A stretch of DNA of 64,000 bases, taken from the NCBI RefSeq assembly GCF_028553885.1, contig NZ_CP067169.1, positions 949,501 to 1,013,500 of the forward strand. Direction: 5' to 3'. The stretch's first letter is position 1; each line of letters starts with the position of its first letter. The notes below the pieces were generated by a model, which had not been told where the DNA came from, searched no databases, and was given only the letters and a program-made list of their open reading frames with translations. The translations under genes were made by a program, and so were the position numbers. Shown here piece after piece: positions 1 through 64,000 of this stretch. This DNA is from Paracoccus aestuarii (GTDB taxonomy: Bacteria; Pseudomonadota; Alphaproteobacteria; Rhodobacterales; Rhodobacteraceae).

Positions 1-287
1 GTGCGCACGCCGGCATTCTCCGCCTCGACGATCTGGCTCGCGGCCCAGATCAGGATATCGGCGTCCCAGATCGTGGCCATGCCGTGCTCGGGGACGGCGA
101 AGACCTCGACGCGGACATCCCCCGCCTCGTAGAGGATCGGGACGATGCGCTTGGCCTTGGCGAGAGAGAAGAACGGGCGTTCCATGAGATCACGCTGATC
201 GCGGGGGCTCGCGTCGCCGCTGGCAACGACGAAGGGATCGAGGCGCGAGCGCTCGCTCGCGAGGAGTTTTCTGCGTCTGGAGGTCAT
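1..287 (-). CDS. repA: RepA-type replication initiator, N-terminal part (cut by window edge)
   Basis: About 95 residues are visible, beginning MTSRRRKLLASERSR. The segment MERPFFSLAKAKR followed by HGMATIWDADILIWAASQI matches my memory of the start of the replication initiator protein A family found on alphaproteobacterial plasmids and conjugative islands; these proteins bind the origin and start replication. The reading frame stays open to the window edge, so the C-terminal part lies outside. It begins just downstream of the small AlpA-like regulator on the same strand, an arrangement usual for such elements. The family call rests on recalled motifs, not on a search. Confidence 0.75.
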   Translation of the reverse strand, partial: MTSRRRKLLASERSRLDPFVVASGDASPRDQRDLMERPFFSLAKAKRIVPILYEAGDVRVEVFAVPEHGMATIWDADILIWAASQIVEAENAGVR

Positions 288-296
288 GATCGGTTG

Positions 297-575
297 TCAC
301 CCGTGGCGGGCGGCACGGGGCTGGGTCAGCCGGTATTTCGGATGGGCCGGGCGCGGCGGATTGCCGGTGTCAGATGTCGATTTGACCGTTCCGCAGTTGG
401 CCCAGGCCTGCAGGTCTTCGATCGCATAGACGACGCGGCCGCCGAGTTTCTTGTAGGTGGGTCCGGTGCCATAGACGCGATGCTTCTCGAGTGTGCGGTC
501 GGACAGGCCGAGGAATTGGGCGGCTTCGGGCGTCCGCAGATAGCGAAGAGGGAAATCGGACAGAGAAGAAGACAT
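297..575 (-). CDS. AlpA/excisionase-like helix-turn-helix protein
   Basis: This 92-residue protein has the form of an AlpA or MerR-like DNA-binding domain. The segment RYLRTPEAAQFLGLSDRTLE is the winged helix-turn-helix and YKKLGGRVVYAIEDLQAWA is the usual second half (HTH_17 type). Such proteins act as small regulators or excisionases on mobile elements. I chose the ATG giving MSSSLSDFPLRYL; a longer upstream frame has no coding character. The basic tail after about residue 75 is not conserved. It sits 9 bp upstream of the RepA-like gene and is probably cotranscribed with it. Confidence 0.8.
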   Translation of the reverse strand: MSSSLSDFPLRYLRTPEAAQFLGLSDRTLEKHRVYGTGPTYKKLGGRVVYAIEDLQAWANCGTVKSTSDTGNPPRPAHPKYRLTQPRAARHG

Positions 576-976
576 GTGCGCAGTTCCGTGTTCTCGAAGC
601 GCACTGCTGGATAGCAGTGGGCGGTTCGGGGACACCGTGGCGCAGAAAAGGGTAGAGTATGGATGTCGAAGATTGTCGGGCAATTTCGACACCCCCGGCT
701 CCAGCCCTACTGGGAGCAACAACTTTACGGGAGCGTCAGTCTGTGGCTGGAGGCTGGATGTCGCTTTGGTAATGACGGGACAGGATGCGGAGGGTATTCG
801 ACGCAACGGGAAACCATGGCGGGGCTTGTACTTGCCATCGGGGAGAGCTTGAGAGGGCGGCTTGCCTCCTCTCATGAGGAACGCGCGGGTGGTCGATCCG
901 GCCGTGCGTCCTCTTTCTGCGCCCAGGAACAGGATGAAGGCCCGGCGGCTGATGCCGCCGGGCCCCGTTGCTCGGC
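576..976. other. Intergenic region with no recognised gene
   Basis: About 400 bp lie between the AlpA-like gene and ssb. I see no convincing coding frame. It probably holds the promoter for the AlpA-like and repA genes, but I could not single out a consensus promoter. Confidence 0.4.
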
Positions 977-1381
977 TCAGAAGGGGATGTCGTCGTCGTC
1001 GATGAACTTGCCTTCGTCGTCGTTCTGGGTCTGTTTGGCCCGGGAGAGGAAGTCCACGGAATCGGCGATGATCTCGGTTCCGTAGCGTTCGACCCCGGCG
1101 GCATCGGTCCATTTGGTGTAGTGGATGCGGCCGCGCACCAGAACCTTCATGCCCTTCTCGCAATATTCCTGGACCGTCTTGCCGAGGCCGTTGAAGGCGG
1201 TGATGCGGTGCCATTCGGTGTCCTGGACCCGATAGCCGTTCTCGTCGCGCAGGACGCGGCCTTCCGAGTAGCGGGGGCGGGAGGTGGCTAGGGTGAAGTG
1301 GGTGATCGTGGTGCCGCCCTGGGTGGTGCGGGTTTCGGGGGTCTGGCCGATGTTGCCGGCGAGGATGACGATGTTCTGCAT
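977..1381 (-). CDS. ssb: Single-stranded DNA-binding protein
   Basis: This 134-residue SSB has the OB-fold start MQNIVILAGNIGQTPETRTT, the conserved GYRVQDTEWHRITAFNGLGK core, and the acidic tail DDDDIPF that recruits partner proteins in the SSB family. It coats single-stranded DNA during replication or conjugal transfer. A longer frame runs upstream, but the ATG chosen has a GGAG ribosome site 8-9 bases ahead and gives the standard N-terminus. The copy belongs to the element and is slightly short compared with chromosomal SSB of about 160-175 residues. Confidence 0.92.
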   Translation of the reverse strand: MQNIVILAGNIGQTPETRTTQGGTTITHFTLATSRPRYSEGRVLRDENGYRVQDTEWHRITAFNGLGKTVQEYCEKGMKVLVRGRIHYTKWTDAAGVERYGTEIIADSVDFLSRAKQTQNDDEGKFIDDDDIPF

Positions 1382-2047
1382 TTCCGTTCTCCGTTGCTTC
1401 AACCGGAGGGACCGCCCCTCCGATGAGACCCGGAAAAAGATCGTCGGGAGACGCCTGCAACGGCCGGCCTGCCGGTCGCTTGTCCCCAAGTCGGGACTGG
1501 CGCGGGCAGGCGCGCTTGCGCGCCAACTCGGGTGCCGAACGCGGGGGTTGCTGGCGGAAACCGCACGGTCTTAGGGGATCAGTCCGGAGGAGGGGCAGGT
1601 CCATCGGGGAAGCGGGTTCGGAAACGGGAAGCAGGGCGCCGTCCTCGCCGGCGCCGTCATCGACCGATCAGACCCCTGAAGCTTGCGCCACCGCGGCGAA
1701 CCACTTAGCCGATCACATCTTCCCGGCCACCTCTCCTGCACCCGCCGGAAGGTCCGGCCCGCGCCGGGAACGCGGGGCCGCCGGGTTTGGGACATGGGCA
1801 CCTGCATCGCCTTCAAGGGACGCTGACCGGTCCGGGATGCGGGAGGGGCATGAAGGGTGTGCTGCGGGCGTCACCATGCATCTCGATGGGCCGCGCTCCA
1901 GAGCGAACGCTACGGTCGCGAGAGAGCCGGACACCGGCCAAGGGACTTCACGCGCAGGGCCAAGCAGACTCGGGACGGCGAACAGGCCATCGATAGCGCC
2001 TCACCATCGAATAAGCCGTGACGGTGGCTTGCGGCTTTGGTGACCGT
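1382..2047. other. Intergenic region with no recognised gene
   Basis: About 665 bp lie upstream of ssb. Open frames exist on both strands, but their translations are low-complexity, rich in Arg, Pro and Gly, and match nothing I know. The ssb promoter should lie here. I see no clear repeat or structured site. Confidence 0.4.
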
Positions 2048-2816
2048 TCACTTCATGCGGCCGCGTCGGGTGCGGTGCAGCAGCGCCTTGTAGCCGCCTT
2101 GTACCAGTTTTTTCCCGTCGCGGACAAGCCGGATCGTGGTTTCCCGAATGGCGTCTCCATTCCAACTCGCCGACGATGTTCTGTGCCTGGGGAAAAGCGC
2201 CTGCGCGATCTCCCGATAGCTGGCCCCCACAGCCCAGCCATCAACGGCACGAAGCGACTGGCGTGCGCGCGACAGCTTTTGGCGCGTGATGCGCATGTCG
2301 GGAGGAATGGCCTTGTTGAAGAGCGCGGCCCACAACCGATGGACTGCCTCCAGTCGATCAAGCGTCATCGCGTCCAGAAGGATGGTTGCTGACAACGGGC
2401 CATCTCGTGGGCCGGAAGGGAAGCAGATTGAGAATCCGGTGCCGCCGAATTCGATGAAACTGGCGCGTCGCATGGTTCCGGTCGGGTCGGATCCGTCCTC
2501 GTGCTCCGAGATCTCCGGGCCAGACAGGTTGCACGGGCTTGGCTGGAGAAGGATACTTCCTGGATCGATTGCGGGCGACCAGATGACGTCCTGCTCCAAG
2601 GCTGTTTTCGTGGGATCCGCGGCGAAAGCACAATCCCCACCTTTCGGCGAACGCACGGCCTGCATCAGTGTCGAGCTGGCCGGCTGCCGAAAGGTCGAGG
2701 TACCCCTTTTGGTACTCTGGGTTCCTGCGCAGGAACTCCCAGGCGATTTCAGGTGCGCTGAGATTTTCAATGTAGTCGTAGGCCGATGGAGGCCGCCAAT
2801 CAGAACTCTGGGACAT
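2048..2816 (-). pseudogene. DUF6499-DUF2285 regulator, split by a frameshift
   Basis: Two overlapping frames together make one protein. The first, starting MSQSSDWRPPSAYDY, carries the DUF6499 motif (SAPEIAWEFLRRNPEYQKGY) and reaches FAERWGLCF. The second continues as FAADPTKTALEQDV and carries a full DUF2285 domain near the C-terminus (ITRQKLSRARQSL, GASYREIAQALF, TIRLVRDGKKL). The switch lies at the AAA run near 2625-2627 (TTT in the coding strand); removing one base joins the frames into CFAADP. DUF6499-DUF2285 proteins are presumed DNA-binding regulators of conjugative islands. A real one-base insertion and a sequencing error are both possible. Confidence 0.75.
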
Positions 2817-2934
2817 CGCCTCACCTCCTTACTCGGCGCCGGCCAAGGCGCTGATAAGAAGGAGAACCGACTCAGGCTGGGCTTGGGAACAACGAAGGTT
2901 GCACAACCTGATGCTGAATCTGCATCGCCATCAA

Positions 2935-3240
2935 TCAACCCTGGTCTGAACGCAGGATTGTCAGATAGCCGCTGTCAGAGAGCCATTTTGCGCGGCGAAG
3001 ATGGGAGGCATGGACCTGCTTGGCGCGTTCAAGTTCGGTATTCGAATCAATCTTAAAAAGAATATCAACGACTTCCCGCCAATCGGCGCCTTCGGCGTCT
3101 GCGTCCAGAAGGCGCAGATAAAGCCGAAGTTGCGCCCTGTCGTAACTTGTAGGCTCGTCGCCCGGCGGCGGAATATCCTGATAGCTGTGTTTTGTCACGG
3201 ATTTGTCGTCGTAATCTTGGGGCCCCTGTCGCTGCGCCAT
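2935..3240 (-). CDS. Small island-associated protein next to the DUF2285 gene
   Basis: The protein has 101 residues. After a disordered start it has a helical domain, YDRAQLRLYLRLLDADAEG through WREVVDILFKIDS and ERAKQVHASHLRRAKW. I recall similar proteins beside DUF2285 regulators in rhizobial and rhodobacterial islands, where they are thought to be DNA-binding, but I cannot name the family with certainty. It is downstream of the XRE gene and behind a palindrome that may be an operator, so it is probably controlled by that regulator. Confidence 0.65.
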   Translation of the reverse strand: MAQRQGPQDYDDKSVTKHSYQDIPPPGDEPTSYDRAQLRLYLRLLDADAEGADWREVVDILFKIDSNTELERAKQVHASHLRRAKWLSDSGYLTILRSDQG

Positions 3241-3275
3241 GTTAACGAAGTTGTGAGTGCCCGTGAATGCATCGC

Positions 3276-3292
3276 GTTAGTTCGCGACTAAC
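3276..3292. promoter_or_regulatory. Operator-like palindrome GTTAGTTCGCGACTAAC
   Basis: A 17-bp inverted repeat (GTTAGT / ACTAAC around TCGCG) overlaps the 3' end of the XRE gene and lies 36 bp upstream of the next gene's start. It shares the TTAGTCG-type half-site with the palindrome upstream of the XRE gene, so both are candidate binding sites for that regulator. Confidence 0.5.
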
Positions 3293-3533
3293 TCCCATGG
3301 GCGGTATCGTCCATCAGCATCACTCCTATCCCGCGATCTGACACCAGAAGAACGATGCCGTGCGCTTCAAGGGTCCGTCTGACTTCATCGCGCGTGGTTT
3401 CGTGGACCCCGAGCCCGCTTTCGGATTCAAGGCGCTTGAGCGCGGTCAATGATATCCGGGCCTTGTCAGCGAGCGTCTCCTGCGTCCATCCAAGCAACGC
3501 GCGTGCGGCCCGCGACTGTCGGGCGGTGATCAT
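3288..3533 (-). CDS. XRE-family transcriptional regulator
   Basis: The protein has 81 residues, nearly all one helix-turn-helix domain of the Cro/C1 type: QSRAARALLGWTQETLADKA, then ISLTALKRLESESGLG. The C-terminal part (RRTLEAHGIVLLVSDRGIGV) is typical of small alphaproteobacterial XRE regulators. Palindromes with the same half-site lie on both sides of the gene, which suggests autoregulation and control of the downstream minus-strand genes. Confidence 0.85.
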   Translation of the reverse strand: MITARQSRAARALLGWTQETLADKARISLTALKRLESESGLGVHETTRDEVRRTLEAHGIVLLVSDRGIGVMLMDDTAHGS

Positions 3534-4099
3534 GCATGATCACCTCCCATGCCGGCAGACGCCCGCGCCAGAACTACGACTAATTTAGTCGCTTTGCGCC
3601 TCGATGGCCAGAAGTAATGCGTTGATCTAGCCGGGTATAGGTATTTTTCGCCGAACTGATTCGGTTGCGGCGTCGATGGCCGGGGAGCGCGATGGCGGCA
3701 CGGCGCTCTGCGCGCGGATACTGGGGGGCAGCCGGCGAAAGAAAGCGCGATGATGCAGTCCCAGGGCGGATAGTTGCGCCCGGAGTGCATAAGAGCGTAG
3801 GGGCGGTGCGGCCATCCTGGAAGGCCAAACTGGATGTCGTAGAGTCACCAAGCCCGGCAGGTGTCGCACAGGTGAGGAAGCGACGGGTGGAATCTCGTTA
3901 AGAATGGTCGAGAGTCGACGTCCCACGTGACCGCTTGCGCTCTGATCGCTATCAACTCCGGCCCGAGAGGGTTGCTTGCGATCGAGCATTCCCCTGGCCA
4001 GTTCGCCGCTGGCTGCAGACCGAATCTTCAGAGAATTTTCCGAAGGACGCAGCAACAGGCTTGCCGCGGGGTTCAGGTCGGAGCGCAAAGCAGGTGGCT
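3534..4099. other. Intergenic region with a palindrome, no recognised gene
   Basis: About 565 bp. The only clear structure is the 15-bp palindrome at 3577-3591. Frames of up to about 150 residues exist on the minus strand, but their Arg/Ser/Pro-rich translations look like chance in GC-rich DNA. Confidence 0.4.
3577..3591. promoter_or_regulatory. Operator-like palindrome CGACTAATTTAGTCG
   Basis: A perfect 7-1-7 inverted repeat about 44 bp upstream of the XRE gene's ATG, where an autoregulatory operator would be expected. The half-site TTAGTCG recurs in the palindrome at 3276-3292. Confidence 0.6.
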
Positions 4100-4516
4100 T
4101 CAGCGGGATAGAACCGACTGTCCGAGCGCACTGAGGTGCGCCATGGCGGCACCGCCAATGGCAACCCCGCCGATCCCGCCGAGGATGTTCAGTGCGATGG
4201 TCGAGTCGATGGCGTTCTTGGTGATGCCATAGACGAGGGCATAGCCGGCAATCGTCGCGGGGATGGCGAACAGAGCGAGAGCAAAGAGACGGAAGTACGG
4301 GTTCTTGGCGAAGCCCAGAACAGCGATGACGAAGCCGACCGAGAGGATCGCCGCACCGAGGGCAGCGAGAGCCGACATGAAGAAACCGGCTTCAGACGCC
4401 CAGACATATTGGAAGGCCGTCAGACCGACCATGAAGGGCAGAGCGTAGATCGCGAAATTGAAGGCGATTACGCAAGCGGCGAAAGCGAGCGAGATGGCAA
4501 GCAGGATCAGGAACAT
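4100..4516 (-). CDS. Small integral membrane protein
   Basis: The protein has 138 residues, almost all hydrophobic, with about four transmembrane segments: MFLILLAISLAFAACVIAF, ALPFMVGLTAFQYVW, ALGAAILSVGFVIAVLGF, and FALALFAIPATIAGYALVY. The last third is glycine-rich (ILGGIGGVAIGGAAMA). I chose the ATG before FLILL because GGAGG lies 6 bases ahead; a GTG four codons upstream is the alternative. I know similar hypothetical membrane proteins from alphaproteobacterial conjugative islands but no function. Confidence 0.7.
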   Translation of the reverse strand: MFLILLAISLAFAACVIAFNFAIYALPFMVGLTAFQYVWASEAGFFMSALAALGAAILSVGFVIAVLGFAKNPYFRLFALALFAIPATIAGYALVYGITKNAIDSTIALNILGGIGGVAIGGAAMAHLSALGQSVLSR

Positions 4517-4682
4517 CGGAGCCTCCACGTGAACGGATGGGGATCACGACAGGCTGCCTGAGGATACGCACCGCCTGCGACTGAGATTGCTTCGCCGGTT
4601 CTTCGAGTGAGCTTCATTATGCACTCCAGGGTTGAGTTTCGTCAAGGGAACCCGGGCCGCGTGCCGCCCGGGCAGGCGGGGC

Positions 4683-5618
4683 TTACGCCCCGCCGTCGAA
4701 TTTCATGACCGGGATGCCGAGCTTGCGGGCCTTGTCGGCGAGATTTTCCTGGATCCCCGTGCCCGGGAATACGAGGACCCCGATGGGCAGCGCATCCAGC
4801 ATCAGATCGTTGCGCTTGAAGGGTGCTGCCTTGGCGTGCTTGTTCCAGTCGGGCCGGAAGGCGACTTGGGGCACCTTGCGGTGATCGGCCCAGCGGGCGG
4901 CGATCAGTTCGGCGCCTTTGGGCGAGCCGCCGTGCAGCAGGACCATGTCGCTGTGCTTCGCATGGACCTGATCGAGGCGCGCCCAGATCAGGCGATGGTC
5001 GTTGAAATCCGCCCCGCCCGTGACGGCGACCTTCGGACCGGCGGGCAGCAGCAGCTCCGCTTCGGCCCGGCGCTTCGCGGCGATGAAGTCGCGGCTGTCG
5101 ATCATCGCCGAGGTGAGGTTGCGATGGCTGACCTTCGAGCCGGTCCGGGGATGCCAGGGCGAGTGGGTGTGGACCGTGAACGCTTCGGAGGAGAGGTCGC
5201 GGAAGAGCTCCATGCTGTTGCGGCGCTCGATCAGGGTCTGCCCCTCTGCAGTGAGGCGCTCGAGTTCGACGCTCTTTACCTCGCTGCCGTCCTGTTCGCG
5301 CTGGAGGCGGCGCTGGGCCTGTTCGTTGTCATCGAGGGACCGCTCGATCCGGTCGGTGGCGCGCTGGAACAGATTGACCGTCGCCCAGAGCAGTTCTTCG
5401 AGATCGGGCTCGAGGCGGGTGTCGCTGAGTGTGGCGACCAGCGCGTCGAAGATATCCGTGACGGCCGAGGCCACCATGTTGCCTTCGGGAAGCGGCCGGG
5501 GATCGGGTTCATCCTGGAATGGACGCCAGCCATAGAGCTGGAGTTCGGCGAGCGCGTGAGCGGTCTGGGAGGTGGTTTGGGACGGTTCAGAACCTGCTTT
5601 GTCGTCGTGGTCGGTCAT
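4683..5618 (-). CDS. DUF2493 (SLOG superfamily) nucleotide-binding protein
   Basis: The protein has about 311 residues. The C-terminal 125 form a DUF2493 domain of the SLOG superfamily: KVAVTGGADFNDHRLIW, then MVLLHGGSPKGAELIAARWA, FRPDWNKHAKAAPFKRND, and LVFPGTGIQENLADKARKLG. SLOG domains bind nucleotides or nucleotide-derived ligands. The N-terminal part is helical (PDLEELLWATVNLFQRATD) and has no known fold to me. The ATG chosen has AAGGA 8 bases upstream; another ATG three codons earlier is possible. A hairpin overlaps the stop codon. The protein is common on these islands and its cellular role is unknown. Confidence 0.85.
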   Translation of the reverse strand: MTDHDDKAGSEPSQTTSQTAHALAELQLYGWRPFQDEPDPRPLPEGNMVASAVTDIFDALVATLSDTRLEPDLEELLWATVNLFQRATDRIERSLDDNEQAQRRLQREQDGSEVKSVELERLTAEGQTLIERRNSMELFRDLSSEAFTVHTHSPWHPRTGSKVSHRNLTSAMIDSRDFIAAKRRAEAELLLPAGPKVAVTGGADFNDHRLIWARLDQVHAKHSDMVLLHGGSPKGAELIAARWADHRKVPQVAFRPDWNKHAKAAPFKRNDLMLDALPIGVLVFPGTGIQENLADKARKLGIPVMKFDGGA

Positions 5619-5627
5619 CTCGGGCAT

Positions 5628-5942
5628 CCTTCGCCGGGTAAGCCGCGCCCATCGCGGCCTTCGTGGCGACGAAAGCCCACGGACGGGCCGGTCTGGCAGC
5701 CCTCGCGCGCGAGGGCCTTGATGGCCGGGTCCGGCTAATTTGTTTCGCGATGCAAAGGCGGGGCTCGTCCCCGCCGGCGGAAATTAGCCGGTCGCGGCCA
5801 TTGCCTGACCGGACCGTTTGTGGGCCGCTCGCCCTCTCAGAAGGCCGTGGGCAGCGGCTCTCCCGGGCGAAGTGCTCTGCGAGATGTCCCGCGTCGACAG
5901 GTGAAGGAGCCGCCGGGCCGATCACCTGCCAGTCGCGGCCGC
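5628..5942. other. Intergenic region with a long inverted repeat
   Basis: About 315 bp between the SLOG gene and the Toprim gene. It contains the inverted repeat at 5731-5791 and several other GC-rich hairpins. No coding frame is convincing. Confidence 0.5.
5731..5791. repeat. 11-bp perfect inverted repeat with inner hairpin
   Basis: CCGGCTAATTT at one end is mirrored by AAATTAGCCGG at the other, about 39 bp apart. Inside sits a second stem, GGCGGGG with CCCCGCC. The AT-rich arms stand out from the GC-rich surroundings. It could be an operator, a partition site for the ParB in this element, part of an origin or oriT, or a terminator-like structure; the sequence alone does not decide. Confidence 0.55.
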
Positions 5943-6980
5943 TCAGACCACCAGAAACCGGCTGACGTCCTCAGGATGAAGCTGATCCTTCAAGGCCGCC
6001 CGAAGCGCATGGAGGCCGAAGGCCCGGAGATCGTCGTTGTGATCGCCGCGTACTGGCGTCAGCCCGACCACCTCGATCCCGGCCTCGAAGGCTCTGGCGA
6101 CCAAGCTGTCCCGCGCGCCGATCCCGGCCGGGTCGCGGTCGTGGATAACATAGAGCCGGCGCAACGCCTCCGGGAACAGGATGGCGGAGAGATGTCCCGC
6201 CGAAAGCGCCGACATCGCCGGCAGGAAGGGCAGGGCCGAGCGAACCGACAGCACGGTCTCAATCCCCTCTCCCGCAGCGAGAACGTCACCCGAGCGACCA
6301 AAACGCACCCCATGGCCGAGCAGATCGCCCATCGCCCGCCGCGGCGTTTCGACAGGCGCCTTGCCGCGACCGTCCGGGGCGAGCCAGGTGCGATGCGCGC
6401 CGGTCTGATGGTCGGCCAGGTCGGTGACGGATGCGATCAGCGCCGCCCAGATCTCGGTGGGACCCCGGTCCGGGCTATAGTAGCACCGCGGGTGGAATCG
6501 CAGAGCGGCGGTATCGTGCAAAGCCGTGATGCCGCGTCCGCGCAGATACGTTTCCGCAAGTGTCCCGGTGATCGGCTGCGACATGGCGAAGAGGCGCCGC
6601 GACGCCTCGGTCGAGCCCGACGGCGCTGGGATCGCATGCCACCTTCGGGGTTCGACCTCCGGCAGGGGATGCGGGAAGCTCAGAAAGCGGCGCGCTTCCT
6701 CCGCGACGTCCTTGAAATCCACGAGGCGCAAGGATTCGCGGATGACGTCGAGCATGTCACCATGCTGGCCCGTGGCTGCGTCGGTCCATTTACCAGCCGC
6801 GCCCCTGCCGCGTTCGGGCCCGGTGAGGCGGACGAACATCGATCGGCCCGGCGTGTTGTGCACGTCACCGACAAGCCAGTAGCGACCAGCTTTCTGCCCG
6901 GAGGACAGATAGTGGCGGCAAACCGCCTCGGCCACCTGGCCGAGACGGATCGCCAGTTCGGTGGCCTCGTGACGCAGCAT
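5943..6980 (-). CDS. Toprim-domain protein, plasmid primase/TraC-like
   Basis: The protein has 345 residues. The N-terminal half carries YWLVGDVHNTPGRSMFVRL and KWTDAATGQHGDMLDVIRES, as in DUF7146/zinc-ribbon-type primase-like proteins. A Toprim domain follows, with the glutamate in AGEGIETVLSV (about residue 236) and the metal-binding DRDPAG (about 280). Toprim proteins of this kind are thought to prime DNA synthesis during replication or after conjugal entry. Its ATG overlaps the TGA of the helicase gene (ATGA), so the two are translationally coupled. Confidence 0.85.
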   Translation of the reverse strand: MLRHEATELAIRLGQVAEAVCRHYLSSGQKAGRYWLVGDVHNTPGRSMFVRLTGPERGRGAAGKWTDAATGQHGDMLDVIRESLRLVDFKDVAEEARRFLSFPHPLPEVEPRRWHAIPAPSGSTEASRRLFAMSQPITGTLAETYLRGRGITALHDTAALRFHPRCYYSPDRGPTEIWAALIASVTDLADHQTGAHRTWLAPDGRGKAPVETPRRAMGDLLGHGVRFGRSGDVLAAGEGIETVLSVRSALPFLPAMSALSAGHLSAILFPEALRRLYVIHDRDPAGIGARDSLVARAFEAGIEVVGLTPVRGDHNDDLRAFGLHALRAALKDQLHPEDVSRFLVV

Positions 6981-9900
6981 CAGGCGGCCTCCCGCTCGCT
7001 GACGCGGGCGACCGGCCAACGGTCGAGGAGCTTGCCAAGAACCTCGACTCCGCTGGAGTCTGCGGGAACGAACATCCTCAGCTTCCAGGAGATGATCTCG
7101 TGGAAGAGGCCATAGGCTGTGAGGCGCTGGCGCATCGTGTCGGTGAAGCCGGACAATTCGATGCGCGAGGCGCCCATCACCCGGACCCGGCGCAATTGCA
7201 GACCTTCGGCGAGATCGAGGATCGTGCGCCCGTCCATGAGTGCGGTGAAGGCGTCTGTTGCTGTTAGAGAAGGCTTCTCGGTGGCGGTGGCGTTCGCGAC
7301 CCATGCAGGGGACACGCGGCGGCCGATGATCCTCTCCCCCGCGTCGGTCTGGAGCCGATAGACTCGTGTCGACTCGTTGGGCAGGCGCTTCCAGATCGGC
7401 AGCAGCAAGCCCGTGACGACATGGATGGTGCTGTCGGAAAATTCCGGCACCTCGGTGACCTCGGCATTCCATGCGGGCGCGAAGGCGTCCCGGTCTGCCG
7501 CGATCCAATGGGTGTCGCCCATCATTCTGATCGGGACGTTCTGAGCTTCCATCGGTCGGACCAGACGGACGCGCCGCTCGATCTCGCCGTCGTCGAGCAT
7601 GACGCTGCTGGTCGGGATCTGGACAGCCGCGCGGCCAGACCGCTCGTTGATCAGCAGCAGGGAGCGCGGATCGTCAAGCTGAGCCAGTGCCGCTTCAAGC
7701 TTCAGTGGACGGTTGCGCTCGCGCTGGGTGATCGTGAGCAGCCGGGTTTCGGCGCTCGTGCCCGGATGCGTATAGATCACCTTCCGGTCGGCGACGATGA
7801 AGGACTCGGCGCGCAACGTCTCGAGGCCGAGGTCATAGGTGCCGGCTGCGATCGCCCCTTCGATCTTAGCCGTCAGCAACTGCTCGAAGGCGGTGAAGAG
7901 GAGACCCTGAAGCTCGATGGTCAGTGCGAGCATGCGATTGAGAAAGGTGGTGATGCCCGGCAACTCGTCCTTGATGCCATTCGAGTCCATCAGTTTCAGG
8001 CCGGTGGCTTCCTCGAAGCGTTCCAGCGAGCAGCCTTCGACCCGCCCCCGCACCAGCAGGAGATAGAGCTGGCGCAAGGCATCGCGGGCATAGAAGCTCT
8101 CCAGATTGTCCTCGGGGCGGAACAGCCCCTGGCCACCCGTCTGCCTCTGTCCCCGCGTGATCGCGCCGAGCGTGTCGAGACGCCGGGCGATCGTGCTGAG
8201 GAAGCGCTTCTCGGCTTTCACGTCGGTCGAGATCGGCCGGAAGAGGGGTGGCTGTGCCTGATTGGTGCGGTTGGTTCGGCCAAGGCCCTGAATCGCGGCA
8301 TCCGCCTTCCAACCCGGCTCCAACAGGTAGTGGACGCGGAGGCGCTGGTTTCGCGCCGAGAGTTCGGCGTGATAGCTGCGCCCGGTGCCGCCGGCGTCCG
8401 AGAAGACAAGAACTCGCTTCTGGTCGTCCATGAAGGCCTGGGTCTCGGCGAGATTTGCCGCACCAGCGCGGGTCTCGACGACAAGCCGGTCGGCTGTCGT
8501 GCCGGAGCCGCGCTTGCGGATGATGCGGCGGGACCGGCCCGTGACTTCGGCGACCATCTCGGTCCCGAATTGCTGGATCAACTGGTCGAGCGCACCGGGG
8601 ACGGGCGGCAGGCTTGCCAGCTTCGCGATCAGGTCATCGCGGCGGGCGACGGCCTCGCGGCTCTCGACCGGCTGGCCATCGCGAAAAACCGGCCGCGAGG
8701 TCGTGTTGCCCTCGCTGTCTGTGAAGGGCTCGTAGAGTTGCACAGGGAACGAATGGGCGAGGTAGTCCAGGACATACTCGCGGGGCGTGATGTCTACGCG
8801 GATGTCGGCCCACTCCTCGGTCGGCAGTTCAGCGAGCCGGCGTTCCATCAAGGCTTCGCCTGTCGAGACGATCTGGACCACGGCCGCATGTCCGTCGTCC
8901 AGATCGCGGGCGATGGAGCGGATCAGGGTCGGCGTCTTCATGCTGGTCAAGAGATGGCCGAAGAAGCGTTGCTTGGTGCTTTCGAAGGCGCTCCGAGCGG
9001 CGGACTTGGCCTGCCTGTTCAAGGTGCCGCTGTCGCCGGTGATATTGGCAGCCTGCATGGCGGCGTCGAGGTTGTTGTGAATGATCGCAAAAGCCCCGGC
9101 GTAGGCATCGTAGATGCGACGCTGTTCGTCGGTCAGCTGGTGCTCGACCAGCTCGTATTCGACACCGTCGTAGGAGAGCGACCGGGCGCTGTAGAGACCG
9201 AGCGAGCGCAGGTCGCGCGCCAGGACCTCCATGGCCGCAACGCCGCCAGCTTCGATGGCCTCGACGAACTCGGCACGGGTGGCGAACGGAAAGTCCTCAG
9301 CACCCCAGAGGCCCAGCCTTTGCGCGTAGGCAAGGTTGTGGACCGTCGTCGCGCCGGTGGCCGAGACGTAGACGACGCGGGCATCCGGCACGGCGTGCTG
9401 CAGGCGAAGGCCCGCACGGCCCTGCTGCGAGGCGGCGACGTCGCCGCGTTCTCCCTTTCCACCAGCGGCATTGGCCATAGCATGGCTTTCGTCGAAAATG
9501 ATCACTCCATCGAAGTCGGAGCCCAACCATTCGACGATTTGCCTGACCCGCGAAACCCTTTCGCCGCGATCGTCAGACCGTAGCGTAGCATAGGTAAGAA
9601 AAAGGATACCCTCCGCGAGCGTGATCGGCTTGCCTTGGGGGAATCGTGAGAGCGGCGTGACCAGCAGGCGTTCCATCCCGAGAGCCGACCAGTCGCGTTG
9701 GGCATCCTCGATCAGCTTGTCCGACTTGCTGATCCAGACAGCCTTGCGGCGCCCGCGCATCCAGCTGTCGAGGATGATGCCGGCGGACTGGCGGCCCTTG
9801 CCGGCGCCGGTGCCGTCGCCGAGGAAGTAGCCGCGGCGGAAGCGGACGGCACCTGCTGCGCCTTCGGAGGCGGCGGCGAGGGTGTCGAAGGTCTCATCCA

Positions 9901-11323
9901 CGGTCCAGGCCCCGGCGATGTGGTCGGAATGGGCCTCGCCGGCATAGATCACGGTTTCGAGTTGCGCGTCGGAGAGGTGCTCGCAGATGTCAGCGGGCAG
10001 GCGTGGCCGATAGCTCGGCTTCGGCGGTGCGACCGAGGCCATGGCCGTCGACTGGACAAGCTTGGTCGGATGCGGCTGCGCGCCGGGAATACGGATCGCC
10101 TGCAATCCGTATTCCTCATAAATCGCATCCGTGAGCCGGGCCGCGCCCTCCACAGGTTTCCAGTCGAGCGTCTCATAGACGAGCTCGATGCCCTCTGGAT
10201 CGGAGGTGCCGGCAGACCGGGCTGCCGGGCCGGCGGCACGAGCCAGATAGCCGCGCACGGAACGTGGCGCGGCAACCGGAACGGCGACGGCGGGATCGAC
10301 AGGCTGGCGCGGCGGGACATGTTCGGTGATCCAGCTAATCAGCGTCGCGACATCCGGCGCGATGCCGGGGCTGGCGGGGAAGTGCTCCGGGTGGTCGGCG
10401 GGCAGCTTGTCGATCACCATCAGGCGCGTGTCGATCGTCGTGCCATGTTTCGCATAGACCGCCCCATCGATCGCGGCGGAGAAGACAATGCGGCCGCGCT
10501 CCTGAAGCCGCCGGAAATGCCGATCCCAGGTCGGGTTTTCCGGGTTGAAGCTCGCGCCGGTGATGGTCACGAGACGCCCGCCGGGCGCGAGCCGCGCCAG
10601 CGCCGAAGCGACATGGCGGAAGGCGGCATCGGCAACGCGCCCCTGGACATTCGCCAGGACCGAAAAGGGCGGGTTCATCAGGATGACGGAGGGCACCACC
10701 GGGAGATCGAGGTGATCGTCGATCTGTGCGGCATCGAAGCGCGACACGGTGACGCCCGGAAAAAGAAGGTCGAGGAGGCCGGCGCGCATGTCGGCCAGTT
10801 CGTTGAGGATCAGTCTGCCACCCGCGATTTCGGCGAGGATGGCGAGCAGTCCCGTCCCGGCGGAAGGTTCGAGGACACGATCCGCGGCCGTGATCGCCGC
10901 GGCCGTGGCGGCGGCGAAGGCGAGGGGAGCAGGGGTCGAGAACTGCTGGTAGCTCTGCATTTCCTCCGAGCGGCGGGTCTGCGTCGGCAGGAGGGAGACG
11001 ATCCTGGCGAGCAGGGGGAGCGCCGCTGCCGGAGACCCGGCTTTACGGATCAGCGTCTTTCCGTATTTGCGCAGCATGAGAACCATGACGGCTTCGCAGG
11101 CTTCGTAGGCCGCCTTCCAGTCCCAGGCGCCGGTGGTGTCGGAGGCGCCGAAGGCGGTTTCCATAGCCTGGCGCAGCAAGGTCGCGTCGATGCGCTGGCC
11201 TTTCTCAAGATGCGGAAGAATGAGCCCGGCGGCAGCAAAGACGGCGGCGGCGGTCTCGGCGTCACGGGCGAGCGAAAGCGGCGCGGTGGCGGATTCCGCC
11301 GCGGATGCGGAAATCATGTTCAT
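6980..11323 (-). CDS. Giant Strawberry-notch-type helicase with methylase domain
   Basis: The protein has 1447 residues. An N-terminal methyltransferase-like region shows LEPSAGTGLLAILAE (about residue 157) and the N6-type motif NPPF (about 217). A superfamily 2 helicase follows, with GTGAGKGRQSAGII (Walker A, about 506), IIFDESHAM (Walker B, about 611), and GLGRTNRTNQ (motif VI, about 1016). This is the architecture of Strawberry-notch-like proteins on alphaproteobacterial conjugative elements, proposed to unwind and modify or protect element DNA. I chose ATG (MNMISASAAES), which follows a GAGGA site; the frame runs further upstream but is not coding. A hairpin with an AGAGAG loop lies in its leader. 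Confidence 0.9.
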   Translation of the reverse strand: MNMISASAAESATAPLSLARDAETAAAVFAAAGLILPHLEKGQRIDATLLRQAMETAFGASDTTGAWDWKAAYEACEAVMVLMLRKYGKTLIRKAGSPAAALPLLARIVSLLPTQTRRSEEMQSYQQFSTPAPLAFAAATAAAITAADRVLEPSAGTGLLAILAEIAGGRLILNELADMRAGLLDLLFPGVTVSRFDAAQIDDHLDLPVVPSVILMNPPFSVLANVQGRVADAAFRHVASALARLAPGGRLVTITGASFNPENPTWDRHFRRLQERGRIVFSAAIDGAVYAKHGTTIDTRLMVIDKLPADHPEHFPASPGIAPDVATLISWITEHVPPRQPVDPAVAVPVAAPRSVRGYLARAAGPAARSAGTSDPEGIELVYETLDWKPVEGAARLTDAIYEEYGLQAIRIPGAQPHPTKLVQSTAMASVAPPKPSYRPRLPADICEHLSDAQLETVIYAGEAHSDHIAGAWTVDETFDTLAAASEGAAGAVRFRRGYFLGDGTGAGKGRQSAGIILDSWMRGRRKAVWISKSDKLIEDAQRDWSALGMERLLVTPLSRFPQGKPITLAEGILFLTYATLRSDDRGERVSRVRQIVEWLGSDFDGVIIFDESHAMANAAGGKGERGDVAASQQGRAGLRLQHAVPDARVVYVSATGATTVHNLAYAQRLGLWGAEDFPFATRAEFVEAIEAGGVAAMEVLARDLRSLGLYSARSLSYDGVEYELVEHQLTDEQRRIYDAYAGAFAIIHNNLDAAMQAANITGDSGTLNRQAKSAARSAFESTKQRFFGHLLTSMKTPTLIRSIARDLDDGHAAVVQIVSTGEALMERRLAELPTEEWADIRVDITPREYVLDYLAHSFPVQLYEPFTDSEGNTTSRPVFRDGQPVESREAVARRDDLIAKLASLPPVPGALDQLIQQFGTEMVAEVTGRSRRIIRKRGSGTTADRLVVETRAGAANLAETQAFMDDQKRVLVFSDAGGTGRSYHAELSARNQRLRVHYLLEPGWKADAAIQGLGRTNRTNQAQPPLFRPISTDVKAEKRFLSTIARRLDTLGAITRGQRQTGGQGLFRPEDNLESFYARDALRQLYLLLVRGRVEGCSLERFEEATGLKLMDSNGIKDELPGITTFLNRMLALTIELQGLLFTAFEQLLTAKIEGAIAAGTYDLGLETLRAESFIVADRKVIYTHPGTSAETRLLTITQRERNRPLKLEAALAQLDDPRSLLLINERSGRAAVQIPTSSVMLDDGEIERRVRLVRPMEAQNVPIRMMGDTHWIAADRDAFAPAWNAEVTEVPEFSDSTIHVVTGLLLPIWKRLPNESTRVYRLQTDAGERIIGRRVSPAWVANATATEKPSLTATDAFTALMDGRTILDLAEGLQLRRVRVMGASRIELSGFTDTMRQRLTAYGLFHEIISWKLRMFVPADSSGVEVLGKLLDRWPVARVSEREAA

Positions 11324-11352
11324 CGGGGAGTCCTCGGTTGAGTTCTGGGAAT

Positions 11353-11388
11353 GGACTCCGCACGGCGCTCTCTCCGCCGCACGGATCC
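11353..11388 (-). ncRNA. 5'-leader hairpin of the helicase gene (AGAGAG loop)
   Basis: In the transcript of the helicase gene, GGATCCGTGCGGCG pairs with CGCCGTGCGGAGTCC (with G-U pairs and one bulge) around a GAGAGAG loop, about 30 bases before the start codon. Three other leaders in this block have the same kind of loop. Confidence 0.5.
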
Positions 11389-11477
11389 GCGCCCTCCCCA
11401 GCCCATCTCTCGCTCTCGGGCGAGGACTGCCAGGGAGGGGAACGCGCCCCGACCTCAGGCCGGGACCCATCAAGCAG

Positions 11478-11900
11478 TCAGTCGATGGCCTGGAAGATCT
11501 CCGCCGCCTCCGGGTGATCGGTGGCGTAGTCGTAGAGGCGGCCATAGCCTTCCGCGAGTTCGTCGTCATCGTAGCGGAAGGAGAGATGCGAGAAGGCGAA
11601 GAGCGTGGCGATGATCCCGGCAGCATCCGCCGAAACCTCGCCCTCGAAGCCGTTGCCTTCGCAGAAGAGGCGGTAGCGGGGCTTCGAGGTCGGCACGAGA
11701 TAGAGCGGTTGACCGGCGCGTTCGTAGAAATCCCAGAGGCCGCCGCCGTAGTCGCCGGGGCTGAGGGTCTCCATGAAGCGGAAGACGGTGTGCTCGCCGA
11801 TGATGAGCAGGTGCAGGCCGAAGAGACGCGGCAGGAAGTCCATGCGGCGGTCCTCGGGGACGCGGGTTGCGGATTGGGAAGCAAGTTCGGGCAGGGCCAT
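11478..11900 (-). CDS. ardB: ArdB/KlcA-family antirestriction protein
   Basis: The protein has 140 residues, the usual family length. The family signature is clear: MDFLPRLFGLHLLIIGEHTV, FMETLSPGDYGGGLWDFYE, and SADAAGIIATLFAFSHLSF. ArdB/KlcA proteins inhibit type I restriction without mimicking DNA and protect mobile elements on entry. A GGAGA ribosome site precedes the ATG. The leader carries a hairpin with an AGAGAG loop, like the neighbouring helicase gene. The island carries a second, unrelated antirestriction gene, ardC. Confidence 0.9.
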   Translation of the reverse strand: MALPELASQSATRVPEDRRMDFLPRLFGLHLLIIGEHTVFRFMETLSPGDYGGGLWDFYERAGQPLYLVPTSKPRYRLFCEGNGFEGEVSADAAGIIATLFAFSHLSFRYDDDELAEGYGRLYDYATDHPEAAEIFQAID

Positions 11901-11932
11901 GATCGGTCTCCGGGAGGGGAAAGGGACACCAG

Positions 11933-11960
11933 CCGGACGACCCTCTCTCAGCCCGTCCGG
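11933..11960 (-). ncRNA. 5'-leader hairpin of the ardB gene (GAGAGAG loop)
   Basis: CCGGACG pairs with CGTCCGG around a purine-rich loop containing GAGAGAGG in the mRNA, about 30 bases upstream of the ardB start. Confidence 0.5.
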
Positions 11961-12064
11961 AGGCGCCCCCTCCCGGCCCTCCTCTCGCTCTCTTCGGGCT
12001 TGAACTGGACCATTCCATGGTCCATCTTCAGCATGAGAGCGGATGGCACTTGGAGCGATGTGCG

Positions 12065-12322
12065 ATGAGGGTTTCTGTCACCGAGGCGAAAGGGCAGCTC
12101 ACTGAGCTGGTGAAGCGGGCGGAAGCCGGCGACGAGGTCATCCTGACCCGGCGGGGCCACGAGGTCGTCCGCCTCGTGCCGGTTGCTGTCGCGGCGAGCC
12201 CGAAAGGCCGGCGCGCGCTGATGGAGCGGGTCCGCGCCACGGCGCGGGGCAAGGTGCTGCCCGGCACCGATGCCGCGCGCAGCCAGGATTTCCTCTACGG
12301 GGATGACGGGATGCCGGCGTGA
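12065..12322 (+). CDS. Phd/YefM-family antitoxin
   Basis: The protein has 85 residues and starts MRVSVTEAKGQLTELVKRAE, the standard Phd/YefM DNA-binding fold, followed by EVILTRRGHEVVRLVPV. The C-terminal part should wrap the toxin. It overlaps the toxin gene by four bases (GTGA), the usual arrangement of a type II toxin-antitoxin pair. An upstream in-frame ATG exists, but this start gives the family N-terminus. The pair reads opposite to the surrounding genes and may stabilise the element. Confidence 0.88.
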   Translation: MRVSVTEAKGQLTELVKRAEAGDEVILTRRGHEVVRLVPVAVAASPKGRRALMERVRATARGKVLPGTDAARSQDFLYGDDGMPA

Positions 12323-12702
12323 TCGCCGTCGACACTTCGGCGCTGATGGCCATCGTGCTGGACGAGCCGCAGGCCGAAGCCTGCATGGCGGCGATCGAGG
12401 CGGCAGACGGCCTGCTGATCTCGGCCGGGACCGTGGCCGAGACGCTGATCGTCGCCGGGCGCCGCAATGTCGGCGAAGAGATCGCCGCGCTGGTCGAGGG
12501 CCTGGGGTTCGAGATCGTCTCCGTCACGGAAGGCTCGGCGCGCCGGATCGCGGAAGCCTATGCCCGCTGGGGCAAGGGCATCCATCCCGCCAGTCTCAAC
12601 TATGGCGATTGCTTCGCCTATGAGGTCGCCGCCGAGCGCGGCTGTCCGCTGCTCTATGTCGGGGATGATTTCTCGCAGACGGATGTGCGATCGGCTCTGT
12701 AG
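12319..12702 (+). CDS. vapC: VapC-family PIN-domain toxin
   Basis: The protein has 127 residues. The PIN domain is complete: MIAVDTSALMAIVLDEPQA (first acidic residue), SAGTVAETLIVAGRR (conserved Glu), LNYGDCFAYEVA (third acidic motif), and LLYVGDDFSQTD (fourth). VapC toxins are metal-dependent ribonucleases, commonly cutting tRNA. The start is GTG and overlaps the antitoxin stop codon. A short hairpin (TGAAA/TTTCA) just after the stop may terminate transcription between the converging genes. Confidence 0.9.
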   Translation: MIAVDTSALMAIVLDEPQAEACMAAIEAADGLLISAGTVAETLIVAGRRNVGEEIAALVEGLGFEIVSVTEGSARRIAEAYARWGKGIHPASLNYGDCFAYEVAAERGCPLLYVGDDFSQTDVRSAL

Positions 12703-12719
12703 AACCTGAAAGCCGGGTT

Positions 12720-13364
12720 TCAGCCGAAGCGGTTTCCCGCTCCCGTGAAGGTATAGTCATTGGCCCGGATCGTCTCGGCCACGGCCTCGTCCGAGGAGAT
12801 GGCGTCGTATTCCTGCTCGAGCTGCCGGTAGAGCCAGCGGGCGAGATCGCGCAGCGCCTCCGTCACGGTCTCTTCGGCATCGGCGGTCATATCCTGCCAG
12901 GTAGGACTGTCGCGGGTAACGGCGATCGCCATGCTGTATTCGTGATAGTATCGACCCCGGTGGGTCGCCTCGGCGGTCAACTGGTAGAAGTTGCGCCGCT
13001 GCACTTCTTGCAGGACATCCGCGATGCGGTGCAGTTGCGCATCCTTCGGCGCATAGGCACGGATTTCCGCCGCCGCACCCTTGCGGTAAGAATAATGACC
13101 TTCGAACGCGGCACCATCGCCCTGCGACCAGAAGCCGGTGAACCAGATGCAGGGGTCTTGGCGTGTGCCGCCGCCCATGAGGCGCACGGTGCGGGTCTTG
13201 AAGCGGATGCCGAGGATTTCCGCGATATGCTGGAAATCCTCATAGACGGCATCATACCAGTCGTAGTCGAACTCGCCGTCGCGATACCAGGCGCGCGCCC
13301 GGTCCTTGGCGTCCTCCGTGAGTTCGTCGAAGCGAAAGACGGTGATTTCCAGAACCTCAGGCAC
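12720..13364 (-). CDS. Conserved conjugative-island protein, unknown function
   Basis: The protein has about 214 residues and begins VPEVLEITVFRFDELTEDAK. It is rich in aromatic and acidic residues, with WYDAVYEDFQHIAEILGI, MGGGTRQDPCIWFTGFWSQ, and HRGRYYHEYSMAI. I recall close relatives on many rhizobial and rhodobacterial islands, sometimes labelled as antitoxin-like, without evidence of function. I prefer the GTG start because GAGGG lies 8 bases upstream; an ATG 13 codons earlier lacks a ribosome site. It is the first of a run of small minus-strand accessory genes. Confidence 0.7.
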   Translation of the reverse strand: MPEVLEITVFRFDELTEDAKDRARAWYRDGEFDYDWYDAVYEDFQHIAEILGIRFKTRTVRLMGGGTRQDPCIWFTGFWSQGDGAAFEGHYSYRKGAAAEIRAYAPKDAQLHRIADVLQEVQRRNFYQLTAEATHRGRYYHEYSMAIAVTRDSPTWQDMTADAEETVTEALRDLARWLYRQLEQEYDAISSDEAVAETIRANDYTFTGAGNRFG

Positions 13365-13407
13365 CGGCGTCGCCCTCGGCCAGGACGCCGGCGAGCCAGC
13401 CATCGGT

Positions 13408-13773
13408 TTAGATCCAGTCCACGGTCTTGCCGCTGGCGAGATCGAGCACATGCGCGCCACCGCCGAAGGCATCCGACCGCGGCCTCGTGGCGGTGGTCGC
13501 GTATTGGAAGCCCCATCTGCCGGTCAGGCCGAACGCGGCGGCGCAGCGCTTCACGAACTGGATGAGCGCCTCCGGATCGCCGTTGCCGTCGTCATGCATC
13601 CAGAGATGGGTGCCGCCATGTTCAGGCTGGATCGAGAGGGCGAAGAAATCGGAGGGAGGGTCCTCCCCAGCATTTTCTTCCGCAAGCGTGTTGTAGATGT
13701 CGAGGGCCCGCGCGGCATTGTCGGGGGTGCCGACATCAAGGAGGCAGGCGAAATGGGTGAGAAAGCTTGTCAT
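13408..13773 (-). CDS. Island accessory protein, paralogue A
   Basis: The protein has 121 residues. The start MTSFLTHFACLLDVGTPDNA and the end DAFGGGAHVLDLASGKTVDW are clearly related to the next upstream gene, so the two are tandem paralogues. No domain is known to me. A GC-rich hairpin and an AGGAGA ribosome site precede it, as in several neighbours. Confidence 0.7.
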   Translation of the reverse strand: MTSFLTHFACLLDVGTPDNAARALDIYNTLAEENAGEDPPSDFFALSIQPEHGGTHLWMHDDGNGDPEALIQFVKRCAAAFGLTGRWGFQYATTATRPRSDAFGGGAHVLDLASGKTVDWI

Positions 13774-13866
13774 GATGGTCTCCTGACATGACTAAGCCCG
13801 ACGCCATGGCCGGGCCGTGAGGAAAAGCTGGGATGGGCTACAGGCTCCGCCGCTGCGGCGGCGGGG

Positions 13867-14286
13867 TCATTCGTCGGGGTCGATGCCTTGCAGGGCGGCC
13901 TGGAGCCAGTGCGCTGCGTCCATCCAACCGATGGATTTGCGGGCGCCAAGGTCGAGGACCTGGGCGCCACCACCGAAGGCGTCGATGCGGGGGCGCGAGC
14001 AGCTATGGCTGTAGGTGAAGCCCCAGAGTCCGGTCAGATCGAACTCCTCGGCGCAGCGCAGGACGAAGGCGACGACGTTTTCGACGTCGCCGGAATCCTC
14101 GCTGTGGATCCAGAGGAGGGAGCGTCCCGGTTCATTGATGCGCGATACGTCGAAGCCGTGCCACTGGGGTTCGGCGCTCTCTTGATCTTCGTCCTGCAGG
14201 TGCAGGTAGAGATCGACCGCGCGCGCGGCAATCTCCGGCGCTCCCACGTCGAGCAGGCAGGAAAAATGCGTGTAGTAGTCGGCCAT
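13867..14286 (-). CDS. Island accessory protein, paralogue B
   Basis: The protein has 139 residues. It starts MADYYTHFSCLLDVGAPEIA and shares LTGLWGFTYSHS and DAFGGGAQVLDLGARKS with paralogue A; it has an extra tail (AAHWLQAALQGIDPDE). Overall identity looks like 35-40 percent by eye. The function is unknown. The pair probably arose by tandem duplication within this accessory operon. Confidence 0.7.
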   Translation of the reverse strand: MADYYTHFSCLLDVGAPEIAARAVDLYLHLQDEDQESAEPQWHGFDVSRINEPGRSLLWIHSEDSGDVENVVAFVLRCAEEFDLTGLWGFTYSHSCSRPRIDAFGGGAQVLDLGARKSIGWMDAAHWLQAALQGIDPDE

Positions 14287-14350
14287 GGTCGCCTCCTGAG
14301 CGGTTGGGTCCCGGCGAGTGGCCAGGATTGAGGGGGGATGTCGGGACGGG

Positions 14351-15007
14351 TCAGGACTGGCTGATGCGCTGGCTTGCCGCCGTCAGCGCGGCATAGGCCG
14401 CCTGAAACTCGTGGTAGGTGACCTGCCGCGAGAGATCGGCATCGGCAGTGACCGCGGCAAAGGCCGCCTGGATATCGGCGTCATGGACCGATTGCGGCGT
14501 CAGACTTTGGAAGCGCCGGTCCGTGGCGAGAAGCGTGGCGATGCGCCGCCGCACCCGGTCCTCGTCCAGCACCGCAAGGGTGAAGGTCGCAGGCGGCAAC
14601 CGCATGGGGTCATCGGGATCGCGGGCGCCGGCAAGGATCGCCTCTCCCCGCACGATGGCCCAGGCCGCCTTCGCCTGCACCTCCGGGCTCGGGATCCGCT
14701 TGGCCCGCGCATCCGCCGACAGGATACGCAGCGCGTCGAGCAGCATGTCGAAATGCCCGGCCTTTCGCTGCACCGTCTCTGCGAAATGCGATGGGACGGG
14801 GATCTCCTGGCCGGAATAGGCCGCGTCTGCGCCCTCCCAGATGCCGGTGACGTGGCTTTCGCCGGAGCTGTCCGCGTCCTCCCGGGCGTCCCCCCAGCCA
14901 TCGTCCTCAATGGCAAGGCGGCAGGCTTGCGCGGGTGTGTCCGCCGAATAGCTGCGCTGTCGATAGACGGGCAGATGATAGGTGACTTCGACCGTGTAGT
15001 CGGGCAT
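14351..15007 (-). CDS. Island accessory protein, unknown function
   Basis: The protein has 218 residues. The first 45 (MPDYTVEVTYHLPVYRQRSY, then ADTPAQACRLAIEDDGW) resemble the next gene's N-terminus in having a short beta-rich domain followed by a helix with conserved acidic residues. The rest is helical (HFDMLLDALRILSADARAKR, QAKAAWAIVRGEAILAG). A GC-rich hairpin lies just upstream of its AAGGAG site. I do not recognise a function. Confidence 0.65.
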   Translation of the reverse strand: MPDYTVEVTYHLPVYRQRSYSADTPAQACRLAIEDDGWGDAREDADSSGESHVTGIWEGADAAYSGQEIPVPSHFAETVQRKAGHFDMLLDALRILSADARAKRIPSPEVQAKAAWAIVRGEAILAGARDPDDPMRLPPATFTLAVLDEDRVRRRIATLLATDRRFQSLTPQSVHDADIQAAFAAVTADADLSRQVTYHEFQAAYAALTAASQRISQS

Positions 15008-15075
15008 GGGTTTGCTCCTTGAAACGCAAAGGCCCGGCACGATGGCCGGGTGCTGTCGGTGGACGATGTCCGGGG

Positions 15076-15309
15076 TCATGCCTCTGGCGCGGGATGGATG
15101 CGGTCGCTCTCGAAGGCGACATCCTCCGCCACGACGCGATGATCGCCCGGCGTGACATGGTCGATGTGTTCGGGCCAGGCCCTGGATTCCATCGTCTCGT
15201 GGGCGGCCGCTTTGGCCTTCTCGATTGCCGCTTCGTCGCTGTCGGCTTCGACGGTGAAGCCGTCGAAGGCCCAGACCCAGAATCCGACCTTGACGGTGTA
15301 TTCGGCCAT
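15076..15309 (-). CDS. Small island accessory protein
   Basis: The protein has 77 residues and begins MAEYTVKVGFWVWAFDGFTV, then EADSDEAAIEKAKAAAHETM. It looks like a stand-alone version of the first domain of the neighbouring 218-residue protein: a beta strand with alternating residues, then a helix. The function is unknown. It starts right behind the 181-residue gene and is probably cotranscribed. Confidence 0.6.
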   Translation of the reverse strand: MAEYTVKVGFWVWAFDGFTVEADSDEAAIEKAKAAAHETMESRAWPEHIDHVTPGDHRVVAEDVAFESDRIHPAPEA

Positions 15310-15317
15310 GGCGGGGC

Positions 15318-15863
15318 TCATGCGGCGAGAAGCACGGCCGCGTGGGCCGTCGCGCGCCAGAATGGATCGACCAGGCGTCCCTCGAGCACGCTGGCCCGGA
15401 AGCGCAGCCGATGCGCGGCGATCTGATTGTTCCGGCCTGCCTCGAAAGCCGCACCGGCGCGGATCCCGCTCGCTTTCTGGACCACCAGCCGGGCCTCGCC
15501 ATCGGAAATGACGGGCGGGCACCAGCTGACGCTCCGTGCATGGACCTTGCCTGCGAGGGCGAGACATTTCTCGTCATCCTGAATGACGATCAGCTTTGCA
15601 ACGAAGCCGCTGGCGTCTTCGGGGAGGTCCGCGATGGCGTCGTCCTCGATACGGGTTTCGGCATGGACGATGGCCTCTTCCAGGCAGGTAGTCCGGGTGA
15701 GGATTGCCATCTGCTCGATGGAATAGCCTCCATGGGCAAGTCCGCCCCCGAATTCGAGATCGCCGAGGCATGAGACCAACAGCGGAAATCTGCTGGCCTT
15801 GGCGAGACCGGAAACCACCTGTGCGACCATCGTGGTGGTCGAAATGGGCACGACGTTCTTCAT
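15318..15863 (-). CDS. Hypothetical island protein with structured leader
   Basis: The protein has 181 residues and begins MKNVVPISTTTMVAQVVSGL. No domain is recognised. A stretch reads HAETRIEDDAIADLPEDASG; the end is alanine-rich. Its 5' leader carries the double hairpin shared with the parB and ardC leaders (see that entry), so these three transcripts may share a regulator. It is the first gene of a run of minus-strand accessory genes. Confidence 0.6.
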   Translation of the reverse strand: MKNVVPISTTTMVAQVVSGLAKASRFPLLVSCLGDLEFGGGLAHGGYSIEQMAILTRTTCLEEAIVHAETRIEDDAIADLPEDASGFVAKLIVIQDDEKCLALAGKVHARSVSWCPPVISDGEARLVVQKASGIRAGAAFEAGRNNQIAAHRLRFRASVLEGRLVDPFWRATAHAAVLLAA

Positions 15864-15875
15864 CGGGTATCTCCA

Positions 15876-15918
15876 CGACGGGCGCCGGGGGACTCTCCCC
15901 CAGCCCTGAACCCGTCAC
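15876..15918 (-). ncRNA. Double-stem leader RNA upstream of the 181-residue gene
   Basis: In the transcript, GTGACGGG pairs with CCCGTCG as an outer stem and GGGGGA pairs with TCCCCC as an inner stem. The outer stem ends a few bases before GGAGA, the ribosome site. The same plan, with a different but still paired inner stem, precedes parB and ardC. Confidence 0.6.
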
Positions 15919-16092
15919 GAAGAACCCGACCCTCCTCTTCCTCTGACCTTGATCTTCAGGAAATACTCCGCCGCCGCACCTTCAACGGCCTGATATACGC
16001 GCATCCGGATCTACGATTTTCCGGCTTTCTACTTGGTTGTCTGGGCGCAAAACCATGAATACTCTGCGTTGCATCGCAATCACGAGGGTCCA
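15919..16092. other. Divergent promoter region
   Basis: About 170 bp between the accessory operon (leftward) and the H-NS-like gene (rightward). It is less GC-rich than its surroundings near 16005-16080 and must hold promoters for both, but I could not fix a consensus. Confidence 0.4.
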
Positions 16093-16410
16093 ATGACCAG
16101 CCCCAATCTCGATGACCTGTCGCTCAAGGAACTCAAGGCGCACCAGAAGGCAGTGGAAAAGGCGATCGCCAGCTTCGCTGAGCGGGAAAAAGCCGCGGCG
16201 CGCGCCAAGGTGGAGGCTCTGGCGAAGGAACTCGGCTACGACGTGGCCGATCTTTTCGACCTACCCCGCAAAGCGAAGCGCGTCTCGGAGGCGAAATACC
16301 GCCATCCGGAAAACCCCTCGCTCACCTGGTCGGGGCGCGGGCGCAAGCCGCAATGGTTCGGCGAATGGCTGAACGCTGGAAAATCGGCGGACGATCTGAA
16401 GATCGCCTGA
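16093..16410 (+). CDS. H-NS/HvrA-family nucleoid protein
   Basis: The protein has 105 residues. The N-terminal part is a coiled-coil oligomerisation helix (LKELKAHQKAVEKAIASFAE). The C-terminal part has the H-NS DNA-binding core: KYRHPENPSLTWSGRGRKPQ followed by WFGEWLNAGKS. H-NS-like proteins bind curved AT-rich DNA and silence transferred genes; in Rhodobacter the relative HvrA also controls light-responsive genes. On a mobile element it probably limits the fitness cost of carriage. I chose the ATG giving MTSPNLDDLSLKEL; an earlier in-frame ATG adds 20 non-family residues. Confidence 0.88.
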   Translation: MTSPNLDDLSLKELKAHQKAVEKAIASFAEREKAAARAKVEALAKELGYDVADLFDLPRKAKRVSEAKYRHPENPSLTWSGRGRKPQWFGEWLNAGKSADDLKIA

Positions 16411-16490
16411 CGGCGCCCGGGGTAAAGGAAAAGTCCGGGGGAGGCCGAAACGGCCAGCCCCGGTGCTGTTTGTGGCGAGACGTTCCGACG

Positions 16491-16685
16491 TCAGAGCCGC
16501 CAGTCACGGGCGAGCTTCCGCGCCTTCGCGTGATAGCCCAGCATTTCGCGATAGAAATTCTTCCGCGACTGCCGGAAGCGGCGCTCGCGCCGGACGTCCG
16601 GGTGCAGAAGACGTGCCGCAGCACGAACGACGGCACAGCCAGAGGCATGGATGCTGAGGCCGAGCCGGAGATACTGGCTGAACAT
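16491..16685 (-). CDS. Small basic island protein
   Basis: The protein has 64 residues, very basic: MFSQYLRLGLSIHASGCAVV, then LLHPDVRRERRFRQSRKNFY and YHAKARKLARDW. A hydrophobic first third followed by a cluster of arginines suggests a nucleic-acid-binding or membrane-anchored peptide, but that is inference. It sits immediately downstream of the DUF6915 gene and is probably cotranscribed with it. Confidence 0.55.
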   Translation of the reverse strand: MFSQYLRLGLSIHASGCAVVRAAARLLHPDVRRERRFRQSRKNFYREMLGYHAKARKLARDWRL

Positions 16686-16686
16686 C

Positions 16687-17067
16687 TCAGCCTCCGGCCG
16701 CCGTGGCCGCCGACGCGCAATGCGGATCGACCTCCGGCTCGATGCGCTGCGTTCGCCCCATCCAGGGTTCGGGACGGATCGCCCGCGCCCAATCGGCGAA
16801 GGACGGGATATGGCCGAGATCCTCGCGCACATGCTGCTCGCCGATCCACCGGGTCGGGATCACCCGCCCGGTCGAAAGCGTGATGGTCGGGCCGAAGATC
16901 GTTTCGGCCATGAAGATGCCCTCCGCATGATGCCGAAGCGCGCGATGCCGGAAATCGGCCAGGATTTCCTTCGAGGCATCGAACCAGGAGTGGATGGGCA
17001 GGTAGTCATCGACCGTGCCGCCCCACTTTTTCACAGAGGAGAGGGCGTGATGATACGGATGTGCCAT
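16687..17067 (-). CDS. DUF6915-family protein
   Basis: The protein has 126 residues and begins MAHPYHHALSSVKKWGGTVD, then HSWFDASKEILADFRHRALR and HHAEGIFMAETIFG, ending with the conserved GEQHVREDLGHIPSFADW and IRPEPWMG. This matches what I recall as DUF6915, a family found on proteobacterial mobile elements and phages with no known activity. The many conserved His and Asp residues could bind metal, which is only a guess. Confidence 0.75.
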   Translation of the reverse strand: MAHPYHHALSSVKKWGGTVDDYLPIHSWFDASKEILADFRHRALRHHAEGIFMAETIFGPTITLSTGRVIPTRWIGEQHVREDLGHIPSFADWARAIRPEPWMGRTQRIEPEVDPHCASAATAAGG

Positions 17068-17078
17068 GCTCGCCTCCC

Positions 17079-17561
17079 TCAGAACTCGTGGCTGTAGTAT
17101 TCGCTGCTGGTGAAGCGCTCGTTGTAGTCGAGCGAGATGCTTCGCGTGGCGACGTCGAAGGTGAACTCGCCAAAGGCACCGTCGTTGTTTTCCCAGCCAC
17201 CATGGGTTTCGGCCAAGAGGTCGTAGGCGAATTGCTCGATGGCAGCTTCGACGCACATCGTGCTGCGCTTGATCTTGTCGGACCCCCAGACGGGGGAGCA
17301 GATCGCGATCTCGGCCTCAGGAAGATCGGCCACCTCGCCGCCGGCGCGGGCGTCGATCTCCTCGACCTGGCCGCTGTCACCGCTGCCATCGAAGGTCACG
17401 ATGACCTGGGTGATGCCGGCGGCGGCCAGCGTATCGAAGAGCGCCGCTTTGTTGGCCCGGCGCGGTGCCTCGGCGCGAAGGTTGTGCTCCGCCTGCTCGG
17501 CGAAGTGGCGGGCGACGATCGCATTGATGTCGATCACCTGGGGATCGGGTTTGTCGGTCAT
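17079..17561 (-). CDS. DUF6878-family protein
   Basis: The protein has 160 residues. It begins MTDKPDPQVIDINAIVARHF and has the conserved core ALFDTLAAAGITQVIVTFDG with SGDSGQVEEI, then QFAYDLLAETHGGWENNDGA and FGEFTFDVATRSISLDYNER. I recall this as DUF6878, common on conjugative islands and of unknown function. Its leader has an 8-bp stem around an AGAGAG loop, as found upstream of the helicase and ardB genes. Confidence 0.75.
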   Translation of the reverse strand: MTDKPDPQVIDINAIVARHFAEQAEHNLRAEAPRRANKAALFDTLAAAGITQVIVTFDGSGDSGQVEEIDARAGGEVADLPEAEIAICSPVWGSDKIKRSTMCVEAAIEQFAYDLLAETHGGWENNDGAFGEFTFDVATRSISLDYNERFTSSEYYSHEF

Positions 17562-17589
17562 GAGAGGTCTCCGGGAGAGCTGGAAGGAC

Positions 17590-17624
17590 GAACCGGGCGG
17601 CGCTCTCTCTGCCCATCCCGGTTC
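17590..17624 (-). ncRNA. 5'-leader hairpin of the DUF6878 gene (AGAGAG loop)
   Basis: GAACCGGG pairs perfectly with CCCGGTTC around a loop containing AGAGAGAG in the mRNA, about 30 bases upstream of the ATG. Confidence 0.55.
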
Positions 17625-17673
17625 GCCCTCACCCGCCCCCTCTCTGCCTCTGGGGCCGAGCGGGCGGGCACGC

Positions 17674-18444
17674 TCAGATCATGGCCGCGCCTGGTACCGG
17701 GTCCTCGGCCTCGCCGTCTTCATCGACGCAGGGCTCTCCATAGATTTCCGCGTAGAGCTCGGGCGTCGGGGTGATGCTTTCGATGTCATAGATTCCGCAG
17801 GAGATTTCCGCCCGGTAGGCGAAGAGCCAGCCTTCGTCAAAGCCCTGGATATCGATGCGAAGGTCTTCGCATTCCGGGTGATCGGCGAGGGCAGCGAAGA
17901 CCGGCTCCGGCGGCGACCAGGCCGTGTCGAAACGGAATTCGAGCCGGCCCTCGCGCTCCTCAATCACCTCGAAAGAATAGGCGTTCCATTTGGTACCCCA
18001 GTTGCTGATCGACCAGGAATACCAGGAGGCATGGCCGCATTCCTCATAGGCCCTGATCGCGATCTCGGCCTTGGCGACGCAACCCGGATCACGTTGGGTC
18101 AGCAGGGTCTTGAGACTCTCATAGTCGGTGACGCCAACCTCTTGCACCCAGGGCAAGCCGAGATAGCGAGCCACCTCGGCCTCGATCGAGGGGGTTCCGA
18201 AGCCATCCTTTATGATCTCGGGACGACCGAGCACCAGAAGGCCCATGCTGACGGCGGTGCTGCTTTCGGTCTGCTCGAGGATCGTCGGACGCGGAATGAT
18301 GCGATTGAAGTCGAAGCGGGTGAAAGGATGCTCCTTTCCGTCTTCATCGGCTTCGACATTCTCGACGAGAAACGCGGCGCGGAAAGCCGCGATGGCTGCG
18401 GACGGGCCGGTCACGACGACCCGGTTGGTGACATGGTTGGGCAT
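17674..18444 (-). CDS. Api92-like / DUF1281-type protein
   Basis: The protein has 256 residues. The start MPNHVTNRVVVTGPSAAIAA and the segment FDFNRIIPRPTILEQ, followed later by WYSWSISNWGTKWNAYSFEV and FDTAWSPPEPVFAALA, are signatures of the Api92-like (DUF1281) family with a ferredoxin-like fold. These proteins occur on conjugative plasmids, phages and ICEs; their function is unknown. The leader holds a short stem around an AGAGAG loop, matching other genes in this block. Confidence 0.82.
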   Translation of the reverse strand: MPNHVTNRVVVTGPSAAIAAFRAAFLVENVEADEDGKEHPFTRFDFNRIIPRPTILEQTESSTAVSMGLLVLGRPEIIKDGFGTPSIEAEVARYLGLPWVQEVGVTDYESLKTLLTQRDPGCVAKAEIAIRAYEECGHASWYSWSISNWGTKWNAYSFEVIEEREGRLEFRFDTAWSPPEPVFAALADHPECEDLRIDIQGFDEGWLFAYRAEISCGIYDIESITPTPELYAEIYGEPCVDEDGEAEDPVPGAAMI

Positions 18445-18475
18445 GGAAGGTCTCCCGAGCGCCGGTATGGGAAGC

Positions 18476-18506
18476 CCGGGCTGGCGGCGCTCTCTGCACG
18501 GCCCGG
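18476..18506 (-). ncRNA. 5'-leader hairpin of the Api92-like gene (AGAGAG loop)
   Basis: A 6-bp stem (CCGGGC with GCCCGG) encloses a loop with AGAGAGCG in the mRNA, about 30 bases before the start. It is weaker than the other members of the set. Confidence 0.4.
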
Positions 18507-18669
18507 ACCACCCGGTCCCGGCCGATCTCTCCCTCTTCACCGCGCGCAGCGTGGCGCACATCCATCGTCATCCCCGACGGGATGGCATGCCTCCGGAGAG
18601 GCGCGGGGCGGCGAGACGGAAACGGCCCGGGCGCAAGCCGGGCCGTCGGGGTGAGGCGCTTCTCGCGCC

Positions 18670-18834
18670 TCAGCCGAAGGGATCGAGCTCCAGCTTCACC
18701 ATCTCCTCGTCTCCGTCGAACTCGTCGGCGGGCATGGCGCCGTGGGTGCCATCCCCGGCCTGAAACACGATGATCGAGACCATCAAGGTGGTGGCGAGGC
18801 TGGCGGCGAAGGCGGTGGCATCTGCGTAGGACAT
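18670..18834 (-). CDS. Small island protein with one hydrophobic segment
   Basis: The protein has 54 residues: MSYADATAFAASLATTLMVS, then IIVFQAGDGTHGAMPADEFD and a short acidic end. The first half could be a transmembrane helix. A GC-rich hairpin (GCGGGGG/CCCCCGC) and an AGGAG site stand directly upstream, the same gene-start design as its neighbours, which supports that it is translated. The function is unknown. Confidence 0.5.
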   Translation of the reverse strand: MSYADATAFAASLATTLMVSIIVFQAGDGTHGAMPADEFDGDEEMVKLELDPFG

Positions 18835-19257
18835 CGGTTCCGGCTCCTGTTTTGGGAGGCGGGGGACCATCCCCCGCGCGACAGGCGCCCGAAGTGTCCG
18901 ACCGGATCTGCAATCACCCTCGGGCGTTCGGACTCTTTCCGAATCCCCGAGGGCGGCACGCTCGCGTAAGCCGACCCCTTGCGGGTTGATTGACGAAGAG
19001 ACGGTCGGACCAAGGTTCGCGAATGGAAGCGGGGGTGGTGTTTTGCCTCCGACAGGGGCCGGAAGCCCGTCGCAGATGCTCCGCCGCGCCAGCCTCGTTG
19101 CCGGGCAGGTTCCAGGACGTGTTTCAGGCCGGGGACGGAACCCGCTGCATCGTGACGACGAAAGGGTGACGCAATGGTGAAGCTGGATCTCGTTCCATCG
19201 CTGCGTGAGCAGCGATCCCCGGCGGCCCCGGTGTGCAGGCACAGCTTTGAGGGCCGG
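18835..19257. other. Intergenic region with no recognised gene
   Basis: About 420 bp. Besides the hairpin at 18859-18877 that belongs to the small gene's leader, I see no coding frame or repeat that I trust. Confidence 0.4.
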
Positions 19258-19553
19258 TCAGTCCCAGAACCCATCGGCAATTTCACGGGCGATCATGGCG
19301 CGGGCCTTCATCATCACATCGTCGCCAGAGGTGTCGATATGCCCGTAAAAGCGCGTCCGGGCACCATATGCCGTCCAGTCGGCATAGCGGCAGTATTCGT
19401 GGGAACCAAGCCGGAAGGCGCGCATGTCCTCGGCCCAATGCGGCTTCGGCTCCACGACACGGTGACGCCACCGCGGGTTTCCTCCCACGGAAGCGATCGC
19501 TCCGAGGGAAGATTGCGGCCGTCGTCGGAGAAGATTTCATCGACCGTCATCAT
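19258..19553 (-). pseudogene. Small island gene, apparently frameshifted
   Basis: Two frames seem to form one protein of about 98 residues: MMTVDEIFSDDGRNLPSERS in the first, then NPRWRHRVVEPKPHWAED, FRLGSHEYCRYADWTAYGAR and MMKARAMIAREIADGFWD in the second. Adding one G to the GGG run near 19484-19487 would join them as SLPWGGNPRW. Its ATG overlaps the stop of the upstream gene (ATGATGA), which supports the upstream start. If the sequence is right, only a GTG-started 76-residue product could be made from the second frame. I do not know the family. Confidence 0.55.
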
Positions 19554-19888
19554 GCCGAACTTTCCGTGTCGGCGCTCGGACCGAGGCCCGCCGGATCGGC
19601 GGGGGAGTGATCGCCGGTTTCGATGTCGCGCGGCATCGTCGAGAAATACTCGTCGCGCTCCAGCATCCGCTCGAAATACTCCGCGCCGATTTCGTCGTCG
19701 GGCGGGGGATCGTCCTCGAAGGCGTCGCTCCACCAAGCCTTGGCGATGTCTGTGCGCCATGCGAAGGCTTGGTCCGCGTCGAGGAATACGCGCACATCCG
19801 TGCCATGACGGTGTTCATAGATGGCGAGATGGACAGTCTGCGGAACGGGTCGGTCTGGTGCGGTCTTGGTCTCGGATGGAACGGTCAT
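19550..19888 (-). CDS. Acidic island protein
   Basis: The protein has 112 residues: MTVPSETKTAPDRPVPQTVH, then LAIYEHRHGTDVRVFLDADQ and AWWSDAFEDDPPPDDEIGAE. The middle part reads like a small domain that could accept a His/Asp-rich partner; no family is known to me. A strong stem (19913-19938) with a T-rich run and AGGAGA site sits directly before the start codon. It overlaps the downstream frameshifted gene. Confidence 0.6.
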   Translation of the reverse strand: MTVPSETKTAPDRPVPQTVHLAIYEHRHGTDVRVFLDADQAFAWRTDIAKAWWSDAFEDDPPPDDEIGAEYFERMLERDEYFSTMPRDIETGDHSPADPAGLGPSADTESSA

Positions 19889-19912
19889 TTTACTTGTCTC
19901 CTGAAACAAAAT

Positions 19913-19938
19913 GGCCCGCCGTCGCTGGACGGCGGGCC
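19913..19938 (-). promoter_or_regulatory. GC-rich leader hairpin followed by a T-rich run and AGGAGA
   Basis: GGCCCGCCGTC pairs with GACGGCGGGCC and is followed by ATTTTGTTTC and the ribosome site AGGAGAC. It looks like an intrinsic terminator or attenuator placed right before a gene start. Similar units lie at 20464-20484 and 15033-15050, with imperfect ones at 13796-13814 and 18859-18877. Confidence 0.6.
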
Positions 19939-19961
19939 GGATGGACGGGGATGTGCGAGGA

Positions 19962-20438
19962 TCACGCGGCGGTACGGCCCTCGATGGCATAGGCACCTAC
20001 CTCGTCGGCCGCGATCCCCTCGAGACGGGCGCGGCTGTATCCTTTCCCGGCGAGCCAGAGTTCGGCCGCCTCGCGGTCCTCCGCGAGGTGAAGCAACTCG
20101 ACGTTCCCGCCGACATCCTGCACGACGCGGACCTGACCGATCTTCGGGCGCTCGATCACCCGGAAGCTCAGATCGCTGTCGATGCCGTAGCTGCGCAAGA
20201 CGGTGATAAGAATGATGCCGCCTTCGCCGAAATTGCCTTCATGCAGGGTGAAGGACGGTGGTGTCGTATAGGTCGGACGCTCGCGGCCCGGCTCCTTGCG
20301 CACGAGGCGGCCGACCCCGTTGCGGGATTTCCACGCGGCGAGCTTTCTGGTGAAGCGAGATGGCGGCTTCGGTTGGCCATCGCTGTAGGCGACGAGCGAG
20401 CCGAGCGGCGCAATGTCGAAGATGAGGGAAGCGGACAT
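19962..20438 (-). CDS. Island accessory protein, unknown function
   Basis: The protein has 158 residues: MSASLIFDIAPLGSLVAYSD, then PPSRFTRKLAAWKSRNGVGR, SFTLHEGNFGEGGIILITV, and LSFRVIERPKIGQVRVVQDV. It looks like a beta-rich protein of phage or plasmid type. The start ATG follows the stem-loop, T-rich run and AGGAGA unit seen upstream of several genes here. Homologues are familiar to me only as hypothetical proteins on alphaproteobacterial islands. Confidence 0.6.
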   Translation of the reverse strand: MSASLIFDIAPLGSLVAYSDGQPKPPSRFTRKLAAWKSRNGVGRLVRKEPGRERPTYTTPPSFTLHEGNFGEGGIILITVLRSYGIDSDLSFRVIERPKIGQVRVVQDVGGNVELLHLAEDREAAELWLAGKGYSRARLEGIAADEVGAYAIEGRTAA

Positions 20439-20463
20439 GAATCTGGTCTCCTGAAACGAAAAC

Positions 20464-20484
20464 GGCCCGGCGAGATGCCGGGCC
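20464..20484 (-). promoter_or_regulatory. GC-rich leader hairpin before a T-rich run and AGGAGA
   Basis: GGCCCGGC pairs with GCCGGGCC around a 5-base loop. GTTTTCGTTTC and AGGAGACC follow directly. It is nearly the same layout as the unit at 19913-19938. Confidence 0.6.
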
Positions 20485-20539
20485 TTGAGGCGGAAGGGGA
20501 TGGAAAGCGGGGCGACCGAAGCCGCCCCGCGGGTGCAGG

Positions 20540-22693
20540 TCACTCGGCGGCGACGAGAGCGGCCGGATCGCCGGCGGTCTCGGGGGCGGCCTCCTCGTCG
20601 TCGGCGGCGAGGAAGTCGGGCAGCGCCACACCATCCTCGTCCTGATCGGTCGCGCCATCCACGGCCTGCGCTTCGATGGTGGAGCGCAGCGGTTCCGGCA
20701 GCCAGCCGGTATCGGCCAGAAGCCGTTCGGCCTCCTTCGCCATGTCGCCCTTCTTGAGATGTGCGATGAGATCGGCGGCACGATCTCCGGCACCTTCGCG
20801 CACCGCTTCGAGGATGCGGGTCTTGGTCACGCGGCCGAGATAGTTTTCCACCGTGGGTTTCCAGCCCGCTTCGACGAGATCGAGGCAGGTGGCCTGTGCG
20901 AGCCGTTCGGCCTCGGCCATGCGGCGGTCGAGACCGTGCTGCGAGATGCCATTCCCCGAATAGGGGTTGGGCCGCTCGTAGAGCGCGTTAACGCCGAAGC
21001 TGACGCAATGGGCGAGCAGCGCCAGGCGGCTGGCATCGTCGAGACCGTCGATCCAGCCCCAGAGCCGGTCGTCATCACCGGAGGGGATGTCGCCCCGCCA
21101 GGCGTCCGCGCGCTCGTCGATCATCTTCGCGGCGGCACTGTCCGCGAGCCCGGTCGCGTCAGTGGGGAGATAGATGTGACGCACCGCGGCGTAGAGGCTG
21201 GTTCCCGAGGTGGAGGTGCGCTCGAAGGTGTCGAGGACCAGCTTGTGCAGCAGGGCCGTCATGGCAACATGCGGATTCTCGGCAAACGCATTGCGCAGCG
21301 CGAGCGTCCGCCAGGCGGTCAGGTCCGTCACCAGCCGCTCGGGAAGCGGCTTGACGGCATCGTCCTCCTCCTCGTCTGCGTCCGGAACCGGCTCGCCGCC
21401 GACGGTGATGACGGCGCGCTGCACGGCATCAGGATCGGACGGGTCGGCACCTTCGCCGGCATCCTCGCCATCGTCGGTCTCGGGGTGTTCGTCCTCGGGG
21501 CGAACATAGCCGCTGCTGATGATCAACTCGCCCTCGCGGCCGATGCTGACGAAGACGCCGGCACGGGCGATGTCTTCCGGTGCGAAGGTGGTGGGTCGTT
21601 CCTCGAAGGCGTCCAGCTCGGCTTCGATTTCGGCGAGCCGCTGATCGACCTCATCGGGCAGGTCTTCGGTTTCGGCATACTTCGCTTCGAGTTCGTCATA
21701 CTCGTCGCGCAGCGCCTCGCGGGCGGCGCGCTCCTCGTCGGTCAGCTCCTGGGTCACGCCGACCAGCCTGCGCAGGCCGTTGGTGTGGCCGTAGGGCAGC
21801 TCGACCGCCGCGTCGATCCACTTCCAGCCCTGACCGGCGATCTCGTCTGCGACGGTGCGCAGCTTCTCGTCGACCAAACGGTCGAGGAGCGTGACGTCCT
21901 GCAACCAGCCGCCGTTCTCGTCGGAGAAGAGATCGCGCAGCACCGGGCCGCCCGCCGCCTCATAGGCTTCGACACCGATGAAACGGGCGCGCTTGTCGGC
22001 GGCGGGAACCGTGGTCTCGGTCAGCAGGCCACGGATCTGCCAGGGCTCTTTCTGCCACGACGTGCTGATGCGCTCCCAGACCTGTTGCTGGCGCTCGTGA
22101 TCGGGGTTGACCGTGAAGGCTTCCAGCATCGCCAGGGTCATCTCGTTGCGCGCATAGGCGTCGTGCAGCGTCGGCGCGACGGTGGCGAGGCGAAGACGCT
22201 GCATGATGTAGCGCGGTGTGGTCCGCCAGGCATCGGCGATCTCCTCCTTCGACATGCCCATGTCGAACATGCGCTTGAACGCCTTGAACTGGTCGAGCGG
22301 ATGCAGGGCGAGGCGCAGCAGGTTCTCGGCCAGCGAGTCGTCGACGGCCGAGGTCTTGGCGTCGGCCTTCTTGACGATGCAGGGCACGAGCCCTTCGGCC
22401 GGGAAGCGACCGGCTTCCACGAGGCGCGCGATGGACCTGTAGCGGCGGCCGCCCGCCGGGGTCTCGAAATCGCCGGTCTCGTTGCCGTCCTCGTCGAGGA
22501 TGGCGCGGACATTGAGGCCCTGCACGAGATCCTCGCGCCGGTCGATGTCATGGGTGAGTTCGTCCAGACCGGCCTCGATGTCGATCTCGCGGACATTGCT
22601 GTCCGACAGCCTGATCCGGTTGAACGGAATGTCCCGCGCCCGCGAAAAGACGATCATCGGGACAGCGGGTTTCTTCTTGGCAGCTTTGGCCAT
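20540..22693 (-). CDS. parB: Large ParB/RepB/Spo0J-family partition protein
   Basis: The protein has 717 residues, far longer than chromosomal ParB (about 300). The N-terminal ParB domain includes DIPFNRIRLSDSNVREIDIE, the CTP-binding-type motif ETPAGGRRYRSIARL, and AENLLRLALHPLDQFKAFKR. A helix-turn-helix follows (SKEEIADAWRTTPRYIMQRL). The acidic middle (DEYDELEAKYAETEDLPDEV) and long C-terminal extension are typical of the island-borne versions. It should segregate the element or act as a nucleoid-like regulator. Its leader carries the double-stem RNA shared with ardC. Confidence 0.88.
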   Translation of the reverse strand: MAKAAKKKPAVPMIVFSRARDIPFNRIRLSDSNVREIDIEAGLDELTHDIDRREDLVQGLNVRAILDEDGNETGDFETPAGGRRYRSIARLVEAGRFPAEGLVPCIVKKADAKTSAVDDSLAENLLRLALHPLDQFKAFKRMFDMGMSKEEIADAWRTTPRYIMQRLRLATVAPTLHDAYARNEMTLAMLEAFTVNPDHERQQQVWERISTSWQKEPWQIRGLLTETTVPAADKRARFIGVEAYEAAGGPVLRDLFSDENGGWLQDVTLLDRLVDEKLRTVADEIAGQGWKWIDAAVELPYGHTNGLRRLVGVTQELTDEERAAREALRDEYDELEAKYAETEDLPDEVDQRLAEIEAELDAFEERPTTFAPEDIARAGVFVSIGREGELIISSGYVRPEDEHPETDDGEDAGEGADPSDPDAVQRAVITVGGEPVPDADEEEDDAVKPLPERLVTDLTAWRTLALRNAFAENPHVAMTALLHKLVLDTFERTSTSGTSLYAAVRHIYLPTDATGLADSAAAKMIDERADAWRGDIPSGDDDRLWGWIDGLDDASRLALLAHCVSFGVNALYERPNPYSGNGISQHGLDRRMAEAERLAQATCLDLVEAGWKPTVENYLGRVTKTRILEAVREGAGDRAADLIAHLKKGDMAKEAERLLADTGWLPEPLRSTIEAQAVDGATDQDEDGVALPDFLAADDEEAAPETAGDPAALVAAE

Positions 22694-22706
22694 CGTGGTA
22701 TCTCCG

Positions 22707-22749
22707 CGACGGGCGCCGAGAGCCTCTCTCTCGACCCTAAACCCGTCAC
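22707..22749 (-). ncRNA. Double-stem leader RNA upstream of parB
   Basis: Outer stem GTGACGGG with CCCGTCG, inner stem CGAGAG with CTCTCG, then GGAGATACC before the ATG. Compared with the ardC and 181-residue leaders the inner stem differs in sequence but keeps pairing. Confidence 0.6.
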
Positions 22750-22855
22750 GAAGCGAAGCGCCGCCCTCTCACTCTAGGAGGGCAGCGCCACGGAGCCGGA
22801 GAACCGGAAACCCGCGTGACCGGCGACGGCCAGAAACAGGCGAGCCGGCACGCTT

Positions 22856-23269
22856 CTAGGGCGCGTCTGGCTCAGGAAGATCGGGCTCGCCGTCGCGGAA
22901 GCGAGCTGGAATCTCGTCCTCCGGTCCTTTCCAGACGACGCGGTTGCCGACCCAGATGGTGACGAAGCCACGCCCCCTGGGTGCCGGCTTTGGCGGCGCC
23001 GGCTCGAAGTTGCGGCAACTGAAATTCCCCGCCGTCCCCGAGAAGGCGGGAATCTTGCTGTTGCCGAGAAGCACGCGGTCGCAGAAGCCGGTCGGGCGCT
23101 TGACGCGGCGGCGGGAAAGGCCGAGCCGGAACGCCTCATAGTCGCGCTCCAGGCCATCGGGCGGCGGCGTCCAATGGCGGCAGTCGCGGCAGCGGCCCGG
23201 TCGGTCGGATGCGGGGTCGTCGAGCGGCGGGCCGGCATTGTGGCCCGGCGGAGCAGGTCGGTCGCTCAT
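22856..23269 (-). CDS. Hypothetical protein with a Cys-rich motif
   Basis: The protein has 137 residues. After a Pro-rich start it has CRDCRHWTPPPDG, further cysteines in PTGFCDRVLLGNSK and GNFSCRNFEPAPP, and a short C-terminal beta part (GFVTIWVGNRVVWKGPED). The four cysteines could bind a metal, such as zinc. Its ATG overlaps the previous gene's stop by four bases, so it is translated as part of that operon (ardC, DUF2958, 258-residue gene, this one). I know no function. Confidence 0.65.
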   Translation of the reverse strand: MSDRPAPPGHNAGPPLDDPASDRPGRCRDCRHWTPPPDGLERDYEAFRLGLSRRRVKRPTGFCDRVLLGNSKIPAFSGTAGNFSCRNFEPAPPKPAPRGRGFVTIWVGNRVVWKGPEDEIPARFRDGEPDLPEPDAP

Positions 23270-24042
23270 GGCTCATCTCCCGCCCGTGCGCGCAAGCGAC
23301 GGGCGACGCGCGAGACGAGGACCGGCCGCGTGTCGGCCGCCTGGGCGAGCCTTTCGATGGTGGCTAGGTCCGCGTCCGGGCAATCGCCCGTCACCTCGAT
23401 CTCGACGTAATGCCCGCCGCTGCCGATCTTGGAATCGCGCAGCCGGTGGCCCGACGAGGTGTAGAAGCTCTCGTGCCGCTCGATGAGACGGACGCGCGAG
23501 CGCAGGAAGAGAAGGCCCGAGCCGAGATTGCCGCAGAACAGGAACTCGTCGGCTTCCGTGGCCTTCGGCCCGCCGCCGATCTTGCGGTGGCCGATCTGGC
23601 GGAAGGCCGCGTCGAAGCTCGACGGGTCGGGTGTGATCCGCGCCTGCGTCGCCGCATGGAAAACCCACGGCGGCCGGTGCGGGTCGAGCCGGCCGACCGC
23701 GATCTGATGCAGGAAATCGGCAAAGCTCGCCGGGTCCGCCGGATAAGGACAGGTCCACCAGACTTTTCGGATCGTCTGGCGCAGCTCGTCGGGGAAGGAG
23801 AAGAGCCGCGCGCGCCCCCGACGCCACCAGGCCGCGCGTTCCCTGCGCCGGTCGCGTTCCAGTTCGTCCCACCACACCACGCGGCGGGCCATTTCCTCCT
23901 CGACGCCGTGCTGGCCGGCAGCAATCTGGTCGGCGAAAAGGGGCAGCGCCTCCCGTTCGAGGCGCTGCTTGCGGTGGAATGCCGCGCGCTTGCGCGACGT
24001 GTCCCGGTAGGGCTCGGGCCTGTGCCAGCGACGGAAGCGCAT
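23266..24042 (-). CDS. Hypothetical protein of the ardC operon
   Basis: The protein has 258 residues and starts MRFRRWHRPEPYRDTSRKRA. The first third is basic and helical (QRLEREALPLFADQIAAGQH, EEEMARRVVWWDELERDRRR). The rest has HQIAVGRLDPHRPPWVFHAA and EADEFLFCGNLGSGLLFLRS. The ATG overlaps the stop of the DUF2958 gene (ATGA), and its own stop overlaps the next gene, so this is a tight operon. I know relatives only as hypothetical proteins on such islands. Confidence 0.65.
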   Translation of the reverse strand: MRFRRWHRPEPYRDTSRKRAAFHRKQRLEREALPLFADQIAAGQHGVEEEMARRVVWWDELERDRRRERAAWWRRGRARLFSFPDELRQTIRKVWWTCPYPADPASFADFLHQIAVGRLDPHRPPWVFHAATQARITPDPSSFDAAFRQIGHRKIGGGPKATEADEFLFCGNLGSGLLFLRSRVRLIERHESFYTSSGHRLRDSKIGSGGHYVEIEVTGDCPDADLATIERLAQAADTRPVLVSRVARRLRARAGDEP

Positions 24043-24413
24043 CACACACCCTCCCATCGCGACTGCCGCGCCGTGCGGATGATCCGCTCGGCCGCCCGGA
24101 TGCTGCCTGCCTCGCGCGCGGCTTCCGCCCAGATCGAGATCGGGAAATCGCCGGTGAACAGGATGTCGCGCTCGATGCCCATGCCGAACGGCAGCCGCAG
24201 AGAGGACAGGTCCTCCAGCGAGAAGCTGCCAGGCTCGGGATAGCCGATGTCGGCCAAGCCGAACATTATGTCGCCATCCTCGTCCAATTCGGTGGCGAGC
24301 CAGACGCCCGCGCCGAAGGGATTGAAGAACTTCACGACGGGGACATGATCAACGTCGCGCTGGCGTCCATTGACGAGAAGCTGCGCGCGCAGTTCGTCGG
24401 TCAGGAGGATCAT
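24042..24413 (-). CDS. DUF2958-family protein
   Basis: The protein has 123 residues and begins MILLTDELRAQLLVNGRQRD, with PVVKFFNPFGAGVWLATELD, EDGDIMFGLADIGYPEPGSF and ERDILFTGDFPISIWAEAAR. This is the DUF2958 family, small proteins almost always found beside antirestriction or partition genes on plasmids and ICEs. The activity is unknown. It overlaps ardC upstream and the 258-residue gene downstream by four bases each. Confidence 0.9.
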   Translation of the reverse strand: MILLTDELRAQLLVNGRQRDVDHVPVVKFFNPFGAGVWLATELDEDGDIMFGLADIGYPEPGSFSLEDLSSLRLPFGMGIERDILFTGDFPISIWAEAAREAGSIRAAERIIRTARQSRWEGV

Positions 24414-25378
24414 GCCGCCCTCCTGTCGATCTCGACCGCGCCGGTATCGGTATCGTCGGTTTCGCCGGTATCCGGCAGGAAGGCGAGCAGCCAGTCGGCC
24501 GCCTTGCTGGCCTGGGAGGCTGCGCGCACGATGGCGCGGTTGTCCTCGCGCAGCACCTCCAGCCAGGAGCCGATATAGTCGGCATGGCGGACGGTCGGCA
24601 CGATGCCGAGCGACGCGCAGCAGAAGGCGGCGGTGATCTCGGCCACCAGTTCCTCGAAAGCGTATTTCTTCGTGCCGAAGGAGCCGGAGAAGTCACGGGC
24701 AAGGCGCGATGGATGGCCCGTCGCGTGGCCCATCTCGTGCAGCGCCGTCCGGTGCCAGTTGATCGGCTCGAAATAGGCTTGCGGCGGCGGCACCATCACG
24801 AAGTCCTGCGACGGGACATAGAAGGCGCGATTGCCGCCGATGCGGAAGTCGATGCCGGTGGCCCGGATCAGCGCCTCGACCTGCGGCTCGATCAGGCCCG
24901 GCGGGGGCGGCGGTGCGACGGTGGCGATCTCCTCGGGCAGTCCCTCGCATTGGGCGGCATTGAAGACCGTGAAGCGTTTCAGGAACGGGATTTTCCCCGG
25001 CTCCTCGCCGGTCTCACGGGCACGGCGCTTCTCATCCTCAGGCGTGAAGCGGTCGGCATAGACGACAGTGGTGCCGCGTTCGCCCTTGCGCACATTGCCG
25101 CCGAGGGCGGCTGCCTGGCGGTAGGTGAGCCAGCCCTGGCCGGGGAAGCCATGCTGGATCACCGCGCCCCAGAGGATCAGGATGTTGATGCCGCTATAGG
25201 CGCGGGAGGTAGCGGCGTTCCTCGGCAGGCCGAGCGGGGCCTGCGCCGTGGACGAGCCCCAGGGCTGGACCCAGGGAAACTGCCCGGCCTCCAGCTCGGC
25301 GATGATCTTGCCGGTGATTTCGTCGTAAAGGTTCGCCCGGTCCGAGGCCGGGGGCGCGCTGCGATCTTGTCTGGACAT
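24410..25378 (-). CDS. ardC: ArdC-family antirestriction protein
   Basis: The protein has 322 residues. The N-terminal single-strand DNA-binding domain has DEITGKIIAELEAGQFPWVQ, PRNAATSRAYSGINILILWG, GWLTYRQAAALGGNVRKGER, and GTTVVYADRFTPEDE. The C-terminal zincin-like metallopeptidase domain has the HEMGHATGHPSRLARD motif (about residue 216) and YAFEELVAEITAAFC. ArdC coats incoming single-stranded DNA and protects it from restriction during conjugation. It is the first gene of a four-gene operon, and its leader carries the double-stem RNA. Confidence 0.92.
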   Translation of the reverse strand: MSRQDRSAPPASDRANLYDEITGKIIAELEAGQFPWVQPWGSSTAQAPLGLPRNAATSRAYSGINILILWGAVIQHGFPGQGWLTYRQAAALGGNVRKGERGTTVVYADRFTPEDEKRRARETGEEPGKIPFLKRFTVFNAAQCEGLPEEIATVAPPPPPGLIEPQVEALIRATGIDFRIGGNRAFYVPSQDFVMVPPPQAYFEPINWHRTALHEMGHATGHPSRLARDFSGSFGTKKYAFEELVAEITAAFCCASLGIVPTVRHADYIGSWLEVLREDNRAIVRAASQASKAADWLLAFLPDTGETDDTDTGAVEIDRRAA

Positions 25379-25390
25379 CGCGGTTCTCCG

Positions 25391-25432
25391 CGACGGGTGC
25401 CGGAGACCCTTCTCCAGCCCTCAACCCGTCAC
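25391..25432 (-). ncRNA. Double-stem leader RNA upstream of ardC
   Basis: Outer stem GTGACGGGT with ACCCGTCG (one G-U pair beyond), inner stem GGAGA with TCTCC, then CGGAGA close to the ATG. A CTAGAGTGAGAG box lies upstream, shared almost exactly with the parB leader. Confidence 0.6.
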
Positions 25433-25618
25433 GGCGAACCCGTCCGCACTCTCACTCTAGAAGGGGGCGTTGCGGGGTCTCCCCGCAGAAGGGGGTGCGC
25501 CGGCAACGAAGTGCCGGCCAGGGGGAAGACCTTCCCCTTCACTCTTCGCATGACTTTCGTTTGATAAACTGTTCAAGTCGCCCGGATCTTGATCGGCACC
25601 TCCAGCTAAAGGCATGTC

Positions 25619-26473
25619 ATGCCACTTTCTTTGAAACCCGCTCCGTCGGCCGAATGCAGTTTTGCGGAGTGGTCCATTGTCGCAAAGGATAGGAACAAGC
25701 TGATCGAGATTTTAGCCTATCTTTATCTGCGCCAAGAAGAAAATGCTCAGCGCGTCATCAACGCGCTGGAGCCAAGGCGGCGAACGCCGAAGGGCAGGGT
25801 TGTCGAGAATGTGGTGAGGAAGCTAACAGCTGCCCGTCCAGAGGATGTTGAACTCACCACGTCGGGTACTAAGGCGGAAAAGGAAGCAGCAGAGAACCGG
25901 ATCAGGACGTCGATCTTCCATCGAGACGGACTTCTATTTCAGCACATATCCTGGATCGTGGCGAGGCAGGCCATTCCGCATGCCTACATGACCTCGCCTC
26001 ATGTGCGTCAGGCGGACAAGGGATTTGACGGATTCATCATTGAACTGGACGAACTGGAAAGCGGGATCAAGCGGATCGTCATGTGTGAGGACAAGGCTTC
26101 CACGACACCTCGCAAGCTTGTCAACTCGAGCGTGTGGCCTGAGATCAGGATGATCCTTCGTGGCGACCGGGACGACGAAATTCTTGCAGACCTCGTGACC
26201 TTACTCAAGAGCGTTCCGGACATCGATGCGGAGGCAGCGGTTGACGAGATGTTCTGGGAAGGCGCGCGGCAGTTTCGGGTTGCGGTAGCGACTGGCGAGA
26301 ACCGGCGAAAATCAGGAAGTTTCCTGCATATTGTCGCGGGCTTTGAGGCAGTGGCTGGCGGACCTCTTGAAACCCGCACTGCTGGCGTCTTGCCCTTCGA
26401 GGATGTTCGTGAGGGACTTGCGTTGCTTGCAGACGAGGTGATCGCCAAAGTCAAGGAGATTGCAGGTGTTTGA
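25619..26473 (+). CDS. Defence-type nuclease, PD-(D/E)XK-like (HamA/DUF1837-like, tentative)
   Basis: The protein has 284 residues. The central part, QADKGFDGFIIELDELES, then IKRIVMCEDKASTTPRKLVN, places Asp (in GFDGF) and Glu-x-Lys (in CEDKAS) as in PD-(D/E)XK nucleases. Proteins of this size with FDG...EDKAS are familiar to me from Hachiman-type defence (HamA, DUF1837), but I cannot confirm that family here. It overlaps the start of the next gene, with AAGGAG inside its 3' end, so the two form an operon. The pair is cut short by an IS3 element. GC content is lower than in the ICE genes. Confidence 0.55.
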   Translation: MPLSLKPAPSAECSFAEWSIVAKDRNKLIEILAYLYLRQEENAQRVINALEPRRRTPKGRVVENVVRKLTAARPEDVELTTSGTKAEKEAAENRIRTSIFHRDGLLFQHISWIVARQAIPHAYMTSPHVRQADKGFDGFIIELDELESGIKRIVMCEDKASTTPRKLVNSSVWPEIRMILRGDRDDEILADLVTLLKSVPDIDAEAAVDEMFWEGARQFRVAVATGENRRKSGSFLHIVAGFEAVAGGPLETRTAGVLPFEDVREGLALLADEVIAKVKEIAGV

Positions 26474-26963
26474 TCCGAGCTCCCGTGCTCTTCTGCGAGA
26501 GGCTCCGGATCTTCCTGGTCTGGACCCGGAAACGCTGGACGAGCTTTTAACCGCTGCTCACATCGAACTGGCAACGGTGCGCCTCCGGTCACGGGAGGAC
26601 GGAACGGGATCGATAAGTGATGTGGTCGACCGTGTGCGTCGTTTGGCATCGACTTTCGAGGCATACGTCGCGCTCAATCTACGGCCCGAGCAGACACGCG
26701 CGGCTGCCTTCGTTGCGGCGAGCGCCCATCAGATACTGTCTCGTGTGCGTGAATCGGCGGCGGATCGGCCCACGATTGTATCAAGTGATGCGATCAGTTC
26801 GATAATTTCGGCGACGCTTCTGTTTCTGATCGCCGATCGGGCCGCGGATGCAGCGGAAGTGGCAACCCAGCTCAGGGCGAGAGGGGAGCCCAGGGCCGTT
26901 CGGCGCTCTTTGATCCTGAGCATAAGGTGTCCGTCGTCGAATGATTTGGAACATTCGGCCTGA
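26466..26963 (+). pseudogene. Truncated partner of the nuclease gene
   Basis: The visible product is about 165 residues from a GTG with AAGGAG seven bases upstream. It reads VFDPSSRALLREAPDLPGLD, then PETLDELLTAAHIELATVRL, VDRVRRLASTFEAYVALNLR, PEQTRAAAFVAASAHQILSR. This helical start resembles, from memory, the N-terminus of large helicase-like partners in defence operons. The stop codon TGA falls inside the left end of the IS3 element, so the rest of the gene is missing. The fragment alone is unlikely to work. Confidence 0.55.
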
Positions 26964-26999
26964 TGTTGGTCTGGAGGGTCCTGGCTCCGTGGGTTGAGG

Positions 27000-27980
27000 T
27001 TATGCGGCCTGGCGCTGATGGATCAAGCGCCGGTTCTGGATGGTCAGTTTCTTGATCTTCTTCCTTTCTGCCAGGATGGCTAGGCCGCGCCCGAAGTAGA
27101 CATCAGCGGGCGTGAGGTTGCCGATGCTCTCGTGATAGCGGTGGTTGTTGTAATGCTCGACAAAGGCCGCGATGGCCGCCTCGAGTTCGCCCTGCAGATA
27201 GTAGTTTTCCAGCAGAATGCAGTTCTTGAGGGTTTGGTGCCAGCGCTCGATCTTGCCCTGCGTCTGGGGATGACTGGGGGCGCCGCGAACGTGATCCATA
27301 CCATGTTCTTCGAGGTATTCGGCCAGGTCACCGGCGATGTAACATGGGCCGTTGTCGCTCAGCAGCCGCGGCTTGTGCAGCACGGTGACGCTGTCACATC
27401 CGGATGCAGCAAGGGCGATGTCAAGCGTCGCGCTGACATCGTCCGCGTTCATGGTAGTGCACAGCTTCCAGCCAACGATATAGCGCGAGAAGTCATCCAA
27501 CACGGTGGACAGGTAGAACCATCCCCAGCCTGTCACCTTGAGATAGGTGAAGTCGGTTTGCCACATCTCGTTTGGCCGAGTGGTCTTGTCCCTGAACGCG
27601 TCCCCGGCCTTGATCACCACATAGGCCGGGCTGGTGATCAGGTCATAGGACTTCAGCAGCCGATACACGGACGCTTCTGACACGAAATACTTTTCTGTAT
27701 CCGTGAAGCGAACGGCCAACTCCCGCGGCGAAAGGTCCGGCTCGCTCAGCGCCAGTTCCACGATCCGATCACGCACAGCGTCGGGGATGCGGTTCCAGAC
27801 CCTGGACGGCCGTGAGGGGCGGTCTTCCAAGCCTTCCGGGCCGTGTTCGACATATCGATCATACCACCGGTAAAAGGTTGTCGGCGGCACCCCGATCTGG
27901 GCCAGGGTTCGGCGGACCGGCTGGTGGGATTGCTCGACGATGCGGATGATCTCAAGCTTCTCGGAGGCAGGGTATCTCAT
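27000..27980 (-). CDS. IS3-family transposase OrfB
   Basis: The protein has 326 residues. It has an N-terminal helix-turn-helix segment (RTLAQIGVPPTTFYRWYDRY) and the rve-type DDE catalytic domain: WQTDFTYLKVTGWGWFYLST with the first Asp, LLSDNGPCYIAGDLAEYLEE with the second, and the glutamate in HPQTQGKIERWHQTLK. The complete DDE set suggests it is functional. It starts at ATGA overlapping the end of orfA, in the -1 frame. Confidence 0.9.
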   Translation of the reverse strand: MRYPASEKLEIIRIVEQSHQPVRRTLAQIGVPPTTFYRWYDRYVEHGPEGLEDRPSRPSRVWNRIPDAVRDRIVELALSEPDLSPRELAVRFTDTEKYFVSEASVYRLLKSYDLITSPAYVVIKAGDAFRDKTTRPNEMWQTDFTYLKVTGWGWFYLSTVLDDFSRYIVGWKLCTTMNADDVSATLDIALAASGCDSVTVLHKPRLLSDNGPCYIAGDLAEYLEEHGMDHVRGAPSHPQTQGKIERWHQTLKNCILLENYYLQGELEAAIAAFVEHYNNHRYHESIGNLTPADVYFGRGLAILAERKKIKKLTIQNRRLIHQRQAA

Positions 27981-28351
27981 GCGTGCTCGCCCCCAGCCCC
28001 GGTCGTGTTTTTTTTGAGGAGGCGGTTCTCGAGGGTCAGGTCGGCTACAATCTCCTTGAGCGCCAGTGCCTCGGCCCGCAAATCCTTGACCTCGCCACTG
28101 GTCGCCTGACGCGCCGTGTCACCGGCGAGGCGTTTCTTGCCAGCTTCGAGGAATTCCTTCGACCAGCTGTAATACAGGCTTTGGGCAATCCCCTCGCGCC
28201 GGCACAGCTCGGCAATGCTGTCCTCGCCCCGCAGGCCGGCCAGGACAATCCTGATCTTCTCTTCGGCGCTGTGGATCTTGCGCGTCGCCCGGCGGATGTC
28301 TTTGACAGACCTGTCAGCCTCGGCTTTCATCGTCACGGGTTTCTTGCTCAT
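27977..28351 (-). CDS. IS3-family transposase OrfA
   Basis: The protein has 124 residues starting MSKKPVTMKAEADRSVKDIR, with a helix-turn-helix (GLRGEDSIAELCRREGIAQS) and a leucine-zipper-like C-terminal helix (DLRAEALALKEIVADLTLEN). Near its end the coding strand carries a run of eight A residues followed by C, a typical -1 slippery site. Slippage there would fuse OrfA to OrfB, the usual way IS3 elements make the active transposase. The start has TGGAGCG about four bases upstream. Confidence 0.88.
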   Translation of the reverse strand: MSKKPVTMKAEADRSVKDIRRATRKIHSAEEKIRIVLAGLRGEDSIAELCRREGIAQSLYYSWSKEFLEAGKKRLAGDTARQATSGEVKDLRAEALALKEIVADLTLENRLLKKNTTGAGGEHA

Positions 28352-28408
28352 CTTCGCTCCATGAAGGCTACGATGAGCCAGAAACCCTCCGTCACGCAAT
28401 CGGCCTAA

Positions 28409-28770
28409 TCTGTTCCATGGGCGCTGACGTCAGACAGTTTGAACTTGCCGTCGTCGACAGCGTCGCGCACCATCCAGCGCGCCTGTAGGGATGTCATCTC
28501 AGCCCCGCGATCGCCGACCAGATCCTTTTTGTGGAAGTAGACCCCGTCGTCGATGTCATAGTCGTTGTCGGGGTCGCGGCACATCGTCTTCATGGCGTAG
28601 CTGCCCTGTTTGACGAACTCGATCGGCTTGGGCTTGCCGGCCTTCTCCAGGCCGTTCCGCAGCCGCGTCCGGTTGGAGTCGCGGCGGGCGCGCATTGCAT
28701 CCTGCTCGCTCTTGGGCAGGGTCACATCCTGGTCGTGGTACGCACGCACATCTTTGGCGCAGTCGAACAT
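28409..28770 (-). pseudogene. CBASS CD-NTase (cyclic-oligonucleotide synthase), truncated
   Basis: About 120 residues remain of a protein that is usually near 350-400. The nucleotidyltransferase signature is intact: QGSYAMKTMCRD followed by NDYDIDDGVYFHKKD, giving the GS motif and the DxD metal-binding pair of DncV-like CD-NTases. The C-terminal part is replaced by the IS3 end, where a stop codon follows directly. AAAGGA within the end of capV serves as ribosome site. Without the C-terminal half, cyclic-nucleotide synthesis is very unlikely. The cap2 and cap3 genes common in such operons are also gone. Confidence 0.8.
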
Positions 28771-28773
28771 CAC

Positions 28774-29922
28774 CTATCCTTTCTGGTTGTGGGTGGCGGC
28801 GCAGCTCCAGACGGCGCCGGTAGCCGGCATTGGCGGCAGGTCGTGCATCAAGCGTCGGATCATTCGGCCGTCATCGCTATTGAGGTCGTCGCAGGCGCTC
28901 TTGGTCAGGTCGGCGTCGGTGTGCGCCTGACCGACCAGCCGATCCATCGCCTCGGACCGCGTGTCGTCGAGGGCGAGATACGGCATCATGCTCGCCGGCA
29001 CCGGCTTGTTGGGGAAGCGCACGCGCCGGATCGAGCGACCGCAGCTGCTGATAGCGTTGGTCAGGAGCCGCGCCATGTGGTCGAACGCAAACTCTTGGGC
29101 GGAGATGCTAAGCGGCGCGACATCGGCGCCGAGCGACCAGTCCAGCATGGAGCGGTGTGCGCTTTCAGCGTCGAGGTGATCGCCTTCGGGCCGCGGGCAG
29201 GTGCCCAGCGAATAGATCTCGATCGGGCGCTCGGGTGATGCCACCGTTAGCGCATCGACGAGCCCAACCATAATCGGATTATTGGCCCAAAGCCCCCCGT
29301 CGGCGAACACTTGCTTGGGCCCGCCCGGAGCGTTCGGGTCGTCGATGGCGGCGAGTGAGCGATAGATTGGCGCGGCGCTTGTTGCCATGCAGACGTCCAC
29401 CAGCGGATAGCGATCGTCGCGTACCCCGCTCTTGGGAGTCTTCTTGAAGACCCAGGCCCGGTGCTCGCTCATCAGCACCGTCGGGATCGCGAGCGAGATG
29501 CCGCGACCTTCGAATACGTCGATCATAGTGACGTCGTGGAGCACGCCACGCAGCGCTTCGCGCAGCGCCTTGTCGCCCTCGCGCACGAAACGGCTGCCTT
29601 GGGTCGCTCGGTAGATCGCACTACGCTTCCCCGCGATCCGATGCGGGAAGATCTTGGGGCCGTGCTCGCGATAGAGCGCCACCACTTCCGTCATCGGCCG
29701 CCCGATGGCCAGCGCGCAGCCGACGATCGCGCCGGTGCTGGTTCCGGTGATCAAGTCGAAGCCGCGGCCCAAATCGAGGGCAGATTCTCCTCGGATGCGT
29801 GCGAATTGGTCGGTCAGGCGCGCGAGAAACGCCGCCGTATAGATGCCCCGCATGCCTCCGCCGTCCAGGCTGAGCACTCGATATGGCCGCTCAGCACCCT
29901 GATCTTGCTCACCTTCCGTCAT
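28774..29922 (-). CDS. capV: CapV-type patatin-like phospholipase (CBASS effector)
   Basis: The protein has 382 residues. It has the patatin signature in order: LSLDGGGMRGIYTAAF (oxyanion hole), ITGTSTGAIVGCALA (nucleophile Ser in GxSxG), and VFADGGLWANNP (catalytic Asp). CapV is the membrane-degrading effector of CBASS, switched on by a cyclic dinucleotide from the CD-NTase. Here the next gene downstream is that synthase, truncated, so CapV is probably orphaned unless another synthase in the cell activates it. Its TAG is followed within 3 bases by the synthase start. I chose the ATG giving MTEGEQDQGAERPYRVLSLD. Confidence 0.9.
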   Translation of the reverse strand: MTEGEQDQGAERPYRVLSLDGGGMRGIYTAAFLARLTDQFARIRGESALDLGRGFDLITGTSTGAIVGCALAIGRPMTEVVALYREHGPKIFPHRIAGKRSAIYRATQGSRFVREGDKALREALRGVLHDVTMIDVFEGRGISLAIPTVLMSEHRAWVFKKTPKSGVRDDRYPLVDVCMATSAAPIYRSLAAIDDPNAPGGPKQVFADGGLWANNPIMVGLVDALTVASPERPIEIYSLGTCPRPEGDHLDAESAHRSMLDWSLGADVAPLSISAQEFAFDHMARLLTNAISSCGRSIRRVRFPNKPVPASMMPYLALDDTRSEAMDRLVGQAHTDADLTKSACDDLNSDDGRMIRRLMHDLPPMPATGAVWSCAATHNQKG

Positions 29923-30005
29923 TTGCGTGATGTTTCCTCTCTGATGACCTGGCTGCCTCACCCATGCAGCCGAGCCGGACCCCTCCAAGAAGCGGCCCGG
30001 TCCAG

Positions 30006-30227
30006 TCAGCCCTTCGGCGGGAAGGGGTCGTTGCCATAAGAATTGGCGTCTCGGATGCGACCGTCCGGACGGTGGATGATGACTTCGCCGCGTTCGCGAA
30101 CGGCAGTACCGCGCGCAGCCTGCGTTGCATCGGCCTGCGTGTTGTGGGTCGACCCAACGCGGGTGGCGCCTTCGCGACGTGTCGCCCAGCCCGACCCGTG
30201 GGGCACTACGTGAATCCGCTTCGACAT
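30006..30227 (-). CDS. DUF2188-family small protein
   Basis: The protein has 73 residues: MSKRIHVVPHGSGWATRREG, then ATRVGSTHNTQADATQAARG, RERGEVIIHRPDGRIRDANS, YGNDPFPPKG. The pattern VVPHxxGWATRREG, followed by a helix and EVIIHRPDGRIRDANSYGND, is the DUF2188 signature. It lies 83 bp upstream of capV on the same strand and reads from the divergent promoter region; DUF2188 genes are often linked to stress or defence loci, but no biochemical role is known to me. Confidence 0.85.
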   Translation of the reverse strand: MSKRIHVVPHGSGWATRREGATRVGSTHNTQADATQAARGTAVRERGEVIIHRPDGRIRDANSYGNDPFPPKG

Positions 30228-30383
30228 TGTTGGTCCTCCGACTCATCTTGGGCACCGCGCCCTAGCGCAATGGATTCCCGATCCAGCTTCTAATGTCAAC
30301 TATTAGACACATTAGTATGTTTTTTATAAGCACAAAACGTTTGCGAGGTTGACATCTTCAAGAACAGAGCGCAAACATGATTC
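30228..30383. promoter_or_regulatory. Divergent promoter region with repeated ATTAG half-sites
   Basis: An AT-rich 155-bp gap separates the CBASS remnant (leftward) from the regulator pair (rightward). CTAATGT at 30290-30296 is mirrored by ACATTAG at 30309-30315, and another ATTAG lies between them (30302-30306). The spacing suits a dimeric HTH repressor, probably the CapH-like protein encoded next door. A poly-T stretch follows near 30319-30325. Confidence 0.55.
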
Positions 30384-30743
30384 ATGGCAGGCGAAGCGCT
30401 CTACAAATCTTTTGGCAGCGCGGTCTCAACCCGCAGGAAAGCGCTCGGCCTCACGCAGGCGGAACTGGCGGGTAAGGTGAAGATGTCGCGTGCGTCGATC
30501 GCAAACATCGAAAGCGGCCGGCAGAACATCCTTTTGCATCACGTTTACGCGCTTGCCGCCGCACTCGATTTCACCAAGGTGGCAGAGCTCCTGCCACCGA
30601 TGCCGCAAAAGCCTTTAGGGGAGGGGCTGAAGATGATGCTTTCCAATCAGGCGCTATCGAAGCAGACGCTGTCGCAACATGCTGAAGCTCAAGTCGCCGA
30701 CCTGATCACAACCGCGTTGCAGCCCCGACGCGGTAAGGCCTGA
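30384..30743 (+). CDS. capH: CapH-like HTH regulator of the CBASS locus
   Basis: The protein has 119 residues. An XRE-type helix-turn-helix fills residues 10-65: SFGSAVSTRRKALGLTQAEL, AGKVKMSRASIANIESGRQN. The rest is a short tail. It is followed two bases later by an ImmA/IrrE-type peptidase gene and reads away from the capV operon. This matches the CapH-CapP pair described for CBASS loci, in which CapH represses the operon and CapP cleaves CapH upon DNA damage. The function in this strain is inferred from that arrangement. Confidence 0.75.
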   Translation: MAGEALYKSFGSAVSTRRKALGLTQAELAGKVKMSRASIANIESGRQNILLHHVYALAAALDFTKVAELLPPMPQKPLGEGLKMMLSNQALSKQTLSQHAEAQVADLITTALQPRRGKA

Positions 30744-30745
30744 TC

Positions 30746-31267
30746 ATGGCCGATGCCGATCCTGAGCGGGCGCGTGCATCTGCGCGTTCGATCCTCCGGG
30801 AGTATGGCGTATCGGCGCCACCGGTCCCGGTCGAGCGGATAATCAAGTCGCGAAAGATCGTCCTTCAGTATGCACCGCTCGATGAGGACCTCTCCGGCAT
30901 GGCATATATCAAGGATGGCGTGGGCATCATTGGCGTGAACGCGCTGCACCATCCGAACCGACAGCGATTCTCGGCTGCCCACGAGCTGGCCCATCACATG
31001 CTCCATGCTTCTGAGATCAGCCAAGCCGTGCATGTCGACAAGGGGATCCGCGTCTTGTTCCGCGACGATGTTTCGGCTCTCGGGACCGAGCCGATGGAAA
31101 TCGAGGCCAATGCCTTCGCTTCGGAGCTGTTGATCCCCGGCGATCTCCTGGCCGCCGCGTTGGAGGGGGGAGGAGTCGACCTTGAGGACGAGGCAGCGAT
31201 CGAAGCGTTAGCGCGCCGGTTCAGAGTAAGTCCGGCCGCAATGCGCTTTCGGCTAACTCGTTGGTAG
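30746..31267 (+). CDS. capP: CapP-like ImmA/IrrE-family metallopeptidase
   Basis: The protein has 173 residues. The zinc motif HELAHH is at residues 79-84, preceded by HHPNRQRFSAA, and the downstream glutamate lies in EPMEIEANAFASELLIP. This is the ImmA/IrrE peptidase fold, which cleaves a partner repressor. The only candidate partner here is the upstream CapH-like protein. The next gene, an ExoI-like nuclease, starts seven bases after its stop, so all three are probably cotranscribed. Confidence 0.85.
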   Translation: MADADPERARASARSILREYGVSAPPVPVERIIKSRKIVLQYAPLDEDLSGMAYIKDGVGIIGVNALHHPNRQRFSAAHELAHHMLHASEISQAVHVDKGIRVLFRDDVSALGTEPMEIEANAFASELLIPGDLLAAALEGGGVDLEDEAAIEALARRFRVSPAAMRFRLTRW

Positions 31268-31274
31268 CGCGCCC

Positions 31275-32681
31275 ATGAGCTTCGTCTTCTTCGATACCGA
31301 GACGACAGGGCTCAAGCGCGGTTTCGATCAGATTCTCCATTTCGCGGCTGTTCGCACCGACGCGAGCTTGAACGAGGTGGCGCGCTTCGAAGCGCGCTCG
31401 CGCTTGCAGCCTCACGTGCTTCCCCATCCCTCGGCGCTGCGCACCAACGGGCTGCCGATCGAACGGCTGACCGACAGCAGCCTGCCGTCGCACTACGCGA
31501 TGGTAGGAGATATTCGCCGGACCCTTATGTCTTGGAGTCCGGCCATCTTCGTCGGCTTCAACTCCATCCGCTTCGACGAAGAGATGCTGCGCCACGCACT
31601 CTTTCAGTGCCTGTATCCAGCCTATCTGACGAGTAGCCACCGCAACTGCCGCGCTGATGCGCTCAGTCTGGTGATGGCGGCCGATGCCGTATCGCCCGCG
31701 CCGCTTGTTGTGCCGATCAACGATGAGGGGCGAAGGACATTTCGTTTGCAGCATCTTGCGGCGGCGAATGATGTCTCCCATGCCCGCGCGCACGACGCCA
31801 TGTCTGATGTGCTTGCGACGGTCGAACTATGCCGACTGGTCTATCAGCGGTCTCCGGAGCTGTGGCAGCGGTTCGTTCGCTTCTCGAACAAGGCCACCGT
31901 TGCGGATTTCGTTGACGCCGAAGATGGCTTCGTGCTGACCGAGTTCTTCGGCGAGCAGGCTTATCACGCGCCGGTCGTCTGTATCGGTGTCGATCCCGAC
32001 CAAGCCAACGGCCGGCTTTGTCTCAGCCTTAATCACGACGTCGGCCAGCTTGCTGGGATGAGTGACGTCGAACTGCAGGCCCATCTGGCGCAGAAGCCTA
32101 GTCCGATCCGTCACTTCAGGATCAATGCCGCACCGACGCTGACCGCATTTTTCGATGCTCCTGAACATATGTTGGATGGCGGGTCGATCGGCCAAATCGA
32201 AGACCAGGCTCGTCGCGTGAAAGCGGACGCTGATCTGTGCACGCGGCTTGTGGCCGCTTACATCGCCGCTCGCGATCCATACCCGCTGCCGCCTCATCTC
32301 GAGGACCGAATCTATAACGGTTTCCCAGGGCCGGATGACGAAGGGCGTGCGAGCGCGTTCCACCAGGCCTCATGGCCGGATCGTCTCGCTATCGTGCAAA
32401 GCTTCGAGGATGAGCGCCTTAAGTGGTTTGGCTTGCGCCTGATGTACTTCGAAGCCCGCGCAGTTCTTCCCGTAATGGTAAGAGCCGAGATCGAGCGTCG
32501 CTTGGCGGACCAGCTGGCGGGTGATGGGTCCGGCTGTCTCACATACGAGCTGGCTTTGGCCGAAACGGATAAGCTGCTGGGGGAAGGAGCAGATCACGAC
32601 GGTATTCTCTCTCGATACCGCATCTATTTGCAGGATCGTAGCGCGCGGGCTGCTGCCTTCAGGGCGCAGATGGTCGTTTGA
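31275..32681 (+). CDS. Exonuclease I-like (SbcB/DEDD) nuclease
   Basis: The protein has 468 residues. The DEDDh exonuclease motifs are in place: FFDTETTGLKRGFDQILHFA (Exo I), FVGFNSIRFDEEMLRHALFQ (Exo II), and HARAHDAMSDVLATVELCRL (Exo III with His and Asp). The rest resembles the SH3-like and helical parts of SbcB: FVDAEDGFVLTEFFGEQAYH and later ELALAETDKLLGEGADHDGI. It degrades single-stranded DNA 3' to 5'. A second SbcB-type gene beyond the chromosomal one, within a defence island, suggests an antiphage or repair role linked to the CapH/CapP switch or to the following HipA-like gene. Confidence 0.85.
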   Translation: MSFVFFDTETTGLKRGFDQILHFAAVRTDASLNEVARFEARSRLQPHVLPHPSALRTNGLPIERLTDSSLPSHYAMVGDIRRTLMSWSPAIFVGFNSIRFDEEMLRHALFQCLYPAYLTSSHRNCRADALSLVMAADAVSPAPLVVPINDEGRRTFRLQHLAAANDVSHARAHDAMSDVLATVELCRLVYQRSPELWQRFVRFSNKATVADFVDAEDGFVLTEFFGEQAYHAPVVCIGVDPDQANGRLCLSLNHDVGQLAGMSDVELQAHLAQKPSPIRHFRINAAPTLTAFFDAPEHMLDGGSIGQIEDQARRVKADADLCTRLVAAYIAARDPYPLPPHLEDRIYNGFPGPDDEGRASAFHQASWPDRLAIVQSFEDERLKWFGLRLMYFEARAVLPVMVRAEIERRLADQLAGDGSGCLTYELALAETDKLLGEGADHDGILSRYRIYLQDRSARAAAFRAQMVV

Positions 32682-32695
32682 ACTGCATTGATATC

Positions 32696-32783
32696 GGACT
32701 TTCCCGCATCTGAAATGCGCGAAAGTCCTTGACATCGATCGCGACAGGGCGGACTTTCCCGCATCTGAAATGCGAGAACGTCC
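32696..32783. promoter_or_regulatory. Twin 33-bp palindromic operators of the AbiEi-HipA gene
   Basis: Two copies of an imperfect palindrome, at 32696-32728 and 32751-32783, run GGACTTTCCCGCAT, then CTGAA, then ATGCG(C/A)GAAAGTCC or close to it. They are 55 bp apart start to start. A TTGACA (-35 type) lies between them at 32729-32734, so the copies would cover both sides of the promoter. The second ends directly at the proposed GTG start. This is a strong candidate for autoregulation. Confidence 0.75.
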
Positions 32784-34625
32784 GTGGCGATAGTACTTGT
32801 TGGTGAAACCATCGACCGAAGACGCGCGCACGCGCGAGCTGCGTCGGGCGGACTAATCCAGTTGGTCCGCGGGGTCTACGCGCAGGCGAACGTCGACATC
32901 GACGCAGCGGTGCTCTCGCACGGGGTGCGCATCGCGCAGTATCTCTATCCGGCTGCCTATCTCTCCTCTGCTTCGGCCGTACTTCTGGGACCAACCCCTG
33001 ACGGCCGCCTGTTCCTGAGTGGGCGCCGCAACCAGCGTACCCGGATTCGCACGCTTGAAATCGTCCAGAACGAAGCGCCGGCCCATCCGTCGACGGCACC
33101 GGCAATCGTGGGCGACGATCAAGGTGAGATCAGGATCGAGGTGTCGTCACCGCGCCAGCGATTCCTGGAAGCCTTCCGGCTCCGGAGCGAGCATGCCAGC
33201 GCCATTACCGACGAGCTTCGGGCGGAGATGGCGGCTCGGCTGATCGAAGAGTTTGGATCGCCGCAAGCGGCGGCGGACGCCGTTTGGGCTCTGGCTCGTG
33301 AGAACGGCTGGTATCGTGAGGGGGAAGGGGCGGAGCGCTATCTGACCACACGCCCCCCTGCCGGCAAGGCGACCGCGAACAAGGCGGCGCTCGAGCGGAT
33401 CGTCGCCTGGCATGGCGAACCCATCGGTCGCCTAACGCATGACGGCTTCGAATGGCGTTGGAAGGCGACGGCGGATACGGCGCCAGCGCTCGTTCGCCAG
33501 ACAGCGCCCGGCAAGCTCCCCGCTTTTGTAGAGTCGCTCTTGCCGGAAGGCTGGCTCGCCCAAGTGCTTCACGAACGGGACGATCGCGATGCCATTCGGC
33601 GTGGCAAGCGGTTCATGTCGAACGTCGCGGTTGTCGCCGATAAGAAGGAGCTCGAAGCGCTGCCACTCGACGTTCTCCAAGTGCCACTCGCAAAGTACGC
33701 GAAAGGCGGGGAGTTCATTGGCCGCTATGTCGGCCCATCGCGGGGTGAGCTGGAGCACAGCTTCGAGGAGAATCTCGCGCAGCTATTCGAGCGTGTAGAG
33801 ACGCCGCGTTTGTCCGGCGTGCAAATCAAAGCGCCGATGTGCCTGACTGCGGAAGGGACGCTGATCACCGCTATCGGCGCGCCATTCACCCACATCCTCA
33901 AGCCTGCTGGCACTGCCGGCTTCGAGGCTTTGCCTGTCGTCGAATGGCTGTGCCTGGAATTCGGTCGAGCAGCTGGGTTCGTCGTGCCCGACGCAGCGCT
34001 CATCGGCATGCCCGACGGCATGGCGCCCGCGTTGGTCGTGGAGCGCTTCGATATTCGGGTTGCGCCCGACGACGATCGCCGCCTCGCGCTTGAGGATTTC
34101 TGTTCGGTCCTCGATCTGCCGGCGGCCGCCAAATACGATGGGACGATCGAGCGTGTGGCGCGAGGACTCCGACCACTCTCGACCAATCCGGAAGAAGATC
34201 TTGAGATCCTTTTCCAACGGACGGTGTTCGCATGGCTGATTGCTGACGGCGACATGCACCTCAAGAACCTTGCACTGATAAAGACTGCCGCGCCAGGCAG
34301 GCGGAGGTTCGACAGCGTCCGGTTCGCCCCGCTCTACGACGCGGTCACCACGCGTGTGTTTCCGGGCCTCGGCGGCGATCGTATGGCTTTGAAGCTGACT
34401 GGAAAGGACGACCGGCTGACACCGCGGGATTTCCTCGCGCTCGCGCGGACGATCGAGCTGCCGATCGCGCGCGCTGAAGAAGCGATAGCGAGCATCCCCG
34501 CCGCCCTACGAGACGCCGTAGATGCGATAGCGCTGCCTGACATGGTCCTCGATCGAGAAAGCGGTCGAACCGCGATTGAGCGGGTGAAGGGCCTCGTCGT
34601 CGAGCGGGTCGGCACGTTCGAATGA
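32784..34625 (+). CDS. AbiEi-HipA fusion: winged-helix domain plus HipA-type kinase
   Basis: The protein has 613 residues. The first 200 look like an AbiEi-type antitoxin (winged helix): GGLIQLVRGVYAQANVDIDA, QYLYPAAYLSSASAVLLGPT. The C-terminal 400 are HipA-like: THILKPAGTAGFEALPVVEW (ATP-binding strand, about residue 369), FAWLIADGDMHLKNLALIKT (catalytic D-x-H-x-K-N, about 490), and APLYDAVTTRVFPGLGGDRM. HipA kinases phosphorylate proteins such as glutamyl-tRNA synthetase. Carrying both parts on one chain is unusual. The start is GTG with no visible ribosome site; the operator abuts it. Confidence 0.8.
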   Translation: MAIVLVGETIDRRRAHARAASGGLIQLVRGVYAQANVDIDAAVLSHGVRIAQYLYPAAYLSSASAVLLGPTPDGRLFLSGRRNQRTRIRTLEIVQNEAPAHPSTAPAIVGDDQGEIRIEVSSPRQRFLEAFRLRSEHASAITDELRAEMAARLIEEFGSPQAAADAVWALARENGWYREGEGAERYLTTRPPAGKATANKAALERIVAWHGEPIGRLTHDGFEWRWKATADTAPALVRQTAPGKLPAFVESLLPEGWLAQVLHERDDRDAIRRGKRFMSNVAVVADKKELEALPLDVLQVPLAKYAKGGEFIGRYVGPSRGELEHSFEENLAQLFERVETPRLSGVQIKAPMCLTAEGTLITAIGAPFTHILKPAGTAGFEALPVVEWLCLEFGRAAGFVVPDAALIGMPDGMAPALVVERFDIRVAPDDDRRLALEDFCSVLDLPAAAKYDGTIERVARGLRPLSTNPEEDLEILFQRTVFAWLIADGDMHLKNLALIKTAAPGRRRFDSVRFAPLYDAVTTRVFPGLGGDRMALKLTGKDDRLTPRDFLALARTIELPIARAEEAIASIPAALRDAVDAIALPDMVLDRESGRTAIERVKGLVVERVGTFE

Positions 34626-34864
34626 GTACGGGGTCGATCAAGATCTACGTTGGCGTGACCGATCTCGACTGGTTCGAGTATCTGTCCACGCGAAACCCGG
34701 ATGAGGTCAATTTCTGGCAGCCGGGTGGCAGATCGCAGTTTCGGGCGCTTCAGCCGGGTGCCGATGGCGAGGCATTCGTTGGAGATGAGACGGTTCTTCC
34801 GGTCGAGATAGAGGGCGTGAAGGCGCTCGAACTACAGCGTTGGCTCTTCGATGTTCGTCATTAA
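34622..34864 (+). pseudogene. Remnant of an HNH-type restriction endonuclease
   Basis: Eighty residues: GSIKIYVGVTDLDWFEYLST, RNPDEVNFWQPGGRSQFRAL, QPGADGEAFVGDETVLPVEI, EGVKALELQRWLFDVRH. The first half matches, from memory, the start of predicted HNH restriction nucleases (YVGVTDxDWF...DEVNFWQPGG...FRALQPGE). The middle domain and the HNH motif are missing; the frame jumps from RALQPG to a fragment of the later part and stops. It overlaps the HipA-like gene by four bases (ATGA), so it once formed part of that operon. Confidence 0.55.
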
Positions 34865-34951
34865 ATATTGTCGGAAGCGTACCTCGACCTATAGATTTTG
34901 TTGATCAGCTCGAAGAAATTAGGGGGATGGAATGCGAGTGACTTGTTCACC

Positions 34952-37900
34952 ATGGGGCCGTCTGTGACTGATGTCGTGGCGGGGGCTCACGATCCTGTGG
35001 GATCAAGGTGGCATCGGTGGGATCCACATATCCACGCTCCGGGCACCGTTCTGAACAATCAGTATCGCGGGTCCGATCCTTGGGAAGAGTTTCTCTCTCG
35101 CATTGAAATCTCGTCGCCCCGGATCCGCGCTCTGGGGGTGACTGACTACTATAGCGTCGATGTCTATGAAGAGGTTCTGACCTACCGGAAGGCCGGTCGT
35201 CTCGCCGAGGTGGACCTCATCTTTCCCAATGTGGAGCTGCGCTATGGGATCGGGACGGGCAAAGGGTCGCCGATCAACTTTCACCTCCTCGTCTCGCCCG
35301 ACGATCCCGAGCATGTGGACCAGATACGCCGATTCTTGCGCGCTCTGACTTTCACCGCCCATGGCGAGTCGTTTCGCTGCGACCGGTCTGACCTAATCCG
35401 ACTCGGTCGTGCACATGACAAGACGCTCACTGATGAACGTGCCGCCTTCGCGGTTGGTGCCAATCAATTCAAAGTGAATCCTGACGAGCTGCGCGCGGAG
35501 TGGAAGAAGAGCACATGGGTGCAGGAAAACGTCCTCATCGCTGTCGCGGCTGGCAGCAATGATGGCACCTCCGGCCTTCAAGGAGACCCGTCGCTCGCGA
35601 CTCTCCGAAAGGAAATTGAGCGTAGCGCTCACATAATTTTCTCGTCCCATCCGAAGCAGCGGGCATTTTGGTTGGGCCAAGGCGCGGCGTCCCTCGAGAA
35701 GCTTGCCTCCGACTGGAATGGGAGCAAGCCCTGTTTGCACGGCAGTGATGCCCATGGGGCGGATGGCGTCGGTGTGGTTGAGCAAGACCGGTATTGCTGG
35801 ATTAAGGGTGATCTCGCCTTCGAGTCCCTCCGACAGACGTGCCTTGAGCCTGAGACACGAGTATTCATCGGTCTGATCCCGCCGCGGGGTGCCCTTCCGT
35901 CTCAGGTCGTGACAAAGGTCGAGGTCAGCAACGCGCCATGGCTGGTGACACCTACCTCACCGCTGAACGCGGGGCTTGTTGGCATCATTGGCGCCCGAGG
36001 CTCAGGAAAGACCGCATTGGCGGACATTATTGCCGCAGGCGGCTATGCCCTGTCGCCACATCTCAGCGAGCGTTCTTTCATTCGTCGTGCCCAAAATCAC
36101 CTCGGCGAAGCGTCGGCTCGACTGATCTGGGAAGATGGCGATCCGACGTCGAATGAACTCCGGCATGTCGAGATGGAAGACTTTCTCGACACGCCGAGGG
36201 TACAATATCTTTCGCAGCAATTCGTCGACAGCCTCTGCTCCGCAGAAGGCGTCACGGACGATCTCCTCGCCGAGGTCGAGCGGGTCATTTACCAGGCTCA
36301 CCCCGCTGAGGAGCGGATGGGCACCACGACTTTTCGTGAACTCCTTGATCTTCGCGCCGCACGGGGGCGTGCGCTTCGCCGGAGCCATGAGAAGGCGCTC
36401 GCCGAAGCTGCATTGGAGCTCAATCTACAGCGTGGCCGAAAGGCGAGCCTGCCAGGTATCCAGAAGCAACGTGCGGAGAAGGCTGCCTCGATAGCCAAGG
36501 ATAAGCGCGACCGCAGCAGTCTGCTTGGCAAGGGAGGCGAGGAGCGTGCCAAGCGTCTCGACGAAGTGTCTACGGCGGCCGAGTCCGTGCGTTTCCAGGT
36601 CGAGCAGGCGCAACGGCGACGGCAGGCGCTGCTTGCACTCAAAGACGAGGTTGCGGACACGCGCTCGAACAAGTCACCGGTCCGGCTTCGGCAGCTACAA
36701 CAGGCTCATTCCGAAGCAGGCCTGACCTCTGATCATTGGAAGGCCTTCCTGCTGGAGTTCTCCGGAGACGTCGACACGATCCTGGACACTGCAATCAAGG
36801 CGATCGACGCTCGCATACGTATGTTGTCTGGTCCGGCACACGGCGAGGTGTCGGTCGCTGCGGACGCGCCACCGCTAGCAACGTCCCTCCTGCCGGACGG
36901 TGCCGAGTTATCTCAGCATACACTGAGCCTCCTCAACAAGGAGGTGGCTCGGCTGCGCGCCTTGATCGGGATCGACACAGAGAACGCCAAGGCTTTCGCG
37001 AGACTGTCGGAAAAGATCTCCCGAGACGAAGCCGCACTCGCCAAGCTCGATCGAGACATTGAGGCAGCCGAAAAGGCTGATCAGCGGATCAAAGAGCTAA
37101 TCCAGTCGCGCCGGAACAGCTATGCGTCCGTATTTGATGGCATCATCGATGAAGAGAAGGAACTGGCAGCCCTCTATGCACCTTTGAAGGCCCGTCTGGA
37201 AGCAGAGGAGGGTGCGCTCGGTAAGCTTTCGTTCTCCATTCGGCGCGTAGTTGATATCGCGATGTGGGCGCAGCAAGGCGAGGATCTCCTAGACTTGCGC
37301 AAATCGGGGCCGTTCAAAGGCCGGGGAACACTGCTGGCTGCCGCAAAATCCGAGCTGCAAAGTGCTTGGGAATCTGGATCGAGCGCGGACGTCGCCGAGG
37401 CAATGTCGCGATTCCGCGAAGCACATGAGCGCAATCTTGTCGAACACGCTCCGGTCGAACGCACCAACGCGCAGGCGTTCCGCGAATGGGCAGGGCGTAT
37501 TTCAAGTTGGCTGTACGGCACCGACCACATCACGGTCAGCTATGGCGTCCAATATGAGGGTGTCGGTATCGAGCAGCTGTCACCTGGCACACGAGGCATC
37601 GTCTTACTCCTGCTCTATCTTGCGATCGATCGCGATGATGATCGGCCGTTGATCATCGACCAGCCGGAAGAGAACCTCGATCCCAAGTCTATCTTCGACG
37701 AGCTGGTCCAACGGTTCCGCAAAGCGAAGCAGCGCCGGCAGATAATCATCGTCACACACAACGCGAACCTCGTCGTCAATACAGACGCTGATCAGGTGAT
37801 TGTCGCAACCTGCGGCCCGCATCGCCCCGGAATGCTTCCCGAAATCACCTATAGAAGCGGCGGTTTGGAGAATCCGACGATTCGCCGGTTGGTATGCGAA

Positions 37901-37963
37901 ATTCTTGAAGGCGGCGAGGCCGCCTTCCGCGAGCGCGCTCGGCGCCTGCGTGTTCAGATGTAG
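34952..37963 (+). CDS. PHP-SMC ATPase (TrlF-type defence protein)
   Basis: The protein has 1003 residues. The N-terminal PHP (polymerase/histidinol phosphatase-like) domain has RWHRWDPHIHAPG with the metal-binding HxH, IRALGVTDYYSVDVYEEVLT, and KPCLHGSDAHGADGVG. The second domain is an SMC-like ATPase: LVGIIGARGSGKTALADIIA (Walker A, about residue 347), a coiled-coil middle (KALAEAALELNLQRGRKASL, QVEQAQRRRQALLALKDEVA), and RPLIIDQPEENLDPKSIFDE (Walker B, about 900). I recall this architecture as TrlF-family ATPases linked to defence. I chose the ATG; a TTG 18 codons upstream is possible. Confidence 0.85.
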   Translation: MGPSVTDVVAGAHDPVGSRWHRWDPHIHAPGTVLNNQYRGSDPWEEFLSRIEISSPRIRALGVTDYYSVDVYEEVLTYRKAGRLAEVDLIFPNVELRYGIGTGKGSPINFHLLVSPDDPEHVDQIRRFLRALTFTAHGESFRCDRSDLIRLGRAHDKTLTDERAAFAVGANQFKVNPDELRAEWKKSTWVQENVLIAVAAGSNDGTSGLQGDPSLATLRKEIERSAHIIFSSHPKQRAFWLGQGAASLEKLASDWNGSKPCLHGSDAHGADGVGVVEQDRYCWIKGDLAFESLRQTCLEPETRVFIGLIPPRGALPSQVVTKVEVSNAPWLVTPTSPLNAGLVGIIGARGSGKTALADIIAAGGYALSPHLSERSFIRRAQNHLGEASARLIWEDGDPTSNELRHVEMEDFLDTPRVQYLSQQFVDSLCSAEGVTDDLLAEVERVIYQAHPAEERMGTTTFRELLDLRAARGRALRRSHEKALAEAALELNLQRGRKASLPGIQKQRAEKAASIAKDKRDRSSLLGKGGEERAKRLDEVSTAAESVRFQVEQAQRRRQALLALKDEVADTRSNKSPVRLRQLQQAHSEAGLTSDHWKAFLLEFSGDVDTILDTAIKAIDARIRMLSGPAHGEVSVAADAPPLATSLLPDGAELSQHTLSLLNKEVARLRALIGIDTENAKAFARLSEKISRDEAALAKLDRDIEAAEKADQRIKELIQSRRNSYASVFDGIIDEEKELAALYAPLKARLEAEEGALGKLSFSIRRVVDIAMWAQQGEDLLDLRKSGPFKGRGTLLAAAKSELQSAWESGSSADVAEAMSRFREAHERNLVEHAPVERTNAQAFREWAGRISSWLYGTDHITVSYGVQYEGVGIEQLSPGTRGIVLLLLYLAIDRDDDRPLIIDQPEENLDPKSIFDELVQRFRKAKQRRQIIIVTHNANLVVNTDADQVIVATCGPHRPGMLPEITYRSGGLENPTIRRLVCEILEGGEAAFRERARRLRVQM

Positions 37964-38145
37964 AGCGGGGGCGCGATCATAGAGGGGGCAGGCTCCGCAA
38001 CCGATCGCAGGTTCGAGCACCAGTATTGACAGAAATGACCAGTTAGTTTCTTTTGAAATTTGGAGGTCTTTGGTTCGAGGGGTACCTGACCTAACCGCAC
38101 TCCTGACCTTGTAGATGAGATGCTGGAAACGGATATTTCCCCTTT

Positions 38146-39882
38146 CTAAACAGGAACTTGCAGCGAGTGTTGGTATCGGTGGTTGCGAGCCCCCGCAACC
38201 ACCGTCAAAGACTCATCATCAGCCCCGGCTAAACGCCGGGGTTTTCGCATGTCAGGACGGCTGATCCCGGCCCGGCCCTCAGCAAGACCAAGGATCCCGG
38301 CAAGCTCGCCCACCAGCTCCACATGGTGCCCGCCCGGCGCATCCGCCTCAGGCATCATCCGGATCTCTTGGATCAAACTGCGGAGGATCCCCGTCGCCGC
38401 AGGCCGCGTAGAGGTGGCTTGCAGCGCCTCGGCCAGCCGCCCTATTTCCTGGCGGTAGCGATCGCCCAAGGCCGGGTGCAGCCGCAGGGCAGGGGGCTCG
38501 GGGGCGTCCGCAAGCTTTGCGTTCAGCTCCGCCTTGCGTCCGTCCAGTGCCTCCATCTTCGCCTTCATCGACGGGTGATACATGTTGTCTTCGATCGCTG
38601 TCAGAATGCCGGTGATCTTCCCTTCGATCTTTGCCAGCTCCCTGCGGGCGGTATCGCGATCGCTGCTGCGCCGCCCGGCCGACTCGTTGAAGGCCTGGCG
38701 ATAGGCCTCGACGAAGGCCGTGACCAGCTCCGGATGCATCAGCCGCTCACGCAGCCCGCCCAGCACCCGCTCCTCCAGATCCTCGCGTCGGATCGTCGCC
38801 CGGTTGGTGCAGGCCGTCGAACCGCGATTGCGCGCGCCGCTGCAGCCGAGGCGCGTCCGGTTGATCATCGAGTATCCCGACCCGCAGCACTCGCAGCGCA
38901 CCAGCCCCGACAGCAGGTAATCCGGCCGCCGCGCCCGTTCCGGCCGCGGGCGGGGGTCATCGACCCCGGCCGGGTTCATCGCCTCTCGGATCCCCGCCTG
39001 CCCGACCTTTACCCGATCCCAGAGCGCGGCGTCGATGATCCGTAGCTCCGGCACCTCGGTCGTCACCCATATCTCCGGCGGGTTCAGCCGCGCCTGGCGC
39101 TTGCCCGTGTCGGGATCCTTCACGAAGCTCTGTCGCTGCCAGACCCGGACCCCGACATAGAGCTCGTTGTTCAGGATCCCCGTCCCGCGCCGCCAATTGC
39201 CCTGAATGGTTGATGATCCCCAGCTGCCCGAGCCCTTGCCGCCGCTGCGGGGCGGGGCCACGCCCTCCGCGTTCAGCGCCGCCGCGATCGACCGCGCCGA
39301 GAGGCCGCTGTCGTAATCCGGGAAGATCCGGCGCACCACGGAGGCCTCGGCATCGTCGATGTCCCGCTCGCCGGTGATCACTGCGCCGCCCGCGTCGAAG
39401 CCGCGGCGCACCCGGTAGCCGAAGCAATTGCCGCCGCCCGACTTGCCCGCCGTCACCCGGCCCTCCAGCCCGCGTCGCGTCTTCTCGGCCAGCTGCTTGA
39501 GGAATTGCGACGACATCAGCCCGCCAAAGCTGATCCTCATCTCGTCGATCTCGCCTTCCGACCGCGTGACGATCTTGACCCCGTGATAAGCCAGCCGCTT
39601 GTAGAGGCCCGCCAGATGCTCTTGGTCCCGTGACAGCCGGTCCAGCGCCTCGGCCACGATGACATCGCAGACCCCGTCCCGCGCCGCCTCGTGCAGCCGC
39701 TGAAATCCGGGCCGCAGATGCGAGGCGCCGCTGATCGCGCGGTCCTCCACCGTATCGACCACCACCCAGCCCTGCTTCGCGCAAAGCTGCCGGCAGACCC
39801 GGATCTGATCCTCGATCGAGCTGGCCGATTGCAGGTCGCTGGAATAGCGGGCGTAGATCAAGGCGCGGAGAGGGCGGTTCAT
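38146..39882 (-). CDS. Large serine recombinase (integrase)
   Basis: The protein has 578 residues. The resolvase domain starts with ALIYARYSSDLQSASSIEDQ (catalytic Ser in SS), then GWVVVDTVEDRAISGASHLR and VAEALDRLSRDQEHLAGLYK. The recombinase and zinc-ribbon domains follow: LLSGLVRCECCGSGYSMINR, then CSGARNRGSTACTNRATIRR, and a coiled coil. Such enzymes integrate and excise genomic islands. It is preceded by a small overlapping gene. The attachment sites are not identified here. Confidence 0.9.
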   Translation of the reverse strand: MNRPLRALIYARYSSDLQSASSIEDQIRVCRQLCAKQGWVVVDTVEDRAISGASHLRPGFQRLHEAARDGVCDVIVAEALDRLSRDQEHLAGLYKRLAYHGVKIVTRSEGEIDEMRISFGGLMSSQFLKQLAEKTRRGLEGRVTAGKSGGGNCFGYRVRRGFDAGGAVITGERDIDDAEASVVRRIFPDYDSGLSARSIAAALNAEGVAPPRSGGKGSGSWGSSTIQGNWRRGTGILNNELYVGVRVWQRQSFVKDPDTGKRQARLNPPEIWVTTEVPELRIIDAALWDRVKVGQAGIREAMNPAGVDDPRPRPERARRPDYLLSGLVRCECCGSGYSMINRTRLGCSGARNRGSTACTNRATIRREDLEERVLGGLRERLMHPELVTAFVEAYRQAFNESAGRRSSDRDTARRELAKIEGKITGILTAIEDNMYHPSMKAKMEALDGRKAELNAKLADAPEPPALRLHPALGDRYRQEIGRLAEALQATSTRPAATGILRSLIQEIRMMPEADAPGGHHVELVGELAGILGLAEGRAGISRPDMRKPRRLAGADDESLTVVAGARNHRYQHSLQVPV

Positions 39883-40085
39883 GCGGGGGCTCCGGAAAGC
39901 GTCGGGCTCTGTCTGGCGATGTCGGCCTCTGCCGCTCCGCGGCCAAGTGCCTGGGCGAGGGCCACGAGCGAAGGGTGAGCCCGAGAATGGGAACCGCCTG
40001 CCGCTGCGTCAAGAGTCGCGTCGAAGGCATTCACCTGAGGCCGTGCATAGGTTGAAACGTGGGTTGCCTTGTCTTGTCTGCGCAT
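39879..40085 (-). CDS. Small protein encoded ahead of the serine recombinase
   Basis: The protein has 68 residues: MRRQDKATHVSTYARPQVNA, then FDATLDAAAGGSHSRAHPSL, VALAQALGRGAAEADIARQS. The C-terminal VALAQALGRGAAEAD pattern recurs, from memory, in short proteins encoded ahead of large serine recombinases. Its stop overlaps the recombinase start (ATGA), which suggests coupled expression and perhaps a role as a directionality or expression factor. Confidence 0.55.
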   Translation of the reverse strand: MRRQDKATHVSTYARPQVNAFDATLDAAAGGSHSRAHPSLVALAQALGRGAAEADIARQSPTLSGAPA

Positions 40086-40106
40086 ATGACTTGACCTCGT
40101 TATTTA

Positions 40107-40204
40107 GGCTCCAGACTCATTAAGTTTCACAGCCAGAACAAGACTGTTGCGGCGAGCATGATCGCTGAGAAGAACGTTTCCGGGCAGCGGTCATAACGGG
40201 TTGC
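40107..40204 (-). mobile_element. Remnant of an IS5-family element (one end only)
   Basis: About 98 bp here match the left end of the intact IS5 element at 60334-60431 almost base for base, starting GGCTCCAGACTC and running through the transposase C-terminus, then diverge. The fragment still encodes the end RYDRCPETFFSAIMLAA. It marks a former insertion or a rearrangement point. Confidence 0.75.
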
Positions 40205-40649
40205 CGGATCCATCTGCCCATGGGTAATCTCTTCCCAATCACGTGTAGCTTGTCCCTGTGACCGTCCGAAAATATCCAACTTGGCGGAGCTGGCGGCAAT
40301 TGGCCAAAGATGAAGATGCGGTTTTTGTCTCAACGATAACAATGACTTAAGGGCAGAGAAGGTTGGATTTCAGGCCCATCCCCTCCGCCACTTGCCCTCG
40401 CAAAAGCGTTCTCCCGGTCCGGCTGCGGCCGGATTTTTCCGTTGTTTTTGAGGGTTATGCGGGAGGGGCTGAACACTGCCCTTGGTGCCAGAAGGCCCGG
40501 AAGCGGTCTCTCAGGACCGATATTCTCCGGACCTCATGACTGTGCCGATTTGGTGAATAACTTGTAACTATCAGAATTATATTGGTTTTGTCGACGTCCC
40601 ACCTGAACTCTCCGACGCCAGTGGCGTTCGTGAGAAGGAAGCTGGCATG
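40205..40649. other. Intergenic region with an orphan tRNA-Ser 3' flank
   Basis: About 445 bp with no gene that I trust. It contains the repeat at 40383-40478. A terminator-like hairpin (TCCGGCTGCGGCCGGA followed by TTTTT) lies inside that repeat at about 40418-40438. Confidence 0.5.
40383..40478 (+). repeat. Inverted copy of the tRNA-Ser 3' end and its terminator
   Basis: This 96-bp stretch matches, in inverted orientation, the tRNA-Ser 3' end (CTCCGCCA) and the downstream sequence at 51134-51229, with about nine differences. It includes a terminator hairpin. There is no tRNA body here. It may be a remnant of an attachment site left by an island that used this tRNA gene. Confidence 0.75.
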
Positions 40650-43600
40650 TCAGAAGTCGCTCGACAGACAGCGTCTTGAGCTGTCCTCGGCAAACGGGTC
40701 GGCGCCCAACGACGCTATCCAGTCGTCGCGACGAGGATAGGTCATGTCCGCGCACCAGCACGGCGGTTCGGCCCCGAGACCCAGCCGCTGCCGTTGCCAG
40801 GGCGCCAGGCAGATTTCAAGAGTGTCGACGGCACGCAGCGCGAGGTTCACCTGCCGCTCGATCCTCAGGAAGCGAAGCCTTGCGGGGTCCAGCGGAACCC
40901 GGTCGCTTGATGCCGAGAGCATCGCGTCCCAGGCGTATCTCGGCGTCATTTCCACCACCGCCGGAGGCAACGGGGCTAAGTGGAACGCGTAGTGCCCGTC
41001 CTGCGCATGGCTTCGACGTAGGATCACCACGTCGCCGCGCGAGACCCTCAGCGCGGTCAGGTCGCCATACCTCGAAGCGACGCTCGCCACGGGGCGCCGT
41101 GACGCAATGTCAGCGATCGTGACGCCAGACTGCGCGAAAGCGACGAGGCCCTCCCAACGTCCTCCGCCGCCCAACGGATCTGCCCGCGGCGCAAGGACGA
41201 GGCGACCCTCGGCATCCCGAGAGTGGGACCAGTAGGAGGTCACCTGGTCCAGCCCCACCACGCCGAGGACCGCGCCTTCCACCGTGAAGCTAAACGCAGC
41301 GAAACTGGCGGCCTCGAACGGAAAATCGGTCGCGGTCAGGTCCAGACGGCGGCCCGTCTCGCGGTCGTGGAAGGTGACTTCCCCCTCTGGCGAGGTGGCG
41401 ACGACGAGATCAACCGCGGATGACAGGTAGGCGATGGATGCCGGGGGATCGGAGAGGTCGAAGGGCGTCAGGGTTGCATCCGCGAAGGACCAGAGCCGCG
41501 CACCAGAGCGAGCGTTGGCATAGGCGAGGTCCCCTTCGAAGGACAGGGAAAGCGGGTCTCGAACCCTTCCGGCGATCCCTTCGACCGGCGCGACTTCGCC
41601 TGTCTCGAGCGACACAAGGACGACCGCTCCGTCGAGCGTCGCAAGCAGGAAGGTCTGGTCGCGGGTGAAGAAGAAGCCATCCTGTCCGACCCGGGCATCG
41701 TCGGACCGGAATACCACGCGGCCGGTGTCCAGGTCGACGATGCAGACGGTGTGGTCGGAATAGGCCACAGCATGGCGCTCCGACGGCGAGAGAGCGAGGG
41801 ACCCGAGACCCAAAGGCGCGCGGCAGACCGCGACCGGGGCAGGGTCAGCCGCGGGATCCGGCATCTTCAGGATGCGCGCAGGGCCCCAATACGACGTGGC
41901 CAGGATGTTGCCGTCATCGAGAGGGTGCAGATCGTCGATCGCGCCGCGGGTGCCGAAGTCGGCCGACAGGACGGGATGGAGCGGCCGTTCCCGATCGAAT
42001 ACGCAGAGGGAACCGTCGCGGTTCGAAGCGGCGAAGCTCTGGGCATCCAGATGGCGCACTTGCAGGATCTCGGCATTGCCACATCCCGTCTCGAGCGTCG
42101 GACCGCCCGCGAGCGGGGTCTCGAAGACGCGACCGCGCCTGTCGCCCCAGAGGAGCCGCTGGCCGTCGGCGGACGCTGCAACCGCGTTGCCGGCTGCGGC
42201 GACTTCGGTTCGCTCGGGCGAAGCGAAGACGATCTCTCCGGTCGCGGCCTCGATCACCCGGAACCCATCGAGGCCGTAACGGAGTTGGGCGACGAGCCGG
42301 GAACCGCCAGCCGAGACCGCCACACTGGTGACAGGCGTCCCGAGGTCGGTCGTCCAGAGGGGGGCTGGGTCTGCGAGCGTCCAAGCGGCGACCCTGCCAT
42401 CCTGGCCGCTGGAGAAGATGCGGTCGCCGCCCGGGGCCAAGGCGAGGCCGTAGGTTCCCCCCGCGTGGCCGGCGAAAATCGCCGAGATCGGATAATCCTG
42501 CGGGTTGGAGGAGCTTCGCAATCGTGCGAATTCCACGATTCCGATGCGCCCGTCGGACGCCGTCACGGCAAGTGATCGGCCGTCGTCCGAGAAGACAAGG
42601 GGGGAAAGGGCGCGCCTTCCGATGCGCAAGGTTGCGTGGATCTCGCCCGATGCCGTGTCGAGGGTGACGAGATCACCCTCCGCCGAGATGACCACAAGAA
42701 ATTCCCCGTCAGGCGACAAGGCGATGGATTGGACGTCAGCCCCCTCCGACGTCTCGATCCTGCGTTCGACGACGGGGTCTCCCGCATCCAGCCGCCAAAT
42801 CGTCACCTCTCCCGACTCGTGGACAAGTGCCAGCCGGCCGGCGCGGACGTCCCAGTACTTGCCCTGATCCCAGCTTCCGAACCGGCGCCGTTCGGTCAGG
42901 TTGTCGAGGTTCGCGGCGATGAGGGCGGAAAGCGCCGGGAAGTCTGGCGCTTCGTTCGGGCCGAGGACTGGGATCTCGGCACCCGAGACCGTCCCGTCTT
43001 CGAGGGTGCGCTGGAAGGCGCGGATGCGGGCGAAGCCCGAGAACCCGCCACCCGGCCCGTACCAGCCCTCAAGCGCCAGGAGAACTTTTTCCGTCGGGTT
43101 CTGCTCTTGGTCCGCGAGCCCGGCCAATAGGACGGCGCGCTGTTCGGCGGTCGCGATGGCGCGATCCTCGGCCGCGATCCGGAGGCCGTCGCTGATCTGC
43201 GACTGACGGCTGGCGGACAGGGCACCGTAGACCGCCGCCCCCGTCAACGCCACCGCGGCGACCGAGATCGCGACCGCTATTCCGCGCTGGCGTCGGAGAG
43301 ACCGGTTCGAGGCGTCTCGGCTTTGTAGCAGTAGTTCCATCGTCTCATGCGTTGGCTCCAGTCCCGGCGACGGCGTGCCGGCCGACCAGGCCTCAGCGCG
43401 GTCAAGCGCCGAGCCGCGCAGGAGCAGGTCGCCGGGCTGCCCTCGCGCCTTCCACTCACGGGCGCGATCGGCAAGACGGGTGTGATGGCGCAGCCACTCG
43501 TGGTCGGTGGCAATGGCGTCAAGAAGGAGGCGCATGTCCCGCTGCGGCTCGAAGGTTCCGACCGCCGGCAAAAGGTGCAGCTTGCCCAGCGCCTCAGGGA

Positions 43601-43889
43601 GCGAGGCCGGGTCGACCGCGTCGATCCGCACCGGAAGGATTCGCTTCTTGAGCCGCTGCGCCTCACCCAGCTCCCACTTGCACCACGACGAGGCAACCGA
43701 TGCCGTGCTCACCAACCAAATGGTGGAGTCGGCGCCGCGGATCAGTTCGCTAAGTTCCCTCTGCCACTCTTCTCCGAATGGCAAGTCGCGGCGGTCGATG
43801 GCGATGTCGTGTCCCTCGGCAAGTAGGCGCTCCGAAAGCGCGTCGGCAGTCGCGGCATCCGCACGAGAGTAGCTGATGAACAAGCGCAA
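40650..43889 (-). CDS. TIR-domain protein with TM helix and WD40-type propeller
   Basis: The protein has 1079 residues. TIR domain at 1-135: MRLFISYSRADAATADALSE, with the catalytic-type Glu in SVASSWCKWELGEAQRLKKR. A transmembrane helix near 205-228 (IAVAISVAAVALTGAAVYGA) follows, then a coiled region (IAAEDRAIATAEQRAVLLAG) and a beta-propeller of WD40-like repeats (SIALSPDGEFLVVISAEGDL, VFSDDGRSLAVTASDGRIGI, GLALAPGGDRIFSSGQDGRV). TIR domains often hydrolyse NAD+ or make cyclic-ADPR-like signals. It lies downstream of the SLOG/RyR gene on the same strand, 168 bp away, so it may have its own promoter. Confidence 0.88.
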   Translation of the reverse strand: MRLFISYSRADAATADALSERLLAEGHDIAIDRRDLPFGEEWQRELSELIRGADSTIWLVSTASVASSWCKWELGEAQRLKKRILPVRIDAVDPASLPEALGKLHLLPAVGTFEPQRDMRLLLDAIATDHEWLRHHTRLADRAREWKARGQPGDLLLRGSALDRAEAWSAGTPSPGLEPTHETMELLLQSRDASNRSLRRQRGIAVAISVAAVALTGAAVYGALSASRQSQISDGLRIAAEDRAIATAEQRAVLLAGLADQEQNPTEKVLLALEGWYGPGGGFSGFARIRAFQRTLEDGTVSGAEIPVLGPNEAPDFPALSALIAANLDNLTERRRFGSWDQGKYWDVRAGRLALVHESGEVTIWRLDAGDPVVERRIETSEGADVQSIALSPDGEFLVVISAEGDLVTLDTASGEIHATLRIGRRALSPLVFSDDGRSLAVTASDGRIGIVEFARLRSSSNPQDYPISAIFAGHAGGTYGLALAPGGDRIFSSGQDGRVAAWTLADPAPLWTTDLGTPVTSVAVSAGGSRLVAQLRYGLDGFRVIEAATGEIVFASPERTEVAAAGNAVAASADGQRLLWGDRRGRVFETPLAGGPTLETGCGNAEILQVRHLDAQSFAASNRDGSLCVFDRERPLHPVLSADFGTRGAIDDLHPLDDGNILATSYWGPARILKMPDPAADPAPVAVCRAPLGLGSLALSPSERHAVAYSDHTVCIVDLDTGRVVFRSDDARVGQDGFFFTRDQTFLLATLDGAVVLVSLETGEVAPVEGIAGRVRDPLSLSFEGDLAYANARSGARLWSFADATLTPFDLSDPPASIAYLSSAVDLVVATSPEGEVTFHDRETGRRLDLTATDFPFEAASFAAFSFTVEGAVLGVVGLDQVTSYWSHSRDAEGRLVLAPRADPLGGGGRWEGLVAFAQSGVTIADIASRRPVASVASRYGDLTALRVSRGDVVILRRSHAQDGHYAFHLAPLPPAVVEMTPRYAWDAMLSASSDRVPLDPARLRFLRIERQVNLALRAVDTLEICLAPWQRQRLGLGAEPPCWCADMTYPRRDDWIASLGADPFAEDSSRRCLSSDF

Positions 43890-44057
43890 TCCTTAAATCA
43901 CTCCGATGCTGGGACGGTCCAGACGCCCCGTGTTCGCCGCGACCCGACCTCCGCTGTATATCTGCGGCGCTTCGGCTCGCGTCGTGGAAAGAGGGTAACT
44001 GTCACCTCGACTGACCACGCGCCTGCATGCGATATCATCGAAAACGAGACCTTCGGT
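43890..44057. other. Gap upstream of the TIR-WD40 gene
   Basis: A 168-bp spacer between the RyR-SLOG gene and the TIR-WD40 gene. No ORF; it may hold a promoter for the TIR-WD40 gene, but no consensus is evident. Confidence 0.4.
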
Positions 44058-46790
44058 TCAAAGGCGCGGCTCAATCAAAATAACCTCGCGCTGAATGTCT
44101 TCTGCGCGCCTCAATGTGTCCAAAGTGCCTCCTTCACGAGTCGATCCCCCGTGTTCGATCACGAACACCAAAAAATTTGTCCGGCGCAGCAGTTCGCCAG
44201 CCTGCCCGATGTGGCCGTCGCAGATCGTTAGCATAGATCGATCCGCGATTTTCTTGATGTCCTCCTCTTCAATAGTGGTCTCGGCTGTCGCATCCGAAGG
44301 GTTTTCTGTAAAGAAAACCCGTTTGCCCTCGCTGCAGTGACCCGCGAAAGGGAATAGGAGCGAAGGGTTCGGCAGGCCGAGCGAGGCCCACGCCTCAATC
44401 GCCGCCCGGTCGGCGCCGGGGGCGTACCCGGTGACCATTGCTTCGACGCCTCGCTTCATCACGAGGTCCATGAAGCACTGGCGCAGCCGCTCCGTCACCG
44501 GCCCGATCCCGCCGAAACGCGTCAGGTCGCGGTGTCCCACGACGCCCACGACCGGACTGCCCGCCGCCCGCCAGTTCCAGAAGGCGTCGATCCGCGTCGT
44601 CTCGGGTAGCTTTCCGCGCAGTTCCTCGGCCACGAGATTGGCAAGCGCCAGCACCCGTTCCCCCGGCTGGCGGGGGAAGTCGAAGCGGATACGGGCGGGC
44701 GGCCGCTGTTTCCGGCGGTCGATGTGGGGCGCGAGGCACCTCATGACCGCCGGGACGAGGGTGGTCGCGGACGCAGGGTCATCGCGCGCGTTCAAGTGCA
44801 GGTGCAGTTCCGAGGCATCGACCCCCGCTGCCGCCCCTGACCCCGAAACATGGGCGATGCAGGTCTTCGCCGTGCCATCGACCGCAAGGAACACCGTCCG
44901 CACCCGGGCCGCCTTGTGGAGGACCTGCCCGGCAGCGGGTTTCTGGGAGAGCAGGACGCGGAGCATGACGAGGTCGTAGCGACGGGTCTCGGCATCGCCG
45001 AGGTCGAACCAGTCGTGCATGTTGTTGTGGCGGCGTCGCACGTCGTCGCGCAGGGCCCGGTCCGGGCGCGCAGTCGGCACGAACTGCGCCAGCGCGCGTT
45101 CCACGGTCCAGCGGTTGTGCTCGCAGAGTGCCGCGTCGCGGATCAGGACCGCGGTCCGGAGGTCCTCCTCGGCTAGCGTTGCTCCATCCTTCAGCCAGGC
45201 GCGCGCGTCCGCGCCCCGGTCGATCCGGTCGTAGGCGAGGATTTCGTCGACCCGGCGCAGGGTTTCGGCCAGGCCCTGTTCCGTCACGGGAACGCCGTCC
45301 CGGCGGATGGCGGCCACCGCGCCGAAATCCTCGATCTTCAAGACGGCGTGGCGGAACAGCGCCCGGTTCGCCTCGCGCTTGGTCTCGGGCAGAGCCGACC
45401 AGACTTCCGACAGGCGCCCGAACATCTCCTGCTCCGCCTTCCGGTACGCCTCATGCAGGATCTTCGGCACCGAGTCGGGATCCTCGGCCAGCAGGGCGGA
45501 ACGGGCGATCACGCTGTCGATGGACCCGAACGTATGCGCGAGCCCGAGCGGACTCGCCGAAAGATCGGGCGCGTCTTCAACATGGCCAGTCGGAATGCGG
45601 ACGTAGATCGGGGCCGGATCGACATGGCGCGCCATGACGGCGCGGTGCAGCACGACGCTGGCCCGCAGATTCAGTCCATCGTCGCCCATTGCGAAGACCC
45701 AGCCGGAGACACGTTCGCGCAGTCCGTCGAAACACAAATCGCGCGCGATGTCGATCGTTCCGGCGTCGCATTCCCGGAACTCCAGGTCGGGTCGCGCCCC
45801 GGTGTAGAGGGCGGCGCCGCCGGACTCGGCGAACCAGGCCGGCAGGCGCTTGCGCATCCGCGCCTCAACGGAGCCGATCTCGCGGTCGAGGAAGGTGATC
45901 TTCGGCGGCCCGAGGCCGGTGCGCCAGGCCGTGAGAAGCGCCTCGACCGCCACCGCCTCTCCCTGGCTGCCCCCGCCCACGATGACGAGGTGCATCCGCT
46001 CTGCACCGCTTTCGAGCGCAAAGCGGTCGAACCGCGCGTCGGCGATGAGGAGCCGCGCCGTCTCGTCGGCGACCGAGAACCAGCGGAGGCCGGGCGCGCC
46101 GAGGAACCCCGCGGCCGACGCCTCGGCCATCTGCGCCGCCACGGCGCTGTCGTTCAGGACCACGCGGATGTCCTTCGCCGGCTCTGGGATATGCTGCCGG
46201 ACAGCGACCGCCGTGTCGATTGCGCGCAAGTCGTCGGGGTCGCTGACATAGATGCGCTCTGCCTTTGCCGCATAGGCGCGGTCCATTATCCGCGGATCAG
46301 AAGGATCGCCCTCGATCAGCAGCACGCCGTCCAGGCGCGCGCGCGCGGCAAGTTCGGGGGTCACGGTGCGATGTACGGCGGTGACGCGCCGGATGCCGCA
46401 ATCTCGCTGCCAGAGCGCCGCGCCAATGGCCTGTCCTGAGGGACCGTAGCCAAGGATCACCGCGCAGGCCTTGCCCCGCAGGCGCAGCCAGCGGCGGATC
46501 CTTTGGCGAAGTTGCGGGAAGAAGGCCTTGAGGATCGCCCAGACCGCCGTGACGAAGGCACCAAAGCGGGCCACCTGCAGCGGGAGGTTTACGTCCTCGT
46601 CGGGTGCTTTGTCGAAGTTCAGGAAGAACAATTGCAGCGACTGATAGATCACTTCCGACCAATCTTCGCCGGGACCCAGATACTCGCGAAACCCGATGAC
46701 GCCGAGGGTGAAGCTGACCAGTGCGAGCGCAATCAGAAGCACTCCGCTCCAATCGCGCGGCAGGCGGCGGCGAAGTGGGCGCTGGCTCAT
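44058..46790 (-). CDS. Two-TM channel-like protein with RCK/TrkA_N, RyR and SLOG domains
   Basis: The protein has 910 residues. Two hydrophobic helices, VLLIALALVSFTLGVIGF and QVARFGAFVTAVWAILKAFF, flank a loop with SEVIYQSLQLFFLNF that could form a pore. Next come two Rossmann segments, AVILGYGPSGQAIGAALWQR and LVIVGGGSQGEAVAVEALLT, as in RCK/TrkA_N. A RyR domain follows (LCEHNRWTVERALAQFVPTA, RRRHNNMHDWFDLGD). The C-terminus is a SLOG/LSDAT domain (VGVVGHRDLTRFGG, EAMVTGYAPGADRAAIEAWA). I infer a ligand-gated membrane effector that senses a nucleotide. It overlaps the upstream TIR-STAND-TPR gene (ATGA). Confidence 0.8.
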   Translation of the reverse strand: MSQRPLRRRLPRDWSGVLLIALALVSFTLGVIGFREYLGPGEDWSEVIYQSLQLFFLNFDKAPDEDVNLPLQVARFGAFVTAVWAILKAFFPQLRQRIRRWLRLRGKACAVILGYGPSGQAIGAALWQRDCGIRRVTAVHRTVTPELAARARLDGVLLIEGDPSDPRIMDRAYAAKAERIYVSDPDDLRAIDTAVAVRQHIPEPAKDIRVVLNDSAVAAQMAEASAAGFLGAPGLRWFSVADETARLLIADARFDRFALESGAERMHLVIVGGGSQGEAVAVEALLTAWRTGLGPPKITFLDREIGSVEARMRKRLPAWFAESGGAALYTGARPDLEFRECDAGTIDIARDLCFDGLRERVSGWVFAMGDDGLNLRASVVLHRAVMARHVDPAPIYVRIPTGHVEDAPDLSASPLGLAHTFGSIDSVIARSALLAEDPDSVPKILHEAYRKAEQEMFGRLSEVWSALPETKREANRALFRHAVLKIEDFGAVAAIRRDGVPVTEQGLAETLRRVDEILAYDRIDRGADARAWLKDGATLAEEDLRTAVLIRDAALCEHNRWTVERALAQFVPTARPDRALRDDVRRRHNNMHDWFDLGDAETRRYDLVMLRVLLSQKPAAGQVLHKAARVRTVFLAVDGTAKTCIAHVSGSGAAAGVDASELHLHLNARDDPASATTLVPAVMRCLAPHIDRRKQRPPARIRFDFPRQPGERVLALANLVAEELRGKLPETTRIDAFWNWRAAGSPVVGVVGHRDLTRFGGIGPVTERLRQCFMDLVMKRGVEAMVTGYAPGADRAAIEAWASLGLPNPSLLFPFAGHCSEGKRVFFTENPSDATAETTIEEEDIKKIADRSMLTICDGHIGQAGELLRRTNFLVFVIEHGGSTREGGTLDTLRRAEDIQREVILIEPRL

Positions 46791-49700
46791 GGGGCGTCTC
46801 CCGTGTCGGTTTCGACCGCTTTCGCCTTGGCCAGCACGGCGGTGAGTTCATTCATAAGGGCCTGATGCGCTGCGGGTAGGCGAGCATGGTACGGGGTCAG
46901 CAAAGCAATGCCTTCGGAGGCGGCAGCGATGGCCTCGGTCACACGTCCTAGGGCGAACAGGCATCCGGAAAGGTTGTCGAGGCTCGCGGCCAAGTCCGGC
47001 TCGAATACTTCACGCCGTGCTTCGACGAGGCGACGGCGTATCCCTACGGCCTCCTCGCCCGCGGTCAGTGCCGCTTCCCCCTGCCCAAGCATGTAAAGTA
47101 TGACACTCAGGTTGCTAAGAGATTTGGCCAGGAGCGGCTCGAATGCATCAGGTCGCGCGTCGGCGAGACGGCTGTAGATTGCCCTCGCCTCCTCACTCGC
47201 GGCCAGCGCGGCCTCCCGATGCCCGAGGTTGGAGTGCAGGTTGCCGAGGTTGCCCAAGCTTGATGCCAAATTCGGTTCGAAGGCGTCGGGCCACACTTTG
47301 CTGAGGCGGCGAGTGATAGCTACCGCTTCCTCACTCGCGGCCAGCGCCGCCTCCCGCCGCCCAAGTGCGAAGAGCTGGTCACCGAGGTTGTGCAGGCTCA
47401 CGGCGAGGCTCGGCTCGAATTTGTCAGGTCGCGCTTCTGCGAGTCGGCGGTTGATCATCACCGCCTCCTCGGTCGCGGCCAGCGCGGCCTCCCACTGCCC
47501 AAGGTGCGAGAGCTGGGCACCGAGGTTGGTCAGGGTATGGGACAGGTTGGGTTCGAAGGCGTCGGGGCGCGCTTCGGCGAGGAGGCGGTTGATTGCCACC
47601 GCCTGCTGGATCGCGGCTAGAGCCGACTCACACCGTCCGAGGTCTGAGAGCTTTCTACTGAGGTCACCGAGGCTTCCGGCCAAGCCCGGCTTAAAGGCAT
47701 CGGGTCGCGCTTCGGCGAGGCGACAGCGGATCGCCACAGCCTCCTCACTGGCGGCTAGCGCCGCCTCTAGCTGCCCCAGGTCGGAGAGCTGGCCACTGAG
47801 GTTGTGCAGGCTTGCTCCCAGGTACTGCTCGAAGGCTTCGGGTCGTGCTTCGGTGAGGCGGCGGCAGATCGCCAAGCCCTCCTCGGTTGCGGCTAGCGCC
47901 GCCTCCCGCCGGCCCAGTTCCCCCAGAGAGAAGCCCCCGTTGATGAGCAGAACGGCAAACGCGGCCTCATCCTCCTGCGACGCTCCGTTGCCGATGCGTT
48001 TGCGCATGTCCAATAGGCGCCGCTCCGCCACACGGTCGGCAAGCTCTGCAATCGCCACGCTCTGCTCTGGCAAGGCCTGAAAGATCGCCTCGATCATCTC
48101 CGCCGACACACGCGGCACGGCATCGGACAGCAGGCGCGGCAAGGGCCCCGGAGTCTCGACCGCGACGGCAATGAGGTCTGGCACTTCGTCCGGATACAGG
48201 GTGGCAAGCAGATCGGACAGGAACGCCTCGGCCTCGGCCGCCCTCACCCCGTGGTCCGGTCGAGCCGCGCGTTGCAGGACGGTGAAGAGTGTACGACGGC
48301 GCAGACTGCGGTCCTGTTCGGGCAGACTTGCGATCCAGGCGCGGCAGGCAGCTATCATGTCCTCGTCGCCCGACAGCAGAATCTCGTGCTCGCCGATCAG
48401 GTCGGGTTCCAGCGGCGCCACCCCGTCAGGCGCGGCACCGTAAAGGCGGCGCAGATCGTCGAGCGGCAGGTCCACCGGCGCGCGGACGCCGAAATGCCCA
48501 TCGGCCTGCAACAGGCGCCGGAGTCCGCGCTGATCCGCCACCCCCCCGAGCGCGGTGACTTGGCTCATTCCACGGCGCATTGCCGTCTCACGCCGGTCGC
48601 CTGGGGCGAGGCCCTCGAGAACCTGGCGCCAGTGCCGCCGTTCGAGCCCGAGAATGCTCTCGAGGAGATCGGCGATCGCCCCCCCCGTCCTCGCCGCCGA
48701 GCGAGAGCAGCGCCTCCATCTGCAGCGCCAAGGGGCGGGCATAGGCTGAGTCCTGTGCCAGCCGCGCCCGGCGATCCGGCGCAACGGGCTGCTCGGACAG
48801 GGGCGGAAATCGCCCGGCTTCGGCCTGCTTTGCCAGCACCGGTTTGAGCGCATCGCGCATCGCGTCGAAGACCGCAAGGCGACACTCACCCGAGGGCAGC
48901 GGTTCGACAGCGATGACGTCGCCCTGAGGTGCCCCGCGCCGGTTGAAAACAACCTGAATCTCGGGTTCGGTACGGTAGATTTCCTGCCACCAGCCCGCGC
49001 CGCGGGACAACAGCACGATCCGCAGCTGAGGAAGGCCGGCCCGGTCGTGGCGCCGGGCCATGCGGGCAAGCTCGATCACCTCCGTGCCCCGGGCTTCGGC
49101 GTAATCGAGCACCATCATCGTGCCGGGTGTGTCTGTTGCCGCCATTGCCTGTTCCAGTGCGCGGTGGCGCAGCTTGGCGCGTGGCAGGTCGCCAATGATC
49201 GGGGTCGGCAGGAAGCCAGCCAGCCAGCCCTCGGCCCGCAGCCTGCGGACTGCCTCGATCATTGTGCGGGTCTTGCCGAGCCCGCCGGGCCCATGCAGGA
49301 GGCGGCCCGCTGTTGGCCTGGGGGTCTCGGCATGTGCCCCGGCGCCTCGGCACCAGTCCATCAGATCGGCGAGAATGCCGGTCGCGTCAACGAACTCCGA
49401 CACTTCGAATGGCGCCTGCAGCAGCACCGAAGGCGTGACCATCGCGATATCCTGAGGCAAAGCACGATGTCTCGGATCGAAGAGATTCTCACCAAAATCC
49501 TCCGCGTAGGTGCTATAGGCCGGCGTCTGGCCTTGCGGTACCCGCCCCTCCCAAACCGTACGCATGGTCTTCAGGATGGGCCCCATATCGTCGATGTCCA
49601 GCGGGAGCATGTGGTTCTCTCGAAAATCCAGCGGCACCTCATCTACGGGGAAATCCGGCGCTCTCAGGTTAACAAGCCGCCCCAGCCGCAAAGCCGCCCT

Positions 49701-49922
49701 CACCTCGGCTCTTACGTAGTCGGAAGCGGCTGCCCCGGGGCTCCAGATCACCACGACGGCAGACGTGGTGCTGAGCGCCTCGCGTATCTGGGGCTCGTAC
49801 CCGCCCCAGGCTTCCAGTTCGCGGTCCCACCAGACCCGGTAACCCTCTTCCTCCAACCGCTCCGCGAAAGAGCGGGTGAGGTCGCGGTGGCGAGAGGAAT
49901 AGCTTATGAAAACATGACCCAT
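46787..49922 (-). pseudogene. TIR-STAND NTPase-TPR sensor, split by a G8 frameshift
   Basis: Two overlapping frames make one protein of about 1044 residues. Frame one: TIR (MGHVFISYSSRHRDLTRSFA, catalytic-type Glu in SDYVRAEVRAALRLG), then an NTPase with GRLLHGPGGLGKTRTMIEA. Frame two continues from DLLESILGLERRHW with about eight 42-residue tetratricopeptide repeats (LAATEEGLAICRRLTEARPE type). The switch is at 48679-48686, a run of eight C (G in the coding strand); seven would restore the frame. It heads an operon with the RyR-SLOG gene. It may be phase-variable, broken, or a sequencing error. If the eighth G is real, only the 444-residue TIR-NTPase part is made. Confidence 0.82.
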
Positions 49923-50129
49923 TGCGCCCGTTCAGCTTACTGACTTTGGGACTAGTCTATCGGCTCCTCTCGATTTCGACCAAACCCTAAAACGTTGTCC
50001 ATCCGCTCCGACCCTGTTGAAATTCTCCTTCCGACAGACTTCACACTATCAAGCTGCACAGGGCGGCGATCACCGACGCCCCCGCTTCCAGTCGTCGAGC
50101 CGTGCGTAGATCGTGACTGCGATGCCCCC

Positions 50130-50282
50130 GAGCGCAACGGCGATGAACAGGCGCGCATCGTGGCGCTGCTGGTCGAGCGTGTCTACATCGGCAAGGACGG
50201 ACTCAACGTCGGACTCCGCGTCGACGGACTCAGCAGCCTCGCTTGCGAGATGCTGGCCGGTGGCATCGAGGCCGCAGCATGA
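50130..50282 (+). pseudogene. C-terminal remnant of a serine recombinase
   Basis: The end of this frame, DEQARIVALLVERVYIGKDG and LNVGLRVDGLSSLACEM, resembles the extreme C-terminus of large serine recombinases. Nothing of the catalytic domain is visible upstream. It overlaps the next gene by ATGA, as such recombinases do with their downstream partner. It is thus the tail of a second recombinase module whose body has been lost. Confidence 0.55.
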
Positions 50283-50704
50283 CCCGCGGGGCTTCGATCC
50301 CGGATACAGTGATGCTCCACGTCCCGTTCCGGATCGTGAAGCGTGGCGGGCGGAAGGAGATGCAGTTGCCGGACGGCGCCGCGCAACTGCGTCGCACGGA
50401 CAGCACGCTCGTCAAAGCGCTAGCCCGCGCCTTCCGCTGGAAGCGGATGCTAGAGTCGGGCGAGTTCTCGTCGATTTCCGAGTTGGCCGAGAAGGAGGGC
50501 ATAGCTTTTACCTACATGGCAAGGCTTATGCGCCTGTCGTTGCTGTCCCCGACAATCGTCGATGCCATCATGATTGGCGGTCAGCCGACGGGGCTTACTC
50601 TGGCAAAGCTGATGGAACCTTTCCCGCAGGATTGGAGTAAGCAACACTCACAATGGATCAACGAAGGGTCAAGGTCTTCGCGAATGAAAAGCACGCCCAG
50701 ATGA
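50279..50704 (+). CDS. Recombinase-associated DNA-binding protein
   Basis: The protein has 141 residues: MTRGASIPDTVMLHVPFRIV, then KRGGRKEMQLPDGAAQLRRT, STLVKALARAFRWKRMLESG, EFSSISELAEKEGIAFTYMA, RLMRLSLLSPTIVDAIMIGG. It contains a helix-turn-helix of ParB-like type (SISELAEKEGIAFTYMARLM). I know such genes directly downstream of serine recombinases in rhodobacterial islands. Here the recombinase is only a remnant, so the gene may be an orphan. Confidence 0.7.
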   Translation: MTRGASIPDTVMLHVPFRIVKRGGRKEMQLPDGAAQLRRTDSTLVKALARAFRWKRMLESGEFSSISELAEKEGIAFTYMARLMRLSLLSPTIVDAIMIGGQPTGLTLAKLMEPFPQDWSKQHSQWINEGSRSSRMKSTPR

Positions 50705-51220
50705 GACCCATCATCATCCGACATCGGCGGCATCATTGCGAATTGCTTGCGCGCAAATGCGCAGCTATTCAGATGAGGCCCAGCACCACACCAACTAATT
50801 CAGCAACCTGCTAGGGTGCGACCAAACGGCAGCACCGTGTGCCACCAGAAACGCCAGCTGACCACATGTGGGTGCATAGTGCGAGAAACGCGCGAGCGAT
50901 GCTGTCCTAGCGTGGCAACAGCGCATCCCGGATCTCATCGTGGCTTAGGGCAGAAAGAGTTTGTTTCCAGTTGCATCTTCCACAACGCCCCTGATGTCGA
51001 AATGTCGAGGCTGCACCAGAAAATCATACTTAGTTTCAGTTACCTACATGCTTTGCACCAAACTAGGGCAGTCGAGAGGTTCGTAGAATATCGGCCCCGA
51101 GAGAACGCGGATGCGTCCTTCGGGGCGTGGGCCGGTGCTCAGCCCTTGCCGCATAACCCCCGAAAACAACGGAAAAATCCGGCCGCAGCCGGATCGGGAG
51201 AACGCTTTTGCGGGGGCAAG
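50705..51220. other. Intergenic region ahead of tRNA-Ser, with a repeat copy
   Basis: About 515 bp with no convincing coding frame. Its right part (51134-51220) is the tRNA-Ser downstream flank, repeated in inverted orientation near 40.4 kb. Confidence 0.5.
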
Positions 51221-51229
51221 TGGCGGAGC
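51134..51229 (-). repeat. tRNA-Ser 3' end and downstream flank, second copy of the inverted pair
   Basis: This is the native copy, joined to the tRNA gene. It includes the tRNA CCA end and the terminator hairpin at 51178-51194. The other copy lies at 40383-40478 in opposite orientation. Confidence 0.75.
51178..51194 (-). terminator. Intrinsic terminator of tRNA-Ser
   Basis: ATCCGGC pairs with GCCGGAT around CGCA, followed by a run of T (in the coding orientation, GATTTTTCCG). It lies about 27 bases after the tRNA 3' end. Confidence 0.75.
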
Positions 51230-51310
51230 AAGTGGGATTCGAACCCACGGAACTGTTTCCAGTTCGACCGATTTCAAGTCGGTTGCCTTAGACCTCTCGG
51301 CCACTGCTCC
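51221..51310 (-). tRNA. tRNA-Ser (UGA)
   Basis: The minus strand reads GGAGCAGTGGCCGAGAGG at the 5' end, an anticodon arm CCGA-CTTGAAA-TCGG with anticodon TGA, a long variable arm, the T-arm with GGTTCGAATCC, and an acceptor ending CTCC-G-CCA. The 90-base length suits serine tRNA. The CCA is encoded. An orphan copy of its 3' end near 40.4 kb suggests that islands use it as an attachment site. Confidence 0.95.
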
Positions 51311-51540
51311 AAGGTCAATAATAGCCGTCGTCCAAGACAATTCCAAGGGATTTGAGGTGGTTCCCGAAAACGGGACACTGACGTAACCTGAACAGAAATC
51401 CCGTTCGTGTCGCCGACCCTGACGCCTCTGCGCGCCGGCGCGTTGGCGCCGGGATAAACGTCGTGTGCGGCGAAGGTTCCGACGCCCTTGCCGTTCGTAT
51501 AAGTGCCGCTTTCTACTTGTTTAAGGATCGAATTGGTCAT
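51274..51540 (-). pseudogene. Phage-type gene, truncated against tRNA-Ser
   Basis: The frame begins MTNSILKQVESGTYTNGKGV, then GTFAAHDVYPGANAPARRGV, and runs into non-phage sequence and then the tRNA gene, where its last residues overlap the tRNA itself. I think the phage part ends near 51375. It may be the start of a tail or coat protein, and the junction marks the edge of the prophage remnant. Confidence 0.5.
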
Positions 51541-51974
51541 CTGTTCTGATCTCCTCTCAGATCGTCTTTATGAGTGATGCTGTAGCTCATCTCGATCTGA
51601 GCGCCGGTGCGTTCGCCAGAAAGGACGGAGGGCACGGCGCCTGTAAGGTCGAGGTTCGAGAAAGAATTGGCGAGCTGAATTTCGATCAGCCGAGAAGCGT
51701 CATCAGCGGCGGCCATGGCCGTCTCGCCGTCGCCGGAATCGATGGCCATCACCACCACGGTGATGCTCATATTACGCCTGATCGGAATGCCTGATCGGGC
51801 CTCGCCGTTTCGCGAGATCTTCTCGATATTTTCGGGTTGAGAGTAGACGACCGCAGCCAGGGTGGCGCTGGCAGGGATGTCACGCGCGAGGCTTGACGCG
51901 ACATACGCGTGCGCGGGCAGCGCTTCGCGGATCTGACTCTTAATTTCGCGCCGAAGCGCCTCGCGCGGATGCAT
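51537..51974 (-). CDS. Putative phage tail-terminator-like protein
   Basis: The protein has 145 residues: MHPREALRREIKSQIREALP, AHAYVASSLARDIPASATLA, MSITVVVMAIDSGDGETAMA, AADDASRLIEIQLANSFSNL. Size and pattern (an N-terminal helix, then MSITVVVMAI, then a helix with RLIEIQLAN) resemble tail completion/terminator proteins of lambda-like and GTA-like phages. It is probably followed by the truncated gene on its 3' side (four-base overlap). No search supports this call. Confidence 0.5.
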   Translation of the reverse strand: MHPREALRREIKSQIREALPAHAYVASSLARDIPASATLAAVVYSQPENIEKISRNGEARSGIPIRRNMSITVVVMAIDSGDGETAMAAADDASRLIEIQLANSFSNLDLTGAVPSVLSGERTGAQIEMSYSITHKDDLRGDQNR

Positions 51975-52066
51975 ATGTCGGTCTCCTTTCCTTCAGGAAG
52001 GATACCGGGCAGGATCAATGCAGCTTGTGGAGTTGTTTGAAACACTTAGGTGGGAAGATGACAGAC

Positions 52067-52074
52067 GATGAAAG
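52067..52074. repeat. 8-bp target duplication of the IS256 element
   Basis: GATGAAAG, repeated at 53468-53475, flanks the IS256-family element exactly. Confidence 0.9.
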
Positions 52075-53467
52075 GGTCGTGTCGGGGAGTTGGTGGAAAT
52101 TTGAGGGCGGCGTAATCTCCGGGTGAACTGACACCCACCCAACCGGCGGCGGCAACCGCCAGGGAGATCACGCCATGAACCAGATTACCGACACCGCGAG
52201 CTTTGCGCTACTGGCCGGAGAGGCCGGTTTCGATCCGATCGAGGAGCGGCTGCGGAGCCACGTCCGCGCGACCATCGAAGCCGTTTTCGAAGAAGAACTC
52301 GCGAGCTTTCTCGGCCGCCTTCGTTACGACCGGAGCGGCGGCTCGGCGAAAGGGTATCGCCACGGGCACCGGGAGCGGCAACTCACTGGCACCTTCGGTA
52401 CCGAGACAGTGCGGGTGCCGCGCGCCCGGATTGAGGATGATGCTGGCAAGGTGACGGAGTGGCGCTCGAAGGCGCTGCCCCGTTACCAGCGGCTGACGAA
52501 GAAGGCCGAGGCCCTGATCGCGGCAGTCTACCTCTCCGGAACCAACACGCGCCGGGTCAAGCGGGCGCTGTTCGGGCTTTTCGAGGGCGCGGTCAGCAAG
52601 GACGTGGTCAGCCGCGCCTGGCGCAAGGTCAAGGTGGACTGGGACGCCTGGTGTGCGCGCAGTCTGGCCGATGAAGACATTGTCCGCCTGATCCTCGACG
52701 GCACCGTGATCAAGACCCGACTGGACCGGAAAGCCACGAACATTTCTGTTCTGGCCGCCATCGGTGTGCGCCGCGACGGACAGAAGGTGCTGTTATCCAT
52801 CAGGAACATGGGTGGCGAGAGCACGGCCGCCTGGCGTCAGTTCCTGGATGACCTTGATGCCCGCGGTTTGAAGTGGCCTGAATTCGTGATCGTTGACGGT
52901 GCCCCGGGGTTGGAGGCCGCGCTCGTGGCGCTGTGGGGCGAGGACCTGCCGATCCAGCGCTGCACGGTTCACAAGCACCGCAACCTCCTGGCCCACGCGC
53001 CGAAGCACCTCCAAGACGAGTTGACCGAGGACTACCGCGACATGATTTACGCCGACACCGCCGCCGGGATTGAGACGCGCCGCAAGGCCTTCCTCCGCAA
53101 ATGGCGCCTGAAGTGCCGAGCGGTGGCCGACAGCCTGGAGGAAGCAGGCGACCGGCTCTTCACCTTCACACGGCTCGACCCCTCGCAATGGAAATCGGCC
53201 CGGACCACCAACGCCATCGAGCGCCTGAACGGGGAGTTCCGCCGCCGCATCAAGACCCAGACCGTGCTGCCCTCCGCAGAGACCGTGCCCATGCTGCTCT
53301 GGGCGCTGCTCGCCTCCGGCCAGATCCAGATGCGCAAGGTCGATGGCTGGGAAACCCTCTCTCAGCCCCTCGAGCCCATGCCCCTTGACCTCGCCGCCTA
53401 ACAGGCCGAAGCTTCACATGCTCGGAGCACGCTGCCAGGGAGTTTCCACAGCATTCGCGACACGACC
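52075..53467 (+). mobile_element. IS256-family insertion sequence
   Basis: The element is 1393 bp. Imperfect terminal inverted repeats begin GGTCGTGTCG on both ends, sharing about 24 of 29 bases, and it is flanked by the 8-bp direct repeat GATGAAAG. The perfect target duplication points to a simple recent insertion. It encodes one complete mutator-type transposase. Confidence 0.93.
52175..53401 (+). CDS. IS256/Mutator-family transposase
   Basis: The protein has 408 residues, a usual length. It has SAKGYRHGHRERQLTGTFGT and VRVPRARIED, then VYLSGTNTRRVKRALFGLFE, and the DDE-type core: RLILDGTVIKTRLDRKATN, VIVDGAPGLEAALVALWGED with IQRCTVHKHRNLL, and the final TTNAIERLNGEFRRRIKTQ. All catalytic positions appear intact. 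A GGGAGA site precedes the ATG. Confidence 0.95.
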   Translation: MNQITDTASFALLAGEAGFDPIEERLRSHVRATIEAVFEEELASFLGRLRYDRSGGSAKGYRHGHRERQLTGTFGTETVRVPRARIEDDAGKVTEWRSKALPRYQRLTKKAEALIAAVYLSGTNTRRVKRALFGLFEGAVSKDVVSRAWRKVKVDWDAWCARSLADEDIVRLILDGTVIKTRLDRKATNISVLAAIGVRRDGQKVLLSIRNMGGESTAAWRQFLDDLDARGLKWPEFVIVDGAPGLEAALVALWGEDLPIQRCTVHKHRNLLAHAPKHLQDELTEDYRDMIYADTAAGIETRRKAFLRKWRLKCRAVADSLEEAGDRLFTFTRLDPSQWKSARTTNAIERLNGEFRRRIKTQTVLPSAETVPMLLWALLASGQIQMRKVDGWETLSQPLEPMPLDLAA

Positions 53468-53683
53468 GATGAAAGTCGCTTTGGCGACTACAGTGACCTA
53501 AAGCGAGTTGAGGATGAGCTTAATTTACTTCCCTTGAAGCTAGTAAGCTTACCCGATAATGCCGAATTCCAACGGCATTATATACTTGCTGCTATAAGAA
53601 GAACGAATTCAATATCACTTGCATTCAAGCAGGCTATCGGATCCAGAAACGGACAGATGGCTGTGACGTTAATCAGGCTCAAT

Positions 53684-54643
53684 CTAGGTGTTCAGTCCCG
53701 GCATCTGGTGGATCGGATTGACGATGAATCTGTCTGGCTCTGAAGTCCAGACCTTGCAGATGTATTCGTAGGGTGTGACACCGCTCAGCGTCTTGAGCCT
53801 GCGTGCGAAATTGTAGGCGGCGATGAAATCGGCGAGGTGCGTGCGCAGCTGGCTGTGGCTGTCGTAGTGGTAGCGCTTGACGGTCGCGTCCTTGATCGTC
53901 CTGTTCATCCGCTCGACTTGGCCATTCGTCCACGGGTGGTTGGGCTTGGTCAGCCGATGCTCGATCCCGTTTGCCTCGCAAATCATGTCGAACCGCATTT
54001 GCCGAGAGTAAGGAGTGTTACGGTTTCGAGGCTGCTCTGCGAACTGGATGCCATTATCGGTCAGGATCGTGTGGATGCGGTAGGGCACGACGTCCAGAAG
54101 GTGCTCCAGGAACTCCCAAGCGGTTTTCCTGTTGGCCTTTTCCGCCAATTGAACGACAGCAAATTTGCTGGTGCGATCAATGGCTACGAAGAGGAAGAGC
54201 TTGCCTTCGGCCGTCTGCACCTCGGCGATGTCGATATGGAAGAAACCTATCGGGTAGCGCTTGAACTTCGCACGCTTGGGCTTGTCCCCGCCCACGTCCG
54301 GCAGTCGCGAAATGCCATTCCGCTGCAGGCATCGGTGCAGCGCCGAGCGCGTCAGATGTGGGATAGAGGGCTGAAGAGCGTAGAGGCAGTCGTCCAACGG
54401 CAGCAGCGTATGGCGCCGAAACGCGACGATTGTTGCTTCCTCGGCCTCACTCAAGACCGTGGAGCGTGGCTCCTTCGGCCCAGTCTTACGGTCCTCAACT
54501 GTCTCGCGCTTGCGCCACTTCGCGACAGTCTTTGGGTTGATGCCGAGCTCCCGGCTCAGCTGCGCGAGCGAAGCTTGCGATCGCTGTATTGCAGCTCTGA
54601 CAGCGTGCGTGGTCGTGGCGCTCCCGTGACGAACTTGTCCCAT
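53684..54643 (-). CDS. IS481-family transposase
   Basis: The protein has 319 residues. Helix-turn-helix: RSQASLAQLSRELGINPKTV. DDE core: FFHIDIAEVQTAEGKLFLFV, ILTDNGIQFAEQPRNRNTPY, and TKPNHPWTNGQVERMNRTIK. It looks complete. Its TAG stop is formed by the target sequence CTAG at the insertion point, a trait known in IS481 elements. I chose the ATG at MGQVRHG with GAAGGAAG upstream; another ATG five codons earlier is possible. Confidence 0.92.
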   Translation of the reverse strand: MGQVRHGSATTTHAVRAAIQRSQASLAQLSRELGINPKTVAKWRKRETVEDRKTGPKEPRSTVLSEAEEATIVAFRRHTLLPLDDCLYALQPSIPHLTRSALHRCLQRNGISRLPDVGGDKPKRAKFKRYPIGFFHIDIAEVQTAEGKLFLFVAIDRTSKFAVVQLAEKANRKTAWEFLEHLLDVVPYRIHTILTDNGIQFAEQPRNRNTPYSRQMRFDMICEANGIEHRLTKPNHPWTNGQVERMNRTIKDATVKRYHYDSHSQLRTHLADFIAAYNFARRLKTLSGVTPYEYICKVWTSEPDRFIVNPIHQMPGLNT

Positions 54644-54700
54644 AATGCTTCCTTCCATTCCTGCGAAAGGATTGCACCATCAAACCATGGGATCAAACAC
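53688..54700 (-). mobile_element. IS481-family insertion sequence
   Basis: The element is 1013 bp. Ends read GTGTTCAGTCCC at the left and, inverted, GTGTTTGATCCC at the right. CTAG stands on both sides (53684-53687 and 54701-54704), the expected 4-bp target duplication. It sits inside the 225-residue gene. Confidence 0.92.
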
Positions 54701-55135
54701 CTAGATACAACAGCTCGTTTCTATGCGCTGTATTGGGCCGACGACACGGACGGGATGACAGCTGAGACATTTTGCAGAGAGGTTTATTTTGGAAAGCAAA
54801 TTAACAAATTCAAATTTCAAGGTAGTGATAAGTTTGCGACTGATCGATGGCTTATTAAAAAGATAGAAGGCCATGGAAGATGGGTGCAGTCAGTCTATAC
54901 GAACACTTCTGGAGCCATACACTTTTCAGATTTTCACATTAAGCAGATGCTCGGACAGGCAACGTCAACTGAAATGACGGTCGACGGTGCATTAAAGCTC
55001 GAAGGTGTAACAATGAACCCGGTCGACAATGACACTGATCCGGAACGATACAGGGAACTTCAACAAGCTTACGTTCATATAACAATGATTTTGGCGAACG
55101 CGATCGAGCACTGGTGCGACACTTACCGTGAAACT

Positions 55136-55522
55136 TCAGCTGGTCAGAGGTGACCTTGATATGTGAATTCGTTCAGTCGAAGCCCTATCGGCCACCTTCG
55201 CACTGACCATCGCCGTCTCGTCATCACGGATGTCATCCAACCCTAGAGCCTTCCCGTCTTTCACGAAAGTAGCGCCGACAAGCTCGCCCTCGAGATCGCG
55301 CAGCCCCGCAAAAATCAGCTGGTCGCGCCGGAAAGAGATCGTCGGCGCGGACCAGGAATATTCGCTGTCTCCGTCAACGCTGAAAACTTGGCGGCCTGGG
55401 CGGTAGATCATATGAAGGCGGATCTGGCGACCGTCCGCGAGCGTCAGAATTCCGATCTCGGCCCAGACGCCCGCGAAGGCTCGACCCATCGCGGCATACA
55501 TGGCTTGAACATCGGCGCGCAT
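55136..55522 (-). CDS. Putative phage head-tail joining protein
   Basis: The protein has 128 residues: MRADVQAMYAAMGRAFAGVW, AEIGILTLADGRQIRLHMIY, RPGRQVFSVDGDSEYSWSAP, TISFRRDQLIFAGLRDLEGE, LVGATFVKDGKALGLDDIRD. The pattern (N-terminal helix, then a beta-barrel-like region with charged turns) suits small head-tail connector or closure proteins. Together with the gene near 51.9 kb it suggests a connector-to-tail order. Its 3' end overlaps the 3' end of the cargo gene by 18 bp. Confidence 0.5.
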   Translation of the reverse strand: MRADVQAMYAAMGRAFAGVWAEIGILTLADGRQIRLHMIYRPGRQVFSVDGDSEYSWSAPTISFRRDQLIFAGLRDLEGELVGATFVKDGKALGLDDIRDDETAMVSAKVADRASTERIHISRSPLTS

Positions 55523-55595
55523 GATCGTCTCCGTTCTTCATGAAGAAGGCGGCCGGGATGAGCCGACCGCCTATGGTTTATCAGACCTCTGACTA

Positions 55596-55852
55596 TCACT
55601 CGACCGTCACATAGGTCTGCATCGCGTAGACCGTCTGCCCATTGACCGTGACCCAGCCGTCGATCTGGAGCCCGCCAGACTCTTGAGGCGTGAACGATCT
55701 GGAAGTGCCTGAACCCATCAGCAAATCGGTAACATCGATCCCATTCAGGACGGCGGTGATCGACTCGAAATCGCCGAAATTGACTGAATTTCCGGTTTCG
55801 TTGTCGATCAGCATGCCAGCGATCGTGATTTCCTGGCCTACAGTCGCGGGAT
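55596..55852 (-). pseudogene. Phage structural gene, 3' part only
   Basis: The frame carries TVGQEITIAGMLIDNETGNS, then VNFGDFESITAVLNGIDVTD, SFTPQESGGLQIDGWVTVNG, QTVYAMQTYVTVE. The beta-rich repeats with NG and GG turns look like phage structural or tail-associated protein. Its 5' part is replaced by integrase sequence at about 55850, so the gene is broken by recombination. Confidence 0.5.
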
Positions 55853-56350
55853 GACGGGGGCAGCCGGTCCAGCATGTCGCGCAAGGCCACAACATGATGC
55901 TGCCGCATTTTCCGGAGATCCGAGACGCCGGTGGCTTCTTCGATAAGCGCGGCCGTTTTGATAATCGCGTCGCAGGTTTCTCTGTTTGCCAGCCCATCGC
56001 GCAGTAGTTCGCGCACCAGACGGTCGGCGGCTGCACGGATCATGGGGTCGGTGTGGCTGGGCTTTTCTTCGTCTTCCAGAACAGGCGCTGCCATAGGCTG
56101 CGCGAAGACGGGCGCCGGGCCGGTCAAAGACGCCCGCATAGCAGCGATCGCGTCTTCTTTGCTGATTTTCAGGTTGATCATATCGTCCCACACCCCTTCG
56201 CTGGCAGCTGTTAAAGCGACGGCAAGGCGGCGGGCGGCTGTCGGACTATCCGTATTCAATGCAAGCTGGACGACCAGCCCCCCAGCTTTGCGTCTCCAAC
56301 TGTAATAGCGACCGCGGCGGATGAGGTGTGTTGCGATAGGGATAGAGCGT
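55850..56350 (-). pseudogene. Tyrosine integrase, N-terminal fragment
   Basis: Translated from the 5' side this reads THLIRRGRYYSWRRKAGG, then LVVQLALNTDSPTAARRLAV, and later HVVALRDMLDRLPPSSR. The start is like the N-terminal arm-binding domain and the end like the core-binding SAM-like domain of tyrosine integrases. No start codon is visible, and the catalytic domain is missing. It lies next to tRNA-Asn, pointing away from it, as if an element once used that tRNA. Confidence 0.55.
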
Positions 56351-56462
56351 CCTCATTTCGAGGGCCCCACGTGTCACCTGGGTGACATCACCTATTCTGC
56401 CAAATTGGTGTCATCCCGTTAGGGAAACACATTACTGAAATCATTATAAATTCAGTTGTTTA

Positions 56463-56537
56463 TGGCTCCGGCGGTAGGGATCGAACCTACGACCAATTGA
56501 TTAACAGTCAACTGCTCTACCGCTGAGCTACGCCGGA
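56463..56537 (-). tRNA. tRNA-Asn (GUU)
   Basis: The minus strand reads TCCGGCGTAGCTCAGCGG at the 5' end, the anticodon loop with GTT in GACTGTTAATC, the T-arm GGTTCGATCCC, and an acceptor ending CCGGA-G-CCA. Length 75 with encoded CCA. It stands at the border between the island block and the chromosomal backbone. Confidence 0.95.
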
Positions 56538-56597
56538 ACACGGGGCGGATATAGCAACCTGCTTCGGGGGCGTCCAGTGGCGGAAGGGGTTTTTTTG

Positions 56598-57455
56598 TCA
56601 GCCGGGTGAAAAAACTGTGTCGGGTCCGATTTCGTCAGGGAAATCAACGGCACCCAGCTGGGACAGGGCGATCAGATGGGCCAGAACGTTGCGCGTCGCG
56701 GCCGGCAGCAGCGGCGCGGGGATGTCGTAGATGCGGCGGGCCAGCGCCTCGGCGGAATCGGGGCGCTCGCGCAGGTCGGCCAGGATCTGGGCGCTGCGGG
56801 CGCGGCGATGGGCGGCAAGCTCGGCCAGGCGCGGCAGGGGCGCCTCGATCGCGGGGCCATGGGTCGGCAGCAGGCGGCGCGGCGCCAAGGCGGCCAGCCG
56901 GTCCAGGGACCGCATGTAATCCGCCAGGTCCCCGTCCGGGGGCGAGATCAGCGTCGAGGACCAGCCCATCACCAGATCGCCGCAAAAGACCTGGTCCCCC
57001 CATTCGAAACACAGATGACCGGCGGCATGGCCCGGCATGTGCAGGGCCCGCAGGCTCCAATCGGTGCCGGTGACCACCTCGCCGTCGCGCAGGGTGCGGT
57101 CGGGGGTGAAATCCTCGTCCAGCCCCTCGCCCCCGGCGACGGCCTCGGCCAGGCGCGCCATGATCGGGGACCGGCCGTCGCGCGCGCGGCCGAAGGCCAG
57201 GACCTGCGCGCCGGTCAGCCGCGCCAGCCGCCAAGCCCCCGCGCTGTGGTCGCGATGGGCATGGGTCACCAGGATATGGCCGATGCGCCCCTGCCCGGCC
57301 CGGGCCACGGCCTCGATATGGGCGGGATCGTCGGGGCCGGGGTCGATCACCGCGACATCCGCCCTGCCGATCAGGAAGGTGGTGGTGCCCGGCCCGGTCA
57401 AGGCCGAGGGGTTCGGCGCCAGGATCCGCCGGGGCTCTTTCACGCAGATGCTCAT
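56598..57455 (-). CDS. Metallo-beta-lactamase-fold hydrolase
   Basis: The protein has 285 residues. The metal site HILVTHAHRDHSAGAW is complete (HxHxDH, about residue 65), with GHAAGHLCFEWGDQVFCGDL supplying the next His and Asp, and LLPTHGPAIEAPLPRL the last His. The C-terminal winged-helix part (DSAEALARRIYDIPAPLLP) is typical of LACTB2-like hydrolases, whose substrates in bacteria are often unknown. It is transcribed away from the histidine kinase gene; the 34-bp gap must hold at least one promoter. Confidence 0.88.
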   Translation of the reverse strand: MSICVKEPRRILAPNPSALTGPGTTTFLIGRADVAVIDPGPDDPAHIEAVARAGQGRIGHILVTHAHRDHSAGAWRLARLTGAQVLAFGRARDGRSPIMARLAEAVAGGEGLDEDFTPDRTLRDGEVVTGTDWSLRALHMPGHAAGHLCFEWGDQVFCGDLVMGWSSTLISPPDGDLADYMRSLDRLAALAPRRLLPTHGPAIEAPLPRLAELAAHRRARSAQILADLRERPDSAEALARRIYDIPAPLLPAATRNVLAHLIALSQLGAVDFPDEIGPDTVFSPG

Positions 57456-57489
57456 GGCGCTAGCCTAGCGCGACAGATCGGAGGCCGCC

Positions 57490-58845
57490 ATGTCCAACCA
57501 TCCCGAAGGCGCCATCGCGCGCAAGCTGGTGCCGCGCGGTCTCTACGCGCGGGCGGCGCTGATCCTGTTCCTGCCGGTGGTCGTCGTGACGCTGGTCGTC
57601 AGCGTCATGTTCCTGCAGCGCCATTTCGAGGGCGTCACCCGCCAGATGACCACCAGCATGTCGCATGAGGTGGCCTTCGTCGCCAAGCTGGTCGATGCCG
57701 CCCCCGACATGGCGGCGGCGCGGCGCGCGGGCGTGTCCGTGGCCCGCCCGCTGGAGCTGGACCTGGCCTTGCCCGCGCCGGTGCCGCCGGGCGATCAGCG
57801 GCTGTTCTACGATTTCTCCGGCCGGGTGGTGATCGAGGTGCTGCGCGACGCGCTGCCCCAGGTGCTGGCCATCGACCTGGCCACCGACGACAAGCGCGTC
57901 GCGGTGGCGCTGGACGGCCCCTTCGGCCCCTATCAGCTCAGCTTCGAGCGGCGGCGGGTCAGCGCCTCCAACCCGCATCAGCTGCTGGTCCTGATGATCG
58001 CGACATCCCTGCTGATGAGCGGCATCGCCACAATCTTTCTGCGCAACCAGCTGCGGCCGATCCGCCGCCTTGCCCATGCGGCCGAGGAATACGGCAAGGG
58101 CCGGATCCTGCCCTACCGCCCCTCGGGCGCGGTCGAGATCCGCAGCGCGGGCACCGCCTTTCTGGACATGCGCAACCGGCTGGAACGCCAGAACGAACAG
58201 CGCAAGGTGATGATCTCGGGGATCAGCCACGACCTGCGCACGCCCCTGACGCGGCTGAGGCTGGGCCTGTCGATGATGGGCCCCGACATGCCCCCCGAGC
58301 CTGAGGATATCGCCGCGCTGGAAGCCGACATCGCCGAGATGAACCGCATGGTGGACGGCTTCCTGGACTATGCCCGCGAGGATGCGCGCGAGGTTCCGGC
58401 CGAGACCCTGCCGGCCTGCGATTTCCTGGATTCCGTGATCGCCGATGCGCAGCGTGCAGGCCAGCAGGCCCGTTTCGTCCAGTTCGAGGGCGACAGGCGC
58501 GGGGTCGCGACCTTCCGCCCCGCCATGCTGCGCCGCGCCTTGGAGAACCTGATCGGCAATGCCGTCCGCTATGGCAGCCGGGCCGAGCTGGACGCGGCCT
58601 TGGGCCCCCGCAGCCTGCGCATCGGGATCGAGGATGACGGCCCCGGCATCCCCGAGGACAGCCTGGACGCCGCCATGCGCCCCTTCACCCGCCTGGACCC
58701 GTCCCGCAGGCGCAGCAGCGCCCAGGGGGCGGGGCTGGGCCTGGCCATCGCGGCCGATGTGGCGCGCGCCCATGGCGGCCAGCTGCGGCTTGGCCGCGGG
58801 CCGCGCTTGGGCGGGCTGAGGGCGGAAATCGTCATCCCCCGCTGA
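57490..58845 (+). CDS. EnvZ-like sensor histidine kinase
   Basis: The protein has 451 residues. TM1 at about 20-44 (LILFLPVVVVTLVVSVMFL), periplasmic part to about 155, TM2 near 160-180 (LLVLMIATSLLMSGIATIFL), HAMP, then the H-box GISHDLRTPLTRLRLGLSM (about residue 243), N-box NLIGNAVRYG, G1 DDGPGIPEDS and G2 GAGLGLAIAADVARAHG. The class resembles EnvZ, which phosphorylates OmpR-type regulators. In many Rhodobacteraceae its response regulator gene lies nearby, but none is visible here. Confidence 0.9.
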   Translation: MSNHPEGAIARKLVPRGLYARAALILFLPVVVVTLVVSVMFLQRHFEGVTRQMTTSMSHEVAFVAKLVDAAPDMAAARRAGVSVARPLELDLALPAPVPPGDQRLFYDFSGRVVIEVLRDALPQVLAIDLATDDKRVAVALDGPFGPYQLSFERRRVSASNPHQLLVLMIATSLLMSGIATIFLRNQLRPIRRLAHAAEEYGKGRILPYRPSGAVEIRSAGTAFLDMRNRLERQNEQRKVMISGISHDLRTPLTRLRLGLSMMGPDMPPEPEDIAALEADIAEMNRMVDGFLDYAREDAREVPAETLPACDFLDSVIADAQRAGQQARFVQFEGDRRGVATFRPAMLRRALENLIGNAVRYGSRAELDAALGPRSLRIGIEDDGPGIPEDSLDAAMRPFTRLDPSRRRSSAQGAGLGLAIAADVARAHGGQLRLGRGPRLGGLRAEIVIPR

Positions 58846-58931
58846 TCGCAAGGGGTGGTGCGGGGGCAGGGCGGAAAAGACGCAAAGCCCTCTTGCAACT
58901 CGCTGCCGCTGGCGCTAGAAGCCAGCGCGAC

Positions 58932-59006
58932 GGGTGATTAGCTCAGTGGTAGAGCGCTTCGTTCACATCGAAGATGTCGGGGGTTCAAATCCCTCATCAC
59001 CCACCA
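58932..59006 (+). tRNA. tRNA-Val (CAC)
   Basis: GGGTGATTAGCTCAGTGG at the 5' end, anticodon arm CTTCG-TTCACAT-CGAAG with anticodon CAC, T-arm with GGTTCAAATCC, acceptor ATCACCC-A-CCA. Length 75 with encoded CCA. Its 3' end is repeated at 61737-61756 and has served as an integration site. Confidence 0.95.
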
Positions 59007-59007
59007 T
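58988..59007 (+). repeat. Attachment-site direct repeat, tRNA side
   Basis: The last 19 bases of tRNA-Val plus one base, AATCCCTCATCACCCACCAT, recur exactly at 61737-61756. The pair bounds a 2.7-kb degraded island. Confidence 0.85.
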
Positions 59008-59072
59008 TTCCTCTAAAGTCAAAGACTTAGATGCTGCTGCTCCGCTGGTGCGCCACATTGGTGAGCCACAGC

Positions 59073-59400
59073 ATGCGTTTAGCTGCCTATTTGAGTCGGT
59101 CCCGGCACGGGGTCTTTTACTTCCGCTGGCCCATCCCGGCCTCCCTTCATCCTGACCAGAAGCGCAGTCACGTACTTCTGTCGCTGCGGACACGTTGGCC
59201 TCGCACCTAAGACAGCAAGTCAGAAGCAGGAAGTTCTGGCACTGCTAGGCGAGATCACCGAACAGAAGCCGTTTGCTGACTTGACCAAGGCCGATGCACG
59301 CCAAGTCAAGGACGTGCTAACACGGTATCCGCAGAACCGGCAGAAGAAGGCATCCTGTACCGCACGTCGCGAACCCATCGCGGCTAGCTTGTCGGAAAGG
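59073..59400 (+). pseudogene. Tyrosine integrase remnant next to tRNA-Val
   Basis: The first frame reads MRLAAYLSRSRHGVFYFRWP, then IPASLHPDQKRSHVLLSLRT, and stops after RTRWPRT. A second frame picks up with KTASQKQEVLALLGEITEQK, PFADLTKADARQVKDVLTRY, PQNRQK. These match the N-terminal and core-binding parts of alphaproteobacterial integrases. The catalytic part is missing. It lies directly after the tRNA, as integrases of tRNA islands do. Confidence 0.75.
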
Positions 59401-59567
59401 GCCGTGAAGCGCCGCGGCTCTCTGTGCTGCTGTTGCATGCTCGTATGGCTCTCGGAGGCTCTGGCCGAGCCGTACAGCGGCCTTTTCGGGCGGGGTTGAG
59501 CATGGCAGGAAGAACCCGGCGATGGCGATCATGCGCGCCGCACGGCAGCTCTGGGCACAGGTGCCGC

Positions 59568-60333
59568 TCATGCTGCCCGCTGCCTACTCTTGCCGTACGT
59601 GCCGCGGGACGAACTGGCGATCAACCCCGCCCCCACGGCCGCGTCCAAGCTGATCCGCACCACCCGTTCCGAGGGCAGATTAATCCCAAGGCGGAACGCC
59701 GCAGCCATGATCTGCGGCACGGTGAGTTCCTGCCAACCGTGATCTGCGCCGAGGTCCACAACCTCTGCGAACTGGATTGCCCGCTGTGCTCCGGGGAAGC
59801 GCTTCCTGCTGCCGTTCGATCTGCCGGGCATGATGATAACTTTGTGGCTGGGAGGATGTTCGGCAGAACATAGACCGGCTGACACACGTGGTTGCTCAGG
59901 CAGGACGCGCCGTCTGCCGGTCCATGTTCCGATGCCTTGCCTCGCTGCATGGGTGAGCACTGTGCTCAAGACTGCCCCAACATCCTGCGGCCTGTCGCTT
60001 CTGGATGTCAGGAAGGCTGCCGCCCCAGGCGTCATCTCTCGCACGTCAACCCACCCGAACCGCATGCACAGCATCTCGGCTGCACGGTCGAATAGCATCT
60101 GGTACGCAGGAGTGCGCCGGGCGAGTTCGCCCAAGGTCTTATATAGCCCTATGCAGCGGGCAAGGCTGAACGGGAGGCTTTGCAGTACCTCCCGGATTTT
60201 CCCCGACCGCAGTGGGGTACGTGTCAGCGCGGTCAAATAGGCCGGGGAATACCAAGGTTCGATTGCGTTATCTGGCAAAGCGATGCGGAGAGCCTGCTTC
60301 ATTCGGGAAGATTGATATCGGAACTCCCATTTA
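59568..60333 (-). pseudogene. Unrecognised gene, 5' end cut by IS5
   Basis: The frame covers about 255 residues: ALRIALPDNAIEPWYSPAYL, TALTRTPLRSGKIREVLQSL, PFSLARCIGLYKTLGELARR, and near the end TVPQIMAAAFRLGINLPSER, VVRISLDAAVGAGLIASSSR. The formal start codon lies inside the IS5 element, so the true N-terminus is probably lost. I do not recognise a family. It could be an island replication or regulatory gene. Confidence 0.45.
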
Positions 60334-60353
60334 GGCTCCAGACTCATTAAGTT

Positions 60354-60743
60354 TCACAGCCAGAACAAGACGGTTGCGGCGAGCATGATCGCTGAGAAGA
60401 ACGTTTCCGGGCAGCGGTCATAACGGGTTGCGACGCGCCTCCAGTCCTTCAGACGTCCGAACATGATTTCGATGCGGTTACGCCTTTTGTAACGCCGCTT
60501 GTCGTATTTGACGACCTTCTTGCGGGACCTCCGTCCGGGGATGCAAACCTTTATCCCCTTGTCTTTCAAAGCGTCTCTGAACCAGTCAGCATCGTAGCCC
60601 CTGTCGGCCAGAAGCCACTCAGCCTTCGGCAGGCTGCCCAGCAGCGCCGCCGCGCCGGTGTAATCGCTAACCTGGCCGGCCGACATGAAGAACCCGATCG
60701 GCCGCCCCTTCGCATCGGCGACAGCGTGCAACTTGGTGTTCAT
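60354..60743 (-). CDS. IS5-family transposase, second frame
   Basis: The product of 129 residues begins MNTKLHAVADAKGRPIGFFM, with WLLADRGYDADWFRDALKDK (catalytic Asp) and RRYKRRNRIEIMFGRLKDWR (catalytic Glu), then RYDRCPETFFSAIMLAATVL. It is expressed by -1 slippage from the upstream frame at an A5-G6 stretch in the coding strand (near 60778-60790), which would give the order GVKKGGRGRQIGRTKGGMNT. Confidence 0.88.
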   Translation of the reverse strand: MNTKLHAVADAKGRPIGFFMSAGQVSDYTGAAALLGSLPKAEWLLADRGYDADWFRDALKDKGIKVCIPGRRSRKKVVKYDKRRYKRRNRIEIMFGRLKDWRRVATRYDRCPETFFSAIMLAATVLFWL

Positions 60744-61111
60744 ACCGCCTTTGGTGCGCCCGATCTGGCGCCCGCGCCCCCCTTTTTCACCCCAAGGCTC
60801 GAGGCCGTGCGGTGTGCCGTGAGATAGGTCGCGTCATTCATGATCGTCTTGTGCTCGGCGCTCTCGGCGGCAAGGCCGACAATGATCCGGGCAAAAACCC
60901 CGTTATCGCTCCAGCGCTTCCAGCGGTTGTAGAGGGTTTTGGCCGGGCCGTATTCCTTCGGCGCGTCACACCACCGCAACCCATTACGATTGATGAAAAT
61001 TATGCCGCTGAGAACGCGACGATCATCGACCCGGGGCTTGCCATGGCTCTTGGGAAAGAACGGTTTCAGACGCTCCATTTGGGCGTCGCTCAGCCAGTAA
61101 AGATTACTCAT
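60740..61111 (-). CDS. IS5-family transposase, first frame
   Basis: The product of 123 residues begins MSNLYWLSDAQMERLKPFFP, with KSHGKPRVDDRRVLSGIIFI, NRNGLRWCDAPKEYGPAKTL, YNRWKRWSDNGVFARIIVGL, the standard N-terminal part of IS427-group transposases. AAGGAGA lies 8 bases before the ATG. It ends in frame at GAPKAV unless the ribosome slips. Confidence 0.88.
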   Translation of the reverse strand: MSNLYWLSDAQMERLKPFFPKSHGKPRVDDRRVLSGIIFINRNGLRWCDAPKEYGPAKTLYNRWKRWSDNGVFARIIVGLAAESAEHKTIMNDATYLTAHRTASSLGVKKGGAGARSGAPKAV

Positions 61112-61134
61112 CGATCAGGTCTCCTTGAGGAGCC

Positions 61135-61604
61135 TGAATCATGCAAAGACCGTAAGATCAATGGGTCTGGAGCCTAGAGAGGGCCGTTATAGTGAAGCTA
61201 TCGAGCACCTCAGAAAAGCCATTAGTTATAAAGAGGGTGCACCAACTCTTCACGCCCAACTTGGAGATTTGTATCTAAGCACTGATGAACTGGATCTTGC
61301 CGAGCACCACCTGAAGCACTCCATTAGCCTCGCGAAGCAACCTTGGCCGTTGGTTCGACTCAGTTATGTATACGCAAAGCGAGGAGATTTTACTAACTCT
61401 GTAGCTGCAGTGAAGCAAGCTATCTCACTTAGCCCTCATCGGCCTGAGTACTACGTACGGCTAGGGGAGTGGTTTATACGAGCCGGAGACCTTGAAGCCG
61501 CAGCTAACGCTATGGAGAAGGCAATCGAAATCAAGCCTGATGCTGTAACCGCTCCGAAACGACTAGCAAGGATCAAAGCGATGATAATGCAGAGTCAGTC
61601 GTGA
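61135..61604 (+). pseudogene. TPR protein fragment, 5' end cut by IS5
   Basis: About 155 residues with three to four tetratricopeptide repeats: REGRYSEAIEHLRKAISYKE, GAPTLHAQLGDLYLSTDELD, YYVRLGEWFIRAGDLEAAAN, AMEKAIEIKPDAVTAPKRLA. The start of the gene is replaced by the IS5 end. It is AT-richer than the backbone. The original could be a sulfotransferase- or glycosyltransferase-linked TPR protein, but that cannot be told. Confidence 0.6.
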
Positions 61605-61736
61605 GTGCCGCAACAAATGCTCATCAAGGAGGGTCTTGCAGTCGCGCCATCAAAGTGCGACACGAGAGTGAGGCACAACAACAACCCGCGCACATAGCAA
61701 CGCCAACAAGATCAAGGCTTTAAGAGGATGGTGGGT

Positions 61737-61756
61737 AATCCCTCATCACCCACCAT
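61737..61756 (+). repeat. Attachment-site direct repeat, distal copy
   Basis: AATCCCTCATCACCCACCAT, identical to the tRNA-Val 3' end at 58988-59007. It closes the small island. Confidence 0.85.
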
Positions 61757-61849
61757 CCCCATTTCGGCCAGCAGCATCACGAACCACCTTGGCGCGGCCT
61801 GTTTGATATGCGTCCGCCCGCATCCAGGGGATGCGGGCGGCATCGGGCG

Positions 61850-64000
61850 TCAGATGGCGCCGTGGCAGTGCTTGAACTTCTTCCCGGACCCGCAGGGGCA
61901 GAGGTCGTTGCGCGAGGGGTTGCCCCAGGTCGTGGGGTCGGCCTCGACGAAGCCCGGACGCGCGCCCGGGTTCGGGGCGGGCTGGGGGCCTGATCGGGCT
62001 CGGGGGTCTGTTCGGGGGCCTGCATGGCGCGCTGCTGGTCGGCCATCTGGCGCAGCATCTCCTCGCGCTCGGCCTCGGTCAGCGGGCGGATCTGGCACAG
62101 GCGCTGCGTCACGTCAAAGCGCAGCCCGTCCAGCAGGCTCTCGAACAGCTGGAAGGCCTCGGTCTTGTATTCCGACAGCGGGTCGCGCTGCGCATAGCCG
62201 CGGAACCCCACGACCGACCGCAGATGATCCAGCGTCAGCAGGTGGTCGCGCCATTTCTGGTCGATCATCTGCAGCAGGACCTGCTTTTCGACCTGGACCA
62301 TCGTCTCGGGCCCGAAGGCCGCGGCCTTGTCGGCCATGTAGCGGTCGCTGGCCTCGGTGATGCGCTCGCGCATGACCTCCTGGTCGACGCCCTCCTCCTC
62401 GGCCCAGTCCGGGATGGGCAGGTTCATGTTCAGGCGTTCCCGCACGGCGGTCTTCAGCCCCTCGGGATCCCACTGATCGGCATAGGACCGGGCGGGCATG
62501 TGATCCTCGACCATGTCGTCGATGACCTGGTGGCGCATGTCGGCGGTGATCTCGCCCACTTCCTCGCTGTCCATGATCTCGCGGCGCTGGCCGAAGATGG
62601 CCTTGCGCTGGTCGTTCATCACGTCGTCGAATTTCAGGAGTTGCTTGCGGATGTCGAAGTTGCGGCCCTCGACCTTGGCCTGGGCGCGTTCCAGCGACTT
62701 GTTCACCCACGGGTGCACGATCGCCTCGCCTTCCTTCATGCCCAAGGTGGACAGCACCTTGTCCAGACGGTCCGAGCCGAAGATCCGCATCAGATCGTCA
62801 TCCAGCGACAGGAAGAACAGCGACCGCCCCGGATCGCCCTGACGGCCCGACCGGCCGCGCAGCTGGTTGTCGATGCGCCGCGATTCGTGACGTTCCGTGC
62901 CAAGGACGAACAGGCCCCCGGCCTCCAGCACCCGGGCCTTGGCATCGGCATGCTCGGCCTCGATCCGGGCGCGCAGCGCGTCGGGATCGGCATCGGGATC
63001 GGCGTTCAGCGCCTCCATCACCTTCATCTCGACATTGCCGCCCAGCTGGATGTCGGTGCCGCGGCCGGCCATGTTGGTGGCGATGGTCACCGCGCCCAGC
63101 TTGCCCGCATCGGCGACGATCTGCGCCTCGGCCTCGTGCTGGCGGGCGTTCAGGACGTTATGCGGGATGCCGTCGCGCTTCAGCATCTCGGACAGCATCT
63201 CGGACTTCTCGATGCTGGTGGTGCCGACCAAGGTGGGCTGGCCCTTGGCATGGGCTTCCTTGATGGCCTCGACCACGGCGGCGTATTTCTCGGCCGCGGT
63301 GCGATAGACGCGGTCATGTTCGTCGATCCGGGCGATGCCGCGATTGGTGGGCACCTCGACCACGCCCAGCTTGTAGATCTCGGCGAATTCCTCGGCCTCG
63401 GTCGATGCCGTGCCGGTCATGCCGCCCAGCTTGTCGTAAAGACGGAAATAGTTCTGGAAGGTCACCGATGCCAAGGTGACGTTCTCGGGCTGGATGTCCA
63501 CGCCCTCCTTGGCCTCGATCGCCTGATGCAGACCGTCGGACAGGCGGCGGCCCTTCATCATCCGGCCGGTGAATTCGTCGATCAGCTGCACCTCGCCGTC
63601 GCGGACCATGTAATGCTGGTCGCGCAGGAACAGCTTGTGGGCCCGCAGCGCCTGGCTGGCATGATGGACGATGGTGGTGGATTCCGGGTCATATAGGGTC
63701 TGACCCTCGGGCAGGACGCCATCCGCGGTCAGCCGCTGTTCCAGGAACTCGTTGCCCTCCTCGGTGAAGGTCGCGTTGCGCGCCTTCTCGTCCAGCTTGT
63801 AATGCTCATCCGTCAGCAGGGGCACATAGGCGTCCAGCACCTTATAGAGCTCGGACCGGTCCTGGGACGGGCCGCTGATGATCAGCGGCGTGCGGGCCTC
63901 GTCGATCAGGATGCTGTCGACCTCGTCCACGATGGCGAAGTTGTGGCCGCGCTGGACCATCTCGGCCACGCTGCCCTTCATGTTGTCGCGCAGATAGTCG
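61850..64000 (-). CDS. secA: SecA translocase ATPase, C-terminal part with a late frameshift
   Basis: About 717 residues are visible; the N-terminus lies beyond the window. Clear SecA segments: [20 protein letters not shown] (DEAD-type motif), [59 protein letters not shown]. The last part reads out of frame beyond DQAPSPPR, whereas another frame gives [20 protein letters not shown] and [13 protein letters not shown], the normal zinc-binding tail. One base missing from the G run at 61984-61988 explains this. As secA is essential, a sequencing error is likely. SecA drives preprotein export through SecYEG. Confidence 0.93.

Follow-up and report, generated by a model that had tools for sequence, protein, structure and literature searches.

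A conserved two-stem RNA leader at the start codons of anti-restriction and ParB-like genes on plasmids and ICEs of Alphaproteobacteria

Introduction

The radC RNA motif is a structured RNA of Proteobacteria that lies in the 5′ UTRs of DNA-related genes, for example radC and anti-restriction genes. The STAXI motif, likewise a structured element, is found close to genes for SSB, antirestriction, topoisomerase and integrase (PMC2864571), and the Frpo/ssi elements of F and ColIb-P9 are hairpins that precede anti-restriction and other leading-region genes (PMC11541004). In Bacillus, the establishment-gene regulatory sequence EGeRS1 of plasmid pLS20 is 400-750 bp long, with many repeats. It is rich in inverted repeats and recurs directly in front of the ribosome site in several operons, that of ardC among them; it has no evident promoter, and RNA folding is possible (PMC8708921).

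Here we analyse a stretch of 64,000 nucleotides of Paracoccus aestuarii (NZ_CP067169.1, positions 949,501 to 1,013,500; hereafter the window), in which leaders precede ardC, a parB-like gene and a gene for a protein of 181 residues. Like EGeRS1, the leader is one conserved sequence next to the ribosome-binding site of several establishment operons including ardC, but EGeRS1 belongs to Gram-positive plasmids and takes up 400-750 bp, whereas the leader has about 90 nt, two stems and an AGAG box. EGeRS1 is its nearest functional parallel, by analogy only. STAXI elements consist of tandem pseudoknots with UUCG loops, while the leaders have neither tandem repetition nor an Rfam match. Frpo/ssi elements, in contrast to the leader, which is kept paired as coding-strand RNA, fold in transferred single-stranded DNA and carry -35/-10 boxes. 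The radC RNA was rejected, its model (RF01754, 149 positions) scoring at best 16.9 bits in the whole genome against a cut-off of 40, with no hit at the leaders. Rfam 15 returned only tRNAs at gathering threshold across the whole window, nothing at the leaders in its 10-30 kb part at E up to 10, and no leader match at gathering score in 20 other leader loci at E up to 1. No paper describing an RNA before these genes was found in a search that was thin on subscription journals. A sequence-only reading of this DNA had named no described RNA family of this kind on ICEs, and with no Rfam match, the radC RNA rejected and no paper found we consider the leader undescribed as an RNA family.

Results

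Three leaders of one type in the window

The exact stem pattern GTGACGGGTTNAGGG-N14..24-CCCGTCG has three matches in the window, where 0.00 are expected from shuffles, and three in total in the 3.7-Mb genome. All lie on the minus strand, at 25391-25432, 22707-22749 and 15876-15918, exactly where the sequence-only reading had placed its three leaders, and each leader runs up to the start codon of its gene. These leaders, which we call type I, follow one plan of about 90 nt in the direction of the gene: a AGAGNGAGAG box, and then an outer stem GTGACGGG/CCCGTCRY around an inner stem that is free in sequence and closed by a purine loop, mostly AGAGG.

The ardC leader (25376..25463, minus strand) is a complete 90-position match, from box to start codon, to a covariance model built on 30 copies (R1; 88.3 bits, E 1.5e-22). 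It is composed of a AGAGTGAGAG box (25449..25458), an outer stem GTGACGGG/CCCGTCGC with the inner hairpin GCTGGAGA-AGGG-TCTCCGGC (25390..25432), a GGAG (25386-25389) and the start codon (25376-25378) of ardC (322 aa, 24410..25378, minus strand; Pfam ArdcN PF08401, E 7.5e-43; MPTase-PolyVal PF18818, E 4.2e-51). The second leader (22691..22780, minus strand; R1 95.9 bits, E 1.1e-24), also with a AGAGTGAGAG box (22766..22775), precedes a gene for a ParB-like protein of 717 aa (20540..22693, minus strand), which TIGR00180 matches as a domain with E 1e-8, below its curated cut-offs. The third (15861..15949, minus strand; R1 87 bits, E 3.3e-22) stands before the gene of the 181-aa protein (15318..15863, minus strand), which belongs to a family with 17 copies behind the leader in our sample and has no Pfam, NCBIfam or PDB match. 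A box had been noticed in only two of these cases; it precedes all three, the third being a variant, AGAGGAAGAG, at 15944-15935 on the minus strand.

Other elements were observed around these units. Three tandem hairpins adjoin the ardC box upstream (25471-25537, minus strand): GGGGAAGGTCTTCCCC, GCCGGCA..TGCCGGC and TGCGGGGAGACCCCGCA, followed by ACGCCCC. There are 63 distinct copies of this element elsewhere, mostly preceding ardC or DUF932 leaders, and in some loci (L269, L172, L210, L119) it occurs without a leader box; by eye, the middle hairpin varies in sequence and keeps its pairing. It is a separate conserved element, possibly a promoter or a single-strand signal. On the minus strand, a strong terminator-like hairpin and T-run follow both parB (hairpin at 20484-20464) and the next gene (hairpin at 19938-19913), which suggests that the units are transcribed separately. 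Downstream of parB, at about 18670-18900 on the minus strand, there is possibly a conserved, acidic small protein of 54 aa (MSYADATAFAASLATTLMVSIIVFQAGDGTHG...); several plasmids have annotated 54-aa genes at the matching place (L013 16155-16319, L019 8237-8401, L020 24531-24695), whose sequences were not aligned.

Both stems covary

RNAalifold proposed two stems from the sequence alignment. In 150 aligned copies 98.2% of the cells were paired and 12 of the 16 pairs had undergone double changes; double-change cells amounted to 158 against 44 in shuffles, and pairing fell to 33-49% when the partner was shifted by 1-3 columns. As this first alignment had been fitted to the model, the covariation test was repeated on a structure-blind MAFFT alignment, against a tree-based null in which both columns of a pair were simulated independently on a FastTree tree with their own substitution numbers (300 simulations). 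The outer stem yielded 11 compensatory events (null 0.8, at most 4 in the 300 simulations) and the inner stem 22 (null 2.5, at most 9), that is, 33 compensatory double changes for both stems together where about 3 are expected. Total pairing was higher than in every simulation, for the outer and the inner stem alike, and outer-stem variants such as GACGGA/TCCGTC, GACGAG/CTCGTC and GGCGGG/CCCGCC are still paired. The compensatory change that had been read from three copies therefore passed the test on a larger alignment: covariation is unprovable from three copies alone and provable from 150, and the fold, as judged from these alignments, is conserved by evolution.

A plain all-pairs covariation scan under the tree null scored the stem pairs best, yet with E ≥ 1, as the null is dominated by hypervariable columns of the flanks; the named-pair tests were used instead. 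A small third hairpin (GGC..GCC), lying between the box and the outer stem, was considered and rejected, since its complementary letters do not covary.

The coding strand is folded as RNA

A G-U pair on the coding strand corresponds to A-C on the opposite strand, and the imperfect pairs can hence tell which strand folds. Among non-Watson-Crick cells we counted 307 G-U and 34 A-C on the coding strand, and of the 91 changes away from a Watson-Crick pair 74 led to G-U and 17 to A-C. That the imperfect pairs are G-U rather than A-C indicates that the coding-strand RNA folds, and not template single-stranded DNA or a DNA palindrome; on this comparative evidence, it is as RNA that the coding-strand sequence is under selection.

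Inverted repeats near start codons are common operators, and the stems could be an inverted repeat in double-stranded DNA bound by a repressor dimer. A DNA palindrome would however be equally tolerant of G-T and A-C, against the 74 and 17 observed, and the inner arms vary freely while their pairing is kept, so that we find an operator scarcely tenable. The same counts bear on a single-stranded DNA promoter of the Frpo/ssi type, a hairpin in the incoming strand that lets the host RNA polymerase transcribe establishment genes before second-strand synthesis. The gene set, anti-restriction and ParB-like, would fit such a promoter, the genes face a DUF3363 relaxase wherever both share a contig, and Frpo-like elements stand before leading-region genes of other plasmids (PMC11541004). 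Yet transcription uses the template strand, on which G-U is A-C, and 74 of the 91 changes went to G-U. Neither the template-strand fold nor the -35/-10 within the hairpin that mark Frpo/ssi elements is found: no -35/-10 was detected at the leaders, and the one promoter-like site in 15 kb lies elsewhere. Moreover, the stem is locked to the Shine-Dalgarno (SD) site and the start codon, and a promoter at this place would give an mRNA with hardly any 5′ UTR. A promoter of this kind is in our opinion very improbable.

The structure abuts the ribosome site

Because model R1 includes the SD site and the ATG, position was tested on sites found by the stem pattern only, avoiding circularity. A GGAG and a start codon follow at 114 of 114 distinct sites of this kind, and a AGAGNGAGAG box with at most one mismatch lies upstream of 111 (shuffled control, 0), at 15-18 nt from the stem nearly throughout, with two outliers at 21 and 23 nt. 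Of the 143 sites scored, 138 have GGAG 2 nt behind CCCGTC, at the end of the last two pairs, and in 147 of 148 the distance from SD to ATG is 7-9 nt. The ribosome site GGAGA had been placed right behind the outer stem; it does adjoin the final two pairs of the stem, but starts 2 nt past CCCGTC. With covarying stems at a fixed spot before the start codons of related genes, the element has, as far as sequence can show, the features of a structured cis-regulatory RNA leader.

In ViennaRNA predictions GGAG is unpaired with a mean probability of 0.17 in the leader; the value is 0.48 when the upstream part is shuffled, and 0.32 at the GGAG sites of 303 other genes of the same loci. Most of the site is predicted to pair with the two letters that precede GTGACGGG; in the majority of copies these read YC, and they are able to pair with GG in 141 and 144 of 149. 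This extension does not covary in the MAFFT alignment test (p 0.17), being conserved without covariation because the SD site itself cannot vary. With the 5′ arm broken in silico, GGAG accessibility rose from 0.17 to 0.35, and compensation of the mutation brought it back to 0.17. The lower stem is thus predicted, in the absence of any measurement, to bury the SD site and to leave the leader closed by default.

The structure might instead aid translation, as a ribosome standby site or by protecting the mRNA from decay, without switch or factor. Such a role would suit the purine-rich, SD-like sequence of box and loop, the near invariance of GGAG and the fixed distance at which the stem abuts the SD site. 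Predicted SD accessibility is however below that of controls, not above it, and the box is specific in sequence at a near-fixed distance (111/114), more than a general purine tract needs. We regard a mere aid as unlikely, although it has to be reckoned with.

A signal at the level of transcription, that is, antitermination or attenuation by a nut/put-like box and hairpin in the nascent RNA, must also be considered. The architecture of nut sites resembles box plus hairpin. Terminator-like hairpins do stand between units, as at 20484-20464 on the minus strand, and EGeRS1 of pLS20 blocks read-through (PMC8708921). Against this, no terminator-like site or U-run was found after the stem at the leaders, which fail the definition of an intrinsic terminator or attenuator as a GC stem with a U-run; the fixed SD and ATG spacing would be left unexplained; and a copy per gene instead of per operon is unusual for nut/put. 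We hold this signal to be improbable. No sigma-70 promoter and no hexamers are shared upstream of the box, so that the transcription start and the presence of the box in the mRNA remain undetermined.

Divergent leaders in the same window

The window has more than three leaders. An unfiltered scan with the covariance model found divergent relatives (type II) before an antirestriction and a DUF6878 gene and weaker ones before a helicase and an Api92-like gene, and a scan for the box likewise added the latter two to the type II set. The leader of the KlcA/ArdB-type antirestriction gene (11898..11998, minus strand; R1 22.1 bits, E 0.0005) has a box AGAGCGAGAG, a long hairpin with a GAGAGAG loop and an SD site abutting the stem, and precedes a protein of 140 aa (11478..11900, minus strand; PF03230, E 4.5e-39). 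That of DUF6878 (17559..17656, minus strand; R1 18.6 bits, E 0.004), with box AGAGGCAGAG and loop AGAGAGAG, precedes a protein of 160 aa (17079..17561, minus strand; PF21798, E 6.3e-56). The helicase leader (11321..11416, minus strand) carries box AGAGCGAGAG and a GAGAGAG-loop hairpin, and has homologous leaders in other loci; its gene codes for a strawberry-notch type helicase (6980..11323, minus strand; Pfam AAA_34, E 2.1e-118; Helicase_C_4, E 2.1e-97), whose start was set at the leader-proximal ATG. A possible leader of the Api92-like (DUF1281_C) gene (18442..18541, minus strand; R1 13.4 bits), with a box AGAGGGAGAG 92 nt before the ATG, is not significant alone (E 0.12). Controls in which the box was permuted overlapped with the repetitive box, which inflated them, and they were left out of the evidence.

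Type II leaders have in common a AGAGNNAGAG box, a long variable hairpin and a GAGAGAG loop. Nineteen helicase leaders, including that of the window, share the box, an AGAGAG loop and a long hairpin with variable arms; in 16 of them RNAalifold found 6 pairs with double changes and paired the box with CTCTC just before the SD site. The link between both types is one of box, loop and position and does not amount to homology; their stem sequences are unrelated.

Distribution and downstream genes

BLAST searches with the ardC and parB leaders hit 124 and 105 plasmid records, respectively, and all organisms listed were Alphaproteobacteria. Of 293 genomes from the order of the window, 77 (49 of 113 genera) had a match to R1. 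The figures were 34 of 387 in a sample of the class Alphaproteobacteria and 31 of 299 in a phylum sample, where all matches fell within the class (the share of sampled genomes outside the class is not given). The exact stem pattern was matched by at least 120 stretches in a scan of 84,980 species genomes; among the matches listed, titles were alphaproteobacterial or unassigned proteobacterial, with the exception of Verrucomicrobia bacterium LP2A. No match was found in the phages searched. In LP2A (L223), whose genome is labelled Verrucomicrobiota, a type I leader has both stems intact, which suggests an element transferred out of Alphaproteobacteria or a mislabelled contig.

The proteins downstream of 150 model matches fall into four families, ParB-like (64), ArdC (38), DUF932 (27) and the 181-aa family (17), which includes the gene of the window; there are also three single genes. 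A type I leader of 57.7 bits was also observed on plasmid pEJ01 (L013 21885-21972), before the hypothetical gene next after radC.

The genes of the window point toward a DUF3363 relaxase 6 kb outside it. In the class sample, leader and DUF3363 relaxase occur together in 20 genomes where 3 are expected (Fisher p 8e-16), and comparison of coordinates showed that, when both share a contig, the relaxase is always downstream and co-directional. Fourteen leader-bearing genomes have no DUF3363 relaxase and some copies lie near repABC genes, which implies that the RNA is not tied to a single type of element. The sequence-only reading had assigned the leaders to ICEs, which proved too narrow, since plasmids across Alphaproteobacteria, of the repABC type and others, carry them too.

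Discussion

Our preferred reading is that the leader is a cis-regulatory RNA that gates translation and is common to the genes, each under separate control, of an establishment (anti-restriction) regulon of plasmids and ICEs. We put its probability at roughly 0.6, in the absence of transcript, probing or reporter data. Gating itself is plausible and unproved, resting on position and on predicted occlusion of the SD site. The lower stem would extend into the SD site, where YC pairs with GG, and keep translation low by default. The leaders would share a trans-acting factor, still unidentified and either a protein or an RNA. It would read two purine motifs, the box in single-stranded form and the loop of the hairpin, and thereby shift the ribosome site between closed and open. 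The ardC, parB-like, DUF932 and 181-aa genes may in this manner be switched jointly at translation, probably along with the type II genes (helicase, KlcA, DUF6878), and the trigger could plausibly be the element entering or leaving the cell.

More tentative is the extension by which types I and II form one post-transcriptional establishment regulon, in which two RNA architectures with unrelated stems carry one bipartite signal of AGAGNGAGAG box and GAGAGAG loop and a single, undiscovered trans-acting factor switches anti-defence and establishment genes of alphaproteobacterial ICEs and plasmids on and off together; we consider it possible, with the odds somewhat against it. The genes behind the leader probably serve the settling of mobile DNA in a new cell.

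The timing of anti-restriction genes in newly arrived plasmids and ICEs is understood for few models only. The leader marks such genes by sequence alone in many Alphaproteobacteria, from symbionts to soil, marine and clinical species, and is hence a handle for listing unknown establishment and anti-defence genes, with the DUF932, DUF6878 and 181-aa families as candidates. It also represents a concrete, putative regulatory switch that is open to testing.
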